This document shows positions 1 through 64,000 of a stretch of DNA of 64,000 bases, piece after piece (the stretch's first letter is position 1; every line of letters begins with the position of its first letter). Position numbers and translations under genes: made by a program. Origin of the DNA: Pseudanabaena mucicola FACHB-723 (GTDB lineage Bacteria; Cyanobacteriota; Cyanobacteriia; Pseudanabaenales; Pseudanabaenaceae); the NCBI RefSeq assembly GCF_014696385.1, contig NZ_JACJQB010000005.1, positions 62,001-126,000 of the forward strand, written 5' to 3'. The notes beneath the pieces are model-generated. The model saw only the letters and a list, made by a program, of their open reading frames with translations, searched no databases and was not told the origin of the DNA.

Positions 1-155
1 AAATCACTTTGATCGTAATCTTTCGGATGAGCAATGATTTCTGTGCCAAATGTATCTGGCATGGTTGCATATAAACTATCCACATAGGTTTTTACCCCAC
101 CTCCAGCGATTGCGATATTCGCAGAACAATGATAAATTTTATTGGATAAAATCAT
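1..155 (-). CDS. Glycosyltransferase family 4-like, N-terminal fragment
   Basis: The window edge cuts this gene, leaving the first 51 codons from an ATG at 153-155. The visible protein begins MILSNKIYHC and has a glycine-rich GGGVKTYVDSLYA segment, which resembles the N-terminal donor-side loop of GT-B (family 4) glycosyltransferases. The start lies 13 bases downstream of the menA stop on the same strand, so the two may be co-transcribed. The family call rests on this short segment only, and acceptor and product are unknown. Confidence 0.5.
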   Translation of the reverse strand, partial: MILSNKIYHCSANIAIAGGGVKTYVDSLYATMPDTFGTEIIAHPKDYDQSD

Positions 156-168
156 GTAGATTGTAATT

Positions 169-1086
169 TTAAAAAATTAGGCTGATGCTCAGGCATGAAC
201 CAACGGCAAAATGGAGAGCGACAGCAATAAATCGACAATTTAGTAATAGTTCGGTACGTTCATGATTTTCGCCAATGAATGTGCAGAGTTTCCATGCGAT
301 CGGTAAGCTGATCAATACAATCGCAGTCCAGATTGGAAAAAAGCTCATAGCGATCGCAATTATGGTAACCGCATAAATCATGCCACAAATCCAAGGTAAG
401 AGTTGCGCTGAAAGTTTAGTGCCGAGCCTGATTACGGGAGAGCGCTTACCTGCGGCGAGGTCATCATCAACTTGATTAAAGTGCGAACAAAACAAAATCA
501 GGCTAGTAATAATGCCAATGATAATTGCCGCCGCGATGGAACCAACTGACCAAGATTTAGTTTGACTGTAGTAAGCTGCGGAAACCCCTAGAGGTCCAAA
601 GGCAAAAAAACATAAAAATTCTCCCCAGCCTTGATATCCCAAGCGAAATGGAGGGCCTTGATACATGTAGCCCAACAAGCAACAGATTGCAATCAAGCTA
701 ATCACAACGATATCTTGCTGTAGCCATGAAATTGCAAATACGCCACTAATGCCAAATAGTAAACATAGATTTGCGATCGCAAAGATTAAGTTTTTTCTGC
801 CTGTCAGGTTAACTACTGAATGGGCTTTATTGACATCGATGCCTGTTTCCGCATCAAAAACGTCATTACAGAGATTTTCCCAGACAAGAATCAAAACCGC
901 TGAAACTAGAAATGTGATAAAAATGCCCCAATTTATCGTCCCGACGTTGCGATAAGCTACCGCCGTACCAGTGGCAATCGGTACGATCGCGACGCTGTAC
1001 ATAGGAAACTTAATCGCCGCCATCCATAATTTGCGGGATGCTTGCGGAGATGACTGCTGAGGTTCAATTTCGAGGCTTTTGACCAT
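169..1086 (-). CDS. menA: 1,4-dihydroxy-2-naphthoate phytyltransferase (phylloquinone synthesis)
   Basis: A UbiA-superfamily membrane prenyltransferase of 305 residues. In cyanobacteria MenA attaches a phytyl chain to 1,4-dihydroxy-2-naphthoate, the membrane step leading to phylloquinone, the A1 electron carrier of photosystem I. The first Asp-rich motif NDVFDAETGID lies near residues 74-84 and a second, NQVDDDLAAGKRS, near 204-216; both bind the Mg-diphosphate substrate. Most of the rest is hydrophobic, consistent with eight or nine membrane helices. It is transcribed away from crtP across a 236-bp divergent intergenic region. MenG, which methylates the product, is encoded about 31 kb away. 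Confidence 0.9.
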   Translation of the reverse strand: MVKSLEIEPQQSSPQASRKLWMAAIKFPMYSVAIVPIATGTAVAYRNVGTINWGIFITFLVSAVLILVWENLCNDVFDAETGIDVNKAHSVVNLTGRKNLIFAIANLCLLFGISGVFAISWLQQDIVVISLIAICCLLGYMYQGPPFRLGYQGWGEFLCFFAFGPLGVSAAYYSQTKSWSVGSIAAAIIIGIITSLILFCSHFNQVDDDLAAGKRSPVIRLGTKLSAQLLPWICGMIYAVTIIAIAMSFFPIWTAIVLISLPIAWKLCTFIGENHERTELLLNCRFIAVALHFAVGSCLSISLIF

Positions 1087-1322
1087 ATTGCTAGAAATAA
1101 ACTTGCGATCGCAATCTTAGCTCAAAACTAGAGATCGAGAGTCTAAGGGGCTTGTAATTTTGGGATTTGTAATACTTGGCTGAGGTTGATTAGACTTGCG
1201 ATCGCAAAAGTACGTCTGAGTGCATAAGAATTGCTTCTAAATTTTAGTGAATTATTAAGCTTTGCAAAGTAAGATGTAAAGAAACAAGCGTAAAAATTTA
1301 AACATATAGGTATTGAGAGAAT

Positions 1323-2774
1323 ATGCGCGTTGCGATCGCTGGAGGAGGGTTGGCAGGTTTATCCTGTGCCAAATACCTAACCGATTTGGGGCATGAGCCA
1401 ATTTTGCTAGAGCGCAGTAACGTTCTCGGTGGTCTAGTTGCTGCATGGAAAGATGCCGATGGCGACTGGATCGAAACAGGGTTACATAACTTTTTTGGTG
1501 CTTATCCGAATATGTTGCAATTGATGGGGGAGCTAGATATTCTCGATCGCCTGCAATGGAAGCGCCATGCTTTAATTTTTAACCAACCTGAAAAGCCAGG
1601 AGTGCTTTCATGGTTTGATGTACCCGATATCCCCTCTCCCCTCAATATCATTGTTTCGATTCTCCGCAACAATGACATGCTGACTTGGAATCAAAAGATT
1701 CGATTTGCGATCGGGCTGATTCCTGCAATTATTCGCGGTGACGACTATGTTGTCTCGATGGACAAATATACCTTCGAGGAATGGCTAGAAATGCGCGGCA
1801 TTGGTAAGGACATTACCACCGATATTTTTATTGCCGTTTGCAAGTCGCTTAAATTTATCGATCCCGATGTGATTTCGGCAACGATTCCCCTCCGCGCCCT
1901 CAACAAGTTTCTGCAACAAAAAGATGGCTCCAAAATTGCCTATCTCGATGGCGCACCCCCTGAACGCCTCTGCCAGCCGATCGTAGATTATGTGGTAGCA
2001 CGCGGCGGTGAAGTGCATACAGGTGTGGCTCTTAAGCAAATCGTCACCGATCAAGATGGCAATGTTGAAAAATTGATCGTTCAAGGTAATGATGGTTCAC
2101 CTAGTCGTGAAATTGTTGCTGATGCTTACGTTTCGGCAATGTCCGTGGATGCCTTTAAAAATTATATTCCTGCAAACTGGCAAGAATTGCCCTATTTCAA
2201 ACAGCTAGATCATCTCGAAGGTGTACCTGTAATTAGTGTGCAGATCTGGTTCGATCGCAAACTTACAGATATTGATCACACCCTATTTTCGCGATCCCCC
2301 TTGCTAAGTGTTTACTCGGATATGAGTAACTCTTGCAAAGAATATGCTGACCCCGACAAGTCCATGCTAGAGCTAGTATTTGCTCCTGCTGCCGACTGGA
2401 TCGATCGCCCCAATAGTGAAATTGTTGAAGCAACGTTAAATGAACTTGCCAAACTATTTCCGCAGCACCTCCCCAGTCCTGCCAAGGTCTTAAAGTCGCA
2501 TGTCGTTAAGACTCCACGATCGATTTATACTGCCACTCCTAACCGTGAGCAATTCCGTCCGCAACAAGCAACACCGATCGCAAATTTCTTTTTGTCAGGT
2601 AGCTATACAGCTCAGCCCTTTTTTGGCAGTATGGAAGGGGCTGTACTTTCTGGTAAGCTAACAGCACAGGAAATCCATAACGCAAGTCTAAACGCAAGTC
2701 AATCTTCTGGAAGTAAAGTCCTTGGTCGAACCTCTAACGAAAACCAGTCAAATCCATCTGTCGTCACTGCCTAA
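1323..2774 (+). CDS. crtP: 15-cis-phytoene desaturase, plant type
   Basis: 483 residues. CrtP (PDS) introduces two double bases-pairs of unsaturation into 15-cis-phytoene, giving zeta-carotene, with plastoquinone as acceptor at the thylakoid or cytoplasmic membrane. The N-terminus carries the FAD dinucleotide-binding motif [14 protein letters not shown] at residues 6-19, followed by [10 protein letters not shown] and [11 protein letters not shown], typical of the plant/cyanobacterial PDS rather than bacterial CrtI. The C-terminus has [19 protein letters not shown], the second FAD-contacting segment. It is the first gene of a crtP-crtB-response regulator run. The last ~20 residues (Ser/Asn-rich) look unconserved and overlap the possible TTG start of crtB. 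Confidence 0.95.
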
Positions 2775-3666
2775 GCCAATGGGAATGCGTCAGCCAGTCA
2801 ATCTGGATGAAGCCTATGAGATTTGTCGCTGCATCACAGCTAAGTATGCCAAGACCTTTTATCTTGGGACGATGCTGATGTCGGAAGCTAAGCGACGAGC
2901 CACTTGGGCGATTTATGCTTGGTGTCGGCGTACCGACGAGCTTGTTGATGGGATGCAGGCGGATACCACCGATGCAGAAACGCTCTTTAACTGGGAGAAG
3001 CAGTTGGAGGCAACATTTCGTGGTGAGCCAGTTCATGCCTCAGATATTGCCCTAGCCGATACGGTGAAGCAATATCCCATGCCAATTCAGCCCTTTAAGG
3101 ACATGATTTCTGGGATGCGGATGGATCTTAAGTATGATCGCTACCAAACCTTTGATGACCTGTATCTCTATTGCTATCGTGTGGCTGGAACTGTGGGCTT
3201 GATGTCGGCGGCAATTATGGGCTTTGAAACCAAAGACCCATCGGTAATTGCCACGGCAACTGAGGCAGCAGTCGCCTTAGGAATTGCGATGCAACTTACC
3301 AATATTTTGCGCGACATTGGCGAAGATGCTCAGCGAGGACGAATTTACTTACCTCTTGAGGATCTACATTATTTTGATTACACCGAAAAAGATCTATTGA
3401 ATGGTGTGGTTGATGATCGCTTAGTTGCGTTGATGCGATTTCAAATCCAACGGGCAAGACAGTTCTATCAACATGCAGAAGACGGTATTTCGGCGCTATG
3501 CCGCGATGCCAGATGGCCAGTATGGTCGTCGCTGATTTTGTATCGCAATATCTTAAAGGCGATTGAAGACAATAATTATGAAGTATTCAAGCGTCGTGCG
3601 TTTGTGCCTTCTTCCAATAAAATGCTCGCCCTACCTTGGGCATGGCTAAAGGCTCAAACTTCGTAA
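2722..3666 (+). CDS. crtB: Phytoene synthase
   Basis: Squalene/phytoene synthase family, about 290-314 residues. It condenses two geranylgeranyl diphosphates to 15-cis-phytoene, the substrate of the CrtP encoded just upstream. Both Asp-rich motifs are present: RRTDELVDG and [14 protein letters not shown]. The start is uncertain. A TTG at 2722, inside crtP, has a GGAAG Shine-Dalgarno at 2709-2713; ATGs at 2779 and 2785, just after the crtP stop, give a protein starting [17 protein letters not shown]. The region between the two (LSSLPKP) resembles the start of other cyanobacterial CrtB proteins, which favours the overlapping TTG. Overlap implies translational coupling. Confidence 0.93.
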
Positions 3667-3675
3667 ATCTCTGGA

Positions 3676-4362
3676 ATGATGCGAATTTTACTAGTCGATG
3701 ATGAAGAAGAATTGGCAGAGCCTTTGCAAAGGGTGTTAACTAATCAAGGCTATCTAGTTGATAGCGCCAATAGTGGCGATCTTGGCTGGGATTTGGCACA
3801 GACGGGTGACTATGATCTGTTGATTCTGGACTGGATGATGCCTGAAAAGTCGGGTGTCGATATTTGTAGTGAATTGCGGCAACAGGGGGATAGCACTCCT
3901 GTGCTGATTCTCACTGCCAAGGATACCCTTGATGATCGGGTGGCGGGATTGGATAGTGGTGCAGATGACTATTTAGTAAAGCCCTTTGAATTGCGGGAAC
4001 TATTGGCGCGGGTCAGGGCTTTATTGCGACGTGCGCCGACCCCAATCACCGTCCCCAATGAGTCGATACGGCTTAGTTATGGGGATCTTGAACTTGATCG
4101 CGATAACCAAATGGTCTATTGTCAGCAAGTTGCGATCGCATTAACCGAGCGCGAATATCAACTTTTAGAATATTTCATGCAGCATCCCAATCAATTGCTG
4201 AGTCATGAGCAGATTTCACAACATATTTGGAAAGAGGGCGAAGATGCTCCTACTAGCAATGCTTTGGCGGCGCAGGTGAAGCTATTGCGCCGTAAAATCG
4301 ATCGCGATCGCCAAATTTCTCTAATTAATACTGTGTATGGCAAGGGATACCGCTTTGGCTAA
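3676..4362 (+). CDS. OmpR/PhoB-family response regulator
   Basis: 228 residues: a receiver domain (about 1-118) with acidic pair DDEEE at the N-terminus, phospho-acceptor Asp in LLILDWMMP and the conserved Lys in DDYLVKPF, then a winged-helix DNA-binding domain (about 130-228) ending in the recognition wing NTVYGKGYRFG. It starts 9 bases after the crtB stop, so it is very probably co-transcribed with crtP-crtB. No histidine kinase is adjacent, so it is an orphan here. It resembles proteins annotated RppA in cyanobacteria, but I would not assign that name without a tree. Its targets are unknown; autoregulation of the carotenoid operon is a guess. Confidence 0.9.
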   Translation: MMRILLVDDEEELAEPLQRVLTNQGYLVDSANSGDLGWDLAQTGDYDLLILDWMMPEKSGVDICSELRQQGDSTPVLILTAKDTLDDRVAGLDSGADDYLVKPFELRELLARVRALLRRAPTPITVPNESIRLSYGDLELDRDNQMVYCQQVAIALTEREYQLLEYFMQHPNQLLSHEQISQHIWKEGEDAPTSNALAAQVKLLRRKIDRDRQISLINTVYGKGYRFG

Positions 4363-4485
4363 CCAATGACAATATCTGATTATATCCAGTAGCGATTGTC
4401 TGAAATTAATGTATAAATCTGCAACGACCTAATTGCTTACATGTGCAAAAATAAGGTCGTGTGGGCATCAATGGAGTGAAAATTT

Positions 4486-7400
4486 GTGGGACAAGCTCAA
4501 TTACCTCCGCAGGAGCCATCTACATCTACACTTGCCAAAAATTTAGGGCGCGTGGGTGTCGGTCTTGCGATCGCATTTACAGCAACCAGCTTAGGTGCTT
4601 TCTGGTATGGACGCTATTTTCTGAATGAGCAACTGTCGCCCCTATTGCAAACTGAACTGAGCAAGGCATTGAAACGCCCTTTACAGTTGGGCAAAGTCGA
4701 ACGGGTAGGTTGGTCAAGTGTCCGATTTGGTAAGTCCATTGTGCCACCCACTGCTGAGGAATCAAATTTTTTAGCAACCGAGGCAATCGAAGTTAAGGTT
4801 GATCTCTGGACTTATCTCACCCGTGGTCAAATCGGTTTAGATGCGATCGCCGAACAGCCCCAGTTGTTTCTCAAGCAGGATGTTTCTGGATTTTTACAGT
4901 TACCTAAAATCACGCCACCCGAACCTCAAACTAAGGATGGTTTGGTTGACTTGAGAACAATTACTTTTAGTGATGCTCAGCTAACTATCCAGACGATTGC
5001 CAAGGGCGAGCTGGTTAGCCTCAGTCAGATGCAGATTGATAGTAAGTGGCAGATCGCTAACCTCAATGATCAAAGTTTGCAGATGAGTGGCAAAGGTCGT
5101 GTGACCCTACCCAATTTGGCGGCGATTGCAGCACCCCCCGATCCTGCTCAACTCAAGACTGCGATCGCAACGGCTAATGCAGCTAAAGATAGTAACCAAG
5201 GCAATGTTAGCTTTAATCTGGATTGGGATTTAACTAAAGGGCAAGGCACGATCAAAATCCAATCACAGGACTTACAAGCTGCTGCTATCCAAGGCTTTGC
5301 GATTGATGCCCCCGTAGAAATTAAGCAGGGTAAACTGAATACTGAGGCGACCATTTCGATTATTGCTGAGCAAGAAGCACCCACCATTGCGATTAATGCT
5401 CAACTTAGTGATGGGGTGGTCAAGTCTCCCCAACTGACCAAAAACATCACGGGCATTTCGGGGCAGTTTAATTTTGATGGCAAGAATGCCACGATCAAGG
5501 ACTTATCGGCTGAATATGGCTTGTTGAAAACTAATTTTAATGGCACATTCAATGAGCAGAAGGGATTTAACCTAGATTTTTCCAGTCCTGCTATCGATCT
5601 TGCTAAAGCTATCGAGAGCTTTGATATCAAAACTGCCGTTGCGATCGCAGGCGAGGTAAAGCTAGATGGTAAGTTTACTGGCACTGCCCAAAAGCCATCC
5701 CTAAAGCTAAATATAATTACGCCCAAAACCGTAAGTTTTGATCGGATTGTTGTAGATCGATTTTTGGCAGCCATCGAACTCAACGATCTCAATACATTGC
5801 AAATTAAGCGCGTTCAAGCATTGTCCACGGGCGCAACCCTCACGGGCGCAGGACAAATTATCTTGCCCAAAAAAGATAAACCTGCGGAAATTCGATTTAA
5901 CTCGACTCTAGTCGGTGTTGCGGAGAAATTTGCTGACCTCTATGGCTCGAAACTACCAATCAACGTCGGACAGGTAAATAGCACCTTAGAAATTACTGGC
6001 GCATTATCTAACCCGCAGATTTTGGCACAGATTGATGCGCCTAATGCTAGCTATCCTACTAGGGGTGAAGTCTTACTTATTGATGGACTAGCCACAATTC
6101 GGAATACCAAAGTGCGGTTTCCGATTGGCGAACTTGGGTTAGCGGGTACTTACAACATTGCCAGTGGTATTTGGCAGTCGCAGCTAAGTAGTAATGGCAT
6201 TCCCTTATCGGCATTCTTTCTCAATCAAAAGGGAATTGTCGAAGGATTGATCAATCTCCGTAGCGATCGGGGCGGATTTAATCTGGCAGATATTACGGCG
6301 GATGGAAATTTACGCTTGCCACAGGGCTTTAATGAGCTTCCCGATCTAATCACGACTAATCTCAAATGGGATGGGCGGAATTTACTAGTTCCTTCTTTGC
6401 AAGTGGGCAATTATTTAACGGCCAATGGCAAGGTCGATCTCGCATTCCCCAACAATGCGCCCAATCAATTGCCCACAGGGATTGCAGGGATTGACCTTAA
6501 TTTGATTTCGCAAAATGTGAATATCAATCGGTTGGCTTCTCTGTCTAGTTCCATTCCTGCTCAAGCATCAGGGATTTTAAATTTTCGCGGCAGACTTTCA
6601 GGAGCAATAGACAAGCTCAAAATTGCAGGTGCTCTTCAACTAGATCGGGTGGATCTTGCTTCCTTTGCATCAAGTTTTGCCAAACAAGGAATCACTGCAC
6701 CCTCAAGAGGTTCTTTAGATTTTGATGGTTCGATTAATGGTGATTTGGCAGCTCCACAACTAGCTGGAAATCTTCGTGTTGCGAGCCTCAAGGTTAACCA
6801 GATTGAATTGGATAATCTCAATTTTAATGGAACTCTCAATGGCATTAGTAGCGTATTGCAAGCCACTGGCGATCTGCTCTTGGCGGGCTTAAGAATTGAT
6901 CAATTAGCCTTTGATCCAAGGCTAGAAGGAAATCTTGCCTTTAACGGCAACCAAGGTTTGACAGTAGATCTACGCGGTAAGCGCGATCGCATTGCCGCCC
7001 GTTTTGATAGTGCCTTTCGCCCAATTGATTTCAATGCTAATCTCGGTGAGGCTACAGCTACGGGTAAACGCCTTGCCAATAATCCTAACCGTCTCCAAAT
7101 TGCGATCGCAAATGTTCCCCTAGCCTTGGCGGCATCGCTGGCGGGACAAAATGATGTGAGCGGCAAACTATCGAGCAATCTGGTTGTGGACTTTGGCAAT
7201 AATCCCACGGCGGTTGGTGATGTGATCATCACTCGGCCGCGCTTTGGTCGGGTAATTGCTGAGCAAGCCGTTGCTAAAATATATTATGCCAATGGCATCT
7301 TTGATATCAAAGATGGGAATGTCAGTGTTAGACAGGGAGAAATAAATAATGACTACAGATTCCGTTTGACCTACAATCCTGCAATTGACGAACCTCTTGC

Positions 7401-9600
7401 GGGAGTCATAGAAGTATCTAAAGGCAGAATCCAAGATGTGTTCGCAACACTACAATGGGCAAACCTCGTTGATGTGACACAGGGCTTTAGTTTTGAGAAA
7501 GATAATGCCTCAGATCTGCAACCACTAACAGCGATCAAATTACTGGGTGAACCTCTCTACAAACAACTTCAGTACCTCACTCAAATTGAACTAAGACAGG
7601 AACAACAGGAAATTGCTGACTCTAATCGCAACTTTAATTTGCCACCACTAACGGATTTCCGTGGTGATATTCAAGGTCAAATTGCGTTTGGATTTAACAA
7701 AACTAGAGGAATTCGCTTAGGATTTGATGTAGTTGGCAAAAACTTTGAATATGGCAAATTTGCCATTGATGATATTCAATTAGAAGGTCGTTACTTTAAT
7801 GGCGTATTTGCGATCGCAAAGGCTAATTTTCAATCAGATCAGAGCTACGGACGAATTACGAAAGCATTTCTGAGGCTTGCTCCTGCTAGCAATCCTCTAT
7901 TACGCATCCGTGAACAAAGCGGCGAAATTGAACTCAAAAACTTCCCAATTGAATCTTTGCGCCCATTGCCATTTTTTAGTGTAATTCCCTTTGATTTAAC
8001 AGGTAATGTCGATGGCAATTTATCGATTACAGGCACGACGCTACTTGACACGAAAATAGCTGGTGATCTGAGCTTAAATGATGGCTCAGTTAATCGCCAA
8101 CCGATTGATTCTATTGCCGTTAAATTTAATTATGCGCTATTAAATATAAATTTTGATGCCAACATGAAGGTTGATGGCAAAGAGCGTGTTTTAGCGTCAG
8201 GCAATGTGGGAGTGCTTGGCAATTTTGATGTAAAACTAGATGTCAAAGACGAAGGCATTGCCTTTGTCAATATCTTCAATCAGCCTGTGCGGTGGATGGA
8301 CGGCAAGGGCAACATCAATCTTAGAGCCAATGGCACTTTTAGAGATCCTAAGATTGCAGGTAAGATGACAGTTGATAATGCCAAGGTGAGAATTGCAGGA
8401 TTGCCTGGTGATTTTACAGAGGTGCAAGGAGATATTAACTTCACTAGCGATCGCTTGGTGAGCAACATCAATAGCAACTTTAGCGATGGTAAATTATCAC
8501 TCAAAGGGATTTTAGCAATTAGCGATGAGCAACTATTGCAAGAAGGAACTCCAGAATATGCAGAAGCCTTGGCTATTAACGCTGATAAGCTCAAGCTAAG
8601 TATTCGTGACATTAGCTCGGAGAACTTCAACACCCGTGTCATTGTTAGAGGATCTTTACTAACTCCAATTTTGACAGGTGAAGTTCTATTGGATGAAGGT
8701 CGCTTTGTAATTGGCAATGACGCAGAGGTGAATGGTGGTGATCAACCAAACGGTGATGGGCTGAGTGATATTGCCTTTGATCGCCTTGCCGTGACGTTCC
8801 GCAATATGCAAGTAACTCGCTTTCCTCTCTTCAACTTCTTAGGAGAGGGAACGATGATTGTAAATGGTACATTTCAGAAACCAGAGCCTTCTGGAAAAAT
8901 CCAGATTTCTCGTGGACAATTTAATGCGATTTCGACCAGATTTCGCCTTGATCGTTCCTACGAAAACTTTGTGGAGTTCAAGCCCTCTCAAGGTCTCAAT
9001 CCCAGTCTTAATGTGCGGGTAGCGGGGGCTGTTGCCGAAACAACCCGTGTTCCCATTAATTCAAATCGTCCTGACGATTTATTTAGTCCTAACGAGATTC
9101 CCGTCAGCAATTTGGGAGCGCAGAGGACACTGCGAGTCCAAGCGACGGTGCTAGGCACAGCCTTAGCTCCTGACATTAGTCTATCTAGTAGCCCACCCCG
9201 TAGCCAAACTGAAATTCTGGCTCTAATTGGTGGTGGCGTATTACAGCAACAGGGAGGGGCAGACCCTGCCTCGGCACTGGCAAGTTTTGCGGGTGGTACG
9301 GTCTTAAACTTCTTGCAAGATGCGGTGGGTGATGCTCTCAATTTGGCTGAGTTTAACCTTAGTCCTGTCGTTACCAATACTGAGGGCGGCGGTGCTAGAG
9401 GTGCATTAGGTTTATCAGCAGAAGCGGCAATCGATATTAGTAATAGTTTCTCGGTGGCGCTGCAACGAGTAATTAATGATTCTAGTCAACCAACTAACTT
9501 TTCAATTCGCTATCGCGTTGATCCGAATATTCTTTTGCGTGGTAACTATGGCACAAATGGCAGTACAGGTATTTCCATTGAATACGAAAATCGCTTTTAG
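4486..9600 (+). CDS. TamB/TIC236-like translocation and assembly protein
   Basis: A 1704-residue AsmA/TamB-superfamily protein. One membrane anchor lies near residues 18-44 (VGLAIAFTATSLGAFW), followed by about 1650 residues of repetitive beta-rich sequence with many short 'GNLxxxG' and 'LxxDG' units. The C-terminal ~350 residues match the TamB domain (DUF490) and end in alternating strands with terminal IEYENRF. TamB proteins span the periplasm with a hydrophobic beta-groove and work with Omp85 proteins; the chloroplast homologue is TIC236. More recent work implicates the superfamily in lipid transfer to the outer membrane. The start is GTG at 4486 with GGAG at 4473-4476. The cyanobacterial family is usually this long. 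Confidence 0.85.
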   Translation: MGQAQLPPQEPSTSTLAKNLGRVGVGLAIAFTATSLGAFWYGRYFLNEQLSPLLQTELSKALKRPLQLGKVERVGWSSVRFGKSIVPPTAEESNFLATEAIEVKVDLWTYLTRGQIGLDAIAEQPQLFLKQDVSGFLQLPKITPPEPQTKDGLVDLRTITFSDAQLTIQTIAKGELVSLSQMQIDSKWQIANLNDQSLQMSGKGRVTLPNLAAIAAPPDPAQLKTAIATANAAKDSNQGNVSFNLDWDLTKGQGTIKIQSQDLQAAAIQGFAIDAPVEIKQGKLNTEATISIIAEQEAPTIAINAQLSDGVVKSPQLTKNITGISGQFNFDGKNATIKDLSAEYGLLKTNFNGTFNEQKGFNLDFSSPAIDLAKAIESFDIKTAVAIAGEVKLDGKFTGTAQKPSLKLNIITPKTVSFDRIVVDRFLAAIELNDLNTLQIKRVQALSTGATLTGAGQIILPKKDKPAEIRFNSTLVGVAEKFADLYGSKLPINVGQVNSTLEITGALSNPQILAQIDAPNASYPTRGEVLLIDGLATIRNTKVRFPIGELGLAGTYNIASGIWQSQLSSNGIPLSAFFLNQKGIVEGLINLRSDRGGFNLADITADGNLRLPQGFNELPDLITTNLKWDGRNLLVPSLQVGNYLTANGKVDLAFPNNAPNQLPTGIAGIDLNLISQNVNINRLASLSSSIPAQASGILNFRGRLSGAIDKLKIAGALQLDRVDLASFASSFAKQGITAPSRGSLDFDGSINGDLAAPQLAGNLRVASLKVNQIELDNLNFNGTLNGISSVLQATGDLLLAGLRIDQLAFDPRLEGNLAFNGNQGLTVDLRGKRDRIAARFDSAFRPIDFNANLGEATATGKRLANNPNRLQIAIANVPLALAASLAGQNDVSGKLSSNLVVDFGNNPTAVGDVIITRPRFGRVIAEQAVAKIYYANGIFDIKDGNVSVRQGEINNDYRFRLTYNPAIDEPLAGVIEVSKGRIQDVFATLQWANLVDVTQGFSFEKDNASDLQPLTAIKLLGEPLYKQLQYLTQIELRQEQQEIADSNRNFNLPPLTDFRGDIQGQIAFGFNKTRGIRLGFDVVGKNFEYGKFAIDDIQLEGRYFNGVFAIAKANFQSDQSYGRITKAFLRLAPASNPLLRIREQSGEIELKNFPIESLRPLPFFSVIPFDLTGNVDGNLSITGTTLLDTKIAGDLSLNDGSVNRQPIDSIAVKFNYALLNINFDANMKVDGKERVLASGNVGVLGNFDVKLDVKDEGIAFVNIFNQPVRWMDGKGNINLRANGTFRDPKIAGKMTVDNAKVRIAGLPGDFTEVQGDINFTSDRLVSNINSNFSDGKLSLKGILAISDEQLLQEGTPEYAEALAINADKLKLSIRDISSENFNTRVIVRGSLLTPILTGEVLLDEGRFVIGNDAEVNGGDQPNGDGLSDIAFDRLAVTFRNMQVTRFPLFNFLGEGTMIVNGTFQKPEPSGKIQISRGQFNAISTRFRLDRSYENFVEFKPSQGLNPSLNVRVAGAVAETTRVPINSNRPDDLFSPNEIPVSNLGAQRTLRVQATVLGTALAPDISLSSSPPRSQTEILALIGGGVLQQQGGADPASALASFAGGTVLNFLQDAVGDALNLAEFNLSPVVTNTEGGGARGALGLSAEAAIDISNSFSVALQRVINDSSQPTNFSIRYRVDPNILLRGNYGTNGSTGISIEYENRF

Positions 9601-9605
9601 ATCGC

Positions 9606-9726
9606 TTTTAGATATAGCAAAAAAAGAGTTAGCTAGTACAAACCCAAAGCCAAGAAGCGAGTTGCGGCGCAACTCGCTTCTTGGGGTTTTATGTCCTAAG
9701 CAAAACATATTTTGCTGTATCTAAAA
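9606..9726. repeat. MITE-like inverted repeat with hairpin core
   Basis: The core is a perfect hairpin with 16-bp arms, 9650-9665 and 9669-9684, separated by GGC. Outside the core the pairing continues imperfectly to terminal inverted repeats TTTTAGATATAGC (from 9606) and GCTGTATCTAAAA (to 9726). It fills the space between the convergent tamB-like and kinase genes, and the kinase stop codon at 9721-9723 lies inside the right terminal repeat. It is related in sequence to the element at 12965-13082. It may also serve as a bidirectional terminator. Confidence 0.75.
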
Positions 9727-12033
9727 GAATTGACAGGTTTCATCATCACTACTGCGAGCCGAACTTGGTTTTGTGGAATCCGTATCTCCTAGTTCAAACT
9801 GTGACTGTGATTCAGCGGGATGTTGCATAGATAAAGTATCGAGATGGCTGTAGAGACCTCTAATCGCTTGGATGATATAGCTGGCAGCCTGTTCATAGGC
9901 ATTACTGTCATTGAGCGATCGCAAAATTTGCCTGATCGCACTTTCGGCTTTATCAATGCTGGCATAGCTATAAAATAGCTGACGGATCAAGTCATCAAGA
10001 GTATGCCGTCTCAAGTCATGCCAATTATCGCGATCGCAATCAAAGGGGTAATACAAAATTGAGAATAATAGAATTTTGGCGCGCATCGCATTGGTAAACC
10101 GCATCAGTTCGAGGCGCAGATCAAATAGGTTGCTAACAATTTGCGGATCAAAGGGGATTTTGCGATCGCATTGATTGGTATTGAGATCGTTAGGCTCTGG
10201 CTGGTTGGCAACGACAGCGCTTTCATAGAAATCTTCGAGGACATAACCATAGGAGCTATCACCATGGAAACTATTGCAATCGGGATATAGCGGCTCTAAT
10301 TTAGTCAGTAGCAAATTGCCAATGGCAGTATATTCCACAGGTTTAGACACCCGCGAAATTGCCTCTTGCAGCATCGATACCAATTGCTCAAATGTAGGTA
10401 GAAAAGAGACGAGTTCTCTAAGCAATGCTGCCCAATCCATACTATTAAGGTTTCGGAGATCGTTTTCCCAAACATCTTGATAGGTGTAGAGCAGTAATCT
10501 TTTTAAGCGCATTTGATGAACATCAATATCAATTTGATGGGCCACCCAATCGTAGATATCAGGCTCAGGATGGTTTGACTCGGCAATCACTTCCTGTAAC
10601 TCTTGGGGTTCGGCAAGGGGAGCAACTAAGTGTGCGGAGTCAGCATTAATTACTAAATGATTTACTGCGTAAGCAATAGGCTCATTTAATACTTGAGAAT
10701 TATTAGCGGGGGGGACTACTGCTTCAGACTTCGGCGTGATCTCTGTTTGCTTATATAATTTAGAAACAAGCTGAAAAACAAGTTTGGCAACGATTAGATA
10801 TTGACGTTGTTTTTGAACAGCAATGGTTTTGACGGCGTTAACTAAATGTTCCTTGAGTAACTCAATGGTGGGGTATTGTTGATATAAATCTTGGAGTAAC
10901 TCCACAAAGCTAAAGTTTTCTAAACGCTTGATGTCATTTTCTAAAATGCCCGTACAAACTAGGCAGATCAATTTCTTTGCCCTAGTCGGATCAGCACTCA
11001 TTTCTAGGTCATCAGAAACTTCGGCAATTAATGGATTGATTGGTTCTGGCTCAGCACTAAAGTCAAGGCTGTCAAAAATCGAAGGTAAATTTGCGGGGGG
11101 ATACATTTGCGATCGCATTTGTAGTTTGTCTAAAGCCGCTAATACCTCACTTGCCGATTGATAGCGCTGTCGCCAGTCAACGCGCACCATCCTATTAATA
11201 ATGTCAACGAAAGCACTATTAAACTCAAACAAATTGTGCCAGTACAGCTCACCCGTGGTGGGATCGCTAGGAATTTGGACGGGCATTCTCCCTGTTAAGG
11301 CTTGGATGGCAATAATCCCCAGCGCATAGATGTCACTGCAAAACATCGTTCTGCCACTGTACTGCTCATTGGGCATATAGCCAGCAGAGCCAATGACTAA
11401 ACTAGACGGATTATCAAAAATATTGGAATTGCTGACCTCTTTAACCGCACCAAAATCAATCAATACAATTTTGTGATCGGACTTACGACGAATTAGGTTG
11501 CTAGGCTTTAAGTCACGATGGATGACCTGTTGCTGATGCACAAAATCTAGTGTAGGTAAAATGTCTAACAAAAAATTAATTGTATATTCTTCCCCCAAAC
11601 AGCGAGAGCCAGTAATTTCTTGGCTCAAGAGATCGCCTTCTATTAATTCTTGAGCCAAAAAGAACTCTTGGTCTTCTTCAAAGTGGGCAAGCAGGCTAGG
11701 AATACAATCATGTCTACCGAGCCGATATAGTACCTTCGCCTCCCTATCAAATAGCTCTCTGGTAACTCTTAAAACGTCACCATTTAACGATGCAGGCTTG
11801 AGCAATTTGATCACACATTGAGGATGATCGGGCAAGTAGCCATCTTCTGCAATAAAAGTCTGGCTAAAGCCGCCGCCCCCAAGTCGCTTCACGATCTTGT
11901 AGCGCCCAGTCAAAGTTTTGCCGAGCATAGTCATTTTCAGCCAAGAATAACGGGAGTTTGCACGTATTTCCGCATCTGCTGTAAGTATCCCTAAATCTAT
12001 TAAAGATTTTTGAGTTTGTAGAAGCACACTCAT
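9721..12033 (-). CDS. Serine/threonine protein kinase with repeated helical tail
   Basis: 770 residues if translation starts at the ATG at 12031-12033. The kinase domain spans about 45-300: glycine loop LGGGGFSQTF, Lys76 in VIKLLKP, catalytic loop HRDLKPSN at 172-179 and DFG at 193-195, so it should be active. It is a Hanks-type kinase of the group common in filamentous cyanobacteria. The C-terminal ~460 residues match no domain I know. They contain three degenerate copies of a ~78-residue helical unit (351-427, 508-583, 650-728) separated by acidic or polar linkers. An internal start MTMLGKTLTGRYK at 11934 is possible because the first 33 residues look unconserved, but the upstream ATG has GGAG about 12 bases before it. 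Confidence 0.88.
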   Translation of the reverse strand: MSVLLQTQKSLIDLGILTADAEIRANSRYSWLKMTMLGKTLTGRYKIVKRLGGGGFSQTFIAEDGYLPDHPQCVIKLLKPASLNGDVLRVTRELFDREAKVLYRLGRHDCIPSLLAHFEEDQEFFLAQELIEGDLLSQEITGSRCLGEEYTINFLLDILPTLDFVHQQQVIHRDLKPSNLIRRKSDHKIVLIDFGAVKEVSNSNIFDNPSSLVIGSAGYMPNEQYSGRTMFCSDIYALGIIAIQALTGRMPVQIPSDPTTGELYWHNLFEFNSAFVDIINRMVRVDWRQRYQSASEVLAALDKLQMRSQMYPPANLPSIFDSLDFSAEPEPINPLIAEVSDDLEMSADPTRAKKLICLVCTGILENDIKRLENFSFVELLQDLYQQYPTIELLKEHLVNAVKTIAVQKQRQYLIVAKLVFQLVSKLYKQTEITPKSEAVVPPANNSQVLNEPIAYAVNHLVINADSAHLVAPLAEPQELQEVIAESNHPEPDIYDWVAHQIDIDVHQMRLKRLLLYTYQDVWENDLRNLNSMDWAALLRELVSFLPTFEQLVSMLQEAISRVSKPVEYTAIGNLLLTKLEPLYPDCNSFHGDSSYGYVLEDFYESAVVANQPEPNDLNTNQCDRKIPFDPQIVSNLFDLRLELMRFTNAMRAKILLFSILYYPFDCDRDNWHDLRRHTLDDLIRQLFYSYASIDKAESAIRQILRSLNDSNAYEQAASYIIQAIRGLYSHLDTLSMQHPAESQSQFELGDTDSTKPSSARSSDDETCQFF

Positions 12034-12172
12034 TTAGGGTGCGCTCCTGCAAATTATCTAGGGTTGCCCTATGGAAGCAGGTCACTTGAATATACGCTCA
12101 AATATGGGGATATTATAAAATATTTATAATTGCAATAGCAGTTAATTTATTGCTCATTTAACAAACTAGACA

Positions 12173-12934
12173 TTAACGAATTTTGTCGATACTAACGCGA
12201 TCGTCAAATACAAAGCATGTACCTTCCCAAATACTTTCTTCCTTGGGGACTTCTTCGATATATTTGAGAATGCCACCTTTAAGATGGTAGACCTCACTAA
12301 AACCCTGTGAAAGCATATAGGCACTAGCTTTCTCGCAGCGAATCCCCCCTGTGCAGAACATGGCAACCTTTTGGTGTTTTTGTGGATCAAGTTGTTCCTT
12401 TACATAGTTAGGAAATTCGCCAAAAGCGTCTAAATTAGGATTAATTGCGCCTTGAAATGTGCCAAATTCCACTTCATAATTGTTGCGAGTATCAATCACA
12501 ATTACATCGGGATCAGTGATTAGTTGATTCCAATCCTTAGGATCAACATATTGACCAACACGATGTCTAGGGTCAATATCTGGCACACCGAGGGTGACAA
12601 TCTCCTTTTTGAGTCGAACTTTCATGCGTTGAAACGGAATGCCTTCGCAATAGGATTCCTTATGTTCTAAATTCTGAAGACGGGGATCGCTCCGTAAATG
12701 ATTTAGCAAGGCATCAATGGCTTCACGGCTACCTGCAATGGTCGAGTTGATGCCTTCCTTTGCTAATAGGATTGTGCCTCGAAGTTGATGTGCGTCACAA
12801 AATTCTTTGAGGGGATTGCGTAATAACTCATAGTCTGGCAAATCTGTAAAATGATAAAAAGCCGCAACGACGCAGGGTTCAGTATCATTTTGAATTTGTT
12901 GTTGCAGACGATTTTGTTGTTTAATCCGACTCAT
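12173..12934 (-). CDS. trhO: tRNA uridine(34) hydroxylase, rhodanese-like (TrhO/YceA)
   Basis: 253 residues. TrhO makes 5-hydroxyuridine at the wobble position of certain tRNAs, an oxygen-dependent step on the way to carboxymethoxyuridine. An N-terminal YceA-type domain ([22 protein letters not shown]) is followed by a rhodanese domain with the active-site loop [12 protein letters not shown]; Cys194 is the likely catalytic residue and Cys200 is also conserved in the family. It is shorter than E. coli TrhO (about 350 residues) because it lacks the C-terminal Cys-rich extension. The ATG at 12932-12934 is well supported by the family N-terminus. Confidence 0.9.
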
Positions 12935-12964
12935 TAGCTTATTTGCGATCGCATTCTATATTTC

Positions 12965-13082
12965 TATATAGCTGTCACCAGTTTTGTTAGAACACAAAAC
13001 CAGAAGACGAGTTGCAGCGCGAAGCGCTGCAACTCACTTCTTGGGTTTTGATTTGTCTTAATCCAATTGGCAGTAGCTATAG
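12965..13082. repeat. MITE-like inverted repeat with hairpin core
   Basis: Central perfect hairpin with 12-bp arms 13009-13020 and 13024-13035 and a GAA loop, core GCAGCGC-GAA-GCGCTGC. Pairing continues imperfectly outward to ends CTATATAGCTGTCACC and GGCAGTAGCTATAG. The right half (CAACTCACTTCTTGGGTTTTG) is nearly the same as that of the element at 9606-9726. It lies upstream of trhO and downstream of gdhA. Confidence 0.7.
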
Positions 13083-13141
13083 TTAAAATATAGCGCAAAG
13101 TAAAAACCTTAACTGACATACGCCTTTCTCAGAGAAAGATT

Positions 13142-13172
13142 AGACATTGCGGCGCTTTGCGCCGCAATGTCT
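13142..13172 (-). terminator. Hairpin downstream of gdhA
   Basis: Perfect 14-bp arms (AGACATTGCGGCGC and its complement) with a TTT loop, eight bases after the gdhA stop. There is no long T-tract, so Rho-independent termination is uncertain. It belongs to the GGCGC/GCGCC hairpin family seen across the window. Confidence 0.55.
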
Positions 13173-13179
13173 GTAGCTG

Positions 13180-14463
13180 TTAACGCGCATAGTAAGCCCT
13201 TGTTCCCTTTGCCTCAATCACTTCATTTAGGCGCATGAGAGCATGGACATAGGCGGCAGTTCGCACCGAAATTTGCTTTTGATTCGCAATTTGCCAAATT
13301 CGCATCGTTTCCGCAACCATGCTTTGTTTGAGGCGCTCATTCACCTCTTCCACTGTCCAATATAAGCCGCTCCGATTTTGTACCCACTCAAAGTAGCTGA
13401 CGGTCACGCCACCTGCATTGATCAGGATGTCAGGGAAAACAATGATATTACGTTTCGCCAAAATCGCATCGGCGGCAGGAGTTACGGGGCCATTAGCAAT
13501 TTCAAAAATATATTTGGCACGAATGTTCGCTGCATTGTCCTTGGTAATTTGATTTTCTAGCGCCGCAGGAATGAGAATATCTACATCTAGCTCTAGCAAC
13601 TCGTCATTGGTGATCGTTTGATGCTCAACGATGCTGCACACAGAATCCTGACAGTAAACCGCTTGAAAAGACTTGGTGGAATTTTTGTAACTGATGATGC
13701 TGGGAATATCTAAGCCCTGCTTGGCATAAATTCCCCCTTTTGAATCACTCACAGCAACGACTTTATAGCCAGATTTACTTAACAAATCTGCGATCGCAGC
13801 GCCAACATTACCAAAACCTTGCACAGCAACGGTGGTCTGTTCTCGCTGCATTTTGAGTAAAGGCAGTAGAGTTTCGATCGCAAAAAATGCGCCTAACCCC
13901 GTGGCGGTTTCGCGACCGAGGCTGCCGCCCATGGCGATCGGCTTACCTGTAATGGCAGCAGGACAAAGCTTGCGTTGAATATTGCTATACTCATCAACCA
14001 TCCACCCCATGATTGTTTGATTGGTCTGCACATCGGGAGCAGGAATATCGACATCTGCCCCCATAAAATCTGCGATCGCATTGATATATCCACGACTGAG
14101 TCTTTCTAATTCCGCTTTCGATAGTTGCTTGGGATCAACTGCCACCCCACCTTTTGCGCCCCCAAACGGCAAATTAACCGCCGCACATTTAAACGTCATC
14201 CAAAAAGCCAAGGATTTGACTTCATCCATATTGACACTAGGATGAAAACGCACGCCACCTTTGGTTGGTCCCCGCAAATCGTTATAACGAACTCGATATC
14301 CTTGGAATACTTTCAAGGTTCCATCATCCATGCGTACAGGAATTGATACCTGTAAACAGGCTTTAGGAGACTTCAATCGTTCGATCGCATCTTCAGAAAT
14401 ATCGACATGGACGATCGCGGCAGCAAGTCTTTCACTAGCCTGATCGAATAAGGATTCGGACAC
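13180..14463 (-). CDS. gdhA: Glu/Leu/Phe/Val dehydrogenase (glutamate dehydrogenase)
   Basis: About 427 residues from a GTG at 14461-14463, preceded by TTGGAG six bases upstream. It interconverts glutamate and 2-oxoglutarate plus ammonia, with NAD(P)H. Visible motifs are the glutamate-binding Lys region GPTKGGVRFHP, PFGGAKGGVAVDP, the PAPDV segment carrying the catalytic Asp, and the cofactor motif VQGFGNVGAAI. The reading frame stays open a further 21 codons upstream, but that stretch (MHCPLCGRCN) is merely a translation of the hairpin at 14495-14529, so I reject the longer start. The coenzyme preference cannot be read from the sequence. Confidence 0.9.
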   Translation of the reverse strand: MSESLFDQASERLAAAIVHVDISEDAIERLKSPKACLQVSIPVRMDDGTLKVFQGYRVRYNDLRGPTKGGVRFHPSVNMDEVKSLAFWMTFKCAAVNLPFGGAKGGVAVDPKQLSKAELERLSRGYINAIADFMGADVDIPAPDVQTNQTIMGWMVDEYSNIQRKLCPAAITGKPIAMGGSLGRETATGLGAFFAIETLLPLLKMQREQTTVAVQGFGNVGAAIADLLSKSGYKVVAVSDSKGGIYAKQGLDIPSIISYKNSTKSFQAVYCQDSVCSIVEHQTITNDELLELDVDILIPAALENQITKDNAANIRAKYIFEIANGPVTPAADAILAKRNIIVFPDILINAGGVTVSYFEWVQNRSGLYWTVEEVNERLKQSMVAETMRIWQIANQKQISVRTAAYVHALMRLNEVIEAKGTRAYYAR

Positions 14464-14494
14464 AAGTAACTCCAAATAATAGTTAAAACAGAGA

Positions 14495-14529
14495 AGATTG
14501 CACCGCCCGCATAGCGGGCAGTGCAATCT
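14495..14529. repeat. Inverted repeat between M48-like gene and gdhA
   Basis: 16-bp arms with one mismatch (AGATTGCACCGCCCGC against AGATTGCACTGCCCGC) around an ATA loop. It sits just after the stop of the M48-like gene (14534) and just before the gdhA ribosome-binding site, both on the minus strand, so it may separate the two transcripts. Confidence 0.6.
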
Positions 14530-14533
14530 CTGA

Positions 14534-16594
14534 TTAGAATATTCGTGATGTTAGCATTAAGGTTGATAGTCCGATTAATACCAACAAGGAACTTCCAATA
14601 TTATTCCAAAATTGGTGATAGCTGGTTAAGGAAGCACGTTGTTTGGGGCGATCTTCCGCAATTGGTTGTAATGTCGATAAATCGATGATCGGGAACTTGC
14701 CACGGCGAAACCATCCTGTGGCAATCACCGAGCGATCGCAAAGCATCTCTAGGTTTCTAATCGTATTGGAAGGATCAATAATCCATTGACGGAAGTTGGG
14801 AATGTAATTTAAGAAGGCTAATCCGCCTTGATCTTCTAGTCGCAAAGAATAGCCAATGTAGAACTCATCGGTTCCATAACCAAGAAATTCTCCCGGAATC
14901 TGTACAGGAGAGCCTTGGACATAACTGGCATAGGGATCAATCAAAAGGCTCACGAGATCTGTATCGGCAACGCGGCGAAAATCAGGATAGCGCAAACTGC
15001 CTTGTAGCATAAATCCTAGCCCTAATCCAATTAATAACAGACTAGTCAATAGCCATCGGTTATATAGTTCTGATAGTAAATGACTGGCAATAATTGCGAT
15101 CGCAACGCCAATCGCTGGCGATACTTGAATCAATAAATCACGCCAAAAGTTTTGATAAAGCCGCTTTTTATTGAGTTTTCTTTCTTCCTTAAGTAGCTCG
15201 GCAAAATCATATTCCGTCAATAGTCCTAATTGTTTAGAATATCCCGCCAGAAATTTTAAGCGTTTGCCAACTAGCGGATGGGTGGAATGGATTTCCAGCC
15301 AACGCCGCCAAGGATTGAACAATTCCCAAAGAAATACACGGTAGGGATCTTGGTCAGTTTGTCCGACATGAGCAATTTCCATTGCCATCCCGATTGCTGT
15401 CATCGTTTGGCGATCGCAAATTCCTAAAGCCCTTGTAGACTCTAGTAAACGATTAATGGGCATCGCAGGTTGATTGTAGGGCAACATTTGCCGCGCCATT
15501 TTGGGCAAGACACGGGCGAGGGCATTGGGATTGCCTGTAGCCGCCGCCGCAAAACGATCACTGACGATCGTACTGGCATGGGAGAGCCAAATCAGCAAAT
15601 AATTACTGAGACCATAGATTGCCTTTGCCAAGGTTGCGAACACTTGCCAAATTTGCTTGGCACTCTTGGCGCGGTAGCTTTGGCGACTCAGCAGTACATA
15701 GATGTAATAAAGAACCTGCACAGGTGCGGAAACAAAGGTAAGTACGGCAAAACTCTTGTTGCGAATCCGCCCCAATTGATAGGCATAGACTGCGGCAATT
15801 TCGTCATCATCTAGACAGTTAAACAAACCTCGGCTAACCACAATTCGCGCTGAGTTGGAGATTACGCCATAGGTAAAAGCAACGGGAGCCTCATCTTCGA
15901 TCCATCCCAAGCGCGGCACAAAAATATTATATTTATCGCAAAAGTTCTCAATCACTTCCACGGATTCAGGGCTTTTTAGATCTAAATCCGCAAGGGTAAT
16001 CCATTGAATACGGTGATATTGCCTTTGGGTAATATCAATAATCCATGGCGACATAAAGAACAACAGGATGCTAAATATCCCTGCTGCGATCGCTGTTATT
16101 TTGATCCACGCATCTGAGAAATAATCGGTAAAGATCAGCGAAATTCCGTAACTAGCTAAAAACTGCAAGCCAATGATGCTCAGGATCGTGACGATCATTG
16201 ACGCGATTAAAAAATAGCTATAGCGAGATGGTAAAGCAAGGGTAACGTTATTTTTGCGGTAGCGCCGTGGATCAGACTTAATGACCGAAGCAACATCTTC
16301 ATTACGTCTAATTCGATCATCCGCAGGAGCTTCAAGAGTCGCCTTGAGCGTAATTAGAGACTTGTGCGCCCAAGTCTGGATTTGGGGATCATCTGATGTG
16401 GTGAGCTGGTCACAAATTGCGATCGCTTTATCCGCACGTCCTGTTTTTTTATAGGCTGAGACTAACCAAATTTGCGCCTGTATATATTCCTTAGAGCTAG
16501 TATTTTTAGAGGATTGACTATACTCCGTTAAAATTGCGATCGCTTCGGTGTAATGCTTTCGCAATAGGGCTTCTTTGCCAGCTTTGAGGGACAT
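14534..16594 (-). CDS. TPR-M48 (HtpX-like) membrane protein with degenerate zinc site
   Basis: 686 residues. An N-terminal TPR-like helical segment (about 1-85) precedes two membrane segments (about 128-150 and 163-185), an M48/HtpX-like domain (about 205-470), further hydrophobic segments and a C-terminal ~130-residue soluble part. The M48 fold is recognisable from APVAFTYG, ARIVVSRGLF and DDDEIAAV, but the HExxH motif expected next reads YQLGR: His to Tyr272, Glu to Gln273, second His to Arg276. The distal Glu ligand before the conserved Asp (SDRFAA) also appears replaced, by Thr342. It should therefore not bind zinc or cleave peptides, and is probably a pseudoprotease scaffold or regulator. 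Membership of M48 is inferred from motif order only. Confidence 0.75.
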   Translation of the reverse strand: MSLKAGKEALLRKHYTEAIAILTEYSQSSKNTSSKEYIQAQIWLVSAYKKTGRADKAIAICDQLTTSDDPQIQTWAHKSLITLKATLEAPADDRIRRNEDVASVIKSDPRRYRKNNVTLALPSRYSYFLIASMIVTILSIIGLQFLASYGISLIFTDYFSDAWIKITAIAAGIFSILLFFMSPWIIDITQRQYHRIQWITLADLDLKSPESVEVIENFCDKYNIFVPRLGWIEDEAPVAFTYGVISNSARIVVSRGLFNCLDDDEIAAVYAYQLGRIRNKSFAVLTFVSAPVQVLYYIYVLLSRQSYRAKSAKQIWQVFATLAKAIYGLSNYLLIWLSHASTIVSDRFAAAATGNPNALARVLPKMARQMLPYNQPAMPINRLLESTRALGICDRQTMTAIGMAMEIAHVGQTDQDPYRVFLWELFNPWRRWLEIHSTHPLVGKRLKFLAGYSKQLGLLTEYDFAELLKEERKLNKKRLYQNFWRDLLIQVSPAIGVAIAIIASHLLSELYNRWLLTSLLLIGLGLGFMLQGSLRYPDFRRVADTDLVSLLIDPYASYVQGSPVQIPGEFLGYGTDEFYIGYSLRLEDQGGLAFLNYIPNFRQWIIDPSNTIRNLEMLCDRSVIATGWFRRGKFPIIDLSTLQPIAEDRPKQRASLTSYHQFWNNIGSSLLVLIGLSTLMLTSRIF

Positions 16595-16650
16595 GATTTC
16601 ACCTTAGTCTCGCCACATCAGCGCCTATTATAAAGCCAGTTCGACACAAG

Positions 16651-16728
16651 CAAAAAACGGTAAAAATTGCTTTGCAATTTTTACCGTTTTTTGCCATTTG
16701 TGCCTCCCGAAAGGCGGCACAAATGGCA
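16651..16728 (-). terminator. Two adjacent hairpins downstream of the proline-rich membrane protein
   Basis: The first hairpin has perfect 20-bp arms, 16651-16670 and 16674-16693, with a TTT loop. The second follows directly: TGCCATTTGTGCC (16692-16704) pairs with 16716-16728. They lie between the stop of the 16744-17232 gene and the start of the M48-like gene. The A/T-rich arms of the first give a T-run on the minus strand, as in intrinsic terminators. Confidence 0.6.
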
Positions 16729-16743
16729 TGAGCGAACTCACGT

Positions 16744-17232
16744 TTAATTAGAAGATGGAGAGACAGTATTTGGTGTGGGCGTTACTGTCGGCGATGGAGC
16801 TATTGCACTTGGCGTTGGTGTTGCTGTCGGCTGGGCTGTCACTGTCACCCTTGGCGCAGGCGCTACAGGTTGGCTTGTTGCCGCAGGGACATTGATTTGA
16901 ATCGTAGATGTAGGTGTAGGTTGAGGAGAAGCAGGACTGACTTCTTTAATAGTTGTGTTGTTCCGCTCAATGATTGTAGACTTGTTCTCTTTTACAGTGT
17001 CCACCGCATTGGGAACTAATACAGGTGTGATCGGACGATTGTTAAGGAAAAAGGCAATTGCACCTCCTCCTAAAGCTAGGAAAAGTAGAACAACAACAAC
17101 GACAGCGGTAGAATTCCCATCGTTACGGACTCTGGTAGTCCGTTCTTCAGAAACTATGTTGCCGTTAATAGGGGTTCTGGAATTAGATGTAACTTTTCTG
17201 CTTGTGGTTTCGTGATCGATTTCGTCGGGCAT
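16744..17232 (-). CDS. Single-pass membrane protein with Pro/Thr-rich exported tail
   Basis: 162 residues that I do not recognise. A polar N-terminus (1-40) with many Thr/Arg residues is followed by one membrane helix (about 41-63, VVVVVLLFLALGGGAIAFFL) and a low-complexity tail rich in Pro, Thr, Ser and Ala with repeated TPTP/PTVTP units. The positively charged N-terminus suggests it stays in the cytosol and the tail is outside, like a wall-spanning stalk. It starts 27 bases after the GlsB-like gene and is probably in the same transcript. Confidence 0.7.
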   Translation of the reverse strand: MPDEIDHETTSRKVTSNSRTPINGNIVSEERTTRVRNDGNSTAVVVVVLLFLALGGGAIAFFLNNRPITPVLVPNAVDTVKENKSTIIERNNTTIKEVSPASPQPTPTSTIQINVPAATSQPVAPAPRVTVTAQPTATPTPSAIAPSPTVTPTPNTVSPSSN

Positions 17233-17259
17233 GATTTTATAAACTCTTTAATGTAATTA

Positions 17260-17505
17260 CTAAGCTGACTTAATGAGACGTAGACCAAATAGAAGCACTA
17301 CAGCACCAACCGTAGCGACAACTAAGCTGCCAAATAATCCTCCACTACTAGACAGACCCAAAGCACTGAAAAGGAATCCCCCCAGCACTGCACCGATGAC
17401 ACCAACAATAATGTCGCCGAGCAAGCCAAAACTAGAACCTTTGACCAGTTGTCCTGCAATCCATCCAGCCGCTAAACCGATTAAAATAAACCAAATCAAA
17501 TTCAT
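17260..17505 (-). CDS. GlsB/YeaQ/YmgE-family small stress membrane protein
   Basis: 81 residues, almost all hydrophobic, with three predicted helices and the family signature GLAAGWIAGQLVKG near the N-terminus plus the Gly-rich GDIIVGVIGAVLGGFLF. The family (once called transglycosylase-associated) is induced by stress in several bacteria; its biochemical role is unknown. It sits between a CsbD protein and a tail-anchored proline-rich protein on the same strand. Confidence 0.88.
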   Translation of the reverse strand: MNLIWFILIGLAAGWIAGQLVKGSSFGLLGDIIVGVIGAVLGGFLFSALGLSSSGGLFGSLVVATVGAVVLLFGLRLIKSA

Positions 17506-17538
17506 TGAATACCATCCTTTTAGTTAACTGATTGGAAA

Positions 17539-17562
17539 ATAGAGGTTATTCAAAACCTCTAT
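17539..17562 (-). terminator. Intrinsic terminator after the CsbD gene
   Basis: 9-bp arms ATAGAGGTT and AACCTCTAT; on the minus strand the stem is followed by TTTTCC. It lies between the CsbD stop (17587) and the GlsB start (17505). Confidence 0.6.
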
Positions 17563-17586
17563 CTCATCTTTACGAACGAAAGCCGT

Positions 17587-18057
17587 TTAATCTAAAAGAC
17601 CTTGAACTTTATCCTTGACGTTCTCTAGCAAATTGCGAGTTTTACCTTCCGCTTGCTTTGCTTGACCAGTAATTTGATCTTTGTTAGATCCCGTCATCTT
17701 GCCGATTGCCTCTTGAGTTTTGCCTTCAATTTCTTTAGTCATGGCTTTTACTCGCTCAGGCACATTGTCTTTAATATCTTCAGTCGCATTTCGCACCACC
17801 GCTTCAGCCTGCTTCGCTTTGCCAGTGATTTGATTTTGGGCATTACCTGTTACATTGCCAATCGCTTCTTGAGTTTTGCCTTCCAGATCTTTGGCATCTG
17901 CCTTTACCCGTTCGATTGTGGCGATGGGCATAGATGGAGGCAACATAAATGCTGGGTTTGCCCAACTGTTTTCCATAGTTACTCCAAATACCAATGTAAA
18001 TGAGAGCAAAGACATCAAACCAATCCTCAAAAATGAGCGATAGATCGATGAAATCAT
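17587..18057 (-). CDS. Exported CsbD-family protein with two CsbD units
   Basis: 156 residues. An N-terminal hydrophobic segment (about 8-32, FLRIGLMSLLSFTLVFGV, then a small-residue region) looks like a signal peptide or anchor. Two copies of the CsbD-like unit follow: EGKTQEAIGNVTGNAQ near 57-72 and EGKTQEAIGKMTGSNK near 111-126, each followed by QITGKAKQAE-type helix. CsbD is a small general-stress protein in Bacillus; the function is unknown. The second CsbD gene next to it (18237-18494) lacks the signal segment, so one product is probably exported and the other cytosolic. Confidence 0.82.
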   Translation of the reverse strand: MISSIYRSFLRIGLMSLLSFTLVFGVTMENSWANPAFMLPPSMPIATIERVKADAKDLEGKTQEAIGNVTGNAQNQITGKAKQAEAVVRNATEDIKDNVPERVKAMTKEIEGKTQEAIGKMTGSNKDQITGQAKQAEGKTRNLLENVKDKVQGLLD

Positions 18058-18169
18058 TTTTATACCTAAAAAGTTTGGCGGAATTTAAATTTAGTCCTAG
18101 TTTTTAAATAGGTTAAAAAACAGTAGATTTATTGTCACAAATTAGAATTAATCTATTATTTTTTATAAA

Positions 18170-18203
18170 TTCAACAAATTAAATCTAGATTTAATTTGTT
18201 GAA
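18170..18203 (-). terminator. Perfect 34-bp palindrome downstream of second CsbD gene
   Basis: A perfect A/T-rich palindrome centred on TCTAGA, with arm TTCAACAAATTAAATCT. It lies 33 bases beyond the CsbD stop at 18237, and on the minus strand it is followed by an A/T-rich run (TTATAAAAAATAAT), so it could end that transcript. A regulator-binding site is the alternative. Confidence 0.5.
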
Positions 18204-18236
18204 AACCATTTCAAAAGTTAGACCCACTAGACAAGA

Positions 18237-18494
18237 TTAATCAACGTTATTTTTAATTTGCTTAGCCTTTATCTCTACAGCATCAGCGACATTTTTTGCT
18301 TTTTCTTTGACAATATCTGCAACATCTTTGGCAGTGTCTTTGACATCTTCAGATGCATTGCGAATATTTGCCTCGACCTGTTTTGATTGACCTTCAGCTT
18401 GTTTGGATGTATCACCAGTGATGTTGCCAATAGCTTCTTCAACTTTGCCTTCAATATTTTTGGCTGCCGCTTTTGCTCTTTCTTGTAAACTCAT
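18237..18494 (-). CDS. CsbD-family stress protein
   Basis: 85 residues starting at the ATG 18492-18494 (MSLQERAKAAAKNIEGKVEE), the usual CsbD start; an upstream TTG in frame is less likely. The CsbD unit EGKVEEAIGNITGD lies near 16-29, followed by a Lys/Asp/Glu-rich amphipathic helix to the C-terminus. There is no signal peptide, so it is probably cytosolic. Its position next to the exported CsbD protein and GlsB suggests a shared stress response. Confidence 0.85.
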   Translation of the reverse strand: MSLQERAKAAAKNIEGKVEEAIGNITGDTSKQAEGQSKQVEANIRNASEDVKDTAKDVADIVKEKAKNVADAVEIKAKQIKNNVD

Positions 18495-19183
18495 AACAAA
18501 CACTCTCAATTTTATTGATAAATCAGTGAAATTGCATAAAAGAATAGAATCAATTTATGCTTTCTTTTCTAATACAATTACTATGCATTATTAGAAAAAT
18601 TTATTCATCCACCCAAAGATATAAGTTTTAAATATATATCAAGATTATGGGTGAGATCCTAAGGTAAATACCCTTGAAACAACTATGTTAAGAAACAAAT
18701 AGAATTAAACACATTTATGTTTTTAATTGCTTGATATTTCGTGAGTGGCGTTTTATTTCCTAAAACTTTTTACCTGCGTTTACAGATTTTGCTGGCAGCA
18801 CGATTGATTTATTGAATGAAATGACAGAGTTGATTAATTACGACATAAAATGTAACAAAGAGGATTTAGGAGATAGATAGGCGATCGCTTTTCTCCTTGA
18901 AACATATTCAAGGGCGGCTCAAAACACCATTGTCACTAGAAAAAAGCAGATTAGGTACAAAGAGTCATATCTACTTTTTAATGTTTGATTTGTATTAATA
19001 CTTTTGAAGATATCTGCCTACAATCCTCTGCACCCATAAGGTGAAATTGCAAATTGCTAAAATGATCTAGATTTCTTTTGATCTGTTATCTAGACATGAT
19101 CCCAAAGAATTTATTGCCTAGTTCGTCTCAATAATTGAGCAATAAATATTTACTTCTAGTTTGTTTGTACCTTTACCCAGAGA
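18495..19183. other. 689-bp A/T-rich intergenic region between divergent genes
   Basis: The region contains no gene I can support. It separates csbD (minus) from the amylase (plus) and should hold both promoters. A single HIP1 site lies near 18881-18888. A frame open from 18764 to 18865 encodes FAGSTIDLLNEMTELINY-like sequence without a good start; it may be a gene remnant or chance. Confidence 0.5.
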
Positions 19184-20668
19184 ATGTCGAAAATGTCTAA
19201 CCAGAATGGCGTGATGATGCAGTATTTCCACTGGTATATGCCAGATGATGGCAGTCTGTGGAATCAGGTGGCGGAAAAAGCTGAGGAATTAGCAAAAATT
19301 GGCATTACCTCCCTTTGGTTGCCACCTGCTTACAAAGGTACGGCGGGCGGTATGGATGTGGGGTATGGCATTTATGACCTGTTTGACCTTGGCGAATTTG
19401 ACCAAAAAGGCTCGGTCAGAACTAAATATGGCACTAAGGACGAATATATTCGTGCTATTAAAGCCGCTCAGAAAGCAGGAATTCATATCTATGCAGATGT
19501 AGTGTTTAATCACAAACTGGGCGCTGACCATACCGAAGAAATGGAAGCTACCCCCTTCAGTATGGAAAATCGCAATCAAGTTATTGGGGAATATCAAAAA
19601 ATCCAAGCTTGGACTCACTTTACTTTTGAGGGGCGCAAGGGCAAGTATTCGACAATGGAATGGCATTGGTGGCATTTTGATGCAATCGATTACAATGTCT
19701 ATAACGAAGGTGAGGATGCAATCTACCTATTAAAAGGAAAATCTTTCGATAAAGATGTTGATCTTGAGAAAGGGAATTTTGATTATTTGATGGGTTGCGA
19801 CCTTGATATGCAAAATTCAGAGGTGCAGGGAGAACTCAAATATTGGGGAGAGTGGATTTATGATACGACTCAGGTAGATGGATTTCGATTTGATGCGGTC
19901 AAACATGTTTCCGCAGAATTCTTTCAGGAATGGCTGGAGCATGTGCGTCACCATGCAAAACGAGATTTATTTGCTGTGGGTGAATATTGGTCTTACGAAG
20001 TAGAAGCTTTGCATCATTTTATTGAGGTTACTGAGGGCAAGGTTGATTTGTTCGATGCACCATTGCACTTAAACTTCCATCTCGCGAGTCAAGGGGGAAA
20101 AGATTATGACCTCAGCCAAATTTTTGAGAATACGTTAGTCAAAGAGCAACCGACATTGGCAGTTACCTTAGTCGAAAACCATGACTCTCAGCCTCTGCAA
20201 TCATTGGAATCAATTGTCGAATCTTGGTTTAAGCCCCTTGCCTATGCGCTGATTTTATTACGACAAGAAGGATATCCTTGCATTTTTTATGCTGATTACT
20301 ATGGCGCACATTACAAGGATTGGGGTAAGGATGGTAATGAGTATGAGATTTGGATGGAAAGCCATCAATGGTTGCTGGATAAGTTCCTGTTTGTGCGCCA
20401 GACCTACTCCTATGGTGAACAGATTGACTATTTTGATCACCATAATACGATTGGTTGGACAAGGTTAGGTGATGAAAAACATGCGGGGGGTATGGCGGTG
20501 GTGCTAAGTAATGGTGATGATGGACGCAAGTGGATGAATATTGGACATCCTAACAGCACCTATATCGATATCACTGAGCATGTTGATGAGCCGATCACCA
20601 CTAATGATGAAGGTTGGGCGGAGTTTCGCTGTAATGCTGGCTCTGTCTCGGTGTGGATATTGTCGTAG
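19184..20668 (+). CDS. Cytoplasmic alpha-amylase (GH13)
   Basis: 494 residues with no signal peptide, so it acts on internal glycogen or maltodextrins. The four GH13 regions are clear: DVVFNH (I), GFRFDAVKHV with the nucleophile Asp (II), VGEYW with the acid/base Glu (III) and VENHDSQP with the transition-state Asp (IV). Overall sequence matches the GH13_5 type (E. coli AmyA and bacillary liquefying amylases): it opens with NGVMMQYFHWYMPDDG and contains the long B domain with EWHWWHFDAIDY. The ATG at 19184 or the ATG at 19193 could be the start. It follows a long divergent promoter region shared with csbD. Confidence 0.92.
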   Translation: MSKMSNQNGVMMQYFHWYMPDDGSLWNQVAEKAEELAKIGITSLWLPPAYKGTAGGMDVGYGIYDLFDLGEFDQKGSVRTKYGTKDEYIRAIKAAQKAGIHIYADVVFNHKLGADHTEEMEATPFSMENRNQVIGEYQKIQAWTHFTFEGRKGKYSTMEWHWWHFDAIDYNVYNEGEDAIYLLKGKSFDKDVDLEKGNFDYLMGCDLDMQNSEVQGELKYWGEWIYDTTQVDGFRFDAVKHVSAEFFQEWLEHVRHHAKRDLFAVGEYWSYEVEALHHFIEVTEGKVDLFDAPLHLNFHLASQGGKDYDLSQIFENTLVKEQPTLAVTLVENHDSQPLQSLESIVESWFKPLAYALILLRQEGYPCIFYADYYGAHYKDWGKDGNEYEIWMESHQWLLDKFLFVRQTYSYGEQIDYFDHHNTIGWTRLGDEKHAGGMAVVLSNGDDGRKWMNIGHPNSTYIDITEHVDEPITTNDEGWAEFRCNAGSVSVWILS

Positions 20669-20681
20669 GCTTATCAAAGCT

Positions 20682-20748
20682 AAAAAGGGCTATGCCCTTT
20701 TTCCTATTTTTCGCAATTTGGACGGCGCGAAGCGCCGTCCAAATTGCG
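20682..20748. terminator. Double hairpin between convergent amylase and membrane-protein genes
   Basis: The first is AAAAAGGGC-TAT-GCCCTTTTT (20682-20702) followed by a T-rich run, a classic intrinsic terminator for the amylase. The second has perfect 17-bp arms, 20712-20728 and 20732-20748, with the family core GGCGC-GAA-GCGCC. The neighbouring genes converge here. Confidence 0.75.
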
Positions 20749-20766
20749 TTATTACTAGCTTTGATA

Positions 20767-23700
20767 TTAATCCCAAGCTTCTAGCTCGATCGCAAAATTG
20801 CGGAATAGCGCCAAAATGCGATCGCGGCGGACTTCAAAATTAGCAGCAACCAGAATAAAGCCAATCCCTGCAATAATTCCCAGCGCCCACATTAGGAATG
20901 AATATTGGGTTACTAAAATTACGGCTTGGGTAATCACTAGCAACACAAAGGTGAGCGTCCCCATAAATAGGTAAGCGCGAACCCGCAGAGCTAGCCCCGC
21001 AAGGATGAAGACAATGCTGAAGATCCAAGTGGTGATGGCAATGTTCGGGTTATCTAAGGAATAGAAGAAGGCGACTAGCCCCATACCGCCACTGCATAGG
21101 CTTCTGAGGAAATGCCGCAGTTCTCTATTGCCTTGCGATCGCAAATTTGGTTCAACCTGTGCAAAATATAGCCCCGACAGACCAATCACCGTCACATAGC
21201 TCAACAGGGAAAATCCAAACCATCCGTAGTTGGCGAAGGATACAGTTTTGAAAAATACCCAGTCCCAGAGAAAAACGGTGATGTAGGTGGTGCGAATTTG
21301 CGATTTTAATTTGGCATAGATGGCATAAAAAGCACCAACAAAGATTAAACAGGGTGTTGCGATCGCAGTTGCGGTAATGAAGATGAAAATCAGGGGCAAG
21401 ACAAAGGCTGAGTTATGCCAAGGTTGTTCTCGCCAACCCCATTCTTCCCAAGGCAAGATATAGAGAATGACGGTCACCATACAGGCGATCGCCGCCGCAT
21501 AGGGCTGGAGAATATTCGTAATCAGCCAAGCGTTGGGGAAGGCAAAGTAAATGAGATAGCCGATTGCACCGATGGCAGTGGCTAGCCCTGTATAAGTCCA
21601 AAGTTCGGCTGAGGATTCGGCACTGTCGGTTAGATGAGATTGTCTTGCCTGTGCGATCGCATAAACCGACAGTGCCGTGGCGATACCAGCGCCAATGATG
21701 CCACCATTGGTGGAAGGGGAAAATAGGATTCCTAGCAATAGAAAGATGACACTAACAGACCAATGGAGATGGGCAAAGGTACTGATGGCGCGATGGGAGA
21801 TTTTTAAATAGGGGCGTAGTCCATTTGTAAAGATTCGGTAGACATAGGCGATCGCACAGCCCAGTGCCGCCAAAATTACCAACGCATCACCAAGGCTGCC
21901 ACCTTGTGAGTTGCGTAACATTTGATAGAGCAGTAACTCGTAGGCGGAGAAGGTGATTAAACCCATCGACAAGTAAATCAGGGATTTGGCGTTGGGTTTA
22001 GATGCTGCCGATCTGCGCCCAATGCCAATGCAGATGAGGGCGGTGCTGAGCGAGAAAAGCCCTGTGATACTACTAAAGATACTCAGTCTCAGTAATGAAC
22101 CGATTGCGCCATAAATGAGCGGAATAAAATCCCAACTGCGGGGATATTCACTAATATTCTTGCGCTGAATCCACCAGTCACCCAATAGCTGCGTGAAGAA
22201 GCCAAGACCAATATTTGCGATCGCAAGTTCAATGATTCCTCCCTTGGCAAAGGAAACTGTACCTGCGGCAAGGATTTCGACGCTCCATGCGATGCTCCAC
22301 AATGTCCAAGCAGGAATCTTGTCGGCGGCTTGCCACATGCGATAAACCAGCCCTAAAGTGACGAGGAGCGTACTCGGTAGCAGGCTGACAAATAATTCAT
22401 TCCCTTGAGCAAAATCAAAGCCCAACCAGAAATTAATCCGCAAAACACTGACAGCAAGATAGGTTTGCAAAATCAGTAAAGCTGCCGATATTAAGGCTGC
22501 CCAAATATCAAAGGCTTGGGAATAGGATTGATTTAAGGTCAGATTGAGATTGGGAACATGACGCTCACGGCGATATTTCAGCCAATGATTGAGAACATAT
22601 AACAGAATGGCGCTGAACACCATTCCGTTTGTCCAGAAAGTAAACTGGGTAATCGTTCCATCATTGGATTTAAACTGCCAGAGCAGTGAGGCAATAAATA
22701 GCAAGCCATAGCCTACGGTATTAAAGGCAGTCAGCAACGACTCCCTACGGCGCGTATTGACTAGCATCAGCGCAAAAGCAATTCCCAAACCAATGATCCG
22801 CGACCCATCGCCACCCCATGTCAAAAACTGGGCGAGCAGCAATCCTGCAATGCTCAGCTTAATTGCCAAATCGCGATCGGCAAATTCGCGCCAAGTCCCT
22901 AAAAAAGTCAGGGATATGGGTACACAGAGCCATGCCACTCCCCAATAACTGGCTGACACCAATTCACTACTGTCAAGGGCGGATCTACCGATGAGAGAGA
23001 CATTCCATAACAGAATATAACTGAGGGCTGCTAAACTCGCGCCAATATGCCATGCACTATCTCGCCATGCTTGCAAATGATGGTTTTCAGGTTCAGCAGC
23101 AGCGTTAAACTTGCCAATTGCTAAAACTCCACTCCATTCCAGTAACATGGCACAGAGCAAAAAGCCGACCCATGTAAAGGTGGAAGTGGAACGGGTAAAG
23201 AAGTAAACACCTGAAATAATGGCACTGAGACTGACGATATGGGCGAAGTACACCAAACTATGCAAATCCTTGCTGGTATCTGCTCGCCTTGCCTGAACGA
23301 TGAGGAGCGTAACGGCGGAAAGCGCAAGGTTCATAAAGATCGTAGATGCGTAACCAATGCTGATCACCGTGAGCAACACCCCAAAGCCTAATGCTAATAA
23401 TTCGGCGGTGTTAGCTAAGGCTTGCTTTTGGCGATCGCGATAGATCGCCGCAATCACCAAAGTGACGATTAGATAGGGAAACAAGACAGTTCCCAACAGA
23501 CTAATCTCCGATGGAGTCTGAAATAGTGTCAATAATTGCTGCGTGAGCGCCCGTATCCAATCCGCAGGAATTAGCCTTTGGACTAGCCAAATAATTTGTA
23601 ATCCCCACAAAAATGCGTAGCCTAAATCGGTTGGTTCTTCATTCTTGAATAAGCGATCGCAAATCATCCATGCAATCAATAAACTAATTGCCAAAGTCTG

Positions 23701-25041
23701 CCAAGGATATCGATCCCAAACTGACACAAACCAACCTAACCCCAGTAAGATTTTGCCCAAGCTGGCTTGAAAAGCTAGTCTAGAGGGATGTTCGGCAGTT
23801 GGGTTTAGCGCTTTTTGATCTACTGTTTGATTTGCTTTATTTGCAGATTGTTGATTTAACTGAGCAGCTTTATTGGCGATTTGTACCAACACCCAGCCAC
23901 AAATACCAAAGGCTAAGCCTAATTTAAAGATCGAAACATTGCCAAATAGGAGCGCTCGGCTTACTAGCAAAACTGTACTATAAGCCCCTGTAACCAAGGC
24001 AAGTGGGAATGTTGAGCTATCAACGGTATTTAAACCTTGGCGACGATTGATAAATGTCGAAGTGGCGATCGCACCGATGCCTAAATGTACAGCGATTAGT
24101 GGATAGTACGGCGAGATAAACCAACCCAAATGCAGCCAATCGAGTACCAAAATTGCCAAAATTGAGATTTGGCTAAGCTGTTTTTTGGTGCGTTTTCGGA
24201 CTTGATTGGTAGCGGTATCTTCCGATAAGCCCTGTGACTCTTGAAAGCGAAAGGAGGTTTGTAGTAAGAAAACGGCGATCCATGACAGTAAACCACCTGC
24301 GATCGCACTTAATCCTAGCCCCGCAGGATTTTTTAGTAAGCCTAAGCCGTCCATTGCCCAAAAATTGGCAGGAACTAACAGCAAAGTCACCAATTGCAAG
24401 GCGCGAGTGGTCATTCGCAATTGTTCATTTTTGCTTGTCCAGAAACTTACGCCAAAAAATCCAAGGGTATAGGCAAGCAACAATAAATATTGAGTTTCTG
24501 CCGAAAAGTTATCCCATTGACTCGCCGCCAATAATCCCGATGACACCACCACCAGAAATACGCCCAAAAACAGTAACCACATAGTGCTGAATTCGGAAAA
24601 TAGCGATCGCAAAGTTTGGGCGACCTTGTTGGGCGGTTGTGGTGTCTTGACTGGGGCAGTTGCCACAGTTGATCGCGGCAAATTTGCCGTATTAGTCAAT
24701 GGTCGATTGGGTCTCGACTCCCTTAAAACCTGTCCCGATAGCGCTGGCTCCATTACCATTGATTTGAGTTCACAGACCAAGCGCGTTTGACAAATTAGTT
24801 TGACGGATTCCTCCGTAATCAAACCCAACTCTAGCCATAGATCTAAACCTTGAAGGATTGCCTCATTTTGGCGAGCAACCACCGTGAGGCGATTCGCAGA
24901 CAGTTTTTTGTTACGCCATCGAAAGTCCATTTCAGAAATGAGTTCCCACTCAAACCAAGCATCAAGTCCATCAAGGACAATATGATAAGGAACTTTAATT
25001 TCCAGATCGAGGCGCAAATACTGCGCTGGTTCTGCTAGCAT
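20767..25041 (-). CDS. Very large polytopic membrane protein of unknown function
   Basis: About 1424 residues from the ATG at 25039-25041, which has GGAG nine bases upstream; an in-frame TTG seven codons earlier is less likely. A soluble N-terminus (about 1-155) contains FEWELISEMDF and LWLELGLITEESVKL, two similar short helical units. The remainder is an almost unbroken series of hydrophobic segments, several dozen in number, with the rhythm of DUF2157-like membrane proteins. I see no transporter, channel or enzyme motif and no catalytic residues. Nothing in the neighbourhood (5-oxoprolinase upstream, amylase downstream) tells its job. Conserved in cyanobacteria is my expectation, not something shown here. 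Confidence 0.8.
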   Translation of the reverse strand: MLAEPAQYLRLDLEIKVPYHIVLDGLDAWFEWELISEMDFRWRNKKLSANRLTVVARQNEAILQGLDLWLELGLITEESVKLICQTRLVCELKSMVMEPALSGQVLRESRPNRPLTNTANLPRSTVATAPVKTPQPPNKVAQTLRSLFSEFSTMWLLFLGVFLVVVSSGLLAASQWDNFSAETQYLLLLAYTLGFFGVSFWTSKNEQLRMTTRALQLVTLLLVPANFWAMDGLGLLKNPAGLGLSAIAGGLLSWIAVFLLQTSFRFQESQGLSEDTATNQVRKRTKKQLSQISILAILVLDWLHLGWFISPYYPLIAVHLGIGAIATSTFINRRQGLNTVDSSTFPLALVTGAYSTVLLVSRALLFGNVSIFKLGLAFGICGWVLVQIANKAAQLNQQSANKANQTVDQKALNPTAEHPSRLAFQASLGKILLGLGWFVSVWDRYPWQTLAISLLIAWMICDRLFKNEEPTDLGYAFLWGLQIIWLVQRLIPADWIRALTQQLLTLFQTPSEISLLGTVLFPYLIVTLVIAAIYRDRQKQALANTAELLALGFGVLLTVISIGYASTIFMNLALSAVTLLIVQARRADTSKDLHSLVYFAHIVSLSAIISGVYFFTRSTSTFTWVGFLLCAMLLEWSGVLAIGKFNAAAEPENHHLQAWRDSAWHIGASLAALSYILLWNVSLIGRSALDSSELVSASYWGVAWLCVPISLTFLGTWREFADRDLAIKLSIAGLLLAQFLTWGGDGSRIIGLGIAFALMLVNTRRRESLLTAFNTVGYGLLFIASLLWQFKSNDGTITQFTFWTNGMVFSAILLYVLNHWLKYRRERHVPNLNLTLNQSYSQAFDIWAALISAALLILQTYLAVSVLRINFWLGFDFAQGNELFVSLLPSTLLVTLGLVYRMWQAADKIPAWTLWSIAWSVEILAAGTVSFAKGGIIELAIANIGLGFFTQLLGDWWIQRKNISEYPRSWDFIPLIYGAIGSLLRLSIFSSITGLFSLSTALICIGIGRRSAASKPNAKSLIYLSMGLITFSAYELLLYQMLRNSQGGSLGDALVILAALGCAIAYVYRIFTNGLRPYLKISHRAISTFAHLHWSVSVIFLLLGILFSPSTNGGIIGAGIATALSVYAIAQARQSHLTDSAESSAELWTYTGLATAIGAIGYLIYFAFPNAWLITNILQPYAAAIACMVTVILYILPWEEWGWREQPWHNSAFVLPLIFIFITATAIATPCLIFVGAFYAIYAKLKSQIRTTYITVFLWDWVFFKTVSFANYGWFGFSLLSYVTVIGLSGLYFAQVEPNLRSQGNRELRHFLRSLCSGGMGLVAFFYSLDNPNIAITTWIFSIVFILAGLALRVRAYLFMGTLTFVLLVITQAVILVTQYSFLMWALGIIAGIGFILVAANFEVRRDRILALFRNFAIELEAWD

Positions 25042-25124
25042 GGGCGGCCGCTCCAAGTCCAAAATCAGAGATCGCCTTAATTATGACTGAAAAATAAAAG
25101 ATATCAATCTAGAGCGTGTTTTGT

Positions 25125-28100
25125 TTACATTTCGCCATAGCCTCCACCACTAGGAGTTTCAATCACAAAAGTGTCGCCAGCCTCCATGCTAACTGTGGCA
25201 GTGCTGGCTAAATTTACGATCGCACCATCATTTCTAATCACATAATTGCGTCCCGTTGCCCCCGCTTCGCCACCATTCAAGCCAAACGGAGGCACAACGC
25301 GGCTACTTGACAAAATCGCTGCCGTCATGGGTTCGAGAAACTTAATCCGCCGAATCACACCATTGCCACCCTGATGTTTGCCCTTGCCGCTACTATTTTT
25401 CCTGATTGCAAATTCTTCCAAAAGCACAGGGAATCGCCATTCTAAAATTTCGGGATCGGTCAATCGCGAATTAGTCATGTGAGTTTGGATCGCATCCGTA
25501 CCATCAAAATTAATCCCTGCACCCGATCCACCGCAAATTGTTTCGTAATATTGATAGCGATCGCTGCCAAAGGTGAAGTTATTCATCGTGCCTTGCGATG
25601 CTGCCATCACGCCTAAAGCACCATAGAGAGTGTTGGCGATCGCCTGTGAAGTCTCCACATTGCCCGCCACTACCGCCGCAGGATAGACAGGATTGAGCAT
25701 TGAACCCTCTGGCACAATTATTTCTAAGGGAACGAGACAACCTGCATTGAGGGGAATCTCATCATCAACAAGGGTGCGGAACACATAGAGAACTACGGCT
25801 TTGCACACCGCTAGCGGAGCATTAAAGTTATTAGCAAGTTGCGCGGAAGTCCCTGTAAAGTCGATTTTGGCAGTACGGGCTACTTCATTGAGAATGACTG
25901 ATACTGAAATTTGACTCCCATTATCGATTGGATAAATAAATCTACGCTCCGAATCATTGCCCCATGCCTGCGCTAATTGCGCGATCGCCTGACGAATGGC
26001 AAGTTCTGCATTATGCCGCACATGTCCCATATAGGCTTGCACCGTCGCCGCACCATAGTGCGCCACCATCCGCCGCAGTTCTCTTGCACCACATTCATTA
26101 GCCGCAATTTGGGCTTGTAGATCGGCAATGTTTTGGGATGGATTACGGGCGGGATATTGACTAGAAGTTAATAAAGCTAGCGTTTCTACTTCACAAAATT
26201 TGCCACCTTTCACCAGTTGAAAATTATTAAAGAGAATTCCTTCCTCTTCAATACTCGTACTATGGGAAGGCATTGAACCGGGGGTAATGCCACCAATATC
26301 CGCATGATGTCCTCGTGAAGCCACATAAAAAATTGGCTGTTCGGAATCAATAAATACGGGCGTAATTACGGTGATATCAGGAAGATGTGTACCGCCGTTA
26401 TAGGGATTATTGGTGGCGAATACATCACCAAGATGGATATTTTGTTTGCGATCGCAAATTAACGCCTTCACACTTTCACCCATCGAGCCAAGATGCACAG
26501 GAATATGAGGCGCATTGGCAACCAGTTCCCCCTCGCGATCAAAAATTGCACAGGAAAAATCCAATCTCTCGCGAATATTCACACTGGCACTAGTATTTTG
26601 CAGCGTCAATCCCATCTGCTCAGCAATGGATTGGAAGAGGTTATTAAAGATTTCTAGTTTGATGGGATCAGGAGATCCCCCTAAATTCCCCTTAATAAGG
26701 GGGACTTGAAGAGAATATTCTCCCCCCTTCAAAAGGGTGGCTGGGGGGGATTTCTGCAATCTCAACGCATAATCTGCATCCAATTCCACTTCCCAATTTG
26801 GCTCAATCACATTTGTCCCTGTGTCATCAATAATTAACGCTGCCCCCAAAATGCGATCGCCTATCCGCAAATCTTCCCTGCGATACACAGGCACATCTTG
26901 CCATGTCCCCTGCATATACATACTGGTCTGGGCGATCGGCTGACCCGTTCCCACAGGAGAATTAGCATTTTTAGTTTGGGATCTTGGCTGAGAAATAATA
27001 ATCTCTACCGCAATTGCTTCTACGATCAACGCCTTATCCGCGAAAATAAAACCGTAGCGCTCTTGATGTAAAGCTTCAAAACTAGCGCGGAGATAGCCAA
27101 GACTATCGGGCGAAAAGTTTTGAATAGCAACGTTTAAGGACGAATCAGTTCCCCCATAGCGCAACCGTAAACTTGTCTCGATCTGCAAATTGCCATTAGG
27201 AGCTTTGCCCTGCAACAGTTCGACTTGCCCTTGTTCGCTTAGTTGACTGGCTATCGCAGCTAGCTCCGTTAGCAATTCTTGATTTAGCTCCGCCTCAACG
27301 GTGCGATCGCAAATTGTGCGAATATCCGCCAATCCAATCCCATATGCCGAAAGCACCCCTGCATAGGGATGGATAAATACCTGCGTCATTCCCAACACAT
27401 CGGCGACCGCACAGGCATGTTGTCCCCCTGCGCCACCAAAACAACACAGTACATATTCAGTCACATCATAACCACGCTGCACCGATATCTTTTTGATCGC
27501 CATCGCCATCTTTGCGATCGCAATTTCTAAAAAGCCCTGAGCCACGGCTTCGGGTGTCGTTGGTTGCCCCGTGGCAGCACTAATTTCTTGCGCTAGTTCT
27601 CTAAATTTCTGGCGGACAACTTCTCGATCAAGGGGTAAATTACCACCCTTCCCAAATACCTTGGGAAAGAAATCAGGCTGTAATTTCCCTAACATCACAT
27701 TACAATCCGTTACCGCCAAAGCTCCCCCATGGCGATAACAGGCTGGGCCGGGAAATGCCCCTGCTGACTCTGGCCCCACCCGATATCTCGCGCCATCAAA
27801 AAACAATAACGAGCCACCGCCCGCCGCCACCGTATGAATCGACATCATCGGCGTACTCAGTCTCACCCCTGCGACCTCCGTAGATAGCGATCGTTCATAG
27901 CTTCCCGCATAGTGCGCCACATCCGTCGAAGTGCCACCCATATCAAAGCTAATGATCTTCTCAAAACCTGCTTTTAAACAGGTCTGCACTGCCCCCACAA
28001 TCCCCCCTGCGGGACCAGAGAGAATACTGTTTTTACCTTGAAACGAATGTGCTTCCGCTAGTCCACCGTTAGACTGCATAAACATCAATTTGGTCTTATC

Positions 28101-28892
28101 CCCCTCTCCCCCCTTGGGAGAGGGGCTAGGGGTGAGGGTCTTATCCCCCTCGCCTCTGGGAGGGGTGAGGGTCTTACCTAGTTCCGCACTCACGCGATCA
28201 ACATAACGTCGCAAAATTGGGGATAGATAGGCATCAACCACCGTCGTATCACCACGACTAATAAATTTAATCAGCGAACTAACTTCATGGGATACAGAAA
28301 CCTGTGTGAAGCCAATTTGTCGAGCGAGTTTGGCAAGTTTTTGTTCATGTTCTGGGTAGCGATAGCTATGCATTAAGGCGATCGCACAGGCTCTAATTCC
28401 CAAATCATAGGCTGTTTGCAATTCCCTTAAAGCTAAATCTGCATTTAAAGGGATGAGAATTTCCCCATGGGCGCTATAACGTTCTTCTATCTCAATTACT
28501 CGTTCATAGAGCATTTCTGGCAAAATAATCTGCCGCGCAAAAATATTAGGGCGATGTTGATAACCAATCCGCAGAGCATCACGAAAGCCCTTAGTAATCA
28601 ATAAAACCGTGCGATCGCCTTTCCGTTCTAGCAGGGCATTGGTCGCCACTGTCGTTCCCATTTTGATCGCAGAAATTTGGTCAATGGGAATTGGCTCTGT
28701 TTGAGCAAGACCAAGAATATCGCGGATGCCTTGGATTGGTGCATCACTATAGCGATCGGGGTTTTCCGACAGCAACTTATGCACAATCGTATTGCCGTCA
28801 GGACTCTGGGCAACAATATCTGTAAACGTGCCGCCGCGATCGATCCAGAATTGCCATTGATGGTTACTATCTTGGGCTAAATTATTGCTCAT
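25125..28892 (-). CDS. oplaH: 5-oxoprolinase (HyuA-HyuB fusion), with repeat insertions
   Basis: 1255 residues. ATP-dependent 5-oxoprolinase opens 5-oxo-L-proline to glutamate. The N-terminal hydantoinase A half has DRGGTFTDIVA (nucleotide loop), ILSGPAGGIVGAV and SFDMGGTSTDVAHY; the C-terminal hydantoinase B half has PHIPVHLGSMGESVKAL, NNPYNGGTHLPDI and the ending TPSGGGYG. Other hydantoinases share this build, so substrate is inferred. Two foreign-looking peptides are carried in frame: about residues 238-266 (TLTPSPSPKGGEGDK) and 713-740 (SPPATLLKGGEYSLQVPLIK), both translations of DNA repeats. The first interrupts the A half, and the second lies at the A/B junction. Neither breaks the frame, so the enzyme may still work. 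Confidence 0.9.
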   Translation of the reverse strand: MSNNLAQDSNHQWQFWIDRGGTFTDIVAQSPDGNTIVHKLLSENPDRYSDAPIQGIRDILGLAQTEPIPIDQISAIKMGTTVATNALLERKGDRTVLLITKGFRDALRIGYQHRPNIFARQIILPEMLYERVIEIEERYSAHGEILIPLNADLALRELQTAYDLGIRACAIALMHSYRYPEHEQKLAKLARQIGFTQVSVSHEVSSLIKFISRGDTTVVDAYLSPILRRYVDRVSAELGKTLTPPRGEGDKTLTPSPSPKGGEGDKTKLMFMQSNGGLAEAHSFQGKNSILSGPAGGIVGAVQTCLKAGFEKIISFDMGGTSTDVAHYAGSYERSLSTEVAGVRLSTPMMSIHTVAAGGGSLLFFDGARYRVGPESAGAFPGPACYRHGGALAVTDCNVMLGKLQPDFFPKVFGKGGNLPLDREVVRQKFRELAQEISAATGQPTTPEAVAQGFLEIAIAKMAMAIKKISVQRGYDVTEYVLCCFGGAGGQHACAVADVLGMTQVFIHPYAGVLSAYGIGLADIRTICDRTVEAELNQELLTELAAIASQLSEQGQVELLQGKAPNGNLQIETSLRLRYGGTDSSLNVAIQNFSPDSLGYLRASFEALHQERYGFIFADKALIVEAIAVEIIISQPRSQTKNANSPVGTGQPIAQTSMYMQGTWQDVPVYRREDLRIGDRILGAALIIDDTGTNVIEPNWEVELDADYALRLQKSPPATLLKGGEYSLQVPLIKGNLGGSPDPIKLEIFNNLFQSIAEQMGLTLQNTSASVNIRERLDFSCAIFDREGELVANAPHIPVHLGSMGESVKALICDRKQNIHLGDVFATNNPYNGGTHLPDITVITPVFIDSEQPIFYVASRGHHADIGGITPGSMPSHSTSIEEEGILFNNFQLVKGGKFCEVETLALLTSSQYPARNPSQNIADLQAQIAANECGARELRRMVAHYGAATVQAYMGHVRHNAELAIRQAIAQLAQAWGNDSERRFIYPIDNGSQISVSVILNEVARTAKIDFTGTSAQLANNFNAPLAVCKAVVLYVFRTLVDDEIPLNAGCLVPLEIIVPEGSMLNPVYPAAVVAGNVETSQAIANTLYGALGVMAASQGTMNNFTFGSDRYQYYETICGGSGAGINFDGTDAIQTHMTNSRLTDPEILEWRFPVLLEEFAIRKNSSGKGKHQGGNGVIRRIKFLEPMTAAILSSSRVVPPFGLNGGEAGATGRNYVIRNDGAIVNLASTATVSMEAGDTFVIETPSGGGYGEM
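26673..26753. repeat. Interspersed C/G-run repeat inside oxoprolinase
   Basis: About 80 bp with alternating C-runs and G-runs (ATCCCCCTAAATTCCCC, TAAGGGGGACTT, TCCCCCCTTCAAAAGGG, GGCTGGGGGGG) able to fold on itself. Translated within the gene it gives SPPATLLKGGEYSLQVPLIK and NLGGSPDP, peptides I associate with a dispersed intergenic cyanobacterial repeat. It lies in frame at the junction of the HyuA and HyuB halves. Confidence 0.7.
28093..28178. repeat. Tandem copies of a GAGAGGGG...GGTGAGGGTCTTA repeat inside oxoprolinase
   Basis: Two partial copies in tandem: the first ends CTAGGGGTGAGGGTCTTA, the second ends GGGAGGGGTGAGGGTCTTACC. The first contains the stem CCCTCTCCC...GGGAGAGGG. The intergenic copy at 30049-30098 has the same 3' part. 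Within the gene it is translated in frame. Confidence 0.8.
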
Positions 28893-28984
28893 ATCTAATC
28901 TCTTTTTTCACAACAAAAGCCACAAAATCAGTCAAATTTTCAATGCGTTCAGACATTGGTAGAACCTTACCTTTAATAATTCCA

Positions 28985-29004
28985 GCAAGGGGCTTAAGCC
29001 CCTT
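28985..29004. terminator. Perfect 20-bp palindrome downstream of mdh
   Basis: CAAGGGGCTTAAGCCCCTTG lies just after the mdh stop on the minus strand and upstream of the oxoprolinase. A diverged copy, with the same right flank TTGTCTG, is at 38773-38800. It may end the mdh transcript. Confidence 0.5.
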
Positions 29005-29010
29005 GTCTGA

Positions 29011-29958
29011 TTAGCCCAACAAATTAATGTTTTCTTGAATCGAAGCCGCCGAGGCATGAAGAGTTGCTATTTCCTGATCCGTAAGCTGCAATTCAATCAC
29101 CTTCTCCACACCCTGCCGCCCTAACTGAATTGGCACACCGATAAATATATTTTTTAACCCATACTCACCACTTAAATATGCCGCCGCAGGAAAAATGCGA
29201 TGCCGATCGCTAATGATCGATTCCACCATTTTGTAAGTAGCTGCCGATGGCGCAAAATAAGCACTGCCATTTTTGAGCAGCTTCACAATTTCCGCACCAC
29301 CATTGCGAGTTCGCTCCACTAATCTTGCGATCGCATCCTCTGACAACAATTGCGTAATTGGCACACCATTCACCGTCGATAGCCTTGGCAATGGCAACAT
29401 CAAATCACCATGACCACCCAAAACTGTGGTGTAAATATCTGCACTCGAAGTTTTTAACTCCATGGCAATAAAGGTTTGAAAGCGAGCCGCGTCTAATACT
29501 CCCGCCATACCGACAACCCGATGGGGAGGTAAGCCGCTAACTTGCCAAGCCAGATAGGTCATCACATCAAGGGGATTGGTCACAATCAGCAAAATGGCAT
29601 GGGGCGATAATGCGATCGCATTTTTGACCACATCCTGCACAATTCCCGCATTGATTTTTAGGAGGTCATTGCGGCTCATCCCCTCTTTACGCGGCAAGCC
29701 CGCAGTCACCACAATCACATCGGAATCTTTGGTGTCACTATAGTCATTAGTGCCACTAATTTTGCGATCGTGATTAGAAATTGCATGGGCTTGCAGCAGG
29801 TCGAGAGCAATCCCCTGTGGCTTGCCCTCCACTACGTCATACAGCACCACATCCGCTAAGTTCTCTTTGGCAATGCGCTGTGCTAACATCCCTCCCACAT
29901 TACCTGCACCAATGACAGTGACTTTAGGCGATCGATAGTCTTGTATTTGGGTTGGCAT
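29011..29958 (-). CDS. mdh: Malate dehydrogenase (LDH-like type)
   Basis: About 315 residues from the ATG at 29956-29958; a GTG two codons earlier is possible. It oxidises malate to oxaloacetate with NAD. The NAD motif VIGAGNVGGMLAQ, substrate-side GLPRKEGMSRNDLL, NPLDVMTYL and the catalytic-His loop LGGHGDLMLPLPR are all present. Arg in GLPRKEGMSR, rather than Gln, at the specificity position favours malate over lactate. It belongs to the lactate-dehydrogenase-like MDH group found in cyanobacteria and alphaproteobacteria. Confidence 0.93.
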   Translation of the reverse strand: MPTQIQDYRSPKVTVIGAGNVGGMLAQRIAKENLADVVLYDVVEGKPQGIALDLLQAHAISNHDRKISGTNDYSDTKDSDVIVVTAGLPRKEGMSRNDLLKINAGIVQDVVKNAIALSPHAILLIVTNPLDVMTYLAWQVSGLPPHRVVGMAGVLDAARFQTFIAMELKTSSADIYTTVLGGHGDLMLPLPRLSTVNGVPITQLLSEDAIARLVERTRNGGAEIVKLLKNGSAYFAPSAATYKMVESIISDRHRIFPAAAYLSGEYGLKNIFIGVPIQLGRQGVEKVIELQLTDQEIATLHASAASIQENINLLG

Positions 29959-29992
29959 AATCACTCAGCAATTATTTTTTACAACTATATCG

Positions 29993-30098
29993 CCCTCATC
30001 CCCCAAACCCTTTTTCCAGAACGGGAGAAGGGCTTGGGGGATTTTTTCTAGTGCTCCTTTCCCTTCTTGGGAGAGGAGCTAGGGGTGAGGGTCTTACC
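29993..30098. repeat. Intergenic copy of the C/G-run repeat
   Basis: Two fold-back units: CCCCCAAACCC...GGGCTTGGGGG (30000-30041), then TCCTTTCCC...GGGAGAGGA followed by GCTAGGGGTGAGGGTCTTACC. The second unit matches the repeat inside oxoprolinase at 28093-28178. It sits between the mdh start and the rodA stop, and could affect mdh expression. Confidence 0.75.
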
Positions 30099-30124
30099 AA
30101 TTTTCGCACTATAAACTGGAAAAA

Positions 30125-30155
30125 AATAAAGGCGGCGCAATGCGCCGCCTTTATT
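30125..30155 (-). terminator. Hairpin downstream of rodA
   Basis: Perfect 15-bp arms AATAAAGGCGGCGCA and TGCGCCGCCTTTATT around one base. It begins seven bases after the rodA stop; on the minus strand the stem runs into TTTTTTCC, which fits an intrinsic terminator. Confidence 0.7.
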
Positions 30156-30162
30156 GAAAGAT

Positions 30163-31419
30163 TTAGAACTTGATGGTGCGGCGATGGGCTGCCACCGACT
30201 CGACTAAGCCAATTGCCATAAAGTTTGCCAGCAAAGCCGATCGCCCATAACTGAGCCAAGGCAAAGGAATCCCCGTCACAGGAGCAACGTTAATATTCAT
30301 GCCAATATTTACAAAGGTTTGGAATAAAACAAAGGAAAATACGCCAATCGCCAATAGAGAACCAAAGTTATCTCTTGCATTCACCGCAATCACTAGTAAG
30401 CGCCAGCAAATCCCCACAAATAGCAGTAATACACACATACAACCGACAAAGCCAAACTCTTCGCCAATTGCTGAAAAAATAAAATCAGTATGTTGCTCTG
30501 GAATGAAGTTTAGTTGAGTTTGCGTACCCTTGAGCCAACCCTGACCAAGTAGCTGTCCTGCTCCGATCGCAATTTTGGATTGAATGACGTGATAACCAGC
30601 CCCCAAAGGATCTTGATTGGGATCGATAAATAGCAGCAAGCGTCTTTTTTGGTAATCATGGAGAATATTCCAGAGCAAATTACCTGCTTGCCCTGAAATT
30701 AAATTAATTACTACGGCAACCACGGTACTGATAATCCGAAACCAAGGCAAGGACACCCAAGCCGCCACGCCCATCAAAATCACCCACACAATCCAAGCTG
30801 GCAAATATATCGAGAACAGCACTGCGGAAACAATTGGCGAAAATAGCAATAGCAACCAGCCCAAGCTTGCCCCTGCCCAATAGAGCATCCCAATCGTGAT
30901 CGCGGCGAATACTAACGATGTGCCGAGGTTCGGTTGCAAAAAGATTAAAATCCAAGGCGGTAAAGTCACCCAAGCAACTTTAAAGGTATCTAGGGGGCTT
31001 TGGATCGGGCGATCTTGCATTACTGCGGCAAGGGTAATAATTATGCCCACTTTGGCAAATTCTGACGGCTGAATATTAAAACCACCGATAGAGATCCAAC
31101 GCTCAGCCCCTAGCGCCGTTGTGCCAACAAACATCACCAAAATTAAAGAAATATTCGTAATCGCATAGGTTACCCAATGCAGGCGCAGCAGTTGGTCATA
31201 GTGAAATCTGGCGATCGCAAACATCATCACTAAGCCCACGCCTCCCGTCACCCAATGCTGCCACCACTCGGTGCGCTGAGCACGAAAGTCAGAACTATAG
31301 ATGGCAATACCACCAATGATCATTAATAAAATCGGGAAAACCAACAATAGCGGATCAGCATCGCGCCATTCGCGTTTAATGTTTTCCCAACTTGGCAACT
31401 CTAAACCTTTTACGATCAT
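30163..31419 (-). CDS. rodA: Rod-shape peptidoglycan glycosyltransferase RodA
   Basis: 418 residues, SEDS family. RodA polymerises lipid II into glycan strands in the cytoplasmic membrane as part of the elongasome, with a class B penicillin-binding protein. About ten membrane helices are visible. Family signatures include PSEFAKVGIIITLA, LLGQGWLKGTQTQLNFIPEQHTDF-type loop, AIGEEFGFVG and the C-terminal LPWLSYGRSALLANFMAIGLV. The loop with FIPEQHTDFIF identifies RodA rather than FtsW. The ATG at 31417-31419 gives a short polar N-terminus. It lies 44 bases after menG on the same strand. Confidence 0.93.
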   Translation of the reverse strand: MIVKGLELPSWENIKREWRDADPLLLVFPILLMIIGGIAIYSSDFRAQRTEWWQHWVTGGVGLVMMFAIARFHYDQLLRLHWVTYAITNISLILVMFVGTTALGAERWISIGGFNIQPSEFAKVGIIITLAAVMQDRPIQSPLDTFKVAWVTLPPWILIFLQPNLGTSLVFAAITIGMLYWAGASLGWLLLLFSPIVSAVLFSIYLPAWIVWVILMGVAAWVSLPWFRIISTVVAVVINLISGQAGNLLWNILHDYQKRRLLLFIDPNQDPLGAGYHVIQSKIAIGAGQLLGQGWLKGTQTQLNFIPEQHTDFIFSAIGEEFGFVGCMCVLLLFVGICWRLLVIAVNARDNFGSLLAIGVFSFVLFQTFVNIGMNINVAPVTGIPLPWLSYGRSALLANFMAIGLVESVAAHRRTIKF

Positions 31420-31463
31420 AAAATTCTAAATTCGGGTGATTTCAAAGCTGGAGATAGGTAAGG

Positions 31464-32171
31464 CTACTTTTGCAAAACTAATACACCCATCATGCCATTT
31501 GCGATCGCATAATGTGTGGCGCGATCAAAACCTGCGGCTTTAGCCAATTTGACCTGCTCAGCACCAATTGGGAATCTGGCTAAACTAGGGGCAATGTACG
31601 CATATTCATCGGTCATCCCAAACCGATCGGCAAGCGGCACAACTACTCGATCCAAATAAAAATCTTGAAAAGCTTGCATTAAAGGATCACTAGGTCGATG
31701 AAAGTCCAAAATTGATGCCTTTGCACCTTTTTTTAAGACCCGATACAGTTCCGCTAAACATTGCGGGATATTCGACACATTTCGCAGCCCATAGGCTAGG
31801 GTTGCGCCATCAAAGCTATTGTCATCAAAGGGCAAATCTAAAACATTGCCCTCTTGCCATGTCAGACATTTCTGGATTTTTGGCAAATAGTTTTTGGCTT
31901 TATCGGCAGCGATCGCTAGTAGTTCTGTGGAAAAATCGACCCCAATTACTTGACCCGTCGGCGCAACTCGCTTAGCTAGCAAAGCGGTCATATCCCCCGA
32001 CCCACAGCAAAGATCCAGCCATTTTTCACCCTGTTGAGGGTCACACCAACCTAGTGCCATGTTTTTCCAGATGCGATGCTGACCTAAGCTCAGTAGATCA
32101 TTAAAGCGATCGTACACTGGAGCAATGCGATCGAAAATCTGTTGAATCTCAGTTTCCGAAGGTTGGGGCAT
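31464..32171 (-). CDS. menG: 2-phytyl-1,4-naphthoquinone methyltransferase (UbiE/MenG)
   Basis: About 235 residues from the ATG at 32169-32171 (MPQPSETEIQQIFDRIAPVYDRFND); the open frame continues seven codons to a TTG. This SAM-dependent methyltransferase does the last step of phylloquinone synthesis in cyanobacteria. Motif I WLDLCCGSGDMTALLA, post-I IGVDFS and UbiE signatures APVYDRFNDLLS and AYGLRNV are present. It completes the pathway begun by MenA, encoded at the left end of the window. Confidence 0.92.
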   Translation of the reverse strand: MPQPSETEIQQIFDRIAPVYDRFNDLLSLGQHRIWKNMALGWCDPQQGEKWLDLCCGSGDMTALLAKRVAPTGQVIGVDFSTELLAIAADKAKNYLPKIQKCLTWQEGNVLDLPFDDNSFDGATLAYGLRNVSNIPQCLAELYRVLKKGAKASILDFHRPSDPLMQAFQDFYLDRVVVPLADRFGMTDEYAYIAPSLARFPIGAEQVKLAKAAGFDRATHYAIANGMMGVLVLQK

Positions 32172-32254
32172 GGTACTACCTAAAATCGACAAACTTATTT
32201 TTTATTCACTAAGTAAGCATAATCGTTTAAAGTGCTTTGCGCTGAATTAAAATC

Positions 32255-32360
32255 CAGAGAAATTTTTGAAAGCGCCGCAAAGCGGCGCTTTCAAAAATTT
32301 CTCTGAACCAACAGCCTTAAAGCCTATAAGGCACGCTGCGCGTGCCTTATAGGCTTTAAG
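32255..32360. repeat. Two tandem perfect hairpins in a divergent intergenic region
   Basis: Hairpin 1 has 24-bp perfect arms (32255-32278 and 32282-32305) around AAA, core AGCGCCGC-AAA-GCGGCGCT. Hairpin 2 has 21-bp perfect arms (32316-32336 and 32340-32360) around TGC. They lie between the 5' ends of menG (minus) and the 32468 gene (plus), so they cannot be terminators of flanking genes. Their position is upstream of both start codons and could alter expression of either. Confidence 0.8.
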
Positions 32361-32467
32361 AATTTATATTTAATTGCGCCCAGTTACTTAATGGATCAAG
32401 CAGCACGTTTTTTCTGGTCGTGTAACAATGTAATACTAGAAAGAGCTAGCCACAAAATTGCCGAACC

Positions 32468-33073
32468 ATGCAGAAACTTTGGTCTAAAAAAAGCAAGCGA
32501 TCGCAGCCAATGCTCCATCAAGATAATCAATCCAAGTCTCTAAACACTGATGAAACTTCCTTAGCAGAAAATGAGGATAGCTCTGAAGATATCTCGGAGG
32601 TAAATGAAGTATCAGCGAAGACTCTTGTGGATTGGGAGACTAGTATTTTTTGGCTATTTTTATCCTTGGCAATTGGTGGAGTTGCACTGGTATCTTTTTG
32701 GGGACTACAGTATTTGACTGCTCCCGAAGCAAATCCCGACAGCAGTCTTACCTGTAGCTCCAAAATTAGCGGCGAATGGAAGACTCCCCTTGGCAAAGTC
32801 ACCTTCAAAGAAGAGGGCAACAATCGCGTTTCAGGTAAATATGAATATGCCAACTTTGAAAGGGGTAAAGTAGTTGGAGAAATCACGGGTAAGCTGGGCA
32901 ATAACAATGTTATTGATTTTGATTGGAAGGAAACTGCTGAGCAGCAATCACCGCAAAGTGGAAAAGGGGTATTGATTTTTAGTGGTGGTTGCCAACAGTT
33001 TTATGGTAGCTACGGCACTGGTGAAAGCACTGACAACTTCGGCAACTGGCAAGGCTCACGTTTATCGAAATAA
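32468..33073 (+). CDS. Single-pass membrane protein with beta-rich C-terminal domain
   Basis: 201 residues that I do not recognise. An acidic, Ser-rich N-terminus (1-50) precedes one membrane helix (about 58-80, IFWLFLSLAIGGVALVSFWGL) and a C-terminal domain (about 95-201) with GEWKTPLGKVTFKEEG, VSGKYEY, GEITGKLG and GSYGTGEST, the pattern of a small beta-barrel or beta-sandwich. Two Cys residues (near 95 and 175) could pair outside the membrane. It is 38 bases upstream of the PIN-domain gene and may be co-transcribed with it. Confidence 0.7.
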   Translation: MQKLWSKKSKRSQPMLHQDNQSKSLNTDETSLAENEDSSEDISEVNEVSAKTLVDWETSIFWLFLSLAIGGVALVSFWGLQYLTAPEANPDSSLTCSSKISGEWKTPLGKVTFKEEGNNRVSGKYEYANFERGKVVGEITGKLGNNNVIDFDWKETAEQQSPQSGKGVLIFSGGCQQFYGSYGTGESTDNFGNWQGSRLSK

Positions 33074-33111
33074 ATTGACAATTTCATATTTTAATTTGCG
33101 TAATTTTTGCT

Positions 33112-33927
33112 ATGACAGACTCCCCTTATTTATTGCTAGTCGAAACTAGCGCGATTACTGAAACTGATCCCAATACTTGGAATGCGATCGCAAAACTTGG
33201 TGACTGTTTTTTGCCAGAGACAGTAGCCTCCGAACTCAAACATATTGCTGAGGGGAAACTTGAAGGCAACGAAGCAATTGCAAGGCAGTTTCAAGGTCGA
33301 TTAACCGAGCTAAATTGGCAAACGACTAACATTTCCGCCAAACACCCCGATCTGCTGATCAGAAGTACCCAAAATTTGAGTCGCAAGGCAAAACTGCTGA
33401 ATAATGTTGCCCAAAGTGCCGTTGGTCTTGCCAATGCCAATCCGCAGCAATGCGTAATTTTAATCTCCGATGAAATTGCCCTCCGCGATCGCATTGCCAA
33501 ACTACAACATAATCATCTCTGCGCGATCCCCTCCGCAATTGCGCGTCAATGGTCAAGAACCAATCAAGCGCCGCCCATTGTCAAACAAACCCTCAAACAA
33601 CTAGAAAACTACCTTGCTCGCCAACCTCTAGCATCACCTCCACTAACTTCAGCACAACAAACTGTTGTAGATTTAAACAAATTAGCCAACTCGACATTAA
33701 ATACAGCAGATTTCCTCAAATCCGAGCTACCCAATCGCGCAAAAGTGGCTACCCATAGCGCAAATTATGCGCAAATTGCCATTAATATTGTCAAGTCTGG
33801 TCTAGCTATTCTATTTTTTATTGCACTTATTTTGATCGGTTGGCGCTTAATTCAGCCTCAACAATTTCAACAATTTTGGGACAAAACTGGCTTGCCACCA
33901 TTACCCAAACTATCGTCATTACCTTAA
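33112..33927 (+). CDS. PIN-domain protein with C-terminal membrane anchor
   Basis: 271 residues. The N-terminal ~145 residues look like a PIN domain: LLLVETSAI at the position of the first acidic residue, FLPETVASELKHIAEG after it, and ILISDEIALRDRI for the third acidic cluster. The central part is polar, and a hydrophobic helix (about 223-245, IVKSGLAILFFIALILIGW) lies near the C-terminus. PIN domains are typically metal-dependent RNases, but this is not a VapC-type toxin: it is longer, tail-anchored and has no antitoxin gene next to it. The family call is moderately sure; the role is unknown. Confidence 0.65.
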   Translation: MTDSPYLLLVETSAITETDPNTWNAIAKLGDCFLPETVASELKHIAEGKLEGNEAIARQFQGRLTELNWQTTNISAKHPDLLIRSTQNLSRKAKLLNNVAQSAVGLANANPQQCVILISDEIALRDRIAKLQHNHLCAIPSAIARQWSRTNQAPPIVKQTLKQLENYLARQPLASPPLTSAQQTVVDLNKLANSTLNTADFLKSELPNRAKVATHSANYAQIAINIVKSGLAILFFIALILIGWRLIQPQQFQQFWDKTGLPPLPKLSSLP

Positions 33928-34034
33928 CTAAACTCAAACAAACTCAGTGACCGAGAGCAGTAGGGGCAACTTAATAGGAATTAGCAAGGTGTTTCTTTAA
34001 TGGCATTTTTAAGCAAAACCCTCACCACATATCT

Positions 34035-35699
34035 ATGGCAGCGAATATGGGCAAAAATGATAGACATGTAGAGTCTTTTCAACTAATCGAGAAACTCAAT
34101 GAAATAGGGATCGCGCTATCAGCCGAAAAAAACACCCCAAAGCTCCTAGAGATGATTTTGCGCGGCGCAAAGACCATTTTGAATGCTGATGGTGGCACGC
34201 TTTATTTAGCTAGCGAAGATAAAAGACATCTCCAGTTTGAAATCATCATGAATGATTCCCTTGGGATCATGATGGGCGCAAACTTTGGTGAGCCGATCCC
34301 CTTTGATCCTCTACCTCTTTATGATGCTGCGGGGAATCCCAACAACACCATGGTGGCGGCTTACTCGGCTATCCACAAACAAACGATTAATATCCCTGAT
34401 GCCTACACAGCCAAAGGGTTTGATTTTTCAGGGACAAGAGCTTTTGATATCCGCATGGGCTATCGCTCGAAATCCTTCCTGACCTTGCCGATGCTCAACC
34501 ATGAGAATGAGTTAATTGGGGTGCTGCAACTGATCAACGCCAAAGGTACAGAGGAAAATCAAATTGTCGATTTTTCTAAGGTTTCTCAACGCATTGGCGA
34601 GTCTCTAGCCTCACAGGCAGCGATTGCCCTCACTAACAACACCTTAATTAACCAATTTCGCGAGTTGTTTGAGTCTTTTATTAACCTTATCTCCGAGGCA
34701 ATTGATAAAAAGTCCCCCTACAATGGCGCTCACTGTCGCCGCGTACCATCGTTAACGATGATGATCGCCGATGCAGCATGTAAAGCTGATTATGGGATTT
34801 TCAAAGGCTTTGACCTCAATGAAGATGAGCAGTATGAACTGAGAATTGCAGGATTGCTCCATGACTGCGGCAAAGTAACTACACCTGTACATGTCATCGA
34901 CAAATCTACGAAATTAGAGACAATTTTCGATCGCATTCATCTGATTAATACTCGCTTTGAAGTTTTAAAACGGGATGCGGAAATTATGTTTCTCAACCAA
35001 AAAATTGCTGCACTCGAATCAGGATATACCAACCTCATTCCTGAACTAGAAGATACTTTTCGCCAAAAAATTGCCCAATATTCTAGTGATCAGGCTTTTC
35101 TAAAGGTCTGTAATATTGGCGGTGAGTTTATGTCCGAGGAATATAAGGATCGGCTATATGCGATCGCAAATTATCGCTGGATTGATCCCCAAGGTGTCGA
35201 AACCAATTTCTTAACTGAAGATGAAATCTATAACCTGAATATTTCGCGAGGAACCTTAACTGCTGAAGAACGCAAAATCATTAACGATCACATTGTCGTT
35301 ACGATCGAAATGTTAGAGCAGTTGCCCTATCCTCGCAATCTGCGCCGTGTTCCCGAATATGCAGGCGGTCACCACGAACGCATGGACGGAAAAGGTTATC
35401 CCAAGGGATTAACCCGTGAGCAAATGTCTTTGCCTGCAAGGATGATGGGAATTGCCGATATCTTTGAAGCCCTTAGCGCCAAGGATCGCCCGTACAAAAA
35501 AGGTAAAACTTTGACCGAATGCTTACATATCCTCGGTAATATGAAGTTGAATAACCACATCGATCCCGATATTTTTGATCTATTTGTGAGTGAAAAAATT
35601 TACTTGCGTTATGCCCACGAATATCTTGATCCTGATCAGATCGATGATGTGGATGAAACGAAAATTCCCGGTTACCAGACAACTCTAGCTACTGTTTAA
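34035..35699 (+). CDS. GAF/HD-GYP phosphohydrolase
   Basis: 554 residues: a GAF domain (about 15-200) followed by an HD-GYP domain. HD-GYP proteins usually hydrolyse cyclic di-GMP. GAHCRRVPSL (His233), LLHDCGK (His276/Asp277) and AGGHHERMDGKGYPKG supply the expected metal ligands and the GYP signature. About 130 extra residues separate the HD pair from the second His cluster (roughly 290-420), including an amphipathic helical stretch and YRWIDPQGVETNFLTEDEIYNL; this insertion is not in the usual compact HD-GYP domain. The GAF ligand is unknown. The next gene starts 24 bases downstream. Confidence 0.85.
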   Translation: MAANMGKNDRHVESFQLIEKLNEIGIALSAEKNTPKLLEMILRGAKTILNADGGTLYLASEDKRHLQFEIIMNDSLGIMMGANFGEPIPFDPLPLYDAAGNPNNTMVAAYSAIHKQTINIPDAYTAKGFDFSGTRAFDIRMGYRSKSFLTLPMLNHENELIGVLQLINAKGTEENQIVDFSKVSQRIGESLASQAAIALTNNTLINQFRELFESFINLISEAIDKKSPYNGAHCRRVPSLTMMIADAACKADYGIFKGFDLNEDEQYELRIAGLLHDCGKVTTPVHVIDKSTKLETIFDRIHLINTRFEVLKRDAEIMFLNQKIAALESGYTNLIPELEDTFRQKIAQYSSDQAFLKVCNIGGEFMSEEYKDRLYAIANYRWIDPQGVETNFLTEDEIYNLNISRGTLTAEERKIINDHIVVTIEMLEQLPYPRNLRRVPEYAGGHHERMDGKGYPKGLTREQMSLPARMMGIADIFEALSAKDRPYKKGKTLTECLHILGNMKLNNHIDPDIFDLFVSEKIYLRYAHEYLDPDQIDDVDETKIPGYQTTLATV

Positions 35700-35723
35700 T
35701 CCAAATTGATCTCGTACTTATTT

Positions 35724-36440
35724 ATGTTTGCTCAGTTTCGCTCTCAATATCCACAGGGTCGCATCCAGACGGAGATGCTTCCCAAAATCGATGGTCTTCA
35801 TGCCTTTAGAGCGATCGTTTCTGCGGGTGAGTCCATCATGGGGACAGCTACGGCTGTTGATAGCGATCTGGAAATAGCAGAGGATCGAGCAGTCAAAAGG
35901 GCGCTCACGATCGCAGGGCTTGCCTTCGACAATGGATTTGAGAATAACTATGGCAACTATGGCAGCCACTCGCCCATGTTGACGCAAGTTTCCCGTGAGC
36001 CATCCAGTGTTAATTCCTTACCATCGGCAAACTTTAATCAAATCGGGAGCCTAGAAACTAGCAATCACGCTGTCCATAGTTCTAGCGATAACTCCACCCA
36101 TACCATCCAAGCCGAGTCTACGCCTGATTATGCGAGTGACTATGGCAATAATTTTGACTATATGCCCAGTGCTACCATTGAGCCGCCGAAACCTGAGCCA
36201 ATTACATCTGCTCCCAAGCTCACCTCAGAAGCGGTCGATCTTTCCGATGCAATTTCTAAAATCGATGTGGAAATGGAGCGACTAGGCTGGAAAAAAGAGC
36301 AGGGACGTGACTATTTGGTACGCACTTTTCATAAAAAGTCGCGTCAGCAATTAACCGACGCAGAACTATTACAATTTCTGAGCCATTTAAAATCCTTGGC
36401 AACACCACATCGACAGGCAGAAAATGACGATTTCTTCTAG
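35724..36440 (+). CDS. Conserved cyanobacterial protein of unknown function
   Basis: About 238 residues from the ATG at 35724 (MFAQFRSQYPQGRIQTEML); an upstream in-frame TTG is less likely. The N-terminal ~70 residues (GLHAFRAIVSAGESIMGTATAVDSD) form a beta-beta-alpha-like unit that resembles small nucleic-acid-binding folds, followed by a Ser/Asn-rich linker and a helical C-terminus (LSDAISKIDVEMERLGWKK, LTDAELLQFLSHLKSL). I do not recognise a family. It lies between the HD-GYP gene and ycf46 on the same strand. Confidence 0.65.
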   Translation: MFAQFRSQYPQGRIQTEMLPKIDGLHAFRAIVSAGESIMGTATAVDSDLEIAEDRAVKRALTIAGLAFDNGFENNYGNYGSHSPMLTQVSREPSSVNSLPSANFNQIGSLETSNHAVHSSSDNSTHTIQAESTPDYASDYGNNFDYMPSATIEPPKPEPITSAPKLTSEAVDLSDAISKIDVEMERLGWKKEQGRDYLVRTFHKKSRQQLTDAELLQFLSHLKSLATPHRQAENDDFF

Positions 36441-36507
36441 AATTGTTGGTTAAAAATCGCGATCGAAGCTTGCGAAGCAAGTTGTCAGATATCTAGGGCA
36501 TTCACTG

Positions 36508-38163
36508 ATGAAATCCGTTAATTTTAAAGAAGAATTAAGCCTGTTAATTCGTGCCAAATGCCCCATCATTTATGTGGTGACATGGGAAGAAGAGCGTGCT
36601 GAAAAGGCGATCGCACAGGTTGCCAAGGAATGTGGCCCACCTCGCGAGATGCACTATTACGATCTAGTGCGTGGCTTTGAGCATAATCAGGAAGGCAAAA
36701 ACAATCTGCTGCAAGCTCTGCAAATTGTCGAAAATAGCGATCGCAAAACATCAGCAATTTATGTTTTTCGAGATTTACATCGGCGTTTAGCTTCACCAAG
36801 GCTAGATGAAATCTTTGTGCGTCAACTTCGCAATCTCTATCGCAGTCTTCGCAATTCTCGCAAGACCTTGATTTTATTAAGTCCATTGCTAGAGCTACCC
36901 TCCGAGTTAGAAGAGCAAGTCACGGTTCTCTATTTTCCCCTGCCTGAAACCAAAGAAATTCGCACCATCATTGAGCAGATGATTCCGCCTGAGCAGTTAC
37001 GAATGGAAAGCAATAGCCTCGAACAATTAATTAAGGCTTGCATGGGTATGACTCGCGATCGCATTTGTCACACCCTATCCAAGTCAATTGTCCAGAAACA
37101 TTTTCTCAATGAGTCAGATATTGATCGCGTTTTAGTAGAAAAACAAAAACGGATTCGCCAAACCGAATTCTTAGAATTTTTCACTCCCAATGAAACCCTC
37201 GATAGTATCGGTGGTTTAGATAATTTCAAGCTCTGGTTGATGCAACGTCAGCAAGCCTTTTCCGATGAAGCAAGGGCTTTTGGTTTGCCGAACCCAAGGG
37301 GAGTTTTGTTATTAGGTATTCAGGGTACGGGCAAAAGTCTCTGTGCCAAAGCGATCGCCAATCTTTGGCGATTGCCCCTACTGCGCCTAGATGTTGGGCG
37401 GCTATTTGGTAGCCTTGTCGGACAGTCCGAAAGCCGCACCCGTCAGACCATTCAACTCGCTGAAGCCCTCGCGCCTTGCATTCTCTGGATTGATGAAATC
37501 GACAAAGCCTTTGGCGGCATTGCCAACAGCACAGGTGATTCGGGAACGAGTCAAAGGGTTTTAGGGACTTTATTGACATGGATGCAGGAAAAAGCCAGCC
37601 CTGTTTTTGTCGTCGCCACCGCCAACAATATTCATGCCCTCCCGCCTGAACTACTGCGAAAAGGAAGATTTGACGAATTGTTCTTTATTAATCTCCCCAC
37701 CTATGAAGAACGTAAAGAAATCTTTTTGCTGCATCTCAAACGATTTCGCCCCACGGAATTACATAATTTTGACATTGACAAGATGTCATCAATCTCTAAG
37801 GAGTTTAGTGGCGCAGAAATTGAACAGGCGATTGTGGAAGGAATGTACCGAGCCTTCCATGAAAAGCGTGATGTCAATACCGATGACATTATCGGCGCAA
37901 TCAGGGAAACCTATCCCTTGGCGAGTACCGCTAGAGAGCAGATTAGTTTTATGCAGGCTTGGGCAACTCAAGGCAGGGCTAGAAGTGCTTCCCGTGGGGA
38001 GGTAATCGATCTGCCCAGCGATAAGGCGAACTTCAAATTAGCTGAGCGCAGTGATATGACTGTAATCGATGGGGCTGTTGCAGCTAGCAATGATAAATCT
38101 GTAAAGCATCGTCCCTTGCCCCTACCGCCTCTACCCCAAATTAAATCTAGTTCCGAATCATGA
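36508..38163 (+). CDS. ycf46: Ycf46-type AAA ATPase
   Basis: 551 residues. Ycf46 is an AAA protein of cyanobacteria and red-algal plastids, linked in Synechocystis to inorganic carbon use. The N-terminal ~230 residues (LLIRAKCPIIYVVTWEEERA) precede a AAA module with Walker A LLGIQGTGKSLCAKAIA, Walker B CILWIDEIDKAF, sensor VVATANNIHALPPELLRKGRFDE and the C-terminal lid. The Walker A shows GIQGTGKS instead of the usual GPPGTGKS. The stop overlaps the start of the DUF3038 gene by four bases, so the two are translationally coupled. Confidence 0.9.
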   Translation: MKSVNFKEELSLLIRAKCPIIYVVTWEEERAEKAIAQVAKECGPPREMHYYDLVRGFEHNQEGKNNLLQALQIVENSDRKTSAIYVFRDLHRRLASPRLDEIFVRQLRNLYRSLRNSRKTLILLSPLLELPSELEEQVTVLYFPLPETKEIRTIIEQMIPPEQLRMESNSLEQLIKACMGMTRDRICHTLSKSIVQKHFLNESDIDRVLVEKQKRIRQTEFLEFFTPNETLDSIGGLDNFKLWLMQRQQAFSDEARAFGLPNPRGVLLLGIQGTGKSLCAKAIANLWRLPLLRLDVGRLFGSLVGQSESRTRQTIQLAEALAPCILWIDEIDKAFGGIANSTGDSGTSQRVLGTLLTWMQEKASPVFVVATANNIHALPPELLRKGRFDELFFINLPTYEERKEIFLLHLKRFRPTELHNFDIDKMSSISKEFSGAEIEQAIVEGMYRAFHEKRDVNTDDIIGAIRETYPLASTAREQISFMQAWATQGRARSASRGEVIDLPSDKANFKLAERSDMTVIDGAVAASNDKSVKHRPLPLPPLPQIKSSSES

Positions 38164-38711
38164 ACTCAAATCCTGCGCCCTCCTTTGAAAATCCAGATTT
38201 GCCACAGTTGCAGGCAATCAAGGCGCATTTAGATTTAGTGCTGCTGTCCCTAGAGGCATTAACGGGAATAGGATCTGATGAAATGTTAGCGGTTGCCGAA
38301 AAATTAGGTTTAGAAGAAATTTTAAGCGATCGCATTACGTTGTGGCGGTTGCGGCAAGCGAGTCCATTACGCAAGGGCAAAGGACGTAAAAAGCTGGATG
38401 TTGATGAGGCAAGGGCAATGACATTAATCAGTTGCACCCTAGCTTCGCAGCAACAGTTCGCGATTCGGAATGCGGTGGCGCTGTTGGAACAATCCACTGC
38501 ACTAAAACGCCCGCCTTATCGCGAACCGATCTTGGGAGATTATCTCGATCGGTTTAATACTCTCTATCAAGAACGGATGGCAGAAGAGGAGCAAGCTAAA
38601 CCCGATGCAATTCAGCGTTTAGCCTTAAAACTATTAATTGATTTGCTGTTTTATAGTTCGCAAATTGGTTCACGCCGCCTTTGGGTTGCCCTATTTGAGC
38701 GATCGCAATAG
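38160..38711 (+). CDS. DUF3038 protein
   Basis: 183 residues, helical, matching the cyanobacterial DUF3038 pattern: LDLVLLSLEALTGIGSDEML, RITLWRLRQASPLRKGKGRKK and DEARAMTLISC. The function is unknown. The ATGA overlap with ycf46 suggests that the products act together, possibly as an AAA ATPase and a partner. The basic KGKGRKK patch could bind nucleic acid or an acidic partner. Confidence 0.8.
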   Translation: MNSNPAPSFENPDLPQLQAIKAHLDLVLLSLEALTGIGSDEMLAVAEKLGLEEILSDRITLWRLRQASPLRKGKGRKKLDVDEARAMTLISCTLASQQQFAIRNAVALLEQSTALKRPPYREPILGDYLDRFNTLYQERMAEEEQAKPDAIQRLALKLLIDLLFYSSQIGSRRLWVALFERSQ

Positions 38712-38748
38712 TTTTAATGAGCCAGCGCTTTGTGCTGGCTCATTAAAA
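38712..38748. terminator. Hairpin between convergent DUF3038 and helicase genes
   Basis: 17-bp arms with one mismatch (38712-38728 and 38732-38748), core AGCGC-TTT-GTGCT, flanked by T-run on the left and A-run on the right, so it can terminate from both directions. Confidence 0.75.
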
Positions 38749-38772
38749 ATGTGATGCTACTTAACAACTGAA

Positions 38773-38800
38773 CAAGGGGCTTAAGTCCTCCTTTTGTCTG
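38773..38800. repeat. Diverged copy of the CAAGGGGCTTAAG palindrome
   Basis: CAAGGGGCTTAAG matches the left side of the palindrome at 28985-29004, and the TTGTCTG flank is also shared, but the right arm has a small insertion (TCCTCCTT) that spoils the symmetry. Confidence 0.5.
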
Positions 38801-38807
38801 CACGTAA

Positions 38808-41432
38808 CTAAATCACCTCATTCACAGGGAAGCGATCAATCATCTGAGCCGCCTGTTTTGCCGCTTGATAGATTTGGGTTGGCAAATTAGGGACATGGGG
38901 AATTTGATAGAGCAAATCAATAGTGCGGCGCATCAAACGCACAATATCCCCTTCATCAAGGTTGGTATTTTGGCATAGCTCAAACCATTCCATCCCCAGC
39001 GCCCACTGCTCAACTAGTCCCGTCAACTCATAATCTAGCCATGCAGGGATATCCACCAAATAACGACGCTGGATCGGCATCAGTTGCCGACGAATTTCGC
39101 GCAAACCATCAAGGGCATCTTCGACCGTGGGCGACAGACCGAATTTAATCCAGTTGTCGGGGCGCGTATTTTCGCTAACAATGGCAGCGCAGACGGTGGC
39201 GAGATGGTGCGGGGCAAGATTATCTAATTCACCAGACATTAGGCATAGAGCTAACCACAGTTCATTTTCACCGCGCAAAGCCGCTACAACTTTACCCCGA
39301 TCTGTTGGTTGGGTCTCTTCCAGACATGCATAGCTTTGCAAAATATTGACTAGGCTCATAAATTCTTGCCAATGTCTTTGGCGGCGCTCATTAACCACCT
39401 TTTGTTGGAAGTCAATTTGGCGTTGCAACTGCTCAAGACGATTGACTTTTTTGAAAATAGCGCCACGATCATTCATTTTGGAGACAGGATGCTGATTCAT
39501 CTCGGCTTCGATCGCAATTACTCGTGCCTGTTGTTTGAGGACTTCAGGAGCTAGTTCGAGTTCGGGTAAGGGCTGAATTGTTTTTGCGATCGCAAGACTA
39601 GTTTCATCCCCCTCGATGGACTGTCCGGGACGCAGTGGCAATTTACTGGGGTATTCAATATCACCATCGAGCAGTAAATCTGTCCCCACCTGCACAATAT
39701 CTTTGTAGCCGACCGTATACCAACGATTATCGTGCCCCAGACAGACAAACCAAGGGAATTGACCAGAACCTTGCACCTTGGCAGCCAGCACCACATGCAC
39801 AATTAAACCCTTGTTGGTGCGAATCGTCAGTGGTGAACCTGACAGTAAATAGGGGGCATAGGATGCCAAATCATTGAGGCGCATCTCTTCGGCTTGTTGA
39901 GCAAGCATTTTGAGCAACCGCTTTTCCTCTCGATTGCGATCGCGCAATTTGTCATAGACTTCCAATTGCTTCAAATCAACATTAGCCAGATCCTGCTCTA
40001 ACTTCGCAATTTGTTCCGTCACCGATTCGAGATTCTGGATCTGTGGGGCAAGGTTTAGATCAGCGAGATATTGACCGAAGCTGCGTTCTACCAAGTCTCG
40101 CGCTTGTTCTAGGGAATGGGTTTGCAGCAGATTCATCACCATGCCATAGCTGGGCGCAAACTGGCTCACCAATGGATCGGCGCTCGATGTGGCTAGATGA
40201 GCCGCTTCCTTCGCACCCTCAAAGGGAGTTTGCACCGTCACCACATAGCCCACCTCATCCATCCCCCTTCTCCCTGCACGTCCTGCCATTTGCAGAAACT
40301 CCGAAGCATTTAACAATCGATGTCCGCGATCGGTGCGCTTGGAAATACTCGAAATTACCGTGGTGCGAGCAGGCATATTTATCCCTGCGGCAAGGGTTTC
40401 TGTCGCAAATACGACCTTGATTAAGCCTTGTTGAAATAGCTCCTCCACAAAGCCTTTCCATGCGGGTAAGATCCCTGCGTGATGAGCGGCAATACCTCGA
40501 TAGAGGGCATCAATGTGGGTCGGTTTGCCAATCTCAGGATTCGCTGCAATAAACGCATCAATTTGGGGCTTCAGTCTGAGTGATTCTTCGGCATTGACAA
40601 GGGAAATATTGCCCAAATCTGTAACCGACTTATCGCAGCCACGACGACTAAAAATGAAGTAAATCGCGGGCAGCATATCCCGTTGCCGCAAATGGGAAAT
40701 TACGGCTCCGACGCTGGGGACAATTTTATGGCGTTCTTCTTTGGTGGGAGGCTTGTTAGTGAGGGGCTTGAGCCGTGGATTAATTTTTTGATAAGAGCTA
40801 TCGAGCAGCGGAAAAAAGCCTTTGCTATTGCAAAAAGAATGTTGCAGTGGCACAGGACGAAAATCAGAATAGATTAACTCCGTATCACCATGAACTTTGT
40901 GAATCCAGTCCGTTAGTTGTTGACTGTTCGCCACCGTTGCCGAGAGTGCCACCAGTTGCACACCCGCAGGGCAATAAACAATCGATTCTTCCCAAACTGT
41001 CCCTCGCTGGCGGTCATTCATGTAGTGGCATTCATCTAGTACCACCACTTCCACATCCGTGAGTGATGTCCCCACTTCACCAATCGGCGTACCGTAGAGC
41101 ATGTTCCGAAAAATCTCGGTGGTCATCACTAAAATCGGAGCATCACGATTGACCGATGTATCGCCTGTTAATAACCCCACATTTTCATCGCCAAACTGAT
41201 GACGAAAATCGCGCAATTTCTGATTGGATAGGGCTTTGAGGGGTGTGGTATAAAAAACGCGCCGATTCCCCGCTAGCGCTGCATGGATGGCATACTCACC
41301 AATTAGGGTCTTTCCTGAACCTGTGGGCGCACAAACAACGACCGACTTACCAGCTTGCAAGGCGGCAATCGCCTGTAATTGAAACGAATCAAGCTCAAAG
41401 GGATATAGTTCTTGGGGGTCTAATGCTTGCAC
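38808..41432 (-). CDS. Ski2/Mtr4-like DEAD-box RNA helicase
   Basis: 874 residues from a GTG at 41430-41432. A superfamily 2 helicase with Q-motif-like ELDSFQLQAI, Walker A APTGSGKTL, DECH box VVLDECHYMND, SATVANS (III), then QMAGRAGRRGMD (VI). The C-terminal part has an SH3-like beta segment (NKGLIVHVVLAAKV) and the DSHCT helical domain (about 700-874). It is the cyanobacterial counterpart of plastid ISE2, which acts in plastid RNA processing. It probably unwinds RNA for decay or maturation; the substrate is unknown. Confidence 0.9.
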   Translation of the reverse strand: MQALDPQELYPFELDSFQLQAIAALQAGKSVVVCAPTGSGKTLIGEYAIHAALAGNRRVFYTTPLKALSNQKLRDFRHQFGDENVGLLTGDTSVNRDAPILVMTTEIFRNMLYGTPIGEVGTSLTDVEVVVLDECHYMNDRQRGTVWEESIVYCPAGVQLVALSATVANSQQLTDWIHKVHGDTELIYSDFRPVPLQHSFCNSKGFFPLLDSSYQKINPRLKPLTNKPPTKEERHKIVPSVGAVISHLRQRDMLPAIYFIFSRRGCDKSVTDLGNISLVNAEESLRLKPQIDAFIAANPEIGKPTHIDALYRGIAAHHAGILPAWKGFVEELFQQGLIKVVFATETLAAGINMPARTTVISSISKRTDRGHRLLNASEFLQMAGRAGRRGMDEVGYVVTVQTPFEGAKEAAHLATSSADPLVSQFAPSYGMVMNLLQTHSLEQARDLVERSFGQYLADLNLAPQIQNLESVTEQIAKLEQDLANVDLKQLEVYDKLRDRNREEKRLLKMLAQQAEEMRLNDLASYAPYLLSGSPLTIRTNKGLIVHVVLAAKVQGSGQFPWFVCLGHDNRWYTVGYKDIVQVGTDLLLDGDIEYPSKLPLRPGQSIEGDETSLAIAKTIQPLPELELAPEVLKQQARVIAIEAEMNQHPVSKMNDRGAIFKKVNRLEQLQRQIDFQQKVVNERRQRHWQEFMSLVNILQSYACLEETQPTDRGKVVAALRGENELWLALCLMSGELDNLAPHHLATVCAAIVSENTRPDNWIKFGLSPTVEDALDGLREIRRQLMPIQRRYLVDIPAWLDYELTGLVEQWALGMEWFELCQNTNLDEGDIVRLMRRTIDLLYQIPHVPNLPTQIYQAAKQAAQMIDRFPVNEVI

Positions 41433-41524
41433 GCAAGTCTGCCTGAATAATTTATTTGTGATCGTTGCAAATTAGTTGATTGACAATAAAGCGGATAACC
41501 AGTGCGATCGCAATTTTATGTCAA

Positions 41525-41553
41525 CAAGCAAAGCCACAGGGTAACTTTGCTTG
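41525..41553 (-). terminator. Hairpin downstream of lipoprotein gene
   Basis: 9-bp arms CAAGCAAAG and CTTTGCTTG with an 11-base loop, 18 bases after the lipoprotein stop on the minus strand. There is no T-run, so this is tentative. Confidence 0.45.
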
Positions 41554-41571
41554 CCAAAGAAATTAAGGAAA

Positions 41572-42135
41572 CTATTTTTTAACCAATTTTACTGGTTGAC
41601 CCTCAGCTTGGAGTTCTTTGCCATCTGCAGATAGGGTGTATGGCTGCTTAGGAGGAGCTTGCGCTGGTTTTTCTCCGTTTACAGTTTCGACCTGTGACAC
41701 GACCTTGCCATCTTCAATCGTAATTTTGCCAGCAGTCTTGATTTCTTGAACTTCATCCTTGGTGGAAACTGCTTTTAGAGTTGCCTCAAATGTACCTTCA
41801 GGCTTAATTGTCCATTCACCTGTAACCGACTTAACGCCATCTTTTTCGGCATCAGCTAATACCTTAGGATCGAGGACTACGTTATATTCACCTGCAACCT
41901 TGTCAAGACTGGGGGTATTGGTGCTGGTTGTAGTTTTGTCAGGCGCGGTGGTTGCGGTTTCCGTGGGACTAGCACTAGGTGATGCCGATGCGGTGGGGCT
42001 AGCTGTAGAGGCGGCAGTGGTTGGTGCAGTTGTGGTTTGCTGAGGTTGCTGACATGCCGAAACAAAGGTTACACAGCTAACTGCGATCGCAGCGAGGATA
42101 CTTTTCTTGATAGAAGAATTGAGTGATTTTTTCAC
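41572..42135 (-). CDS. Predicted lipoprotein with low-complexity linker
   Basis: 187 residues from a GTG. The signal peptide ends in a lipobox FVSAC with Cys28, so the mature protein should be lipid-anchored. A Thr/Ala/Ser/Pro-rich linker (about 30-75) precedes a ~110-residue C-terminal domain with EYNVVLDPKVL, GEWTIKPEGTFEATLKAV and TAGKITIEDGKVVSQV, suggesting a beta-sandwich that resembles other lipocalin-like exported domains. I do not recognise a specific family. It is flanked by hairpins on both sides, so it is probably a single-gene transcript. Confidence 0.75.
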   Translation of the reverse strand: MKKSLNSSIKKSILAAIAVSCVTFVSACQQPQQTTTAPTTAASTASPTASASPSASPTETATTAPDKTTTSTNTPSLDKVAGEYNVVLDPKVLADAEKDGVKSVTGEWTIKPEGTFEATLKAVSTKDEVQEIKTAGKITIEDGKVVSQVETVNGEKPAQAPPKQPYTLSADGKELQAEGQPVKLVKK

Positions 42136-42249
42136 GATTAGTTTAGAGATGTAATTAACAGTAAGTAACGGCTGGAAATTAGTATGGAGTGTGCTTGTTT
42201 AATCAAGATACTCTACAGGTTATTTCTTAGCAAACTGTTTGGATCATAG

Positions 42250-42293
42250 CCTAAGCGAGTATTGCAATCTAGCAAAGGCAATACTCGTTTAGG
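42250..42293 (-). terminator. Hairpin downstream of cruF
   Basis: 16-bp arms with one mismatch (CCTAAGCGAGTATTGC at 42250-42265 against 42278-42293) and a 12-base loop. It lies between the cruF stop and the start of the lipoprotein gene. Confidence 0.5.
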
Positions 42294-42345
42294 TCGCCGT
42301 TACATTTAATTTGCAGTTGATTGCTTTGCTCTCAACCCATGAATA

Positions 42346-43362
42346 TTAACGGGTGGCAATTGTTTCCACTGGCGCAGAATCCACGGCGACCACTGGCATA
42401 TTTGCGGCATCAGTTGCGATCGCAGTTGGCTCATTAGGAGTAGTGAAATAAAGGACTACCAGAGGTAATGCACCAACCAAGATGCCAAGCAAAGCAGGAA
42501 CGTAAAAACCTGCATTGAAGCTCAGAATTAAGGCAAACATAAAGTTGCCTGCATACATGAGGGCAGGAAACATGATTTGCTGACGATTGAGAATTGGCTG
42601 ATCGTCTTTGCCCCAAATCAAGGATGCAACGGTCATAAATACAGTACCAGTACCAAACCAGCCAAAAAAGTTTTGGTAAGGCATTCCGTAAAATTCTCCC
42701 GCTTGATGCCATTCCCAGAAGGGATAATCGGTCTGACTCATCGCAGGATCAAGCACAAAGTCCCAAGAGGTGAGCATCAAGGCTCCTAATGCGATCGCCA
42801 CTAGGCGATATCCCCAACCCGTACCTAACCGCATCAAGGTAGCTGATACCAAGAAGGCAGAAAAGCCCATATAGAACCAAGACAAAGGAATTGTGAAGGG
42901 TACGAGGTCAGCAATTTTGTAACCCAGTCCGCTCAGGTATGAGTAAGCACCAAAGGGAAAACCAGTGCTAGTGCCAAGTAGCTCGCTAGTCAAGGAAAGC
43001 CCCACCGCAGGAATACAAAATGCGAGGGTACGCTTTAATCCGATCATTTGCTTGCCATAGAGGAAGGCGGCGATCGCGCCAAAAATCATGTAGGATGCAC
43101 CGCCATTTTGCATTCCCCATGAAAAGACTTGCAAACCAGCTTCCGATAAGCTTTCAATAAACGCTGTGTTTGGTAGGACAAGAACCAGACCGAACAGACC
43201 AAATACCATTGAAACTAGGTGCATTCCTAAATTGAACCAATGTGCGGGGATCGCTCTCCTCATCACGCCATTTACTCCCAGAAATAATTGAAATTTACTT
43301 GAATTAAGTTTGAAATTTGCGAATTTTGCTTTAATTAACTTAACAAAAGTATAAGCTAGCAT
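42346..43362 (-). CDS. cruF: Gamma-carotene 1'-hydroxylase CruF
   Basis: 338 residues, membrane protein of the carotenoid hydratase family (DUF422). In cyanobacteria CruF hydrates the psi end of gamma-carotene on the way to myxol glycosides. About eight hydrophobic segments carry the family features SELLGTSTGFPFGAYSYLSGLG, LTSWDFVLDPAMS, and the GEFYGMPYQNFFGWF region. The start is uncertain: ATG at 43360-43362 has AAGGA upstream, while an internal GTG/ATG at 43266/43263 (MRRAIPAHWFNLG) is preceded by GGGAG; the first ~32 residues are polar and may not be needed. It complements crtP/crtB at the left of the window but lies in a different transcript. Confidence 0.85.
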   Translation of the reverse strand: MLAYTFVKLIKAKFANFKLNSSKFQLFLGVNGVMRRAIPAHWFNLGMHLVSMVFGLFGLVLVLPNTAFIESLSEAGLQVFSWGMQNGGASYMIFGAIAAFLYGKQMIGLKRTLAFCIPAVGLSLTSELLGTSTGFPFGAYSYLSGLGYKIADLVPFTIPLSWFYMGFSAFLVSATLMRLGTGWGYRLVAIALGALMLTSWDFVLDPAMSQTDYPFWEWHQAGEFYGMPYQNFFGWFGTGTVFMTVASLIWGKDDQPILNRQQIMFPALMYAGNFMFALILSFNAGFYVPALLGILVGALPLVVLYFTTPNEPTAIATDAANMPVVAVDSAPVETIATR

Positions 43363-43437
43363 ACCATCTATCCTTGAGTTTGGGGCTGATTGGCAGTAAC
43401 CACAAACTCAATAAAGTTATGGGTTACGCACAGGACT

Positions 43438-43983
43438 TTATGTGGTTGCCCATAGCCAGAGGATGGCAGCAAATACTGCGATCGCAAATAATAGAAATTT
43501 ATTCACATCACGACTATTAATAGGTTGTGGTTTCTCTAGAGAAACTTCGCGAAATGGCTTCTGATCAGCATTGTTTGTGCGGGGGCTGCGGGCAATTGGT
43601 TTAGATTGATAGCTGTCAGGGGATTCCAAAAGTGGCACTTCCGAGACGACACCTTCCAATTTGCTAAGCTGCGGCGCAGTAAAAATCCCCAACATAAAAC
43701 GGGCGGATTTGCGGATACTGCCAATGGGATGCTTTTTGAGGCTGCGACATAATGCGATCGCATCTTCAGTTCTACCTGCCGCATCGTAGGAATTAGATAA
43801 CCAAATGAGAATGTCGCCACCGAGATTTGTGTCTAGCTCTATCAAAGCACGGGCGCGTTCTAAAACTGCGATCGCAGCTTGATAGTTACCGCCTTCAAAG
43901 TTACTAACCCCTGCTTGATATAGCTCTAAAGCTAGTTGCTCTGCACTAATTTCTTGACTAGGCTCTTGACTGATTTCTTCCAT
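43438..43983 (-). CDS. TPR protein with C-terminal membrane anchor
   Basis: 181 residues: TPR-like helices (about 17-105, including GNYQAAIAVLERARALI and IWLSNSYDAAGRTEDAIALC), a polar linker and a single membrane helix at the end (about 162-178, FLLFAIAVFAAILWLW). The TPR part resembles the N-terminus of the M48-like protein at 14534-16594. It starts three bases after the mutT-like gene on the same strand, in a cysK-mutT-TPR run. The function is unknown. Confidence 0.75.
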   Translation of the reverse strand: MEEISQEPSQEISAEQLALELYQAGVSNFEGGNYQAAIAVLERARALIELDTNLGGDILIWLSNSYDAAGRTEDAIALCRSLKKHPIGSIRKSARFMLGIFTAPQLSKLEGVVSEVPLLESPDSYQSKPIARSPRTNNADQKPFREVSLEKPQPINSRDVNKFLLFAIAVFAAILWLWATT

Positions 43984-43986
43984 CAG

Positions 43987-44430
43987 TTAGTTTTGTCTCC
44001 ATGTTCTTAAAGCTTGGACAATTTCATAGTTAGCCGCAGGCAATTGATAACAATCTAATTCATCCACTGACACCCAGCGAATTTCCGAACATGCCATCAT
44101 CTGCGGTTCACCAGAGACATGGGTACAGTGATGCACTACTAGGCTAACCCGCAATGTTTCATACTCAAAATCAACGGTAATCAGATGATCCTCAACTGCA
44201 ACTTCAATCGCTAATTCCTCTTGCAACTCACGCTTAATGCATTCTGCCGCCGTCTCATCTCCTTCGATCTTGCCACCAGGGAACTCCCAATATCCTGCCA
44301 ATTCACCTTCGGGAAGGCGGCGATCAATCAGAATTTTATGGCGATCGCGATCCCAAACAACGCCAACCCCAATACAGCGATACTTTTTGGCGGGTACATC
44401 CGTTGGTAAATCCTTTGGCAAATTAGTCAT
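43987..44430 (-). CDS. mutT: Nudix hydrolase, MutT-like
   Basis: About 147 residues from the ATG at 44428-44430. The Nudix box is complete: GGKIEGDETAAECIKRELQEELAIE, shown here in its parts GGKIEGDE and RELQEELAIE. The N-terminal VGVVWDRDRHKILIDRR and GELAGYWEFPGGK match 8-oxo-dGTP diphosphatases, which remove oxidised nucleotides; substrate is inferred. Its start overlaps the end of the cysteine synthase gene by eight bases, implying translational coupling. Confidence 0.82.
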   Translation of the reverse strand: MTNLPKDLPTDVPAKKYRCIGVGVVWDRDRHKILIDRRLPEGELAGYWEFPGGKIEGDETAAECIKRELQEELAIEVAVEDHLITVDFEYETLRVSLVVHHCTHVSGEPQMMACSEIRWVSVDELDCYQLPAANYEIVQALRTWRQN

Positions 44431-45430
44431 CAATAAACTCCAGCCCCTTAGCCACAGGTGTTAAACCCTTTTCCGCTAACCATTCTGGGTTATACATTCG
44501 ACTCTGATATCGTCCACCACCATCACAGAGAATTGTGGCGATCGTGTGACCTTTACCCAGTTTGCGAGCCAACTTAACTGCCCCAATCACATTCAGCGCC
44601 GCCGAGCTGCCCACAAATAAACCATCATGCTTGAGCAAATATTGCGCCATCTCGATTACCTGTTGGTCAGTACCACGAAACGCTCCATCTAATTTGGCGC
44701 GATTGAAGTTAGCAGTAGCACGGTTAATGCCGATTCCTTCGGTAATTGAGCTGCCCTCAGCCTTAAATTCCCCTGTAGTGAGATAACTATATAAGCCAGA
44801 ACCCGTCGGATCGATTAAATAGGTGGCAATTTTGGGGTTTTGTTCCTTGAGATAGGCAGTTACGCCGCCAATTGTGCCACCAGTTCCCGAAGACATGACC
44901 ACACCATCAATTTCGCCCCCCGCTTGTCGCCAGATTTCAGGAGCCGTGGTTTGATAATGCGCCTCGGAATTGGAGATATTCTCAAACTGATTTGCCCAAA
45001 AAGCGTTGGCTAATTCCTGCGATCGACGTTGTGCGGTGTGATAAAAATGCTCAGGATTACTAAAAGGAACAGGATTAGTTAACTCCACCTCTGCGCCCAA
45101 GGCTCGCAATAGGTCAATTTTTTCCTGCGATTGATTATTGGGCATCACAATCACGGCGCGATAACCTCGTGCATTTGCCACTAAACTTAGACCAATGCCT
45201 GTATTGCCCGCAGTGCCTTCCACAATAGTGCCACCAGCTTTTAAGGCTCCTGTTCTTTCAGCCTCTAAAACCATATACAAAGCTGCCCGATCTTTTACAC
45301 TCCCACCGGGGTTCAAAAATTCAGCTTTACCGAGAATAGTGCAGCCAGTCGCTTCAGAAAGGGATTCAATTTTGATAAGTGGGGTATTCCCCACGGATTC
45401 AGTAAAACCAATACGAATATCGCTTGTCAT
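44423..45430 (-). CDS. cysK: Cysteine synthase (O-acetylserine sulfhydrylase)
   Basis: 335 residues, PLP fold type II. It makes cysteine from O-acetylserine and sulfide. The PLP lysine is in NPGGSVKDRAA, the substrate loop is EGTAGNTGIGL and the phosphate-binding loop is SGTGGTIGG. It contains the long insert PEHFYHTAQRRSQELANAFWANQF seen in the CysK2-like subgroup, so another beta-substituted product is possible. It heads the run cysK-mutT-TPR. Confidence 0.85.
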   Translation of the reverse strand: MTSDIRIGFTESVGNTPLIKIESLSEATGCTILGKAEFLNPGGSVKDRAALYMVLEAERTGALKAGGTIVEGTAGNTGIGLSLVANARGYRAVIVMPNNQSQEKIDLLRALGAEVELTNPVPFSNPEHFYHTAQRRSQELANAFWANQFENISNSEAHYQTTAPEIWRQAGGEIDGVVMSSGTGGTIGGVTAYLKEQNPKIATYLIDPTGSGLYSYLTTGEFKAEGSSITEGIGINRATANFNRAKLDGAFRGTDQQVIEMAQYLLKHDGLFVGSSAALNVIGAVKLARKLGKGHTIATILCDGGGRYQSRMYNPEWLAEKGLTPVAKGLEFIDD

Positions 45431-45630
45431 GGAATATTACAAGAAATGAACTACAGCAAAGATTTACAACTTGTTTACTAACTTCAGTATATTTTGCTCT
45501 GTAATAGATATATAGATATTCGCAAATTTGCATTTTCTTGACTTATTGCCAGTAAATGCCATCTATATGTAAGTAACTGTGCGAAATAGTTACTTGCCAA
45601 AAGTATTAAGTTCCATATTGCGATAAATAT

Positions 45631-46083
45631 ATGAAATTCTTGATTCCCATTGATGGCTCTCCCGCTAGTGAACATGCTCTTGCCAAAGCCATCACCTTCG
45701 CTGCACCTCTGCAAGCTGAAGTGGTGTTATTGACAGTCGTTGAGCCTCTCAGCAGCTATGTTCCTGAAGTGATGATGCCCACAGGTGACTGGGTGGGTTG
45801 GCATGGTCTACCCGACATCGAGTTAGAACGCAAGATTTTGAATGCAGGGCAATCAATGCTGCAAAAGGCTCAAGATACTTGTGATGCCTCTCAATTGCAA
45901 AGTCGGACTCGACTCGAAACAGGTCAACCTCGCGATGTAATTTGTCATGTTGCAAAAGAAGAAAAGCCAGATTTATTGGTACTAGGTTCACGGGGACTTG
46001 GCTCTGTGGAGCGTCTCATGCTGGGTAGTGTTAGTGACTATGTGTTACATAACTGTACTTCGCCCGTAATGGTTGTGCGTTAA
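45631..46083 (+). CDS. Universal stress protein (UspA family)
   Basis: 150 residues, one Usp domain. It starts MKFLIPIDGSPASEHAL and ends with the ATP-binding motif GSRGLGSVERLMLGSVSDYV followed by HNCTSPVMVV. Because the Gly-rich loop is intact it should bind ATP. The stop is one base from the likely start of the ferredoxin-like gene, so the two are probably co-transcribed. Confidence 0.9.
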   Translation: MKFLIPIDGSPASEHALAKAITFAAPLQAEVVLLTVVEPLSSYVPEVMMPTGDWVGWHGLPDIELERKILNAGQSMLQKAQDTCDASQLQSRTRLETGQPRDVICHVAKEEKPDLLVLGSRGLGSVERLMLGSVSDYVLHNCTSPVMVVR

Positions 46084-46084
46084 T

Positions 46085-46375
46085 GTGGAAGAACCACTGC
46101 GCCGCCAAGTTTTAGTTTGTCAATATCGCACCTGCACCAAAGATGGTGCAGCTAAGGTGTTGGCAAAATTTCAACAGCAAGCGATGGTTAACTTTACGGT
46201 TGAGGCTTGCGGGTGTTTAGGATTGTGCGGCTCAGGCCCAATGGTGGTGATATTGCCAGACAATGTTTATTACTGGCAGATCACGCCCCAAAAAGCACAA
46301 ATAATCATTGATCAGCATTTATGCAACAATCAAGAGATTCCTGAGATGATGCATCCGCGACTGCATCGGCGTTAG
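46085..46375 (+). CDS. Thioredoxin-like [2Fe-2S] ferredoxin
   Basis: About 96 residues from a GTG at 46085. The four cluster ligands are visible as CQYRTCTKDG and EACGCLGLCGSGP, the pattern of the thioredoxin-fold 2Fe-2S ferredoxins also found in NuoE/HoxE-like subunits. It may shuttle electrons to the HdrB-like protein encoded 14 bases downstream. An in-frame TTG at 46073 inside the usp gene is an alternative start. Confidence 0.82.
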   Translation: MEEPLRRQVLVCQYRTCTKDGAAKVLAKFQQQAMVNFTVEACGCLGLCGSGPMVVILPDNVYYWQITPQKAQIIIDQHLCNNQEIPEMMHPRLHRR

Positions 46376-46389
46376 TACAGGATTTAGAG

Positions 46390-47292
46390 ATGGAGAGCAT
46401 GATCGAAACCCCGACTTTGAAATATGCCTATTACGCAGGATGTGTGGCTAAAGGCGCTTGCAAAGAGCTACATGGTTCTACAACTGCGATCGCAAAAGCT
46501 CTAGGTATTGAATTAGTGGAGCTATACAAGGCAACCTGCTGCGGTTCGGGGACTTTCAAAGAAACCGATGAACTGATGGAAGATGTGGTCAATGCGCGAA
46601 ATATTGCCCTTGCCGAAGAATTGCAATTACCGATCATGACTCAATGTAGTACCTGTCAGGGGGTACTTGGTCGGGTGAACGATAAGCTCAAGGCAGAGGA
46701 TTGCTCGCGCAAAGATGAAGTAAATGCACTGCTAAATACTCAAGGCCATAATTTTCAGGGTTCCACTGAGGTGTTGCATTTGCTGTGGGTGATGATTCGT
46801 GACTATGGGCTGGAAAGATTAGCGACTAAAGTTAGTCGTTCCTTAGCCAATCTTAAATGTGCTTCTTTTTATGGTTGCTACCTATTGCGATCGCAAACAG
46901 TGACACGCTTTGATGATCCATTCAAACCCGAATCCTTAGAAAATATTTTCCGCACGGTTGGCGCAACACCTGTCTATTATGACGGGCGGGTGGAATGCTG
47001 CGGCTGGCCGATTTCTAGCTATGCGCCAAAGGAATCCTTTTCGATGGCGGGGCGACATCTCACGGCGGCAATTGTGGCGGGTGCAGATTGCATTGTTACG
47101 CCCTGTCCCCTTTGCCACCTCAATCTTGATTCGCGTCAACCCGAAGTTGAGAAAGTGATTGGTCAGAAGTTAGGAATCCCAATTTTGCATCTGCCCCAAC
47201 TGATTGGCTTAGCGATTGGTATTGATCCTAAAACCTTGGGCTTAGATCGACATATTGTTTCTACTAGTAAGCTTTTGCAAAAACTTGGATAA
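46390..47292 (+). CDS. HdrB-like protein with CCG cysteine domains
   Basis: 300 residues with two Cys-rich CCG units: YYAGCVAKG with LYKATCCGSGTF and CSTCQGVL, then SFYGCYLLR with GRVECCGWP and CPLCHLNLD. In heterodisulfide reductase HdrB these bind unusual iron-sulfur clusters. Cyanobacteria lack coenzymes M and B, so the substrate must differ; an SdhE-like anchor role for succinate dehydrogenase has been suggested for relatives. It follows the ferredoxin-like gene and precedes cobL. ATG at 46390 or at 46399 could be used. Confidence 0.82.
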   Translation: MESMIETPTLKYAYYAGCVAKGACKELHGSTTAIAKALGIELVELYKATCCGSGTFKETDELMEDVVNARNIALAEELQLPIMTQCSTCQGVLGRVNDKLKAEDCSRKDEVNALLNTQGHNFQGSTEVLHLLWVMIRDYGLERLATKVSRSLANLKCASFYGCYLLRSQTVTRFDDPFKPESLENIFRTVGATPVYYDGRVECCGWPISSYAPKESFSMAGRHLTAAIVAGADCIVTPCPLCHLNLDSRQPEVEKVIGQKLGIPILHLPQLIGLAIGIDPKTLGLDRHIVSTSKLLQKLG

Positions 47293-47300
47293 ATTGCAGC

Positions 47301-48521
47301 GTGAGTGACCACAAGTGGCTGAGCATCATCGGCATTGGTGAAGATGGGCCAATGGGGATAAGTGCGGCGGCGCGATCGCAAATTGAACGTGCCGAAATTG
47401 TAGTGGGTGGTGAACGGCATCTAGCGATGTTGCCCCATGAATTGCGATCACAAAAAGCATCTCAATTAATTTGGACATCGCCAATTGAGGAGACGATTCA
47501 AAGCATCATTAACAATCGCGGCAAGTCTGTATGCGTAATCGCTAGTGGTGATCCGATGTGGTTTGGGATTGGCGCAACCCTAGTCAAACGGATTCCCATT
47601 CAAGAAGTCACGATTATTCCTGCCCCTTCTACTTTTAGTCATATTTGCGCTCGGCTGGGCTGGTCACTCACCGACGTGGAAACCCTGAGTTTGTGCGGTC
47701 GTCCCCTAGCCCTTTTGCAGTCCTATCTTTACAGCCATGCCAAGCTCTTAATTTTAAGCTCAGGCAAAGATACTCCTGCACAGGTCGCGAAACTTCTTTG
47801 CGATCGCAATTGTGGCAATAGCAAAATTACAGTTTTAGAACATCTTGGCGGTGAAAAGGAGCAAATTACGACCCAAATTGCTGAGCACTGGCAAAATTTT
47901 CCTGAATTTGCCGATCTCAATGCGATCGCGGTGGAATGTTTACCCGTCCCCGATGCTCAACTACTATCACGAATGATCGGACTTCCCGACAATGCCTATC
48001 ACCACGACGGTCAACTAACTAAACATGAAGTTCGATCCATCACTTTGTCAGCCCTTGCACCCAATGCTGGGGAATTGTTATGGGATGTCGGTGCAGGTTG
48101 TGGCTCGATTGGCATTGAGTGGATGCGAAGTCATCCCCGATGTCAGGCGATTGCGATTGAGAAGTCGCGCACCCATTTGATCAGCGAAAATGCGATCGCA
48201 CTGGGTACACCCAACCTCAAAATCATTGAAGGTAAAGCTCCTGAGGCTTTGCAAGGTTTACCGACCCCAGATGCTATTTTTATCGGCGGCGGCGCGACTG
48301 CCCATGGCTTGTTTGAGAGCTGTTGGCAAAATTTGCGATCGCAGGGGCGGCTAGTTGCCAATGTCGTTACTCTAGAGGGCGAGCAGAAGCTATTTCAATG
48401 GCAACAAAAATATGGGGGAACCCTTACCCAAATTGCGATTAGACGTGCCGAGCCAATCGGCACTTTTTTGGGATGGAAGCCGATGATGCCTGTGACGCAA
48501 TGGAAAGTCATCAAGCCTTAG
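47301..48521 (+). CDS. cobL: Precorrin-6Y C5,15-methyltransferase (decarboxylating), CbiE-CbiT fusion
   Basis: 406 residues from a GTG at 47301. The CbiE half (about 1-205) has SIIGIGEDGPMGI and VCVIASGDPMWFGIG; the CbiT half (about 215-406) has the SAM motif LLWDVGAGCGSIGIEWM. It methylates C5 and C15 of precorrin-6Y and decarboxylates the acetate side chain in cobalamin (pseudocobalamin) synthesis. It starts nine bases after the HdrB-like gene, so the two may be co-transcribed. Confidence 0.92.
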   Translation: MSDHKWLSIIGIGEDGPMGISAAARSQIERAEIVVGGERHLAMLPHELRSQKASQLIWTSPIEETIQSIINNRGKSVCVIASGDPMWFGIGATLVKRIPIQEVTIIPAPSTFSHICARLGWSLTDVETLSLCGRPLALLQSYLYSHAKLLILSSGKDTPAQVAKLLCDRNCGNSKITVLEHLGGEKEQITTQIAEHWQNFPEFADLNAIAVECLPVPDAQLLSRMIGLPDNAYHHDGQLTKHEVRSITLSALAPNAGELLWDVGAGCGSIGIEWMRSHPRCQAIAIEKSRTHLISENAIALGTPNLKIIEGKAPEALQGLPTPDAIFIGGGATAHGLFESCWQNLRSQGRLVANVVTLEGEQKLFQWQQKYGGTLTQIAIRRAEPIGTFLGWKPMMPVTQWKVIKP

Positions 48522-48531
48522 TAACTTGTTT

Positions 48532-48580
48532 CTGCAAATAAATAAAGGCGGCGCGATGCACCGCTTTTATTTATTTGCAG
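48532..48580 (+). terminator. Hairpin downstream of cobL
   Basis: Long stem CTGCAAATAAATAAAGGCGG with two mismatches on the other side and a short loop near 48555, starting 11 bases after the cobL stop. Confidence 0.65.
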
Positions 48581-48701
48581 AAAATCTAGATATGTAAAAA
48601 GTTGGTTTCTAGCGTCATTTTTACGGAATACTTATACAGATATATATAAAAAATTTTGAAGTGTGATCTCCTAAAACTACGATCACTGGGACTATTTTGA
48701 C

Positions 48702-49877
48702 ATGAAAAATTCAGATACTTACTCTGCTAGTGCTAGCGTTGATGGCAGCCAGCGTGTCACCATTGAATTTGTGGGAGGACATCATGCGGGCAAAATGCTA
48801 GGCAAAGGCAAGGCAGTCTACACAGCCACAATTCCCTACAGCTCTCTCTCTCAAAGGCTACAGACAATTCATCGTTCTGGCGGCAAAATCACTAATGTAT
48901 TTATGGAGAGTTTCTTGTCTAGTCATCCTATGGCAAGACATCAAACCGATGAAACGAATAGTCCAGAAGCACTGATTTTCACGACAGCAACATCAACTGC
49001 GATCGCAGAGACGAGTCATACCCTTGAGCAGGTAATTCAACCTGTGACTGATGTTCAAGCAACTGTTCTAGAGGATAACTCAGAAACCAATTTAGCTAAT
49101 GTGCCAGAAGATACTAAGCAGGAAATTGACGAATCAGTCAGCCCTGAACCTGCTTGCACCATTAAAATTACGCCCGAAGTAACAGTTGCAGAAACTCAAG
49201 TTGCAGAAGCAGTCGCCCCAGATGTGGAAGTAACAGAAGCACCTACCGTAGCTGAAACTGTTAAAACTTTGGTAGAAACAACGACTCCCGAATCTGTCCC
49301 TATCGAGGAAGTCGTTGCGACCAAATCTAAGCGAACTAAAAAGACCACAGAAGCCCCTGTCGAAAAAGTCGCGAAGGAAAAGAAACCAAGAGCTACTGCG
49401 AAAACTAGTCGCACTGCGAGCAAAAAAGAAACAGTTGTTCACAGTGAAGAATTACAACCAATTGCGATCACAGAGCCTGTTGTAGAACCTGTTGCCGAAA
49501 TCGTTACTGAGTCTGTACCAGTTACAGAGACTGTCTCAGCGATTCCAAAGGTTACGGAGCAAGTCAAAACAGAACCAGAACCTATTGTTGAGACAACTCA
49601 AATCGAAGAACCAGTGGTCGCGGAAGCCCCAGCAATCCTTGTTGCGGAAGTTACAGCTATTGATGTAATCCCCGAACCCGAAACCGTTGTGGCATCAACA
49701 CCAGTTGTCGCAGCAATTCCTGATCCCGAAACTGTTGTAGAAGCAACCCAAGTTGCCGAGGTGGAAGTACCTGCTAAAGCTAAAAAATCCAGATCGACAA
49801 GCAAATCAGGCAGTGGCTTCAACAAGCCCAAAAGCACTGCCAAAGAATCCAAATCAACGAAAAAGCCGAAGATTTAG
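48702..49877 (+). CDS. CpcD-like linker domain with ~320-residue disordered tail
   Basis: 391 residues. Residues about 18-67 resemble the CpcD/ApcC-type phycobilisome linker domain (PF01383-like): VTIEFVGGHHAGK, then AVYTATIPYSSLSQRL and HRSGGKITNVF. The rest (about 72-391) is low in complexity and probably disordered, dominated by Val, Glu, Thr, Pro and Ala (for example PEPIVETTQIEEPVV), with two Lys-rich patches (KSKRTKKTTEA and, at the C-terminus, KSRSTSKSGSG/KSTKKPK). I know of no described linker with such a tail. It could dock on phycobilisome rods or cores and tether them elsewhere, but phycobilisome binding is inferred from one short domain. Confidence 0.6.
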   Translation: MKNSDTYSASASVDGSQRVTIEFVGGHHAGKMLGKGKAVYTATIPYSSLSQRLQTIHRSGGKITNVFMESFLSSHPMARHQTDETNSPEALIFTTATSTAIAETSHTLEQVIQPVTDVQATVLEDNSETNLANVPEDTKQEIDESVSPEPACTIKITPEVTVAETQVAEAVAPDVEVTEAPTVAETVKTLVETTTPESVPIEEVVATKSKRTKKTTEAPVEKVAKEKKPRATAKTSRTASKKETVVHSEELQPIAITEPVVEPVAEIVTESVPVTETVSAIPKVTEQVKTEPEPIVETTQIEEPVVAEAPAILVAEVTAIDVIPEPETVVASTPVVAAIPDPETVVEATQVAEVEVPAKAKKSRSTSKSGSGFNKPKSTAKESKSTKKPKI

Positions 49878-49888
49878 TTCGTCAAACT

Positions 49889-49927
49889 AAAAACTATGGC
49901 GCACGATGCACATGCGCCATAGTTTTT
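49889..49927. terminator. Hairpin between convergent CpcD-like and MFS genes
   Basis: Perfect 15-bp arms AAAAACTATGGCGCA and TGCGCCATAGTTTTT around a 9-base loop; A-run and T-run on each side fit a bidirectional terminator. Confidence 0.8.
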
Positions 49928-51137
49928 ATATTTTTGCTCGATTAACAGCATAGTTTTTACGCTTCACAAAAGCCCAACCTAAAACGAGAAATGTACAAAT
50001 TCCTGCAAGATATAACGGATATCCATAGGATTGGGGATAATTTTTATTGACCACTAAGCCTGAAATAATCGGACCAAAAGCGTTAGCAATGCTCAGATAG
50101 GATGCATTAATGCCAAGGACTGTCCCTTGCTCAGCAGGACTAGTATTCAGAGAGAGTAGCGCACTGATCATTGGTTGCACCACTGAATTAAGCAGAGAAA
50201 ACAGTACACAAACACAGACAAAGTAATAGACATCTTGCCAAATTGGCATTAGCACAAACGATAAACTGCGGAGAAACAAGCCCAAAAATAAAATTTGCAC
50301 CAGTTGGAGTCGCTTAGTCATTTGCGAAATCCCCACCGTTTGCATAATCACCCCCAGTACCCCAAACAGCAAAAACATTAATGTCAAAGCGTTACTATCC
50401 TGTTTAAGTACAGTCAAGAAATAGGGCTGAAAGGCAAAGGTAAACATGTTAAATGTCGTTCCTGTTAAGAACGTAATTACCAGTAAAATGCCAATTTTGG
50501 GCATAAACAAGCCCTTAAGCAGATTGTCTAAGCCAATATCAAAAATATTTTGAGACTTTTTACTTTTTGTTTTTAAAGTTTCAGGCAAAAAGAAAATCGT
50601 TAACAGTAATGCGATCGCAGCGATGACCCCTGACACCAAAAATGATGCCCCAAAGGATTTGCCTAAGGGTGTATTGAGAGCCGCTTTTTGGGCAAGCAAA
50701 CTAATTGCAGGCCCCAAAATGAACCCCATACCAAAGGCCGCTCCATTAATGCCAAAAGCCTTAGCACGATTTTCGGGAGTTGTCACATCCGAGATCGCCG
50801 CTTGAGCAACCGAGGCATTCCCCCCCGTGATACCATCCAAAAATCGCGCTAAAAACAGCACTGCGGCAGTCGTGGCAGTTCCTGCTAACAAATTTGCGAG
50901 AACTGTCCCCGCCAAACTAATAATTAAAAGAGGTTTACGTCCAAATCGATCGGAAAGTTTACCAATGACTGGTGTCGCCAAAAACTGTGAAATTGCATAG
51001 ATTGCAAAGAGTAAACTAGTCTGGAAATCATCTAACTGGAACTGTCTGCCGTAAAGATATAAAACAGGAATCAGAATCGTAAAACTGAGTGCATTAATAA
51101 AAGAAATGAGAGCAATAATCCAAAATTGACGATTCAT
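49926..51137 (-). CDS. MFS drug/solute exporter (Tet-like)
   Basis: 403 residues with twelve hydrophobic segments. The MFS motif A between helices 2 and 3, GKLSDRFGRKPLL, is clear; the helix-5 motif C region GAAFGMGFILGPAI fits drug:proton antiporters, and the sequence resembles TetA-type (DHA1) members. It probably exports a small molecule with the proton gradient; the substrate is unknown. No local regulator is adjacent. Confidence 0.85.
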   Translation of the reverse strand: MNRQFWIIALISFINALSFTILIPVLYLYGRQFQLDDFQTSLLFAIYAISQFLATPVIGKLSDRFGRKPLLIISLAGTVLANLLAGTATTAAVLFLARFLDGITGGNASVAQAAISDVTTPENRAKAFGINGAAFGMGFILGPAISLLAQKAALNTPLGKSFGASFLVSGVIAAIALLLTIFFLPETLKTKSKKSQNIFDIGLDNLLKGLFMPKIGILLVITFLTGTTFNMFTFAFQPYFLTVLKQDSNALTLMFLLFGVLGVIMQTVGISQMTKRLQLVQILFLGLFLRSLSFVLMPIWQDVYYFVCVCVLFSLLNSVVQPMISALLSLNTSPAEQGTVLGINASYLSIANAFGPIISGLVVNKNYPQSYGYPLYLAGICTFLVLGWAFVKRKNYAVNRAKI

Positions 51138-51222
51138 GCACTTAAGCGAGCGGCATAGAGTTCCTTCTCATCCTACAGGCTAGGGAAGACGCTGCACATC
51201 AACGTCATACTTTAAAAACATA

Positions 51223-51259
51223 TAAGAGAAAGGCGGCGCGAAGCGCCGCCTTTCTCTTA
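51223..51259. repeat. Perfect hairpin in a divergent intergenic region
   Basis: 17-bp arms 51223-51239 and 51243-51259 with GAA loop, core GGCGGCGC-GAA-GCGCCGCC. It lies between the 5' ends of the MFS gene and the PCP_red gene, so it is not a terminator for either. Confidence 0.75.
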
Positions 51260-51392
51260 AAACAAGCAGCGATAGCTATAAAAAGCAAATAATTGTAAAT
51301 CTACACAAACTAAGCCCAGATACTCCCTGAGCTAATGGCATACTAGCGATCGCAAATATGACTCGATTTTTATAGATGCGTGGGGTGTAACT

Positions 51393-51578
51393 ATGCAAAA
51401 TTCTGACTATTCTGACGGCTTAACTTGGACAGCAGAAGCCAAAGTCAAATACAAAAACATTCCCTACTTTGTGCGATCGCAAGCTCGACAAAGAATCGAA
51501 CAACTAGCACAGGCATCGGGTAGTGATACGATTACGGCAGAAATTGTCGAACAAGCAAGGGTTGAATTCGGGCAGTGA
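51393..51578 (+). CDS. Free-standing PCP_red domain protein
   Basis: 61 residues. [19 protein letters not shown] followed by [14 protein letters not shown] matches the C-terminal PCP_red domain of light-independent protochlorophyllide reductase subunit ChlB/BchB, here alone. Small proteins of this kind are widespread in cyanobacteria; their role is not established. The stop overlaps the murQ GTG start (GTGA), indicating translational coupling. Confidence 0.78.
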
Positions 51579-52492
51579 AAAATATTGATCGCGGTTATTT
51601 ATTAACAGAGCAAGCAAATCCTCATAGCCAAAATTTGGATCAGCTTAGTCCCCTCGAAATTGTCGAACTATTCAACCAAGAGGATGCCAAAGCCGTTGCC
51701 GCCGTTAGCAAGGAAAAAATTGCGATCGCAAAAGCAATTACCACCGTTGCCGAAGCGATCGCCAAAGGTGGTCGATTGTTTTATGTTGGTGCAGGCACTA
51801 GTGGCAGGCTCGGCGTTCTCGATGCCGCCGAATGTCCGCCCACCTTTTGCAGTGATCCTGAACTAATACAGGGCATCTTGGCAGGGGGTATGAATGCAAT
51901 GGTGCGCAGCTCTGAAGCTCTAGAAGACAACGAAGATGATGGTGCATCCGTAATTGCAGAGAAAAATATTTGCGATCGCGATGTTGTCTTTGGCATCACC
52001 GCAGGTGGCACTACCCCCTACGTCCATGGCGCACTCAAGGAAGCCAAACAACGGGGTGCAACAACGATCTTCTTTTGTTGTGTACCACCAGAGCAATTTC
52101 CCATCCAGTACGACATCGAAATTCGTCCCCTAGTTGGCGCAGAAATATTAGCAGGTTCCACCAGACTCAAAGCGGGAACTGCCACCAAACTAGTTTTAAA
52201 TACGATTTCCACAGGCGTAATGGTGCAGCTTGGCAAGGTCTATGGCAATCGGATGATCGATGTCTCTGTCACCAATAGCAAGCTAGAAGATCGCGCTATA
52301 CGGATTCTTCGCGACCTTACCGCCATCAGCCGCGAAGAAGCTAGCGATTTATTATGGCGATCGGGCAAGCGTGTCAAACTCGCTTTATTAATGCATTGGC
52401 AAAATATCGATGCCACCACTGCCGAGCAGTTACTCGCCCAAGCCAACGGACACTTAGGTGATGCGGTAAGATGTAACCAGAAAAAAACGTAA
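51575..52492 (+). CDS. murQ: N-acetylmuramic acid 6-phosphate etherase
   Basis: 305 residues from a GTG overlapping the previous stop. MurQ cleaves the lactyl ether of MurNAc-6-phosphate to give GlcNAc-6-phosphate and lactate in cell-wall recycling. A SIS domain with [36 protein letters not shown] and the C-terminal UBA-like segment are typical of the family. The frame ends six bases before the DUF3067 gene. Confidence 0.92.
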
Positions 52493-52497
52493 CAACT

Positions 52498-52809
52498 ATG
52501 ACAGGCTCAGAACTTCGTCAAACCATTGCCAACAAGTGGGACTATTCCTACGATGTCCAACTACGCAAAACTCAGGGCAAAATCTTCTTGCAGGTAATGT
52601 GGCGCTATCAAGAGCAACAATCATTTTCCATGGGTGAACAAGAATTTATCACCCACCTTGATGCGATCGCATCATATCTAAGTGATTGGGGAGTAGTTGA
52701 ACAAGTCCAAAAATTTATTGCCACCACTAAAGAAAAACCAAGACTTGGTAAAGCCGTCAGCATTCCCTTACAAATTGGTGAACGCTCCCTAGAATGGCTC
52801 GTCGAATGA
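52498..52809 (+). CDS. DUF3067 protein
   Basis: 103 residues matching the small cyanobacterial/plastid DUF3067 family: TGSELRQTIANKWDYSYDVQLRK, IFLQVMWRYQEQQSF and PLQIGERSLEWL. The family has no established function. It is the third gene of PCP_red-murQ-DUF3067. Confidence 0.8.
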   Translation: MTGSELRQTIANKWDYSYDVQLRKTQGKIFLQVMWRYQEQQSFSMGEQEFITHLDAIASYLSDWGVVEQVQKFIATTKEKPRLGKAVSIPLQIGERSLEWLVE

Positions 52810-53038
52810 GCCAAATTTCAATAAGAGCAACATTCTGGTGACATTTAGGCGTAATCGTTACAGAGCATCTATAACAAGTGATATTTGTCACTGTATTCTA
52901 GAGAATATCCACGTAAAATACATCTAAAATAATCATGCTCCACACTCTCAGTATTGACCGAGATATTGACTGAGTGCAGCACATCAGCCACAAGTACACC
53001 GCTATTCATAACTAAGTCGGAAAAGTCAGGACACAAAT

Positions 53039-55822
53039 ATGAGTCAAGCAGGAGCTAACCCATGGGATCGCCAATTTGTTAACCTTGGGCGAATCATGCA
53101 GTTCTTGCGTGATGAAGACAACATCGACAATCTCTTATCGGCAACTCTTGATTATTTAAGGGACAACTTCGACTACAAGCTCATCTGGATTGCTCTGTAC
53201 GATGCCGAAAATCACCGCCTAACGGGAAAATGTGGCACTACTCCTGCGGGAGAAATTAAGTTTTTAAAGGAAAGATTTGTTCTGAATGCAGGCGATCTTC
53301 TCGATCAGGTGCTTTTACAACGTAAACCCTTACCAATTCAAGATCTTCGTCTCGAAAAACGTAGTGGCGAATGGCAAAAATTAGCTCAGAAATTTGACAT
53401 CCAAGGCACGTTAATTTGGCCAATTTACCATCGCGATATCAGTTTAGGTATCGTCATGTTAGGCTCAACCCTATGGAACGTCACTCCACGTAACGAGGAA
53501 AAAGCAAGACTTTCCTCTGTCATTGGCACTCTTGGTTACACCCTAAACCGCCTCAATGACGAATGGCATCGCCACAATAATAAGCGTCCTGACGAGCATC
53601 TCCTCCAAATTCTTGCCAATATCCATAATGTCCCGACCCTCAATGAACGCCTGCAAGAAATCGTTCAGGAAACGCATCGGTTCATTATGCCCGATCATAC
53701 TAATGTCTATTGGTTCGAGAGAGAACATCAATATTTTTGGCGGAGGATCGCCAATCGTCAAGCAGGGCCAAAATCGAAACAAACTGTTGATAATACGGCT
53801 GGCGTAACTGTCCAAAATGCCCCAGAGCTATATCAGGCTCTATCGAAAGATCAGCTAGTAATGGTAGTGGATGCCAAATCCATGGCAAAAGGGGAAGTCA
53901 GCCACCGTGTCATGGAACAATTTGGGGCAGTGTCGATCATTATTGCACCGATCGTTTTCCAATCTGAATTATTAGGTTTTTTGTCAGTAGAAGGTGATGA
54001 TCCAAGGCTTTGGAATGAAGATGAGCTAAGTTTTATGAAAGGAGCAGCGCAAATAGCTGCCATTACGGCTCCTTTAGAACAAATGGAAGTGACCCTTGAG
54101 CGGATTGCTTCCGATCAAGTTCTCACCGCAGGTATTGCAAGGGCTATTTATTCCAATAATGACTGGCAAAGCGCTCTCGACCAAGCGGCTGAGCAATTAT
54201 GCCAGCGTTTACGTCTAGAAAGATTTTGGGTCTCTAGCTATGACAAAGATCTTGATGTCTTTCGTGTAGACTTCCAATATCATGCTAAAAATCGCCGCCC
54301 ACTCCCCGACCTGTTATCAGGAATAGCACCTGTTGATGTGCAGATGCTCGAACAGTCTAGCGAAGCCGCAACTGTCGAAAATCTTGAAAGTGATTTCAAA
54401 TTTTTGGCATGGCGCGCCCCCCTAATCGAGCTAGATGTGCGATCGATGATTGTCAGCAGTACCTCGGCTGGCAAAAACTTAGAAGGGCTGCTCAGTGTTG
54501 CCCACGAAGCACCCCGAACATGGTCACGACCTGAGAAAGAAATGGTACAGGCTGTTGCCCAACAGGTTGGCTTAATCGTGCATCAAAATGAATTACAGCG
54601 CTTGTCCGATGAACGCCAAAAATCACATCAAGCTGTGCAATTTGGACTAGTGGCTTTACAGCAAGCCAACAGTTTAGAGAAATTGCATCATACTGCCACT
54701 CAACTTATCGCACAGATTACGCAATCGCCTTTGGCGGTTTTGGTGGTCTGGCTCCCTGGCCGTCAAGGCGGACAGATTGCCTCAGTATTTGCGAGTCGTC
54801 CTGAATACCAGCTTAATATTAGTGAAACTTTGATGTCAATCGAAGACGATCCACTAGTGCAATGGACGACTCAAAGCGAAGGTGTTCTTCCCTTGAGTAT
54901 TTATGACTTGCCAGAACAAACTAAGGCTTGGTTAAATACACCTGCGATCGGACATCTAATGGTGACAGCACTCCGCACTAGTCCCGATCATCAACCCACA
55001 GGCATGATTTTAGTTGCCGATGTGGCAGGTCGCCGTTGGATTGATCGCCAGCTCCAAGGTTTTAACATGCTGACTAATCAACTGGCTTGGTCACGTCGTC
55101 ATTTGCTTTTGGTCGATAATCTCAAGCACAATCGTCAGGAGCTAGAGCGCCTTAACTGGTATAAACACCGTCGTCTCGAAGATATCTACCGTACCGTTAG
55201 TTCTGGTGTACAGCGATTACTCGATGCCGATGCCCGTGATAATGGTGCAGGGAGGGGCATTAATAACTTGACGCTCCAAAGTTCTCTCAAGCAATTACAA
55301 GGCTCTCTGCTACCTTTGCCACAGATTATTCGTAAAGAACAGTGGCGTTTGCGCCCCAACTATGAGACAACTCCCCTAGCAGGAATGTTGAAACGAGCTT
55401 TAGAGCGTGTTGACTCGCTGATTAGACAGAGACAAATTTGGTCACAGGTGCATAATCAGGCGAATGTGGTCATTGGTGGCGACATTGCTAAGATTGATAT
55501 GATCATCAATGAGTTGTTGCTGTTTGCCTGTGGTCGTTCTGAGGTGGGGGGACGTATTGATATCTGGTGTCGGCAAGTAGATGAAAAGTTTTTAGAGCTG
55601 TCAATTACTGACTATGGGGCTGTAAATGCCGATTTACTGAGAGAGTTACATCAAGGTCGCGAAATCGATCCTCTAGCACCTTCATTACTAGATCAGCCGC
55701 CGGGTTTACATCTAGCAATTTGCCAGACTCTTATGTTAGAAGCAGGCGGTGAACTAGCGCTCTATCAACTAGAAGATAACCGCATCTTGAGTCGTCTAAT
55801 TTTGCCAATTTCTAGCGCTTAG
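53039..55822 (+). CDS. Multi-GAF sensor protein with degenerate kinase-like C-terminus
   Basis: 927 residues. Several GAF-like domains are suggested (around 15-180, 195-355, 370-520 and 540-690). A helical stretch (about 700-750, LERLNWYKHRRLEDIYR) occupies the place of a dimerisation/His-phosphotransfer domain but lacks a clear HE motif. The C-terminal part resembles an ATPase domain (INELLLFACGRSEVGGRIDIW, ELSITDYGAVN, PPGLHLAICQTLMLEAGG), but the N-box second Asn is replaced (ELLLFACG) and the DxGxG loop reads DYGAVN. It therefore looks like a pseudokinase or a protein that no longer binds ATP normally. Confidence 0.75.
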   Translation: MSQAGANPWDRQFVNLGRIMQFLRDEDNIDNLLSATLDYLRDNFDYKLIWIALYDAENHRLTGKCGTTPAGEIKFLKERFVLNAGDLLDQVLLQRKPLPIQDLRLEKRSGEWQKLAQKFDIQGTLIWPIYHRDISLGIVMLGSTLWNVTPRNEEKARLSSVIGTLGYTLNRLNDEWHRHNNKRPDEHLLQILANIHNVPTLNERLQEIVQETHRFIMPDHTNVYWFEREHQYFWRRIANRQAGPKSKQTVDNTAGVTVQNAPELYQALSKDQLVMVVDAKSMAKGEVSHRVMEQFGAVSIIIAPIVFQSELLGFLSVEGDDPRLWNEDELSFMKGAAQIAAITAPLEQMEVTLERIASDQVLTAGIARAIYSNNDWQSALDQAAEQLCQRLRLERFWVSSYDKDLDVFRVDFQYHAKNRRPLPDLLSGIAPVDVQMLEQSSEAATVENLESDFKFLAWRAPLIELDVRSMIVSSTSAGKNLEGLLSVAHEAPRTWSRPEKEMVQAVAQQVGLIVHQNELQRLSDERQKSHQAVQFGLVALQQANSLEKLHHTATQLIAQITQSPLAVLVVWLPGRQGGQIASVFASRPEYQLNISETLMSIEDDPLVQWTTQSEGVLPLSIYDLPEQTKAWLNTPAIGHLMVTALRTSPDHQPTGMILVADVAGRRWIDRQLQGFNMLTNQLAWSRRHLLLVDNLKHNRQELERLNWYKHRRLEDIYRTVSSGVQRLLDADARDNGAGRGINNLTLQSSLKQLQGSLLPLPQIIRKEQWRLRPNYETTPLAGMLKRALERVDSLIRQRQIWSQVHNQANVVIGGDIAKIDMIINELLLFACGRSEVGGRIDIWCRQVDEKFLELSITDYGAVNADLLRELHQGREIDPLAPSLLDQPPGLHLAICQTLMLEAGGELALYQLEDNRILSRLILPISSA

Positions 55823-55889
55823 ACACATACTCTTGTCTTGGTAATTGTGTAATATTTAGACTCTAGTTGATCATTGACCGAGGATAAAT

Positions 55890-56090
55890 ATGGTTACATC
55901 ACTCAACATCAACGAAACCTTGTTACAAGAAGCCTTAGCGCTTGACAAGAATGTAACGATTGAGTCAATGATTGAAATAGCACTCTATGAATATGTTCAA
56001 CGCCGCAAACGCCTTAAACTATTAGATTTGTTTGGGGTGATCGATTATGACGAAACCTATGACTACAAAAGGCAAAGAGAGCAATCATGA
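55890..56090 (+). CDS. vapB: VapB-type antitoxin
   Basis: 66 residues. A short ribbon-helix-helix-like N-terminus (SLNINETLLQEALAL, TIESMIEIALYEYVQRRKR) and an acidic/aromatic C-terminus (LLDLFGVIDYDETYDYKRQ) fit the VapB antitoxins of the Arc/MetJ type. The C-terminal part should cap the toxin active site. It overlaps vapC by ATGA. Confidence 0.85.
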   Translation: MVTSLNINETLLQEALALDKNVTIESMIEIALYEYVQRRKRLKLLDLFGVIDYDETYDYKRQREQS

Positions 56091-56497
56091 GTGTTATCGT
56101 GGATACCTCTGTTTGGTCAATAGCTTTACGCCGCAATTCGCTAAAGGCTTTCTCTCCCCATGTAGAAGTATTGCGAGATATGATCACCAATGATCAAGTC
56201 GCTTTAATAGGAGCAATTCGTCAAGAAATTCTCTCAGGAATTCGCGTCTTTGAACAGTTTGCAAGATTACGGGACTACCTCAAAGCTTTCCCTGATCTGG
56301 AATTAGTATCAGAGGATTACGAAGTTGCGGCAGAATTTTTTAATACTTGCCGCAGCAAAGGTATTCAAGGCTTAAATACTGATTTCTTGATTTGTTCTGT
56401 AGCTCATCGTCTAGGCTATAGCATTTTGACAAATGACAATGACTTTCGGAACTTTCAATCGCATATTCCCATTGTTTTAGTTAAGATTGATGACTAG
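56087..56497 (+). CDS. vapC: VapC-type PIN ribonuclease toxin
   Basis: 136 residues with the PIN acidic set: VIVDTSVWSIALRR (Asp), ALIGAIRQEILSGI (Glu), and NTDFLICSVAHRLGYSILTNDNDF (two Asp). VapC toxins cleave tRNA or rRNA when not held by VapB. Translational coupling to vapB is typical. It ends 14 bases before a convergent gene with no terminator-like sequence between. Confidence 0.88.
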   Translation: MSVIVDTSVWSIALRRNSLKAFSPHVEVLRDMITNDQVALIGAIRQEILSGIRVFEQFARLRDYLKAFPDLELVSEDYEVAAEFFNTCRSKGIQGLNTDFLICSVAHRLGYSILTNDNDFRNFQSHIPIVLVKIDD

Positions 56498-56511
56498 CAG
56501 ACTTTTTGCCT

Positions 56512-56772
56512 CTAACTTTGGCGGCGAATTTCCTGTAATAGCCATTCATCAACGGGCTGACCATCTTTGCGGACTAACTCAATCTCAATACTGGTGGATG
56601 AGTTTGAGCCAACGGGAGCCATTTTTTGATGAAAGTGAATGAGGTAGTCTTGGGGGCGATGATTGCGCTCTTTGAGCCAGTCTTGGACTTTTAATTCTGC
56701 GAAGAGGGACTGACCCTGCTCAAACATGCGCGAGACTTGCATTCTAATTGTAAAGGGATTGACTTGGGGCAT
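56512..56772 (-). CDS. Small conserved hypothetical protein
   Basis: 86 residues that I do not recognise. MPQVNPFTIRMQVSRMFEQGQ and FAELKVQDWLKER suggest an alpha/beta protein, and the second half has SIEIELVRKDGQPVDEWLLQ. It begins 12 bases after the mltA stop on the same strand and may be co-transcribed. Confidence 0.65.
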   Translation of the reverse strand: MPQVNPFTIRMQVSRMFEQGQSLFAELKVQDWLKERNHRPQDYLIHFHQKMAPVGSNSSTSIEIELVRKDGQPVDEWLLQEIRRQS

Positions 56773-56784
56773 AGATTTATTCCT

Positions 56785-58038
56785 TCATTTTTTCAGCACA
56801 AGATAGTACAGCTCTCCATCACCTTTGATCAGTCCTGCTCTTTGTTTGGCCTGATCGCCTGTACCCATAAAAATATCAACCCGCCCTGCTCCACGAATTG
56901 CACCACCTGTATCCTGATCTAAGACAAAGCGTTGAACTGGACGCATTACCAATTGCCCAGTCAAGGGATCATTGATTGGCAATTCGGTGCGAATCAAAGC
57001 AATACCACCAGAGGGAAAGATTTTTTTGTCGGTGGCAATCGAGCGCTCTGGACTAACTGGCACATTAATACTACCCGTTGCAAGTTGACCGTTAGTTTCT
57101 CGAAAGAAGACAAAACTGGGATTGCGATTGAGGTATTTGATTAAATCTTGGGGATTAGCCTGAAAATATGCAATCAAGGTTTGTAAAGTTACGTCTTCCA
57201 GACGCATTTTGCCATCACGCACTAGTTCTGCACCAACTGAACGATAGGGCTGGTCAGTTTTGCCTGCATAACCGATGGTTAGCAAGTTGCCATCGGGTAG
57301 CTCTAATCTAGCTGAACCTTGAACATGCACCAGAAATGCTTGAAAGCGATCGCTTAACCATGCGATTTCCAGACCTGCCATCCGCCGACTGCCCTCTAGC
57401 ATGGCACGGGTAGGATGGGGCTTGCGCCATTGCTTAAAATCGGCTGGCAATTGGTAGAGAGGATATTTAAACTCGGCGGTGCGGGTGCGACTGGCTTTAT
57501 ATACGGCCTCGTAGTAGCCCGTAAACTGAACGCTGCCATTGCCATCACGTCCGACGGATTTGTATAGATCGAATTCGCGGTTGACTGCTTGCTGTAAGTC
57601 TTTAGCTGTGCGCGATACTTGCACTAGTCGTCGAAATCGGACTAAGCTGCGCTCCATTAGATCACGACTAATACCTGCAACGGGGTAACGTTTGTCGGCG
57701 GCGGGGGTGCGAATATATTGCAAACTATGGTCGATCGCTTGCAGCAGACTATTACGATCGCGATCTAATAAATCATCGGTAATCTCAAGGGTGAGCGGAT
57801 TGACCGTACTAGGAGAAATTGGCACGATGGCTCTGTTCAGGCTTAGTTCCGTCGCTGCCGCAGGTAATTGAAAATCTGTTTGCAGATAGCAAGGTGGCAC
57901 AGTACAGATCAGCCCCACCCAAGTCGCAAATAGGATGTCACTACTGCGATGTACCAATGATTGCCAAGAGTTTCGCTGCCCATATTTAGGCAATTGTTGA
58001 GATGATGTTTTTTTGCTAAAGCTATGGGAACCAATCAC
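56785..58038 (-). CDS. mltA: Membrane-bound lytic transglycosylase A
   Basis: About 417 residues if translation starts at the GTG 58036-58038, which has GAGGAG nine bases upstream; the frame stays open to 58128, overlapping the upstream glycosyltransferase, but that stretch looks unconserved. A hydrophobic segment near the N-terminus (ILFATWVGLICTVPPCYL) is a likely signal or anchor. The MltA domain (about 110-320) has FTGYYEAVYKASRT and PLYQLP; the C-terminal 3D domain has QRFVLDQDTGGAIRG and GRVDIFMGTG with the catalytic Asp. It cleaves glycan strands with 1,6-anhydro product formation. Confidence 0.87.
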   Translation of the reverse strand: MIGSHSFSKKTSSQQLPKYGQRNSWQSLVHRSSDILFATWVGLICTVPPCYLQTDFQLPAAATELSLNRAIVPISPSTVNPLTLEITDDLLDRDRNSLLQAIDHSLQYIRTPAADKRYPVAGISRDLMERSLVRFRRLVQVSRTAKDLQQAVNREFDLYKSVGRDGNGSVQFTGYYEAVYKASRTRTAEFKYPLYQLPADFKQWRKPHPTRAMLEGSRRMAGLEIAWLSDRFQAFLVHVQGSARLELPDGNLLTIGYAGKTDQPYRSVGAELVRDGKMRLEDVTLQTLIAYFQANPQDLIKYLNRNPSFVFFRETNGQLATGSINVPVSPERSIATDKKIFPSGGIALIRTELPINDPLTGQLVMRPVQRFVLDQDTGGAIRGAGRVDIFMGTGDQAKQRAGLIKGDGELYYLVLKK

Positions 58039-58051
58039 CCTTGAAAACTCC

Positions 58052-58801
58052 TCATTTGATTTGCGCGTCATATTTGACGTTAATACTAGCCTTTTGTTCA
58101 TACAAACGATTGAGCCAACGTGGATCAATGTTTAAGTGATAGCAGATTTTTAACAACTGATTGAGCATAGCATGACAATATATTCCTCTCTGGCGAAACC
58201 GTCTAGCCGAGGTAATCACCTTGCCCTGAACCAGTGCTGGTTTAGCAAACTTGCTCAGCCGCTCGCTTAATACCGTATCTTCAAAAATATCGAGGTCGGG
58301 GACATTGCCAATTTTTTCAAGGAGTTGACGAGTAATAAACGGACAATGATCGAGGTAGACGATGCCTTTGTTTTTAACGCGAATGTTGTCAGAATACCAA
58401 GATGTAAAGTGCAGCAAAAAGTGTTCCCAGTCGAAACTATGCTGAAAAGCACCCCACGCGGAACCATTGCTTAGGGATTGTTCTATTAATGCGATCGCAA
58501 TTTGCTCAGGCAGGAGTGTGGCGGGATGATGTAGTAAAATTACGTCACCTGTACTCGCAGCAATGCCATCATTGAGTCTTTGGGCGCGGTTTTTGGACTG
58601 CGATCGTAAAATTTGGATATCGGGGGATCTAGCTGCATAATTTTCGATAATCAAATCAGTACCATCTTCACTGTCACTGACTACGACAATAATTTCTAGT
58701 GTGTGCTTGTCTGTATTTTGGTTGATTAAATTACTAATAATTCGCTCTAGATAGCCATGTCTAACTTCATTCAGACAAGGTAAGATGATAGATAGCCTCA
58801 T
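58052..58801 (-). CDS. Glycosyltransferase family 2
   Basis: 249 residues. GT-A fold: LSIILPCLNEVRHGYL, EIIVVVSDSEDGT and, in the usual DxD region, NDGIAASTGDVILLHHPATLLP with HP replacing the acidic pair. The C-terminal half (DLDIFEDTVLSERLSKF) carries the conserved ED segment. The pattern resembles the TIGR04283-type transferases. Substrates are unknown. It ends 13 bases before the likely mltA start. Confidence 0.75.
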   Translation of the reverse strand: MRLSIILPCLNEVRHGYLERIISNLINQNTDKHTLEIIVVVSDSEDGTDLIIENYAARSPDIQILRSQSKNRAQRLNDGIAASTGDVILLHHPATLLPEQIAIALIEQSLSNGSAWGAFQHSFDWEHFLLHFTSWYSDNIRVKNKGIVYLDHCPFITRQLLEKIGNVPDLDIFEDTVLSERLSKFAKPALVQGKVITSARRFRQRGIYCHAMLNQLLKICYHLNIDPRWLNRLYEQKASINVKYDAQIK

Positions 58802-58825
58802 ACAATAGCCTAAATCAATTAATAG

Positions 58826-58879
58826 TTTATTTCTTAATTCACAAAAGTGTTATAACACTTTTGTGAATTAAGAAATAAA
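58826..58879. promoter_or_regulatory. Perfect 54-bp palindrome upstream of a hybrid kinase
   Basis: The arm reads TTTATTTCTTAATTCACAAA then AGTGTTA, with centre GTTATAAC, and it pairs exactly over 27 bp. It lies between the divergent glycosyltransferase and REC-kinase genes, 99 bases upstream of the latter. The half TTAATTCACAAAAGT recurs at 60313-60327 upstream of the second hybrid gene. It could be a binding site for a dimeric regulator, a transcript hairpin, or both. Confidence 0.6.
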
Positions 58880-58977
58880 TTGAACAAGGATTTTTAAGAT
58901 TTAAAAAAGTCTTTATAAATTCTATACATTTTTTAACCTTAGAATAATAAGTAGTAGTTAAATTTAGGGAATCAGCC

Positions 58978-60225
58978 ATGACTGATCAAAGCTTTGAGCG
59001 TATTGAAGAAATTGATGGTAAGCCTTTAAATAATGCTTCTGTTTTGATTGTTGACGATACTATTTATAACATTCAACTATTATCACTAATGTTGGTGAAG
59101 CAGGGATATGAGGTTGAACAGGCATCTAGTGGCTTAGAAGCTTTAGAAAAGATTGAACAAAAATTACCAGATATCATTTTGTTAGACATTCGGATGCCTG
59201 GACTTAATGGCTATGAAGTCTGCACAAAATTAAAAGCAAACCCAAGAACTAAGCATATTCCGATTATTTTTATTAGTTCTGTTGAAGAGGTTTCCGAGAA
59301 AGTCGAAGCTTTTTCTGTCGGTGGCGTGGACTATATTAGCAAACCATTTCAATTAATTGAAGTGCTAGCTAGAATTGAAACTCATTTACGTCTATGCGCT
59401 CTTCAAAAAAAGCTGCAAGAGCAAAATGAACGATTGCAACTTTCTTCAGAAGCATTATCGCGATCGCTTGAGCAAGAAAGAGAACTAAGTCAAATGAAAA
59501 CGGACTTTATTTCTGTTGTCTCCCATGAATTTCGCACACCCTTAACGACGATTCAGAGCGCATCGGAATTGCTGGAATATTATGAATGGACTAAGGCAGA
59601 ACAGGTTGAACAGTTACATCAAATTCAATCGGAAGTTAGGCATATGACAGCCTTAATGGAAGATGTTTTATTCCTCAGTCGTAGCAATACCAATAGAGCT
59701 AAGATCAATTTAACTAGATTTGATATTTTACAATTCTTAGCACAACTTTTACGTCAAATGAAAAGGACATTAGCTCAGAATTTTGAGCTAATGTCCTTTT
59801 TACAGATTACTGAATCTAATCTAATCATTGAAAATCCACATTTACAAAATGATCTGCCAGAATTTATGGTAGAAATGGACGAAAAACTGCTGCGCCAAAT
59901 TCTAAATAATCTTCTCACTAATGCAATCAAATATTCTACGAATGATAAAACAATTGACATCAAAGTTATGCTCGATCAAGGTTATGTAACCTTTGTAATT
60001 AGTGATCATGGAATTGGCATTCCTGAAGAAGATATATCACATTTATTTAGTGCTTTCCATCGAGGTAAAAATGTGGGTATCTTGCCCGGTACAGGATTAG
60101 GGCTATCAATTGTCAAAAATTGCATTGATATTCATAATGGCTCTATTAATGTCAGCAGTCAGATAAATGTTGGGACTGAGTTTACAGTAGTTTTACCAAC
60201 TGAATGTGAAACTCTATATCAGTAA
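58978..60225 (+). CDS. Response regulator-histidine kinase hybrid
   Basis: 415 residues: an N-terminal receiver (about 20-135) with phospho-Asp70 in IILLDIRMPG and Lys in DYISKPF, a coiled-coil linker (LQKKLQEQNERLQLSSEAL), HisKA with SHEFRTPLTTI (His183), then a HATPase domain with LLRQILNNLLTNAIKYS, VISDHGIGIPE and GTGLGLSIVKN. All catalytic motifs look intact. A perfect hairpin (59761-59800) encodes residues 262-275 between HisKA and HATPase, where related kinases vary in length. There is no transmembrane segment, so it is a cytosolic phosphorelay component. Confidence 0.9.
   Translation: MTDQSFERIEEIDGKPLNNASVLIVDDTIYNIQLLSLMLVKQGYEVEQASSGLEALEKIEQKLPDIILLDIRMPGLNGYEVCTKLKANPRTKHIPIIFISSVEEVSEKVEAFSVGGVDYISKPFQLIEVLARIETHLRLCALQKKLQEQNERLQLSSEALSRSLEQERELSQMKTDFISVVSHEFRTPLTTIQSASELLEYYEWTKAEQVEQLHQIQSEVRHMTALMEDVLFLSRSNTNRAKINLTRFDILQFLAQLLRQMKRTLAQNFELMSFLQITESNLIIENPHLQNDLPEFMVEMDEKLLRQILNNLLTNAIKYSTNDKTIDIKVMLDQGYVTFVISDHGIGIPEEDISHLFSAFHRGKNVGILPGTGLGLSIVKNCIDIHNGSINVSSQINVGTEFTVVLPTECETLYQ
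59761..59800. repeat. Perfect inverted repeat inside the kinase coding sequence
   Basis: Arms AAAAGGACATTAGCTCA (59761-59777) and its exact complement (59784-59800) around a 6-base loop. It is translated in frame as KRTLAQNFELMSF between HisKA and the ATPase domain. Confidence 0.85.
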
Positions 60226-60312
60226 TTAACAGCTTCAAAAACATTTGCTGATACCAAAGTTAAAAATTGCACAAATATTTTTAACCTTGAAAGTTCTGAC
60301 TGAGTTGTAATT

Positions 60313-60327
60313 TTAATTCACAAAAGT
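60313..60327. promoter_or_regulatory. Half-site matching the 54-bp palindrome
   Basis: TTAATTCACAAAAGT is identical to the left arm of the palindrome at 58834-58848. It lies 82 bases upstream of the second hybrid gene. A second shared string, TTTTTAACCTT, occurs at 58930-58940 and 60278-60288. Chance is possible in A/T-rich DNA. Confidence 0.4.
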
Positions 60328-60408
60328 TTTGCCATTCTGTCATGAATTGATATTATTTAGGTTAGGACTGATCTGTATAATGTTGATCAAAGGTAATGAA
60401 AGGCTAGC

Positions 60409-61506
60409 ATGAAAAAAATCCTCCTCATTGAAGATAATCCTAATGTCTTGCTAAATACCACTAAGATGCTACAGGCGGAGGGGTATATCGTAATTAGTGC
60501 TGGAGATGGTCGCACTGGTCTCGAAATGGCACAGCAGCATATTCCTAGCTTGATTATTTGCGATATTATGATGCCTGAACTTGATGGCTATGGAGTAATT
60601 TCAGCGCTACGGACTAATCCTGCAACCACCACAATTCCCTTTATATTTCTGAGCGCTAAGTCTGACAAAAATGATTTTCGGCAGGGAATGGAATTAGGTT
60701 CCGATGACTACTTAACTAAGCCATTTAGCAGAGATGAGCTATTAGGTGCAATCAATGCTCAGTTTAAAAAGCAAGATATTATTAGCAGCTATTACAAACA
60801 AGAATTAGATAACCTGCGCGGCAATATCTCTAAATCACTGCCGCATCAATTGTTATTCCCTGCGATCGAAATTATGGGGCTAGCCGATATTTTAGTAAAA
60901 AATTATCATGCCATGCAAGCCCATGAAGTCCCAGACATCGGCAAGCGGATTCGTAAAGCAGGGCGCGATATGCATGAGATGGTAAAAAAGTTTCTGCTCT
61001 ATGCAGAGTTGGAGTCAACGGAGAGCAATACCGAATGGAAGGATCAAATTCGTCATAGTCGGGCAACTTTTGTTGATATCGAAATGACGAGTTGTGCGAA
61101 AAAGATTGCCGAAAACTACAACCGTCTTTCGGATCTCCAAGTTGATGTTGCCGATACCAGTATTCGTATTTCTGACTCTTATCTCACTGTCATTGTCAAA
61201 GAACTAGTTGATAATGCCTTTAAGTTCTCGGCAGAAGGTAGTGCTGTTGAGGTTGTCGGTAGCTATGATGATCAAGAATATTGTTTCAAAATTACTGACC
61301 ATGGTCAGGGCATTGAGCCAGACCAACTTGCCAATTTTGGGGCATATATCAAATTCGAGAAGAAGCTTTACATTCAGCAGGGTACAGGCTTGGGCTTAGC
61401 GATCGCAAAAAGACTGTTGGAGTTACATGGTGGCAGGCTGGAAATTGAGAGTGTTCCCTATGAGCAAACTGTCGTCAAAGCCTTTCTTCCCCTTAGTAGC
61501 CGTTGA
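60409..61506 (+). CDS. Response regulator-histidine kinase hybrid (second)
   Basis: 365 residues. The receiver (about 1-120) has Asp52 in LIICDIMMPELDG and Lys in DDYLTKPF. The middle has a short His-containing helix SLPHQLLFPAIEIM (His146), a degenerate relative of the HisKA box in which the usual E/LRTPL is replaced by QLLFPA. The C-terminal HATPase domain is intact: KELVDNAFKFS, KITDHGQGIEP and GTGLGLAIAKRLLELHGG. It lies 183 bases downstream of the first hybrid and may work with it in a relay. It ends 13 bases before the convergent phzF-like gene. Confidence 0.85.
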   Translation: MKKILLIEDNPNVLLNTTKMLQAEGYIVISAGDGRTGLEMAQQHIPSLIICDIMMPELDGYGVISALRTNPATTTIPFIFLSAKSDKNDFRQGMELGSDDYLTKPFSRDELLGAINAQFKKQDIISSYYKQELDNLRGNISKSLPHQLLFPAIEIMGLADILVKNYHAMQAHEVPDIGKRIRKAGRDMHEMVKKFLLYAELESTESNTEWKDQIRHSRATFVDIEMTSCAKKIAENYNRLSDLQVDVADTSIRISDSYLTVIVKELVDNAFKFSAEGSAVEVVGSYDDQEYCFKITDHGQGIEPDQLANFGAYIKFEKKLYIQQGTGLGLAIAKRLLELHGGRLEIESVPYEQTVVKAFLPLSSR

Positions 61507-61519
61507 GAAAGTCATTGAA

Positions 61520-62329
61520 TCAAGCAATTTTTATTTGACCACGGAGGAAGGTCATTGCTTTGCCTTTCAGGAGTACCCGCGTATTGCGATCGCAAACTTG
61601 TAAATCGCCAGTGCGTGCGGATAATTGTTTAGCAATGAGATCGGTTTTAGCTAGACGCTTTGACCAATAGGGGGTAAGGCTGCAATGGGCTGAACCCGTG
61701 ACAGGATCTTCAGGAATTCCTGCTTTGGGGGCAAAAAATCTCGATACAAAATCGTAGGACTGATGCTGATCAGCGATCGCTGTGATAATAAAGCCAAAGC
61801 CATCTAATTGAGCAATCTGCTCATAGGGAGGTTGAAAGTTTTGGACAGCCGCCTCCGAGTCTAGTAATACTGCGATGTAATCTTCCGCCTGACCAAGAAT
61901 TTCATAGGTCTGTTGATCAAATAGTGACGCTAACACTTTTTGCGATCGCAAAGAGCAAGGTTGATAAAATGTCGCAGGAAAATCCATCACAATCAAATCA
62001 CCTTCAAAGTTAATCTTTAAATCACCGCTTAGGGTCGAGAAAATTAGCGTTTCATTAGGATTGATTGCATCTAGTTCTCGCAAATAATGGGCGATCGCGA
62101 GGGTAGCATGACCACATAGTGGCACTTCTTGCATTGGTGTAAACCAACGCAAATGAAAATGATTTGTCCCTAGAGATTTTACAAAAGCAGTTTCCGATAG
62201 ATTCATTTCCGCCGCAATTTGCTGCATTTGCGTATCTGTAGGAAACTGCTCAACCAGTAACGTGGCAGCAGGATTACCGCGAAATGTTTGATTGGTAAAT
62301 GCGTCAATAATAGCGATATCTAATTGCAT
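61520..62329 (-). CDS. PhzF-family isomerase
   Basis: About 269 residues from the ATG at 62327-62329 (MQLDIAIIDAFTNQTFRGNPAA), the normal family start; the frame continues 21 codons upstream, but that stretch is a translation of the hairpin at 62360-62394. The catalytic Glu is in LSETAFV, with GHATLAIAHYL and the second-half signature GIPEDPVTGSAHCSL. PhzF enzymes are cofactor-free isomerases related to diaminopimelate epimerase. Outside phenazine producers their substrate is unknown. Confidence 0.87.
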   Translation of the reverse strand: MQLDIAIIDAFTNQTFRGNPAATLLVEQFPTDTQMQQIAAEMNLSETAFVKSLGTNHFHLRWFTPMQEVPLCGHATLAIAHYLRELDAINPNETLIFSTLSGDLKINFEGDLIVMDFPATFYQPCSLRSQKVLASLFDQQTYEILGQAEDYIAVLLDSEAAVQNFQPPYEQIAQLDGFGFIITAIADQHQSYDFVSRFFAPKAGIPEDPVTGSAHCSLTPYWSKRLAKTDLIAKQLSARTGDLQVCDRNTRVLLKGKAMTFLRGQIKIA

Positions 62330-62359
62330 TATGTCTCTCTCAGTCATATTTATCAGAAC

Positions 62360-62394
62360 TTTTGAAAAGCGCCGCTTCGCGGCGCTTTTCAAAA
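62360..62394 (-). terminator. Hairpin downstream of lipoprotein gene
   Basis: Perfect 16-bp arms TTTTGAAAAGCGCCGC and complement around TTC. It lies between the lipoprotein stop (62417) and the phzF start; flanking A/T runs allow termination on the minus strand. Confidence 0.7.
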
Positions 62395-62416
62395 TGTTAA
62401 TTCCGCAGAAAACCGA

Positions 62417-63124
62417 TTACGGAATTGCTAGCTCTCCATTGACTACCTGTTCGTTGGCAATTCTAAAAAAGAAATCCTTTAATGTCTCAAACTTTGGCTC
62501 TATCGCCCCAAACGTGAAAATAGCAAACTTATTATTAATCCTTTGTAATTTGCTATTAGCCTGAAACTTAATTTTGTCATCACCAAAAGTCAGGGTCGAT
62601 GTCCATGCAATCACAATATTACCTGTTGACTCCACAATAGGCGTTTGCATGACAAAGTTATCCTGTTCCCCATACATCCCCTTAATGATCGAAATAAATG
62701 TATCACCCAATCGCTCTTCAGGAATTTCACTCGGCGGCACAAAAATATTGGCAGAAATAGTGGCACGACCATTTTTTTCATTCCACGTTAGCAATAGTTC
62801 CCCCGTTTGACTTTTGTCGTTCAGTTCCCATCCCTGCGGTACAGGCAGCTCTATAATCCCTGATTTATGGCGATAGGGTACGAGTTCCTTAATGCTCAGT
62901 TCAGGCAATTTATTGAGTGCGATCGCAGGTTTAGGTGGGCTTGCCGTTACCTTTGGCGTAATTGCGGGAGTGGTTTTAGTCGTATCAATGGCGGGAGTAG
63001 ACAAACTCTGATTGTTAGGGCTATTTCCAGCATTAGGATTACCACAGGCCGTAAATAAACCCGTTGCGATCGCAGACACAAATAAAATCGCCAACCTTAC
63101 CAATATCTTGTGCGGAGGAAACAT
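62417..63124 (-). CDS. Predicted lipoprotein
   Basis: 235 residues. The signal peptide ends in LFTAC with Cys27, so it should be lipid-anchored. A Pro/Thr/Ser-rich linker (about 30-70) precedes a ~160-residue domain (GIIELPVPQGWELNDK, ATISANIFVPPSEIPEERL, FAIFTFGAIEPKF) with the alternating pattern of a PsbP/Mog1-like fold; this fold call is a guess. The function is unknown. It lies between pyrC and phzF, each separated by a hairpin. Confidence 0.72.
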   Translation of the reverse strand: MFPPHKILVRLAILFVSAIATGLFTACGNPNAGNSPNNQSLSTPAIDTTKTTPAITPKVTASPPKPAIALNKLPELSIKELVPYRHKSGIIELPVPQGWELNDKSQTGELLLTWNEKNGRATISANIFVPPSEIPEERLGDTFISIIKGMYGEQDNFVMQTPIVESTGNIVIAWTSTLTFGDDKIKFQANSKLQRINNKFAIFTFGAIEPKFETLKDFFFRIANEQVVNGELAIP

Positions 63125-63163
63125 AATATTGCGTGTGTGGAGTGCTAATCAGATCAAGAACAT

Positions 63164-63240
63164 TTCAGAACCTAGGGCTTGTGCCGCTAGCTATACGAGC
63201 GGCACAAGCCCTACGCTAAAGTACAAAGTAAGGTTCTGAA
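63164..63240. repeat. Nested inverted repeats downstream of pyrC
   Basis: The inner hairpin has perfect 16-bp arms (63173-63188 and 63198-63213, TAGGGCTTGTGCCGCT and complement) with a 9-base loop. An outer 10-bp inverted repeat TTCAGAACCT/AGGTTCTGAA (63164-63173 and 63231-63240) surrounds it, as if one palindrome had been placed inside another. It lies after the pyrC stop and may terminate it. Confidence 0.7.
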
Positions 63241-63266
63241 AATAGAGTATCCATTGTGTCGTGAAT

Positions 63267-64000
63267 CTAACCAAACTGCAATGCTTGACCACGCACATCA
63301 GGATTAACTTTACCGTTGGCAAATGCTACTTGACCACCAACGATCGTCGTTACTGGCCAACCCGTCAATTCCCAACCAGCAAAGGAACTCCAACCACATT
63401 TGGTTAATAATTCCTCATTGCGTACAGGCTTGTAGTTATGCAGATCGACCAATACCAAGTCTGCATCCCAACCAACTCGAATCTCACCTTTATTCGCAAT
63501 TTTGTAACCTTTTGCAACATTGCGACTCATCCATTGGCTGACCTGATGCACCGTGCAGCGTCCCTTCATGGCTTCCGTCAGCATCAAAGGTAACGAGGTT
63601 TCCACCCCTGGCATTCCCGATGGCACATTTGCTGGCTCTAGCAAAACAGTATCTTTAGATGATTTATCCAACTGGCTAGCTTGGCTATCTTCATTCGCAG
63701 CAAATCCTTTCTCTGCAAGGGTATGGGGTGCATGATCAGTGGCAATAAAATCAATCACACCATCTAGCAAAGCTTGCCACAGAATTTCTTGATCCCGTTG
63801 CGATCGCAATGGCGGATTCATCTGCGCCAATGAACCAATTTTTTCGTAAGCACCAATATTCATCAATAAATGCTGCGGTGTGACTTCGGCAGTTACCCAC
63901 TCAGGCTTCTCTTGGCGCAAAAATTCCGCCTCTTCACCCGTAGACATATGCAAAATATGCAAACGTCTTTGATATTTTTTAGAAAGCTTCACCGCTAGCT
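63267..64000 (-). CDS. pyrC: Dihydroorotase, C-terminal part
   Basis: The window edge cuts the gene; about 244 residues of the C-terminal side remain and the frame is open to the edge. It cyclises carbamoyl aspartate to dihydroorotate in pyrimidine synthesis. The amidohydrolase pattern is clear: LHILHMSTGEEAEFL with a metal-ligand His, VTPQHLLMN, and FIATDHAPHT carrying the catalytic Asp. The C-terminal WDADLVLVDLHNYKPV is typical of the family. The GTG at 63990-63992 is not the true start. Confidence 0.88.
   Translation of the reverse strand, partial: LAVKLSKKYQRRLHILHMSTGEEAEFLRQEKPEWVTAEVTPQHLLMNIGAYEKIGSLAQMNPPLRSQRDQEILWQALLDGVIDFIATDHAPHTLAEKGFAANEDSQASQLDKSSKDTVLLEPANVPSGMPGVETSLPLMLTEAMKGRCTVHQVSQWMSRNVAKGYKIANKGEIRVGWDADLVLVDLHNYKPVRNEELLTKCGWSSFAGWELTGWPVTTIVGGQVAFANGKVNPDVRGQALQFG

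Follow-up and report, generated by a model that had tools for sequence, protein, structure and literature searches.

We believe, on balance, that the 391-residue protein described here is a phycobilisome rod-end (capping-type) linker, which came from the phycoerythrin operon and carries a flexible tail, the basic end of which would bind a second partner. It is a variant of the known rod-end linkers and not a new system. The gene lies in the window (the whole stretch of 64,000 nucleotides of Pseudanabaena mucicola FACHB-723 that was analysed), and its features are listed in Table 1.

Table 1. Features of the gene, its product and its surroundings (positions refer to the window; a point in the strand column marks a feature without assigned strand)
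Feature	Position	Strand	Evidence
Tetrapyrrole methylase (CobL/CbiET-like), synteny anchor	47301..48521	+	PF00590; 77% identity to its counterpart at the phycoerythrin locus of G008
Terminator-like long inverted repeat separating the methylase from the 391-residue gene	48530..48582	.	Read in the sequence; inner stem flagged, - strand
391-residue protein, CpcD-type domain and disordered tail	48702..49877	+	ORF, Pfam, 22 other genomes with homologues
CpcD-like domain predicted to fold (strand-strand-helix-strand), residues 17-68	48750..48905	+	AF2, Foldseek
Stretch matching PF01383, residues 40-66	48819..48899	+	33.7 bits against a cut-off of 27; same place in own-genome search
Acidic disordered spacer, residues 76-355	48927..49766	+	AF2 pLDDT mostly < 50; pI 4.3; omega about 0.3-0.8 in most pairs
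Internal basic patch, residues 208-243, overlapping the degenerate motif copy	49323..49430	+	20-residue windows of +2 and +5
Lysine-rich motif conserved at the C-terminus, residues 359-391 (KAKKSRSTSKSGSGFNKPKS...)	49776..49874	+	Homologue alignment, own-genome search, omega
Terminator-like inverted repeat with a T-run behind it, 3' of the stop codon	49890..49926	.	Read in the sequence; inner stem flagged

The reading frame begins with ATG, and this start codon is supported by the homologues, which share it (MKSLDI...). The original prediction of a CpcD-type domain was borne out by the profile search: PF01383 is the single Pfam domain of the protein (E 4.6e-8), although the match spans residues 40-66 only, i.e., positions 27-53 of the 55 in the profile, or about half of it. 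The same search finds five CpcD domains above the cut-off in the genome, this one among them. The extent first assigned to the domain, the N-terminal 50 residues or so, has to be corrected, since the part predicted by AlphaFold2 to be folded covers about residues 17-68 (pLDDT 86-92 over residues 41-70 and 64-78 over residues 21-40). A Foldseek search with this domain returned phycobilisome chains exclusively as hits 1-45 (best E 4e-3; probability 1.00 for the best hit and near 1 for most). With phmmer, residues 42-66 align without gaps to residues 48-72 of the Thermosynechococcus CpcD (a weak match, E 0.13). In the solved rod of that organism, CpcD residues 55-65 and 68-74 contact CpcB (PMC9205905); the best conserved part of our protein thus corresponds to most of the contact region.

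The protein shares with CpcD, the rod-terminal capping linker, the fold, the single small docking domain and the hits just described. It differs from it in failing the CpcD rod-capping equivalog model (NF058509), which gives 13.9 bits where 80 are required, in its separate branch in the domain tree and in its tail of about 315 residues. No named NCBIfam family is matched above its cut-off, and no PF00427 linker domain was found in the protein by Pfam at E <= 1. The model of the long form of ferredoxin-NADP reductase (FNR, PetH) gives 14.2 bits against a cut-off of 600, in the CpcD region only, and ApcC1 is matched by phmmer with E 1.3 only.

Relatives of the gene stand in the phycoerythrin linker-lyase operon. 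Of the 26 genomes of the genus 22 have a homologue, and so does one other genus in the family; seven of these homologues, including the one from the other genus (G032), stand just before cpeS in the order cpeC-cpeD(-cpeE)-gene-cpeS-cpeT-cpeR (G018, G001, G022, G014, G008, G017, G032). The linkers of these operons carry PF00427 together with PF01383 (the rod linkers score 162-174 bits), the genes that follow are CpeS and CpeT by Pfam, and the last one, for which there is no Pfam model, we take to be CpeR. In several genomes the stop codon of the gene overlaps or directly abuts the start of cpeS.

A search with the N-terminal domain also detected CpcD-only proteins of 69-181 residues at or near the same operon place in other families. 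All six of those scanned pass the PF01383 cut-off, none of these relatives has the GFNKPK motif, several have basic ends, the one in G262 has a Val/Glu/Thr/Pro tail, and in some, of 69-85 residues in all, the tail is very short or missing. In the tree of CpcD domains, all but one of them join the family of our protein with an ultrafast bootstrap of 90, the domains of rod linkers are set apart at 97 and canonical CpcD forms its own branch; this tree, which contains no ApcC, is of modest weight, being built on only 74 columns. An origin from the C-terminal domain of the neighbouring CpeE, suggested by blastp (45-47% identity over 49 residues), finds no support in the tree, where every rod-linker domain stands apart. 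The protein is therefore a member of a CpcD-only subfamily (whose members in other families are encoded after the last cpe linker gene and before cpeS, and often have a basic end where they have a tail) which is widespread in phycoerythrin operons, and the suggestion of a new kind of phycobilisome cap or tether was too strong: the cap or tether is supported by the CpcD match, the operon relatives and the conserved tail end, whereas special to the genus is only the long tail with GFNKPK. We found no name for the phycoerythrin-operon gene in the literature, which is weak evidence, as subscription papers lay mostly outside the search and a name may exist.

The gene order and the tree support the proposal that the gene began as a CpcD-only cap inside the phycoerythrin operon, and in the genus it appears to have been retained after phycoerythrin was lost. 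A search for CpeB gave matches of at least 75% identity in 12 of the 26 genomes of the genus; the best match in the window genome (G000) has 53% identity and is a phycocyanin, and among the biliproteins of this genome there are two phycocyanin pairs and no phycoerythrin. Of the 12 genomes with phycoerythrin 11 have the gene, as do 11 of the 14 without it. The gene is absent from two near-complete genomes of the genus (G007 and G015) and from G016, which has a cpe operon, and so it is dispensable.

The genomes without phycoerythrin are scattered over the rpoB tree, several deeper nodes of which are weak, and those that retain the gene fall at several points of it: the window genome stands beside G022, G005 and G012 (support 100), G010 and G019 beside G017, G008 and G018, and the others are a clade of five, G003, G024, and G011 with G007. 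A remnant of the operon locus is preserved in G019, a genome without phycoerythrin: the methylase, a DUF2656 gene, a HEAT-repeat gene and a cpeE lacking its first 44 codons (97% identical to the cpeE of a relative) are followed by the contig end, and the copy of our gene is close to the end of a different contig, beside the gene with which the operon locus finishes elsewhere. G010 has these same flanks with nothing but the gene between them. In G005, G012 and G013 the gene likewise sits alone, and a separate cpe operon without it is found elsewhere in the genome. Repeated gain of phycoerythrin around the gene would be a less likely account, because the gene has its place in the operon in other genera and families as well. 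If the gene was retained after the loss, it would also have to serve phycocyanin rods or some other target. Against the need for a second cap is the canonical CpcD that is also encoded in the cpc operon of the window genome.

The tail was predicted to be disordered over about 320 residues, acidic, repetitive and lysine-rich in patches. AlphaFold2 leaves about 315 residues after the folded domain unstructured (pLDDT mostly < 50 in the spacer), which is consistent with disorder and no proof of it, as the full-length run used two sequences only. The composition of residues 76-391 (14.9% T, 14.6% E, 14.6% V and 9.5% P) agrees with the prediction. There are two basic patches, an internal one at about residues 208-243 and a C-terminal one at 359-391. 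The pI is 4.3 in the acidic spacer versus 11.0 in the last stretch. The tail is repetitive in composition and not as DNA, where Tandem Repeats Finder reports only 1.9 copies of a 12-mer and almost no tandem repeats.

The C-terminal motif follows the pattern K-x-KK-x-K-x-x-SK-[SA]-G-x-GFNKPK, with seven columns invariant among the 14 aligned sequences. Searched against its own genome, the motif HMM matches the 391-residue gene only (E 5.4e-12). Among the 390 genomes of the class the motif is present in 21 genomes of the genus, and outside the genus there is one borderline match only (E 0.006, in a frame of 26 residues). Longer homologues carry internal copies, up to four in G005 and three in G004; our protein has one strong copy and a weak, degenerate one (KEKKPRATAKTSRTASKKET, residues 225-244, PSSM score 4.3 against a threshold of 3.1).

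The selection on the parts was estimated from pairwise NG86 ratios, which are individually noisy on stretches this short; the contrast between the parts is consistent. Omega is 0.18-0.57 in the N-terminal domain, mostly 0.14-0.36 in the last 34 codons (0.87 in one pair), and 0.33-0.77 in the spacer, except for two very close pairs resting on almost no changes. In pairs without phycoerythrin the values for the N- and C-terminal ends are 0.27 and 0.18 (G002-G021) and 0.32 and 0.17 (G020-G023). Both ends of the protein are thus under purifying selection, in these pairs too, and the spacer drifts. A drifting spacer flanked by two conserved ends is what is expected for a tether.

These data bear on the proposal that the protein is a plain cap, a rod-capping CpcD domain with a passive, freely drifting brush for a tail. 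The relatives from other families that have hardly any tail speak for it, as do the nearly neutral spacer and the tail length in the genus, which varies from about 110 to 460 residues (the range omits the copy in G013, which contains a run of unknown bases). A brush of this kind would not account for the conservation of the last 33 residues or so, the purifying selection on them and the internal copies in longer homologues, and we regard the plain cap as doubtful.

In the mechanism that we favour, the linker with a second binding end, the CpcD-type domain would plug the distal face of the terminal rod hexamer, as suggested by its family and gene context, and the acidic disordered spacer would hold the lysine-rich GFNKPK end at a variable distance. 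This basic end probably binds a second partner, for which acidic phycobiliprotein surfaces on neighbouring rods or phycobilisomes are our best guess; the main alternative would be the thylakoid surface, and the partner could also be unrelated to phycobilisomes. A more specific version, which we offer tentatively, is a cyanobacterial rod-end tether in which the CpcD dock, the disordered arm and the GFNKPK motif strap rods together or to another complex, a phycoerythrin cap being reused on phycocyanin rods.

A tether to the membrane or to a photosystem, with the lysine-rich end binding anionic thylakoid lipids or photosystem I, would agree with the charge of the last 40 residues, net +9. In the tail, however, we saw no anchor of a hydrophobic or amphipathic kind, and the rod ends of hemidiscoidal phycobilisomes are directed away from the membrane, both of which argue against it; we consider this tether unlikely. 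In its favour is also the example of FNR, whose CpcD domain and flexible linker keep it on rod ends and which shows that a docked flexible arm can serve other complexes (PMC9319322).

The long form of FNR, a precedent for the mechanism that we favour, resembles our protein in having an N-terminal CpcD domain as a rod-end dock followed by a flexible arm (PMC9319322), and differs in its reductase domains, which our protein lacks. A full-length reductase was seen in 34 of the 38 genomes of the family; in these it has about 300 codons (frames of about 299 residues) and no CpcD domain, and the matches begin near position 100 of the 411 in the profile (356-1240 of G000:C38, and 33 other genomes). 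The docking role of the CpcD domain thus seems not to be used by FNR in this family. Another precedent and likeness is in the red algal CaRSP scaffolds, which strap phycobilisome rods by repeated binding motifs, the CaRSP motif being thought to derive from Pfam01383; they differ in being red algal and in the CALM motif, which binds phycoerythrin beta (PMC7994580).

It is very improbable that the protein forms condensates, with basic motifs and acidic spacers driving phase separation of rods: the acidic spacer does alternate with motif copies in the longer homologues, as in G005, yet our protein has a single strong copy and a tail with almost no aromatic residues. We give equally little credence to an assembly or lyase helper acting with CpeS in phycoerythrin maturation, which the overlap or abutment with cpeS would suggest, as the gene is under selection in genomes without phycoerythrin and, in G005, G012 and G013, lies elsewhere in the genome and not in the cpe operon.

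The cohesion of phycobilisome arrays and the occupants of phycoerythrin rod ends are poorly known. A selected dock and a selected tail end with a drifting middle, outliving the pigment, suggest that rod ends offer a further site of binding; as to chromatic acclimation, they suggest that one end linker can serve both phycoerythrin and phycocyanin rods.

Several observations on the cpe loci were made in passing. The phycoerythrin operon of G005, G012 and G013 (L228, L229, L230) is of a second type, which has two CpeD-like linkers and lacks a CpcD-only gene. In G011 (L075, G011:C33) there is apparently a single rod linker, beside the gene, and no canonical CpcD above the cut-off. Two CpcD-only genes occur in one cpe operon in L175, L191 and L192; in the last two, cpeS and cpeT flank the second of them, the product of which ends in GRKGRRSKKTS. 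L197 (2106-2624, reverse strand), L199 and L175 have a CpcD-only protein of a second subtype, whose acidic tail has a hydrophobic/basic end (e.g., LIRFLLKKL). A distant cyanobacterium has, between cpeC-like and cpeS-like genes, a CpcD-only protein of 176 residues with a long Arg/Lys-rich tail (L039, 5905-6435), and in G032 a protein of 599 residues with a rod-linker sequence comes right after the cpe genes (L078, 4497-6296, reverse strand).

The promoter scan gave no forward-strand site, and overall no excess of sites over chance; the number of stem flags of the kind assigned to the upstream inverted repeat is likewise no more than chance. In G018 and G008 the methylase that directly precedes the gene in the window genome is found upstream of the phycoerythrin operon, and in G019 upstream of the operon remnant. 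A second phycocyanin alpha/beta pair is on the same contig, about 16 kb before the start of the window (L105, G000:C45:44856-45986).
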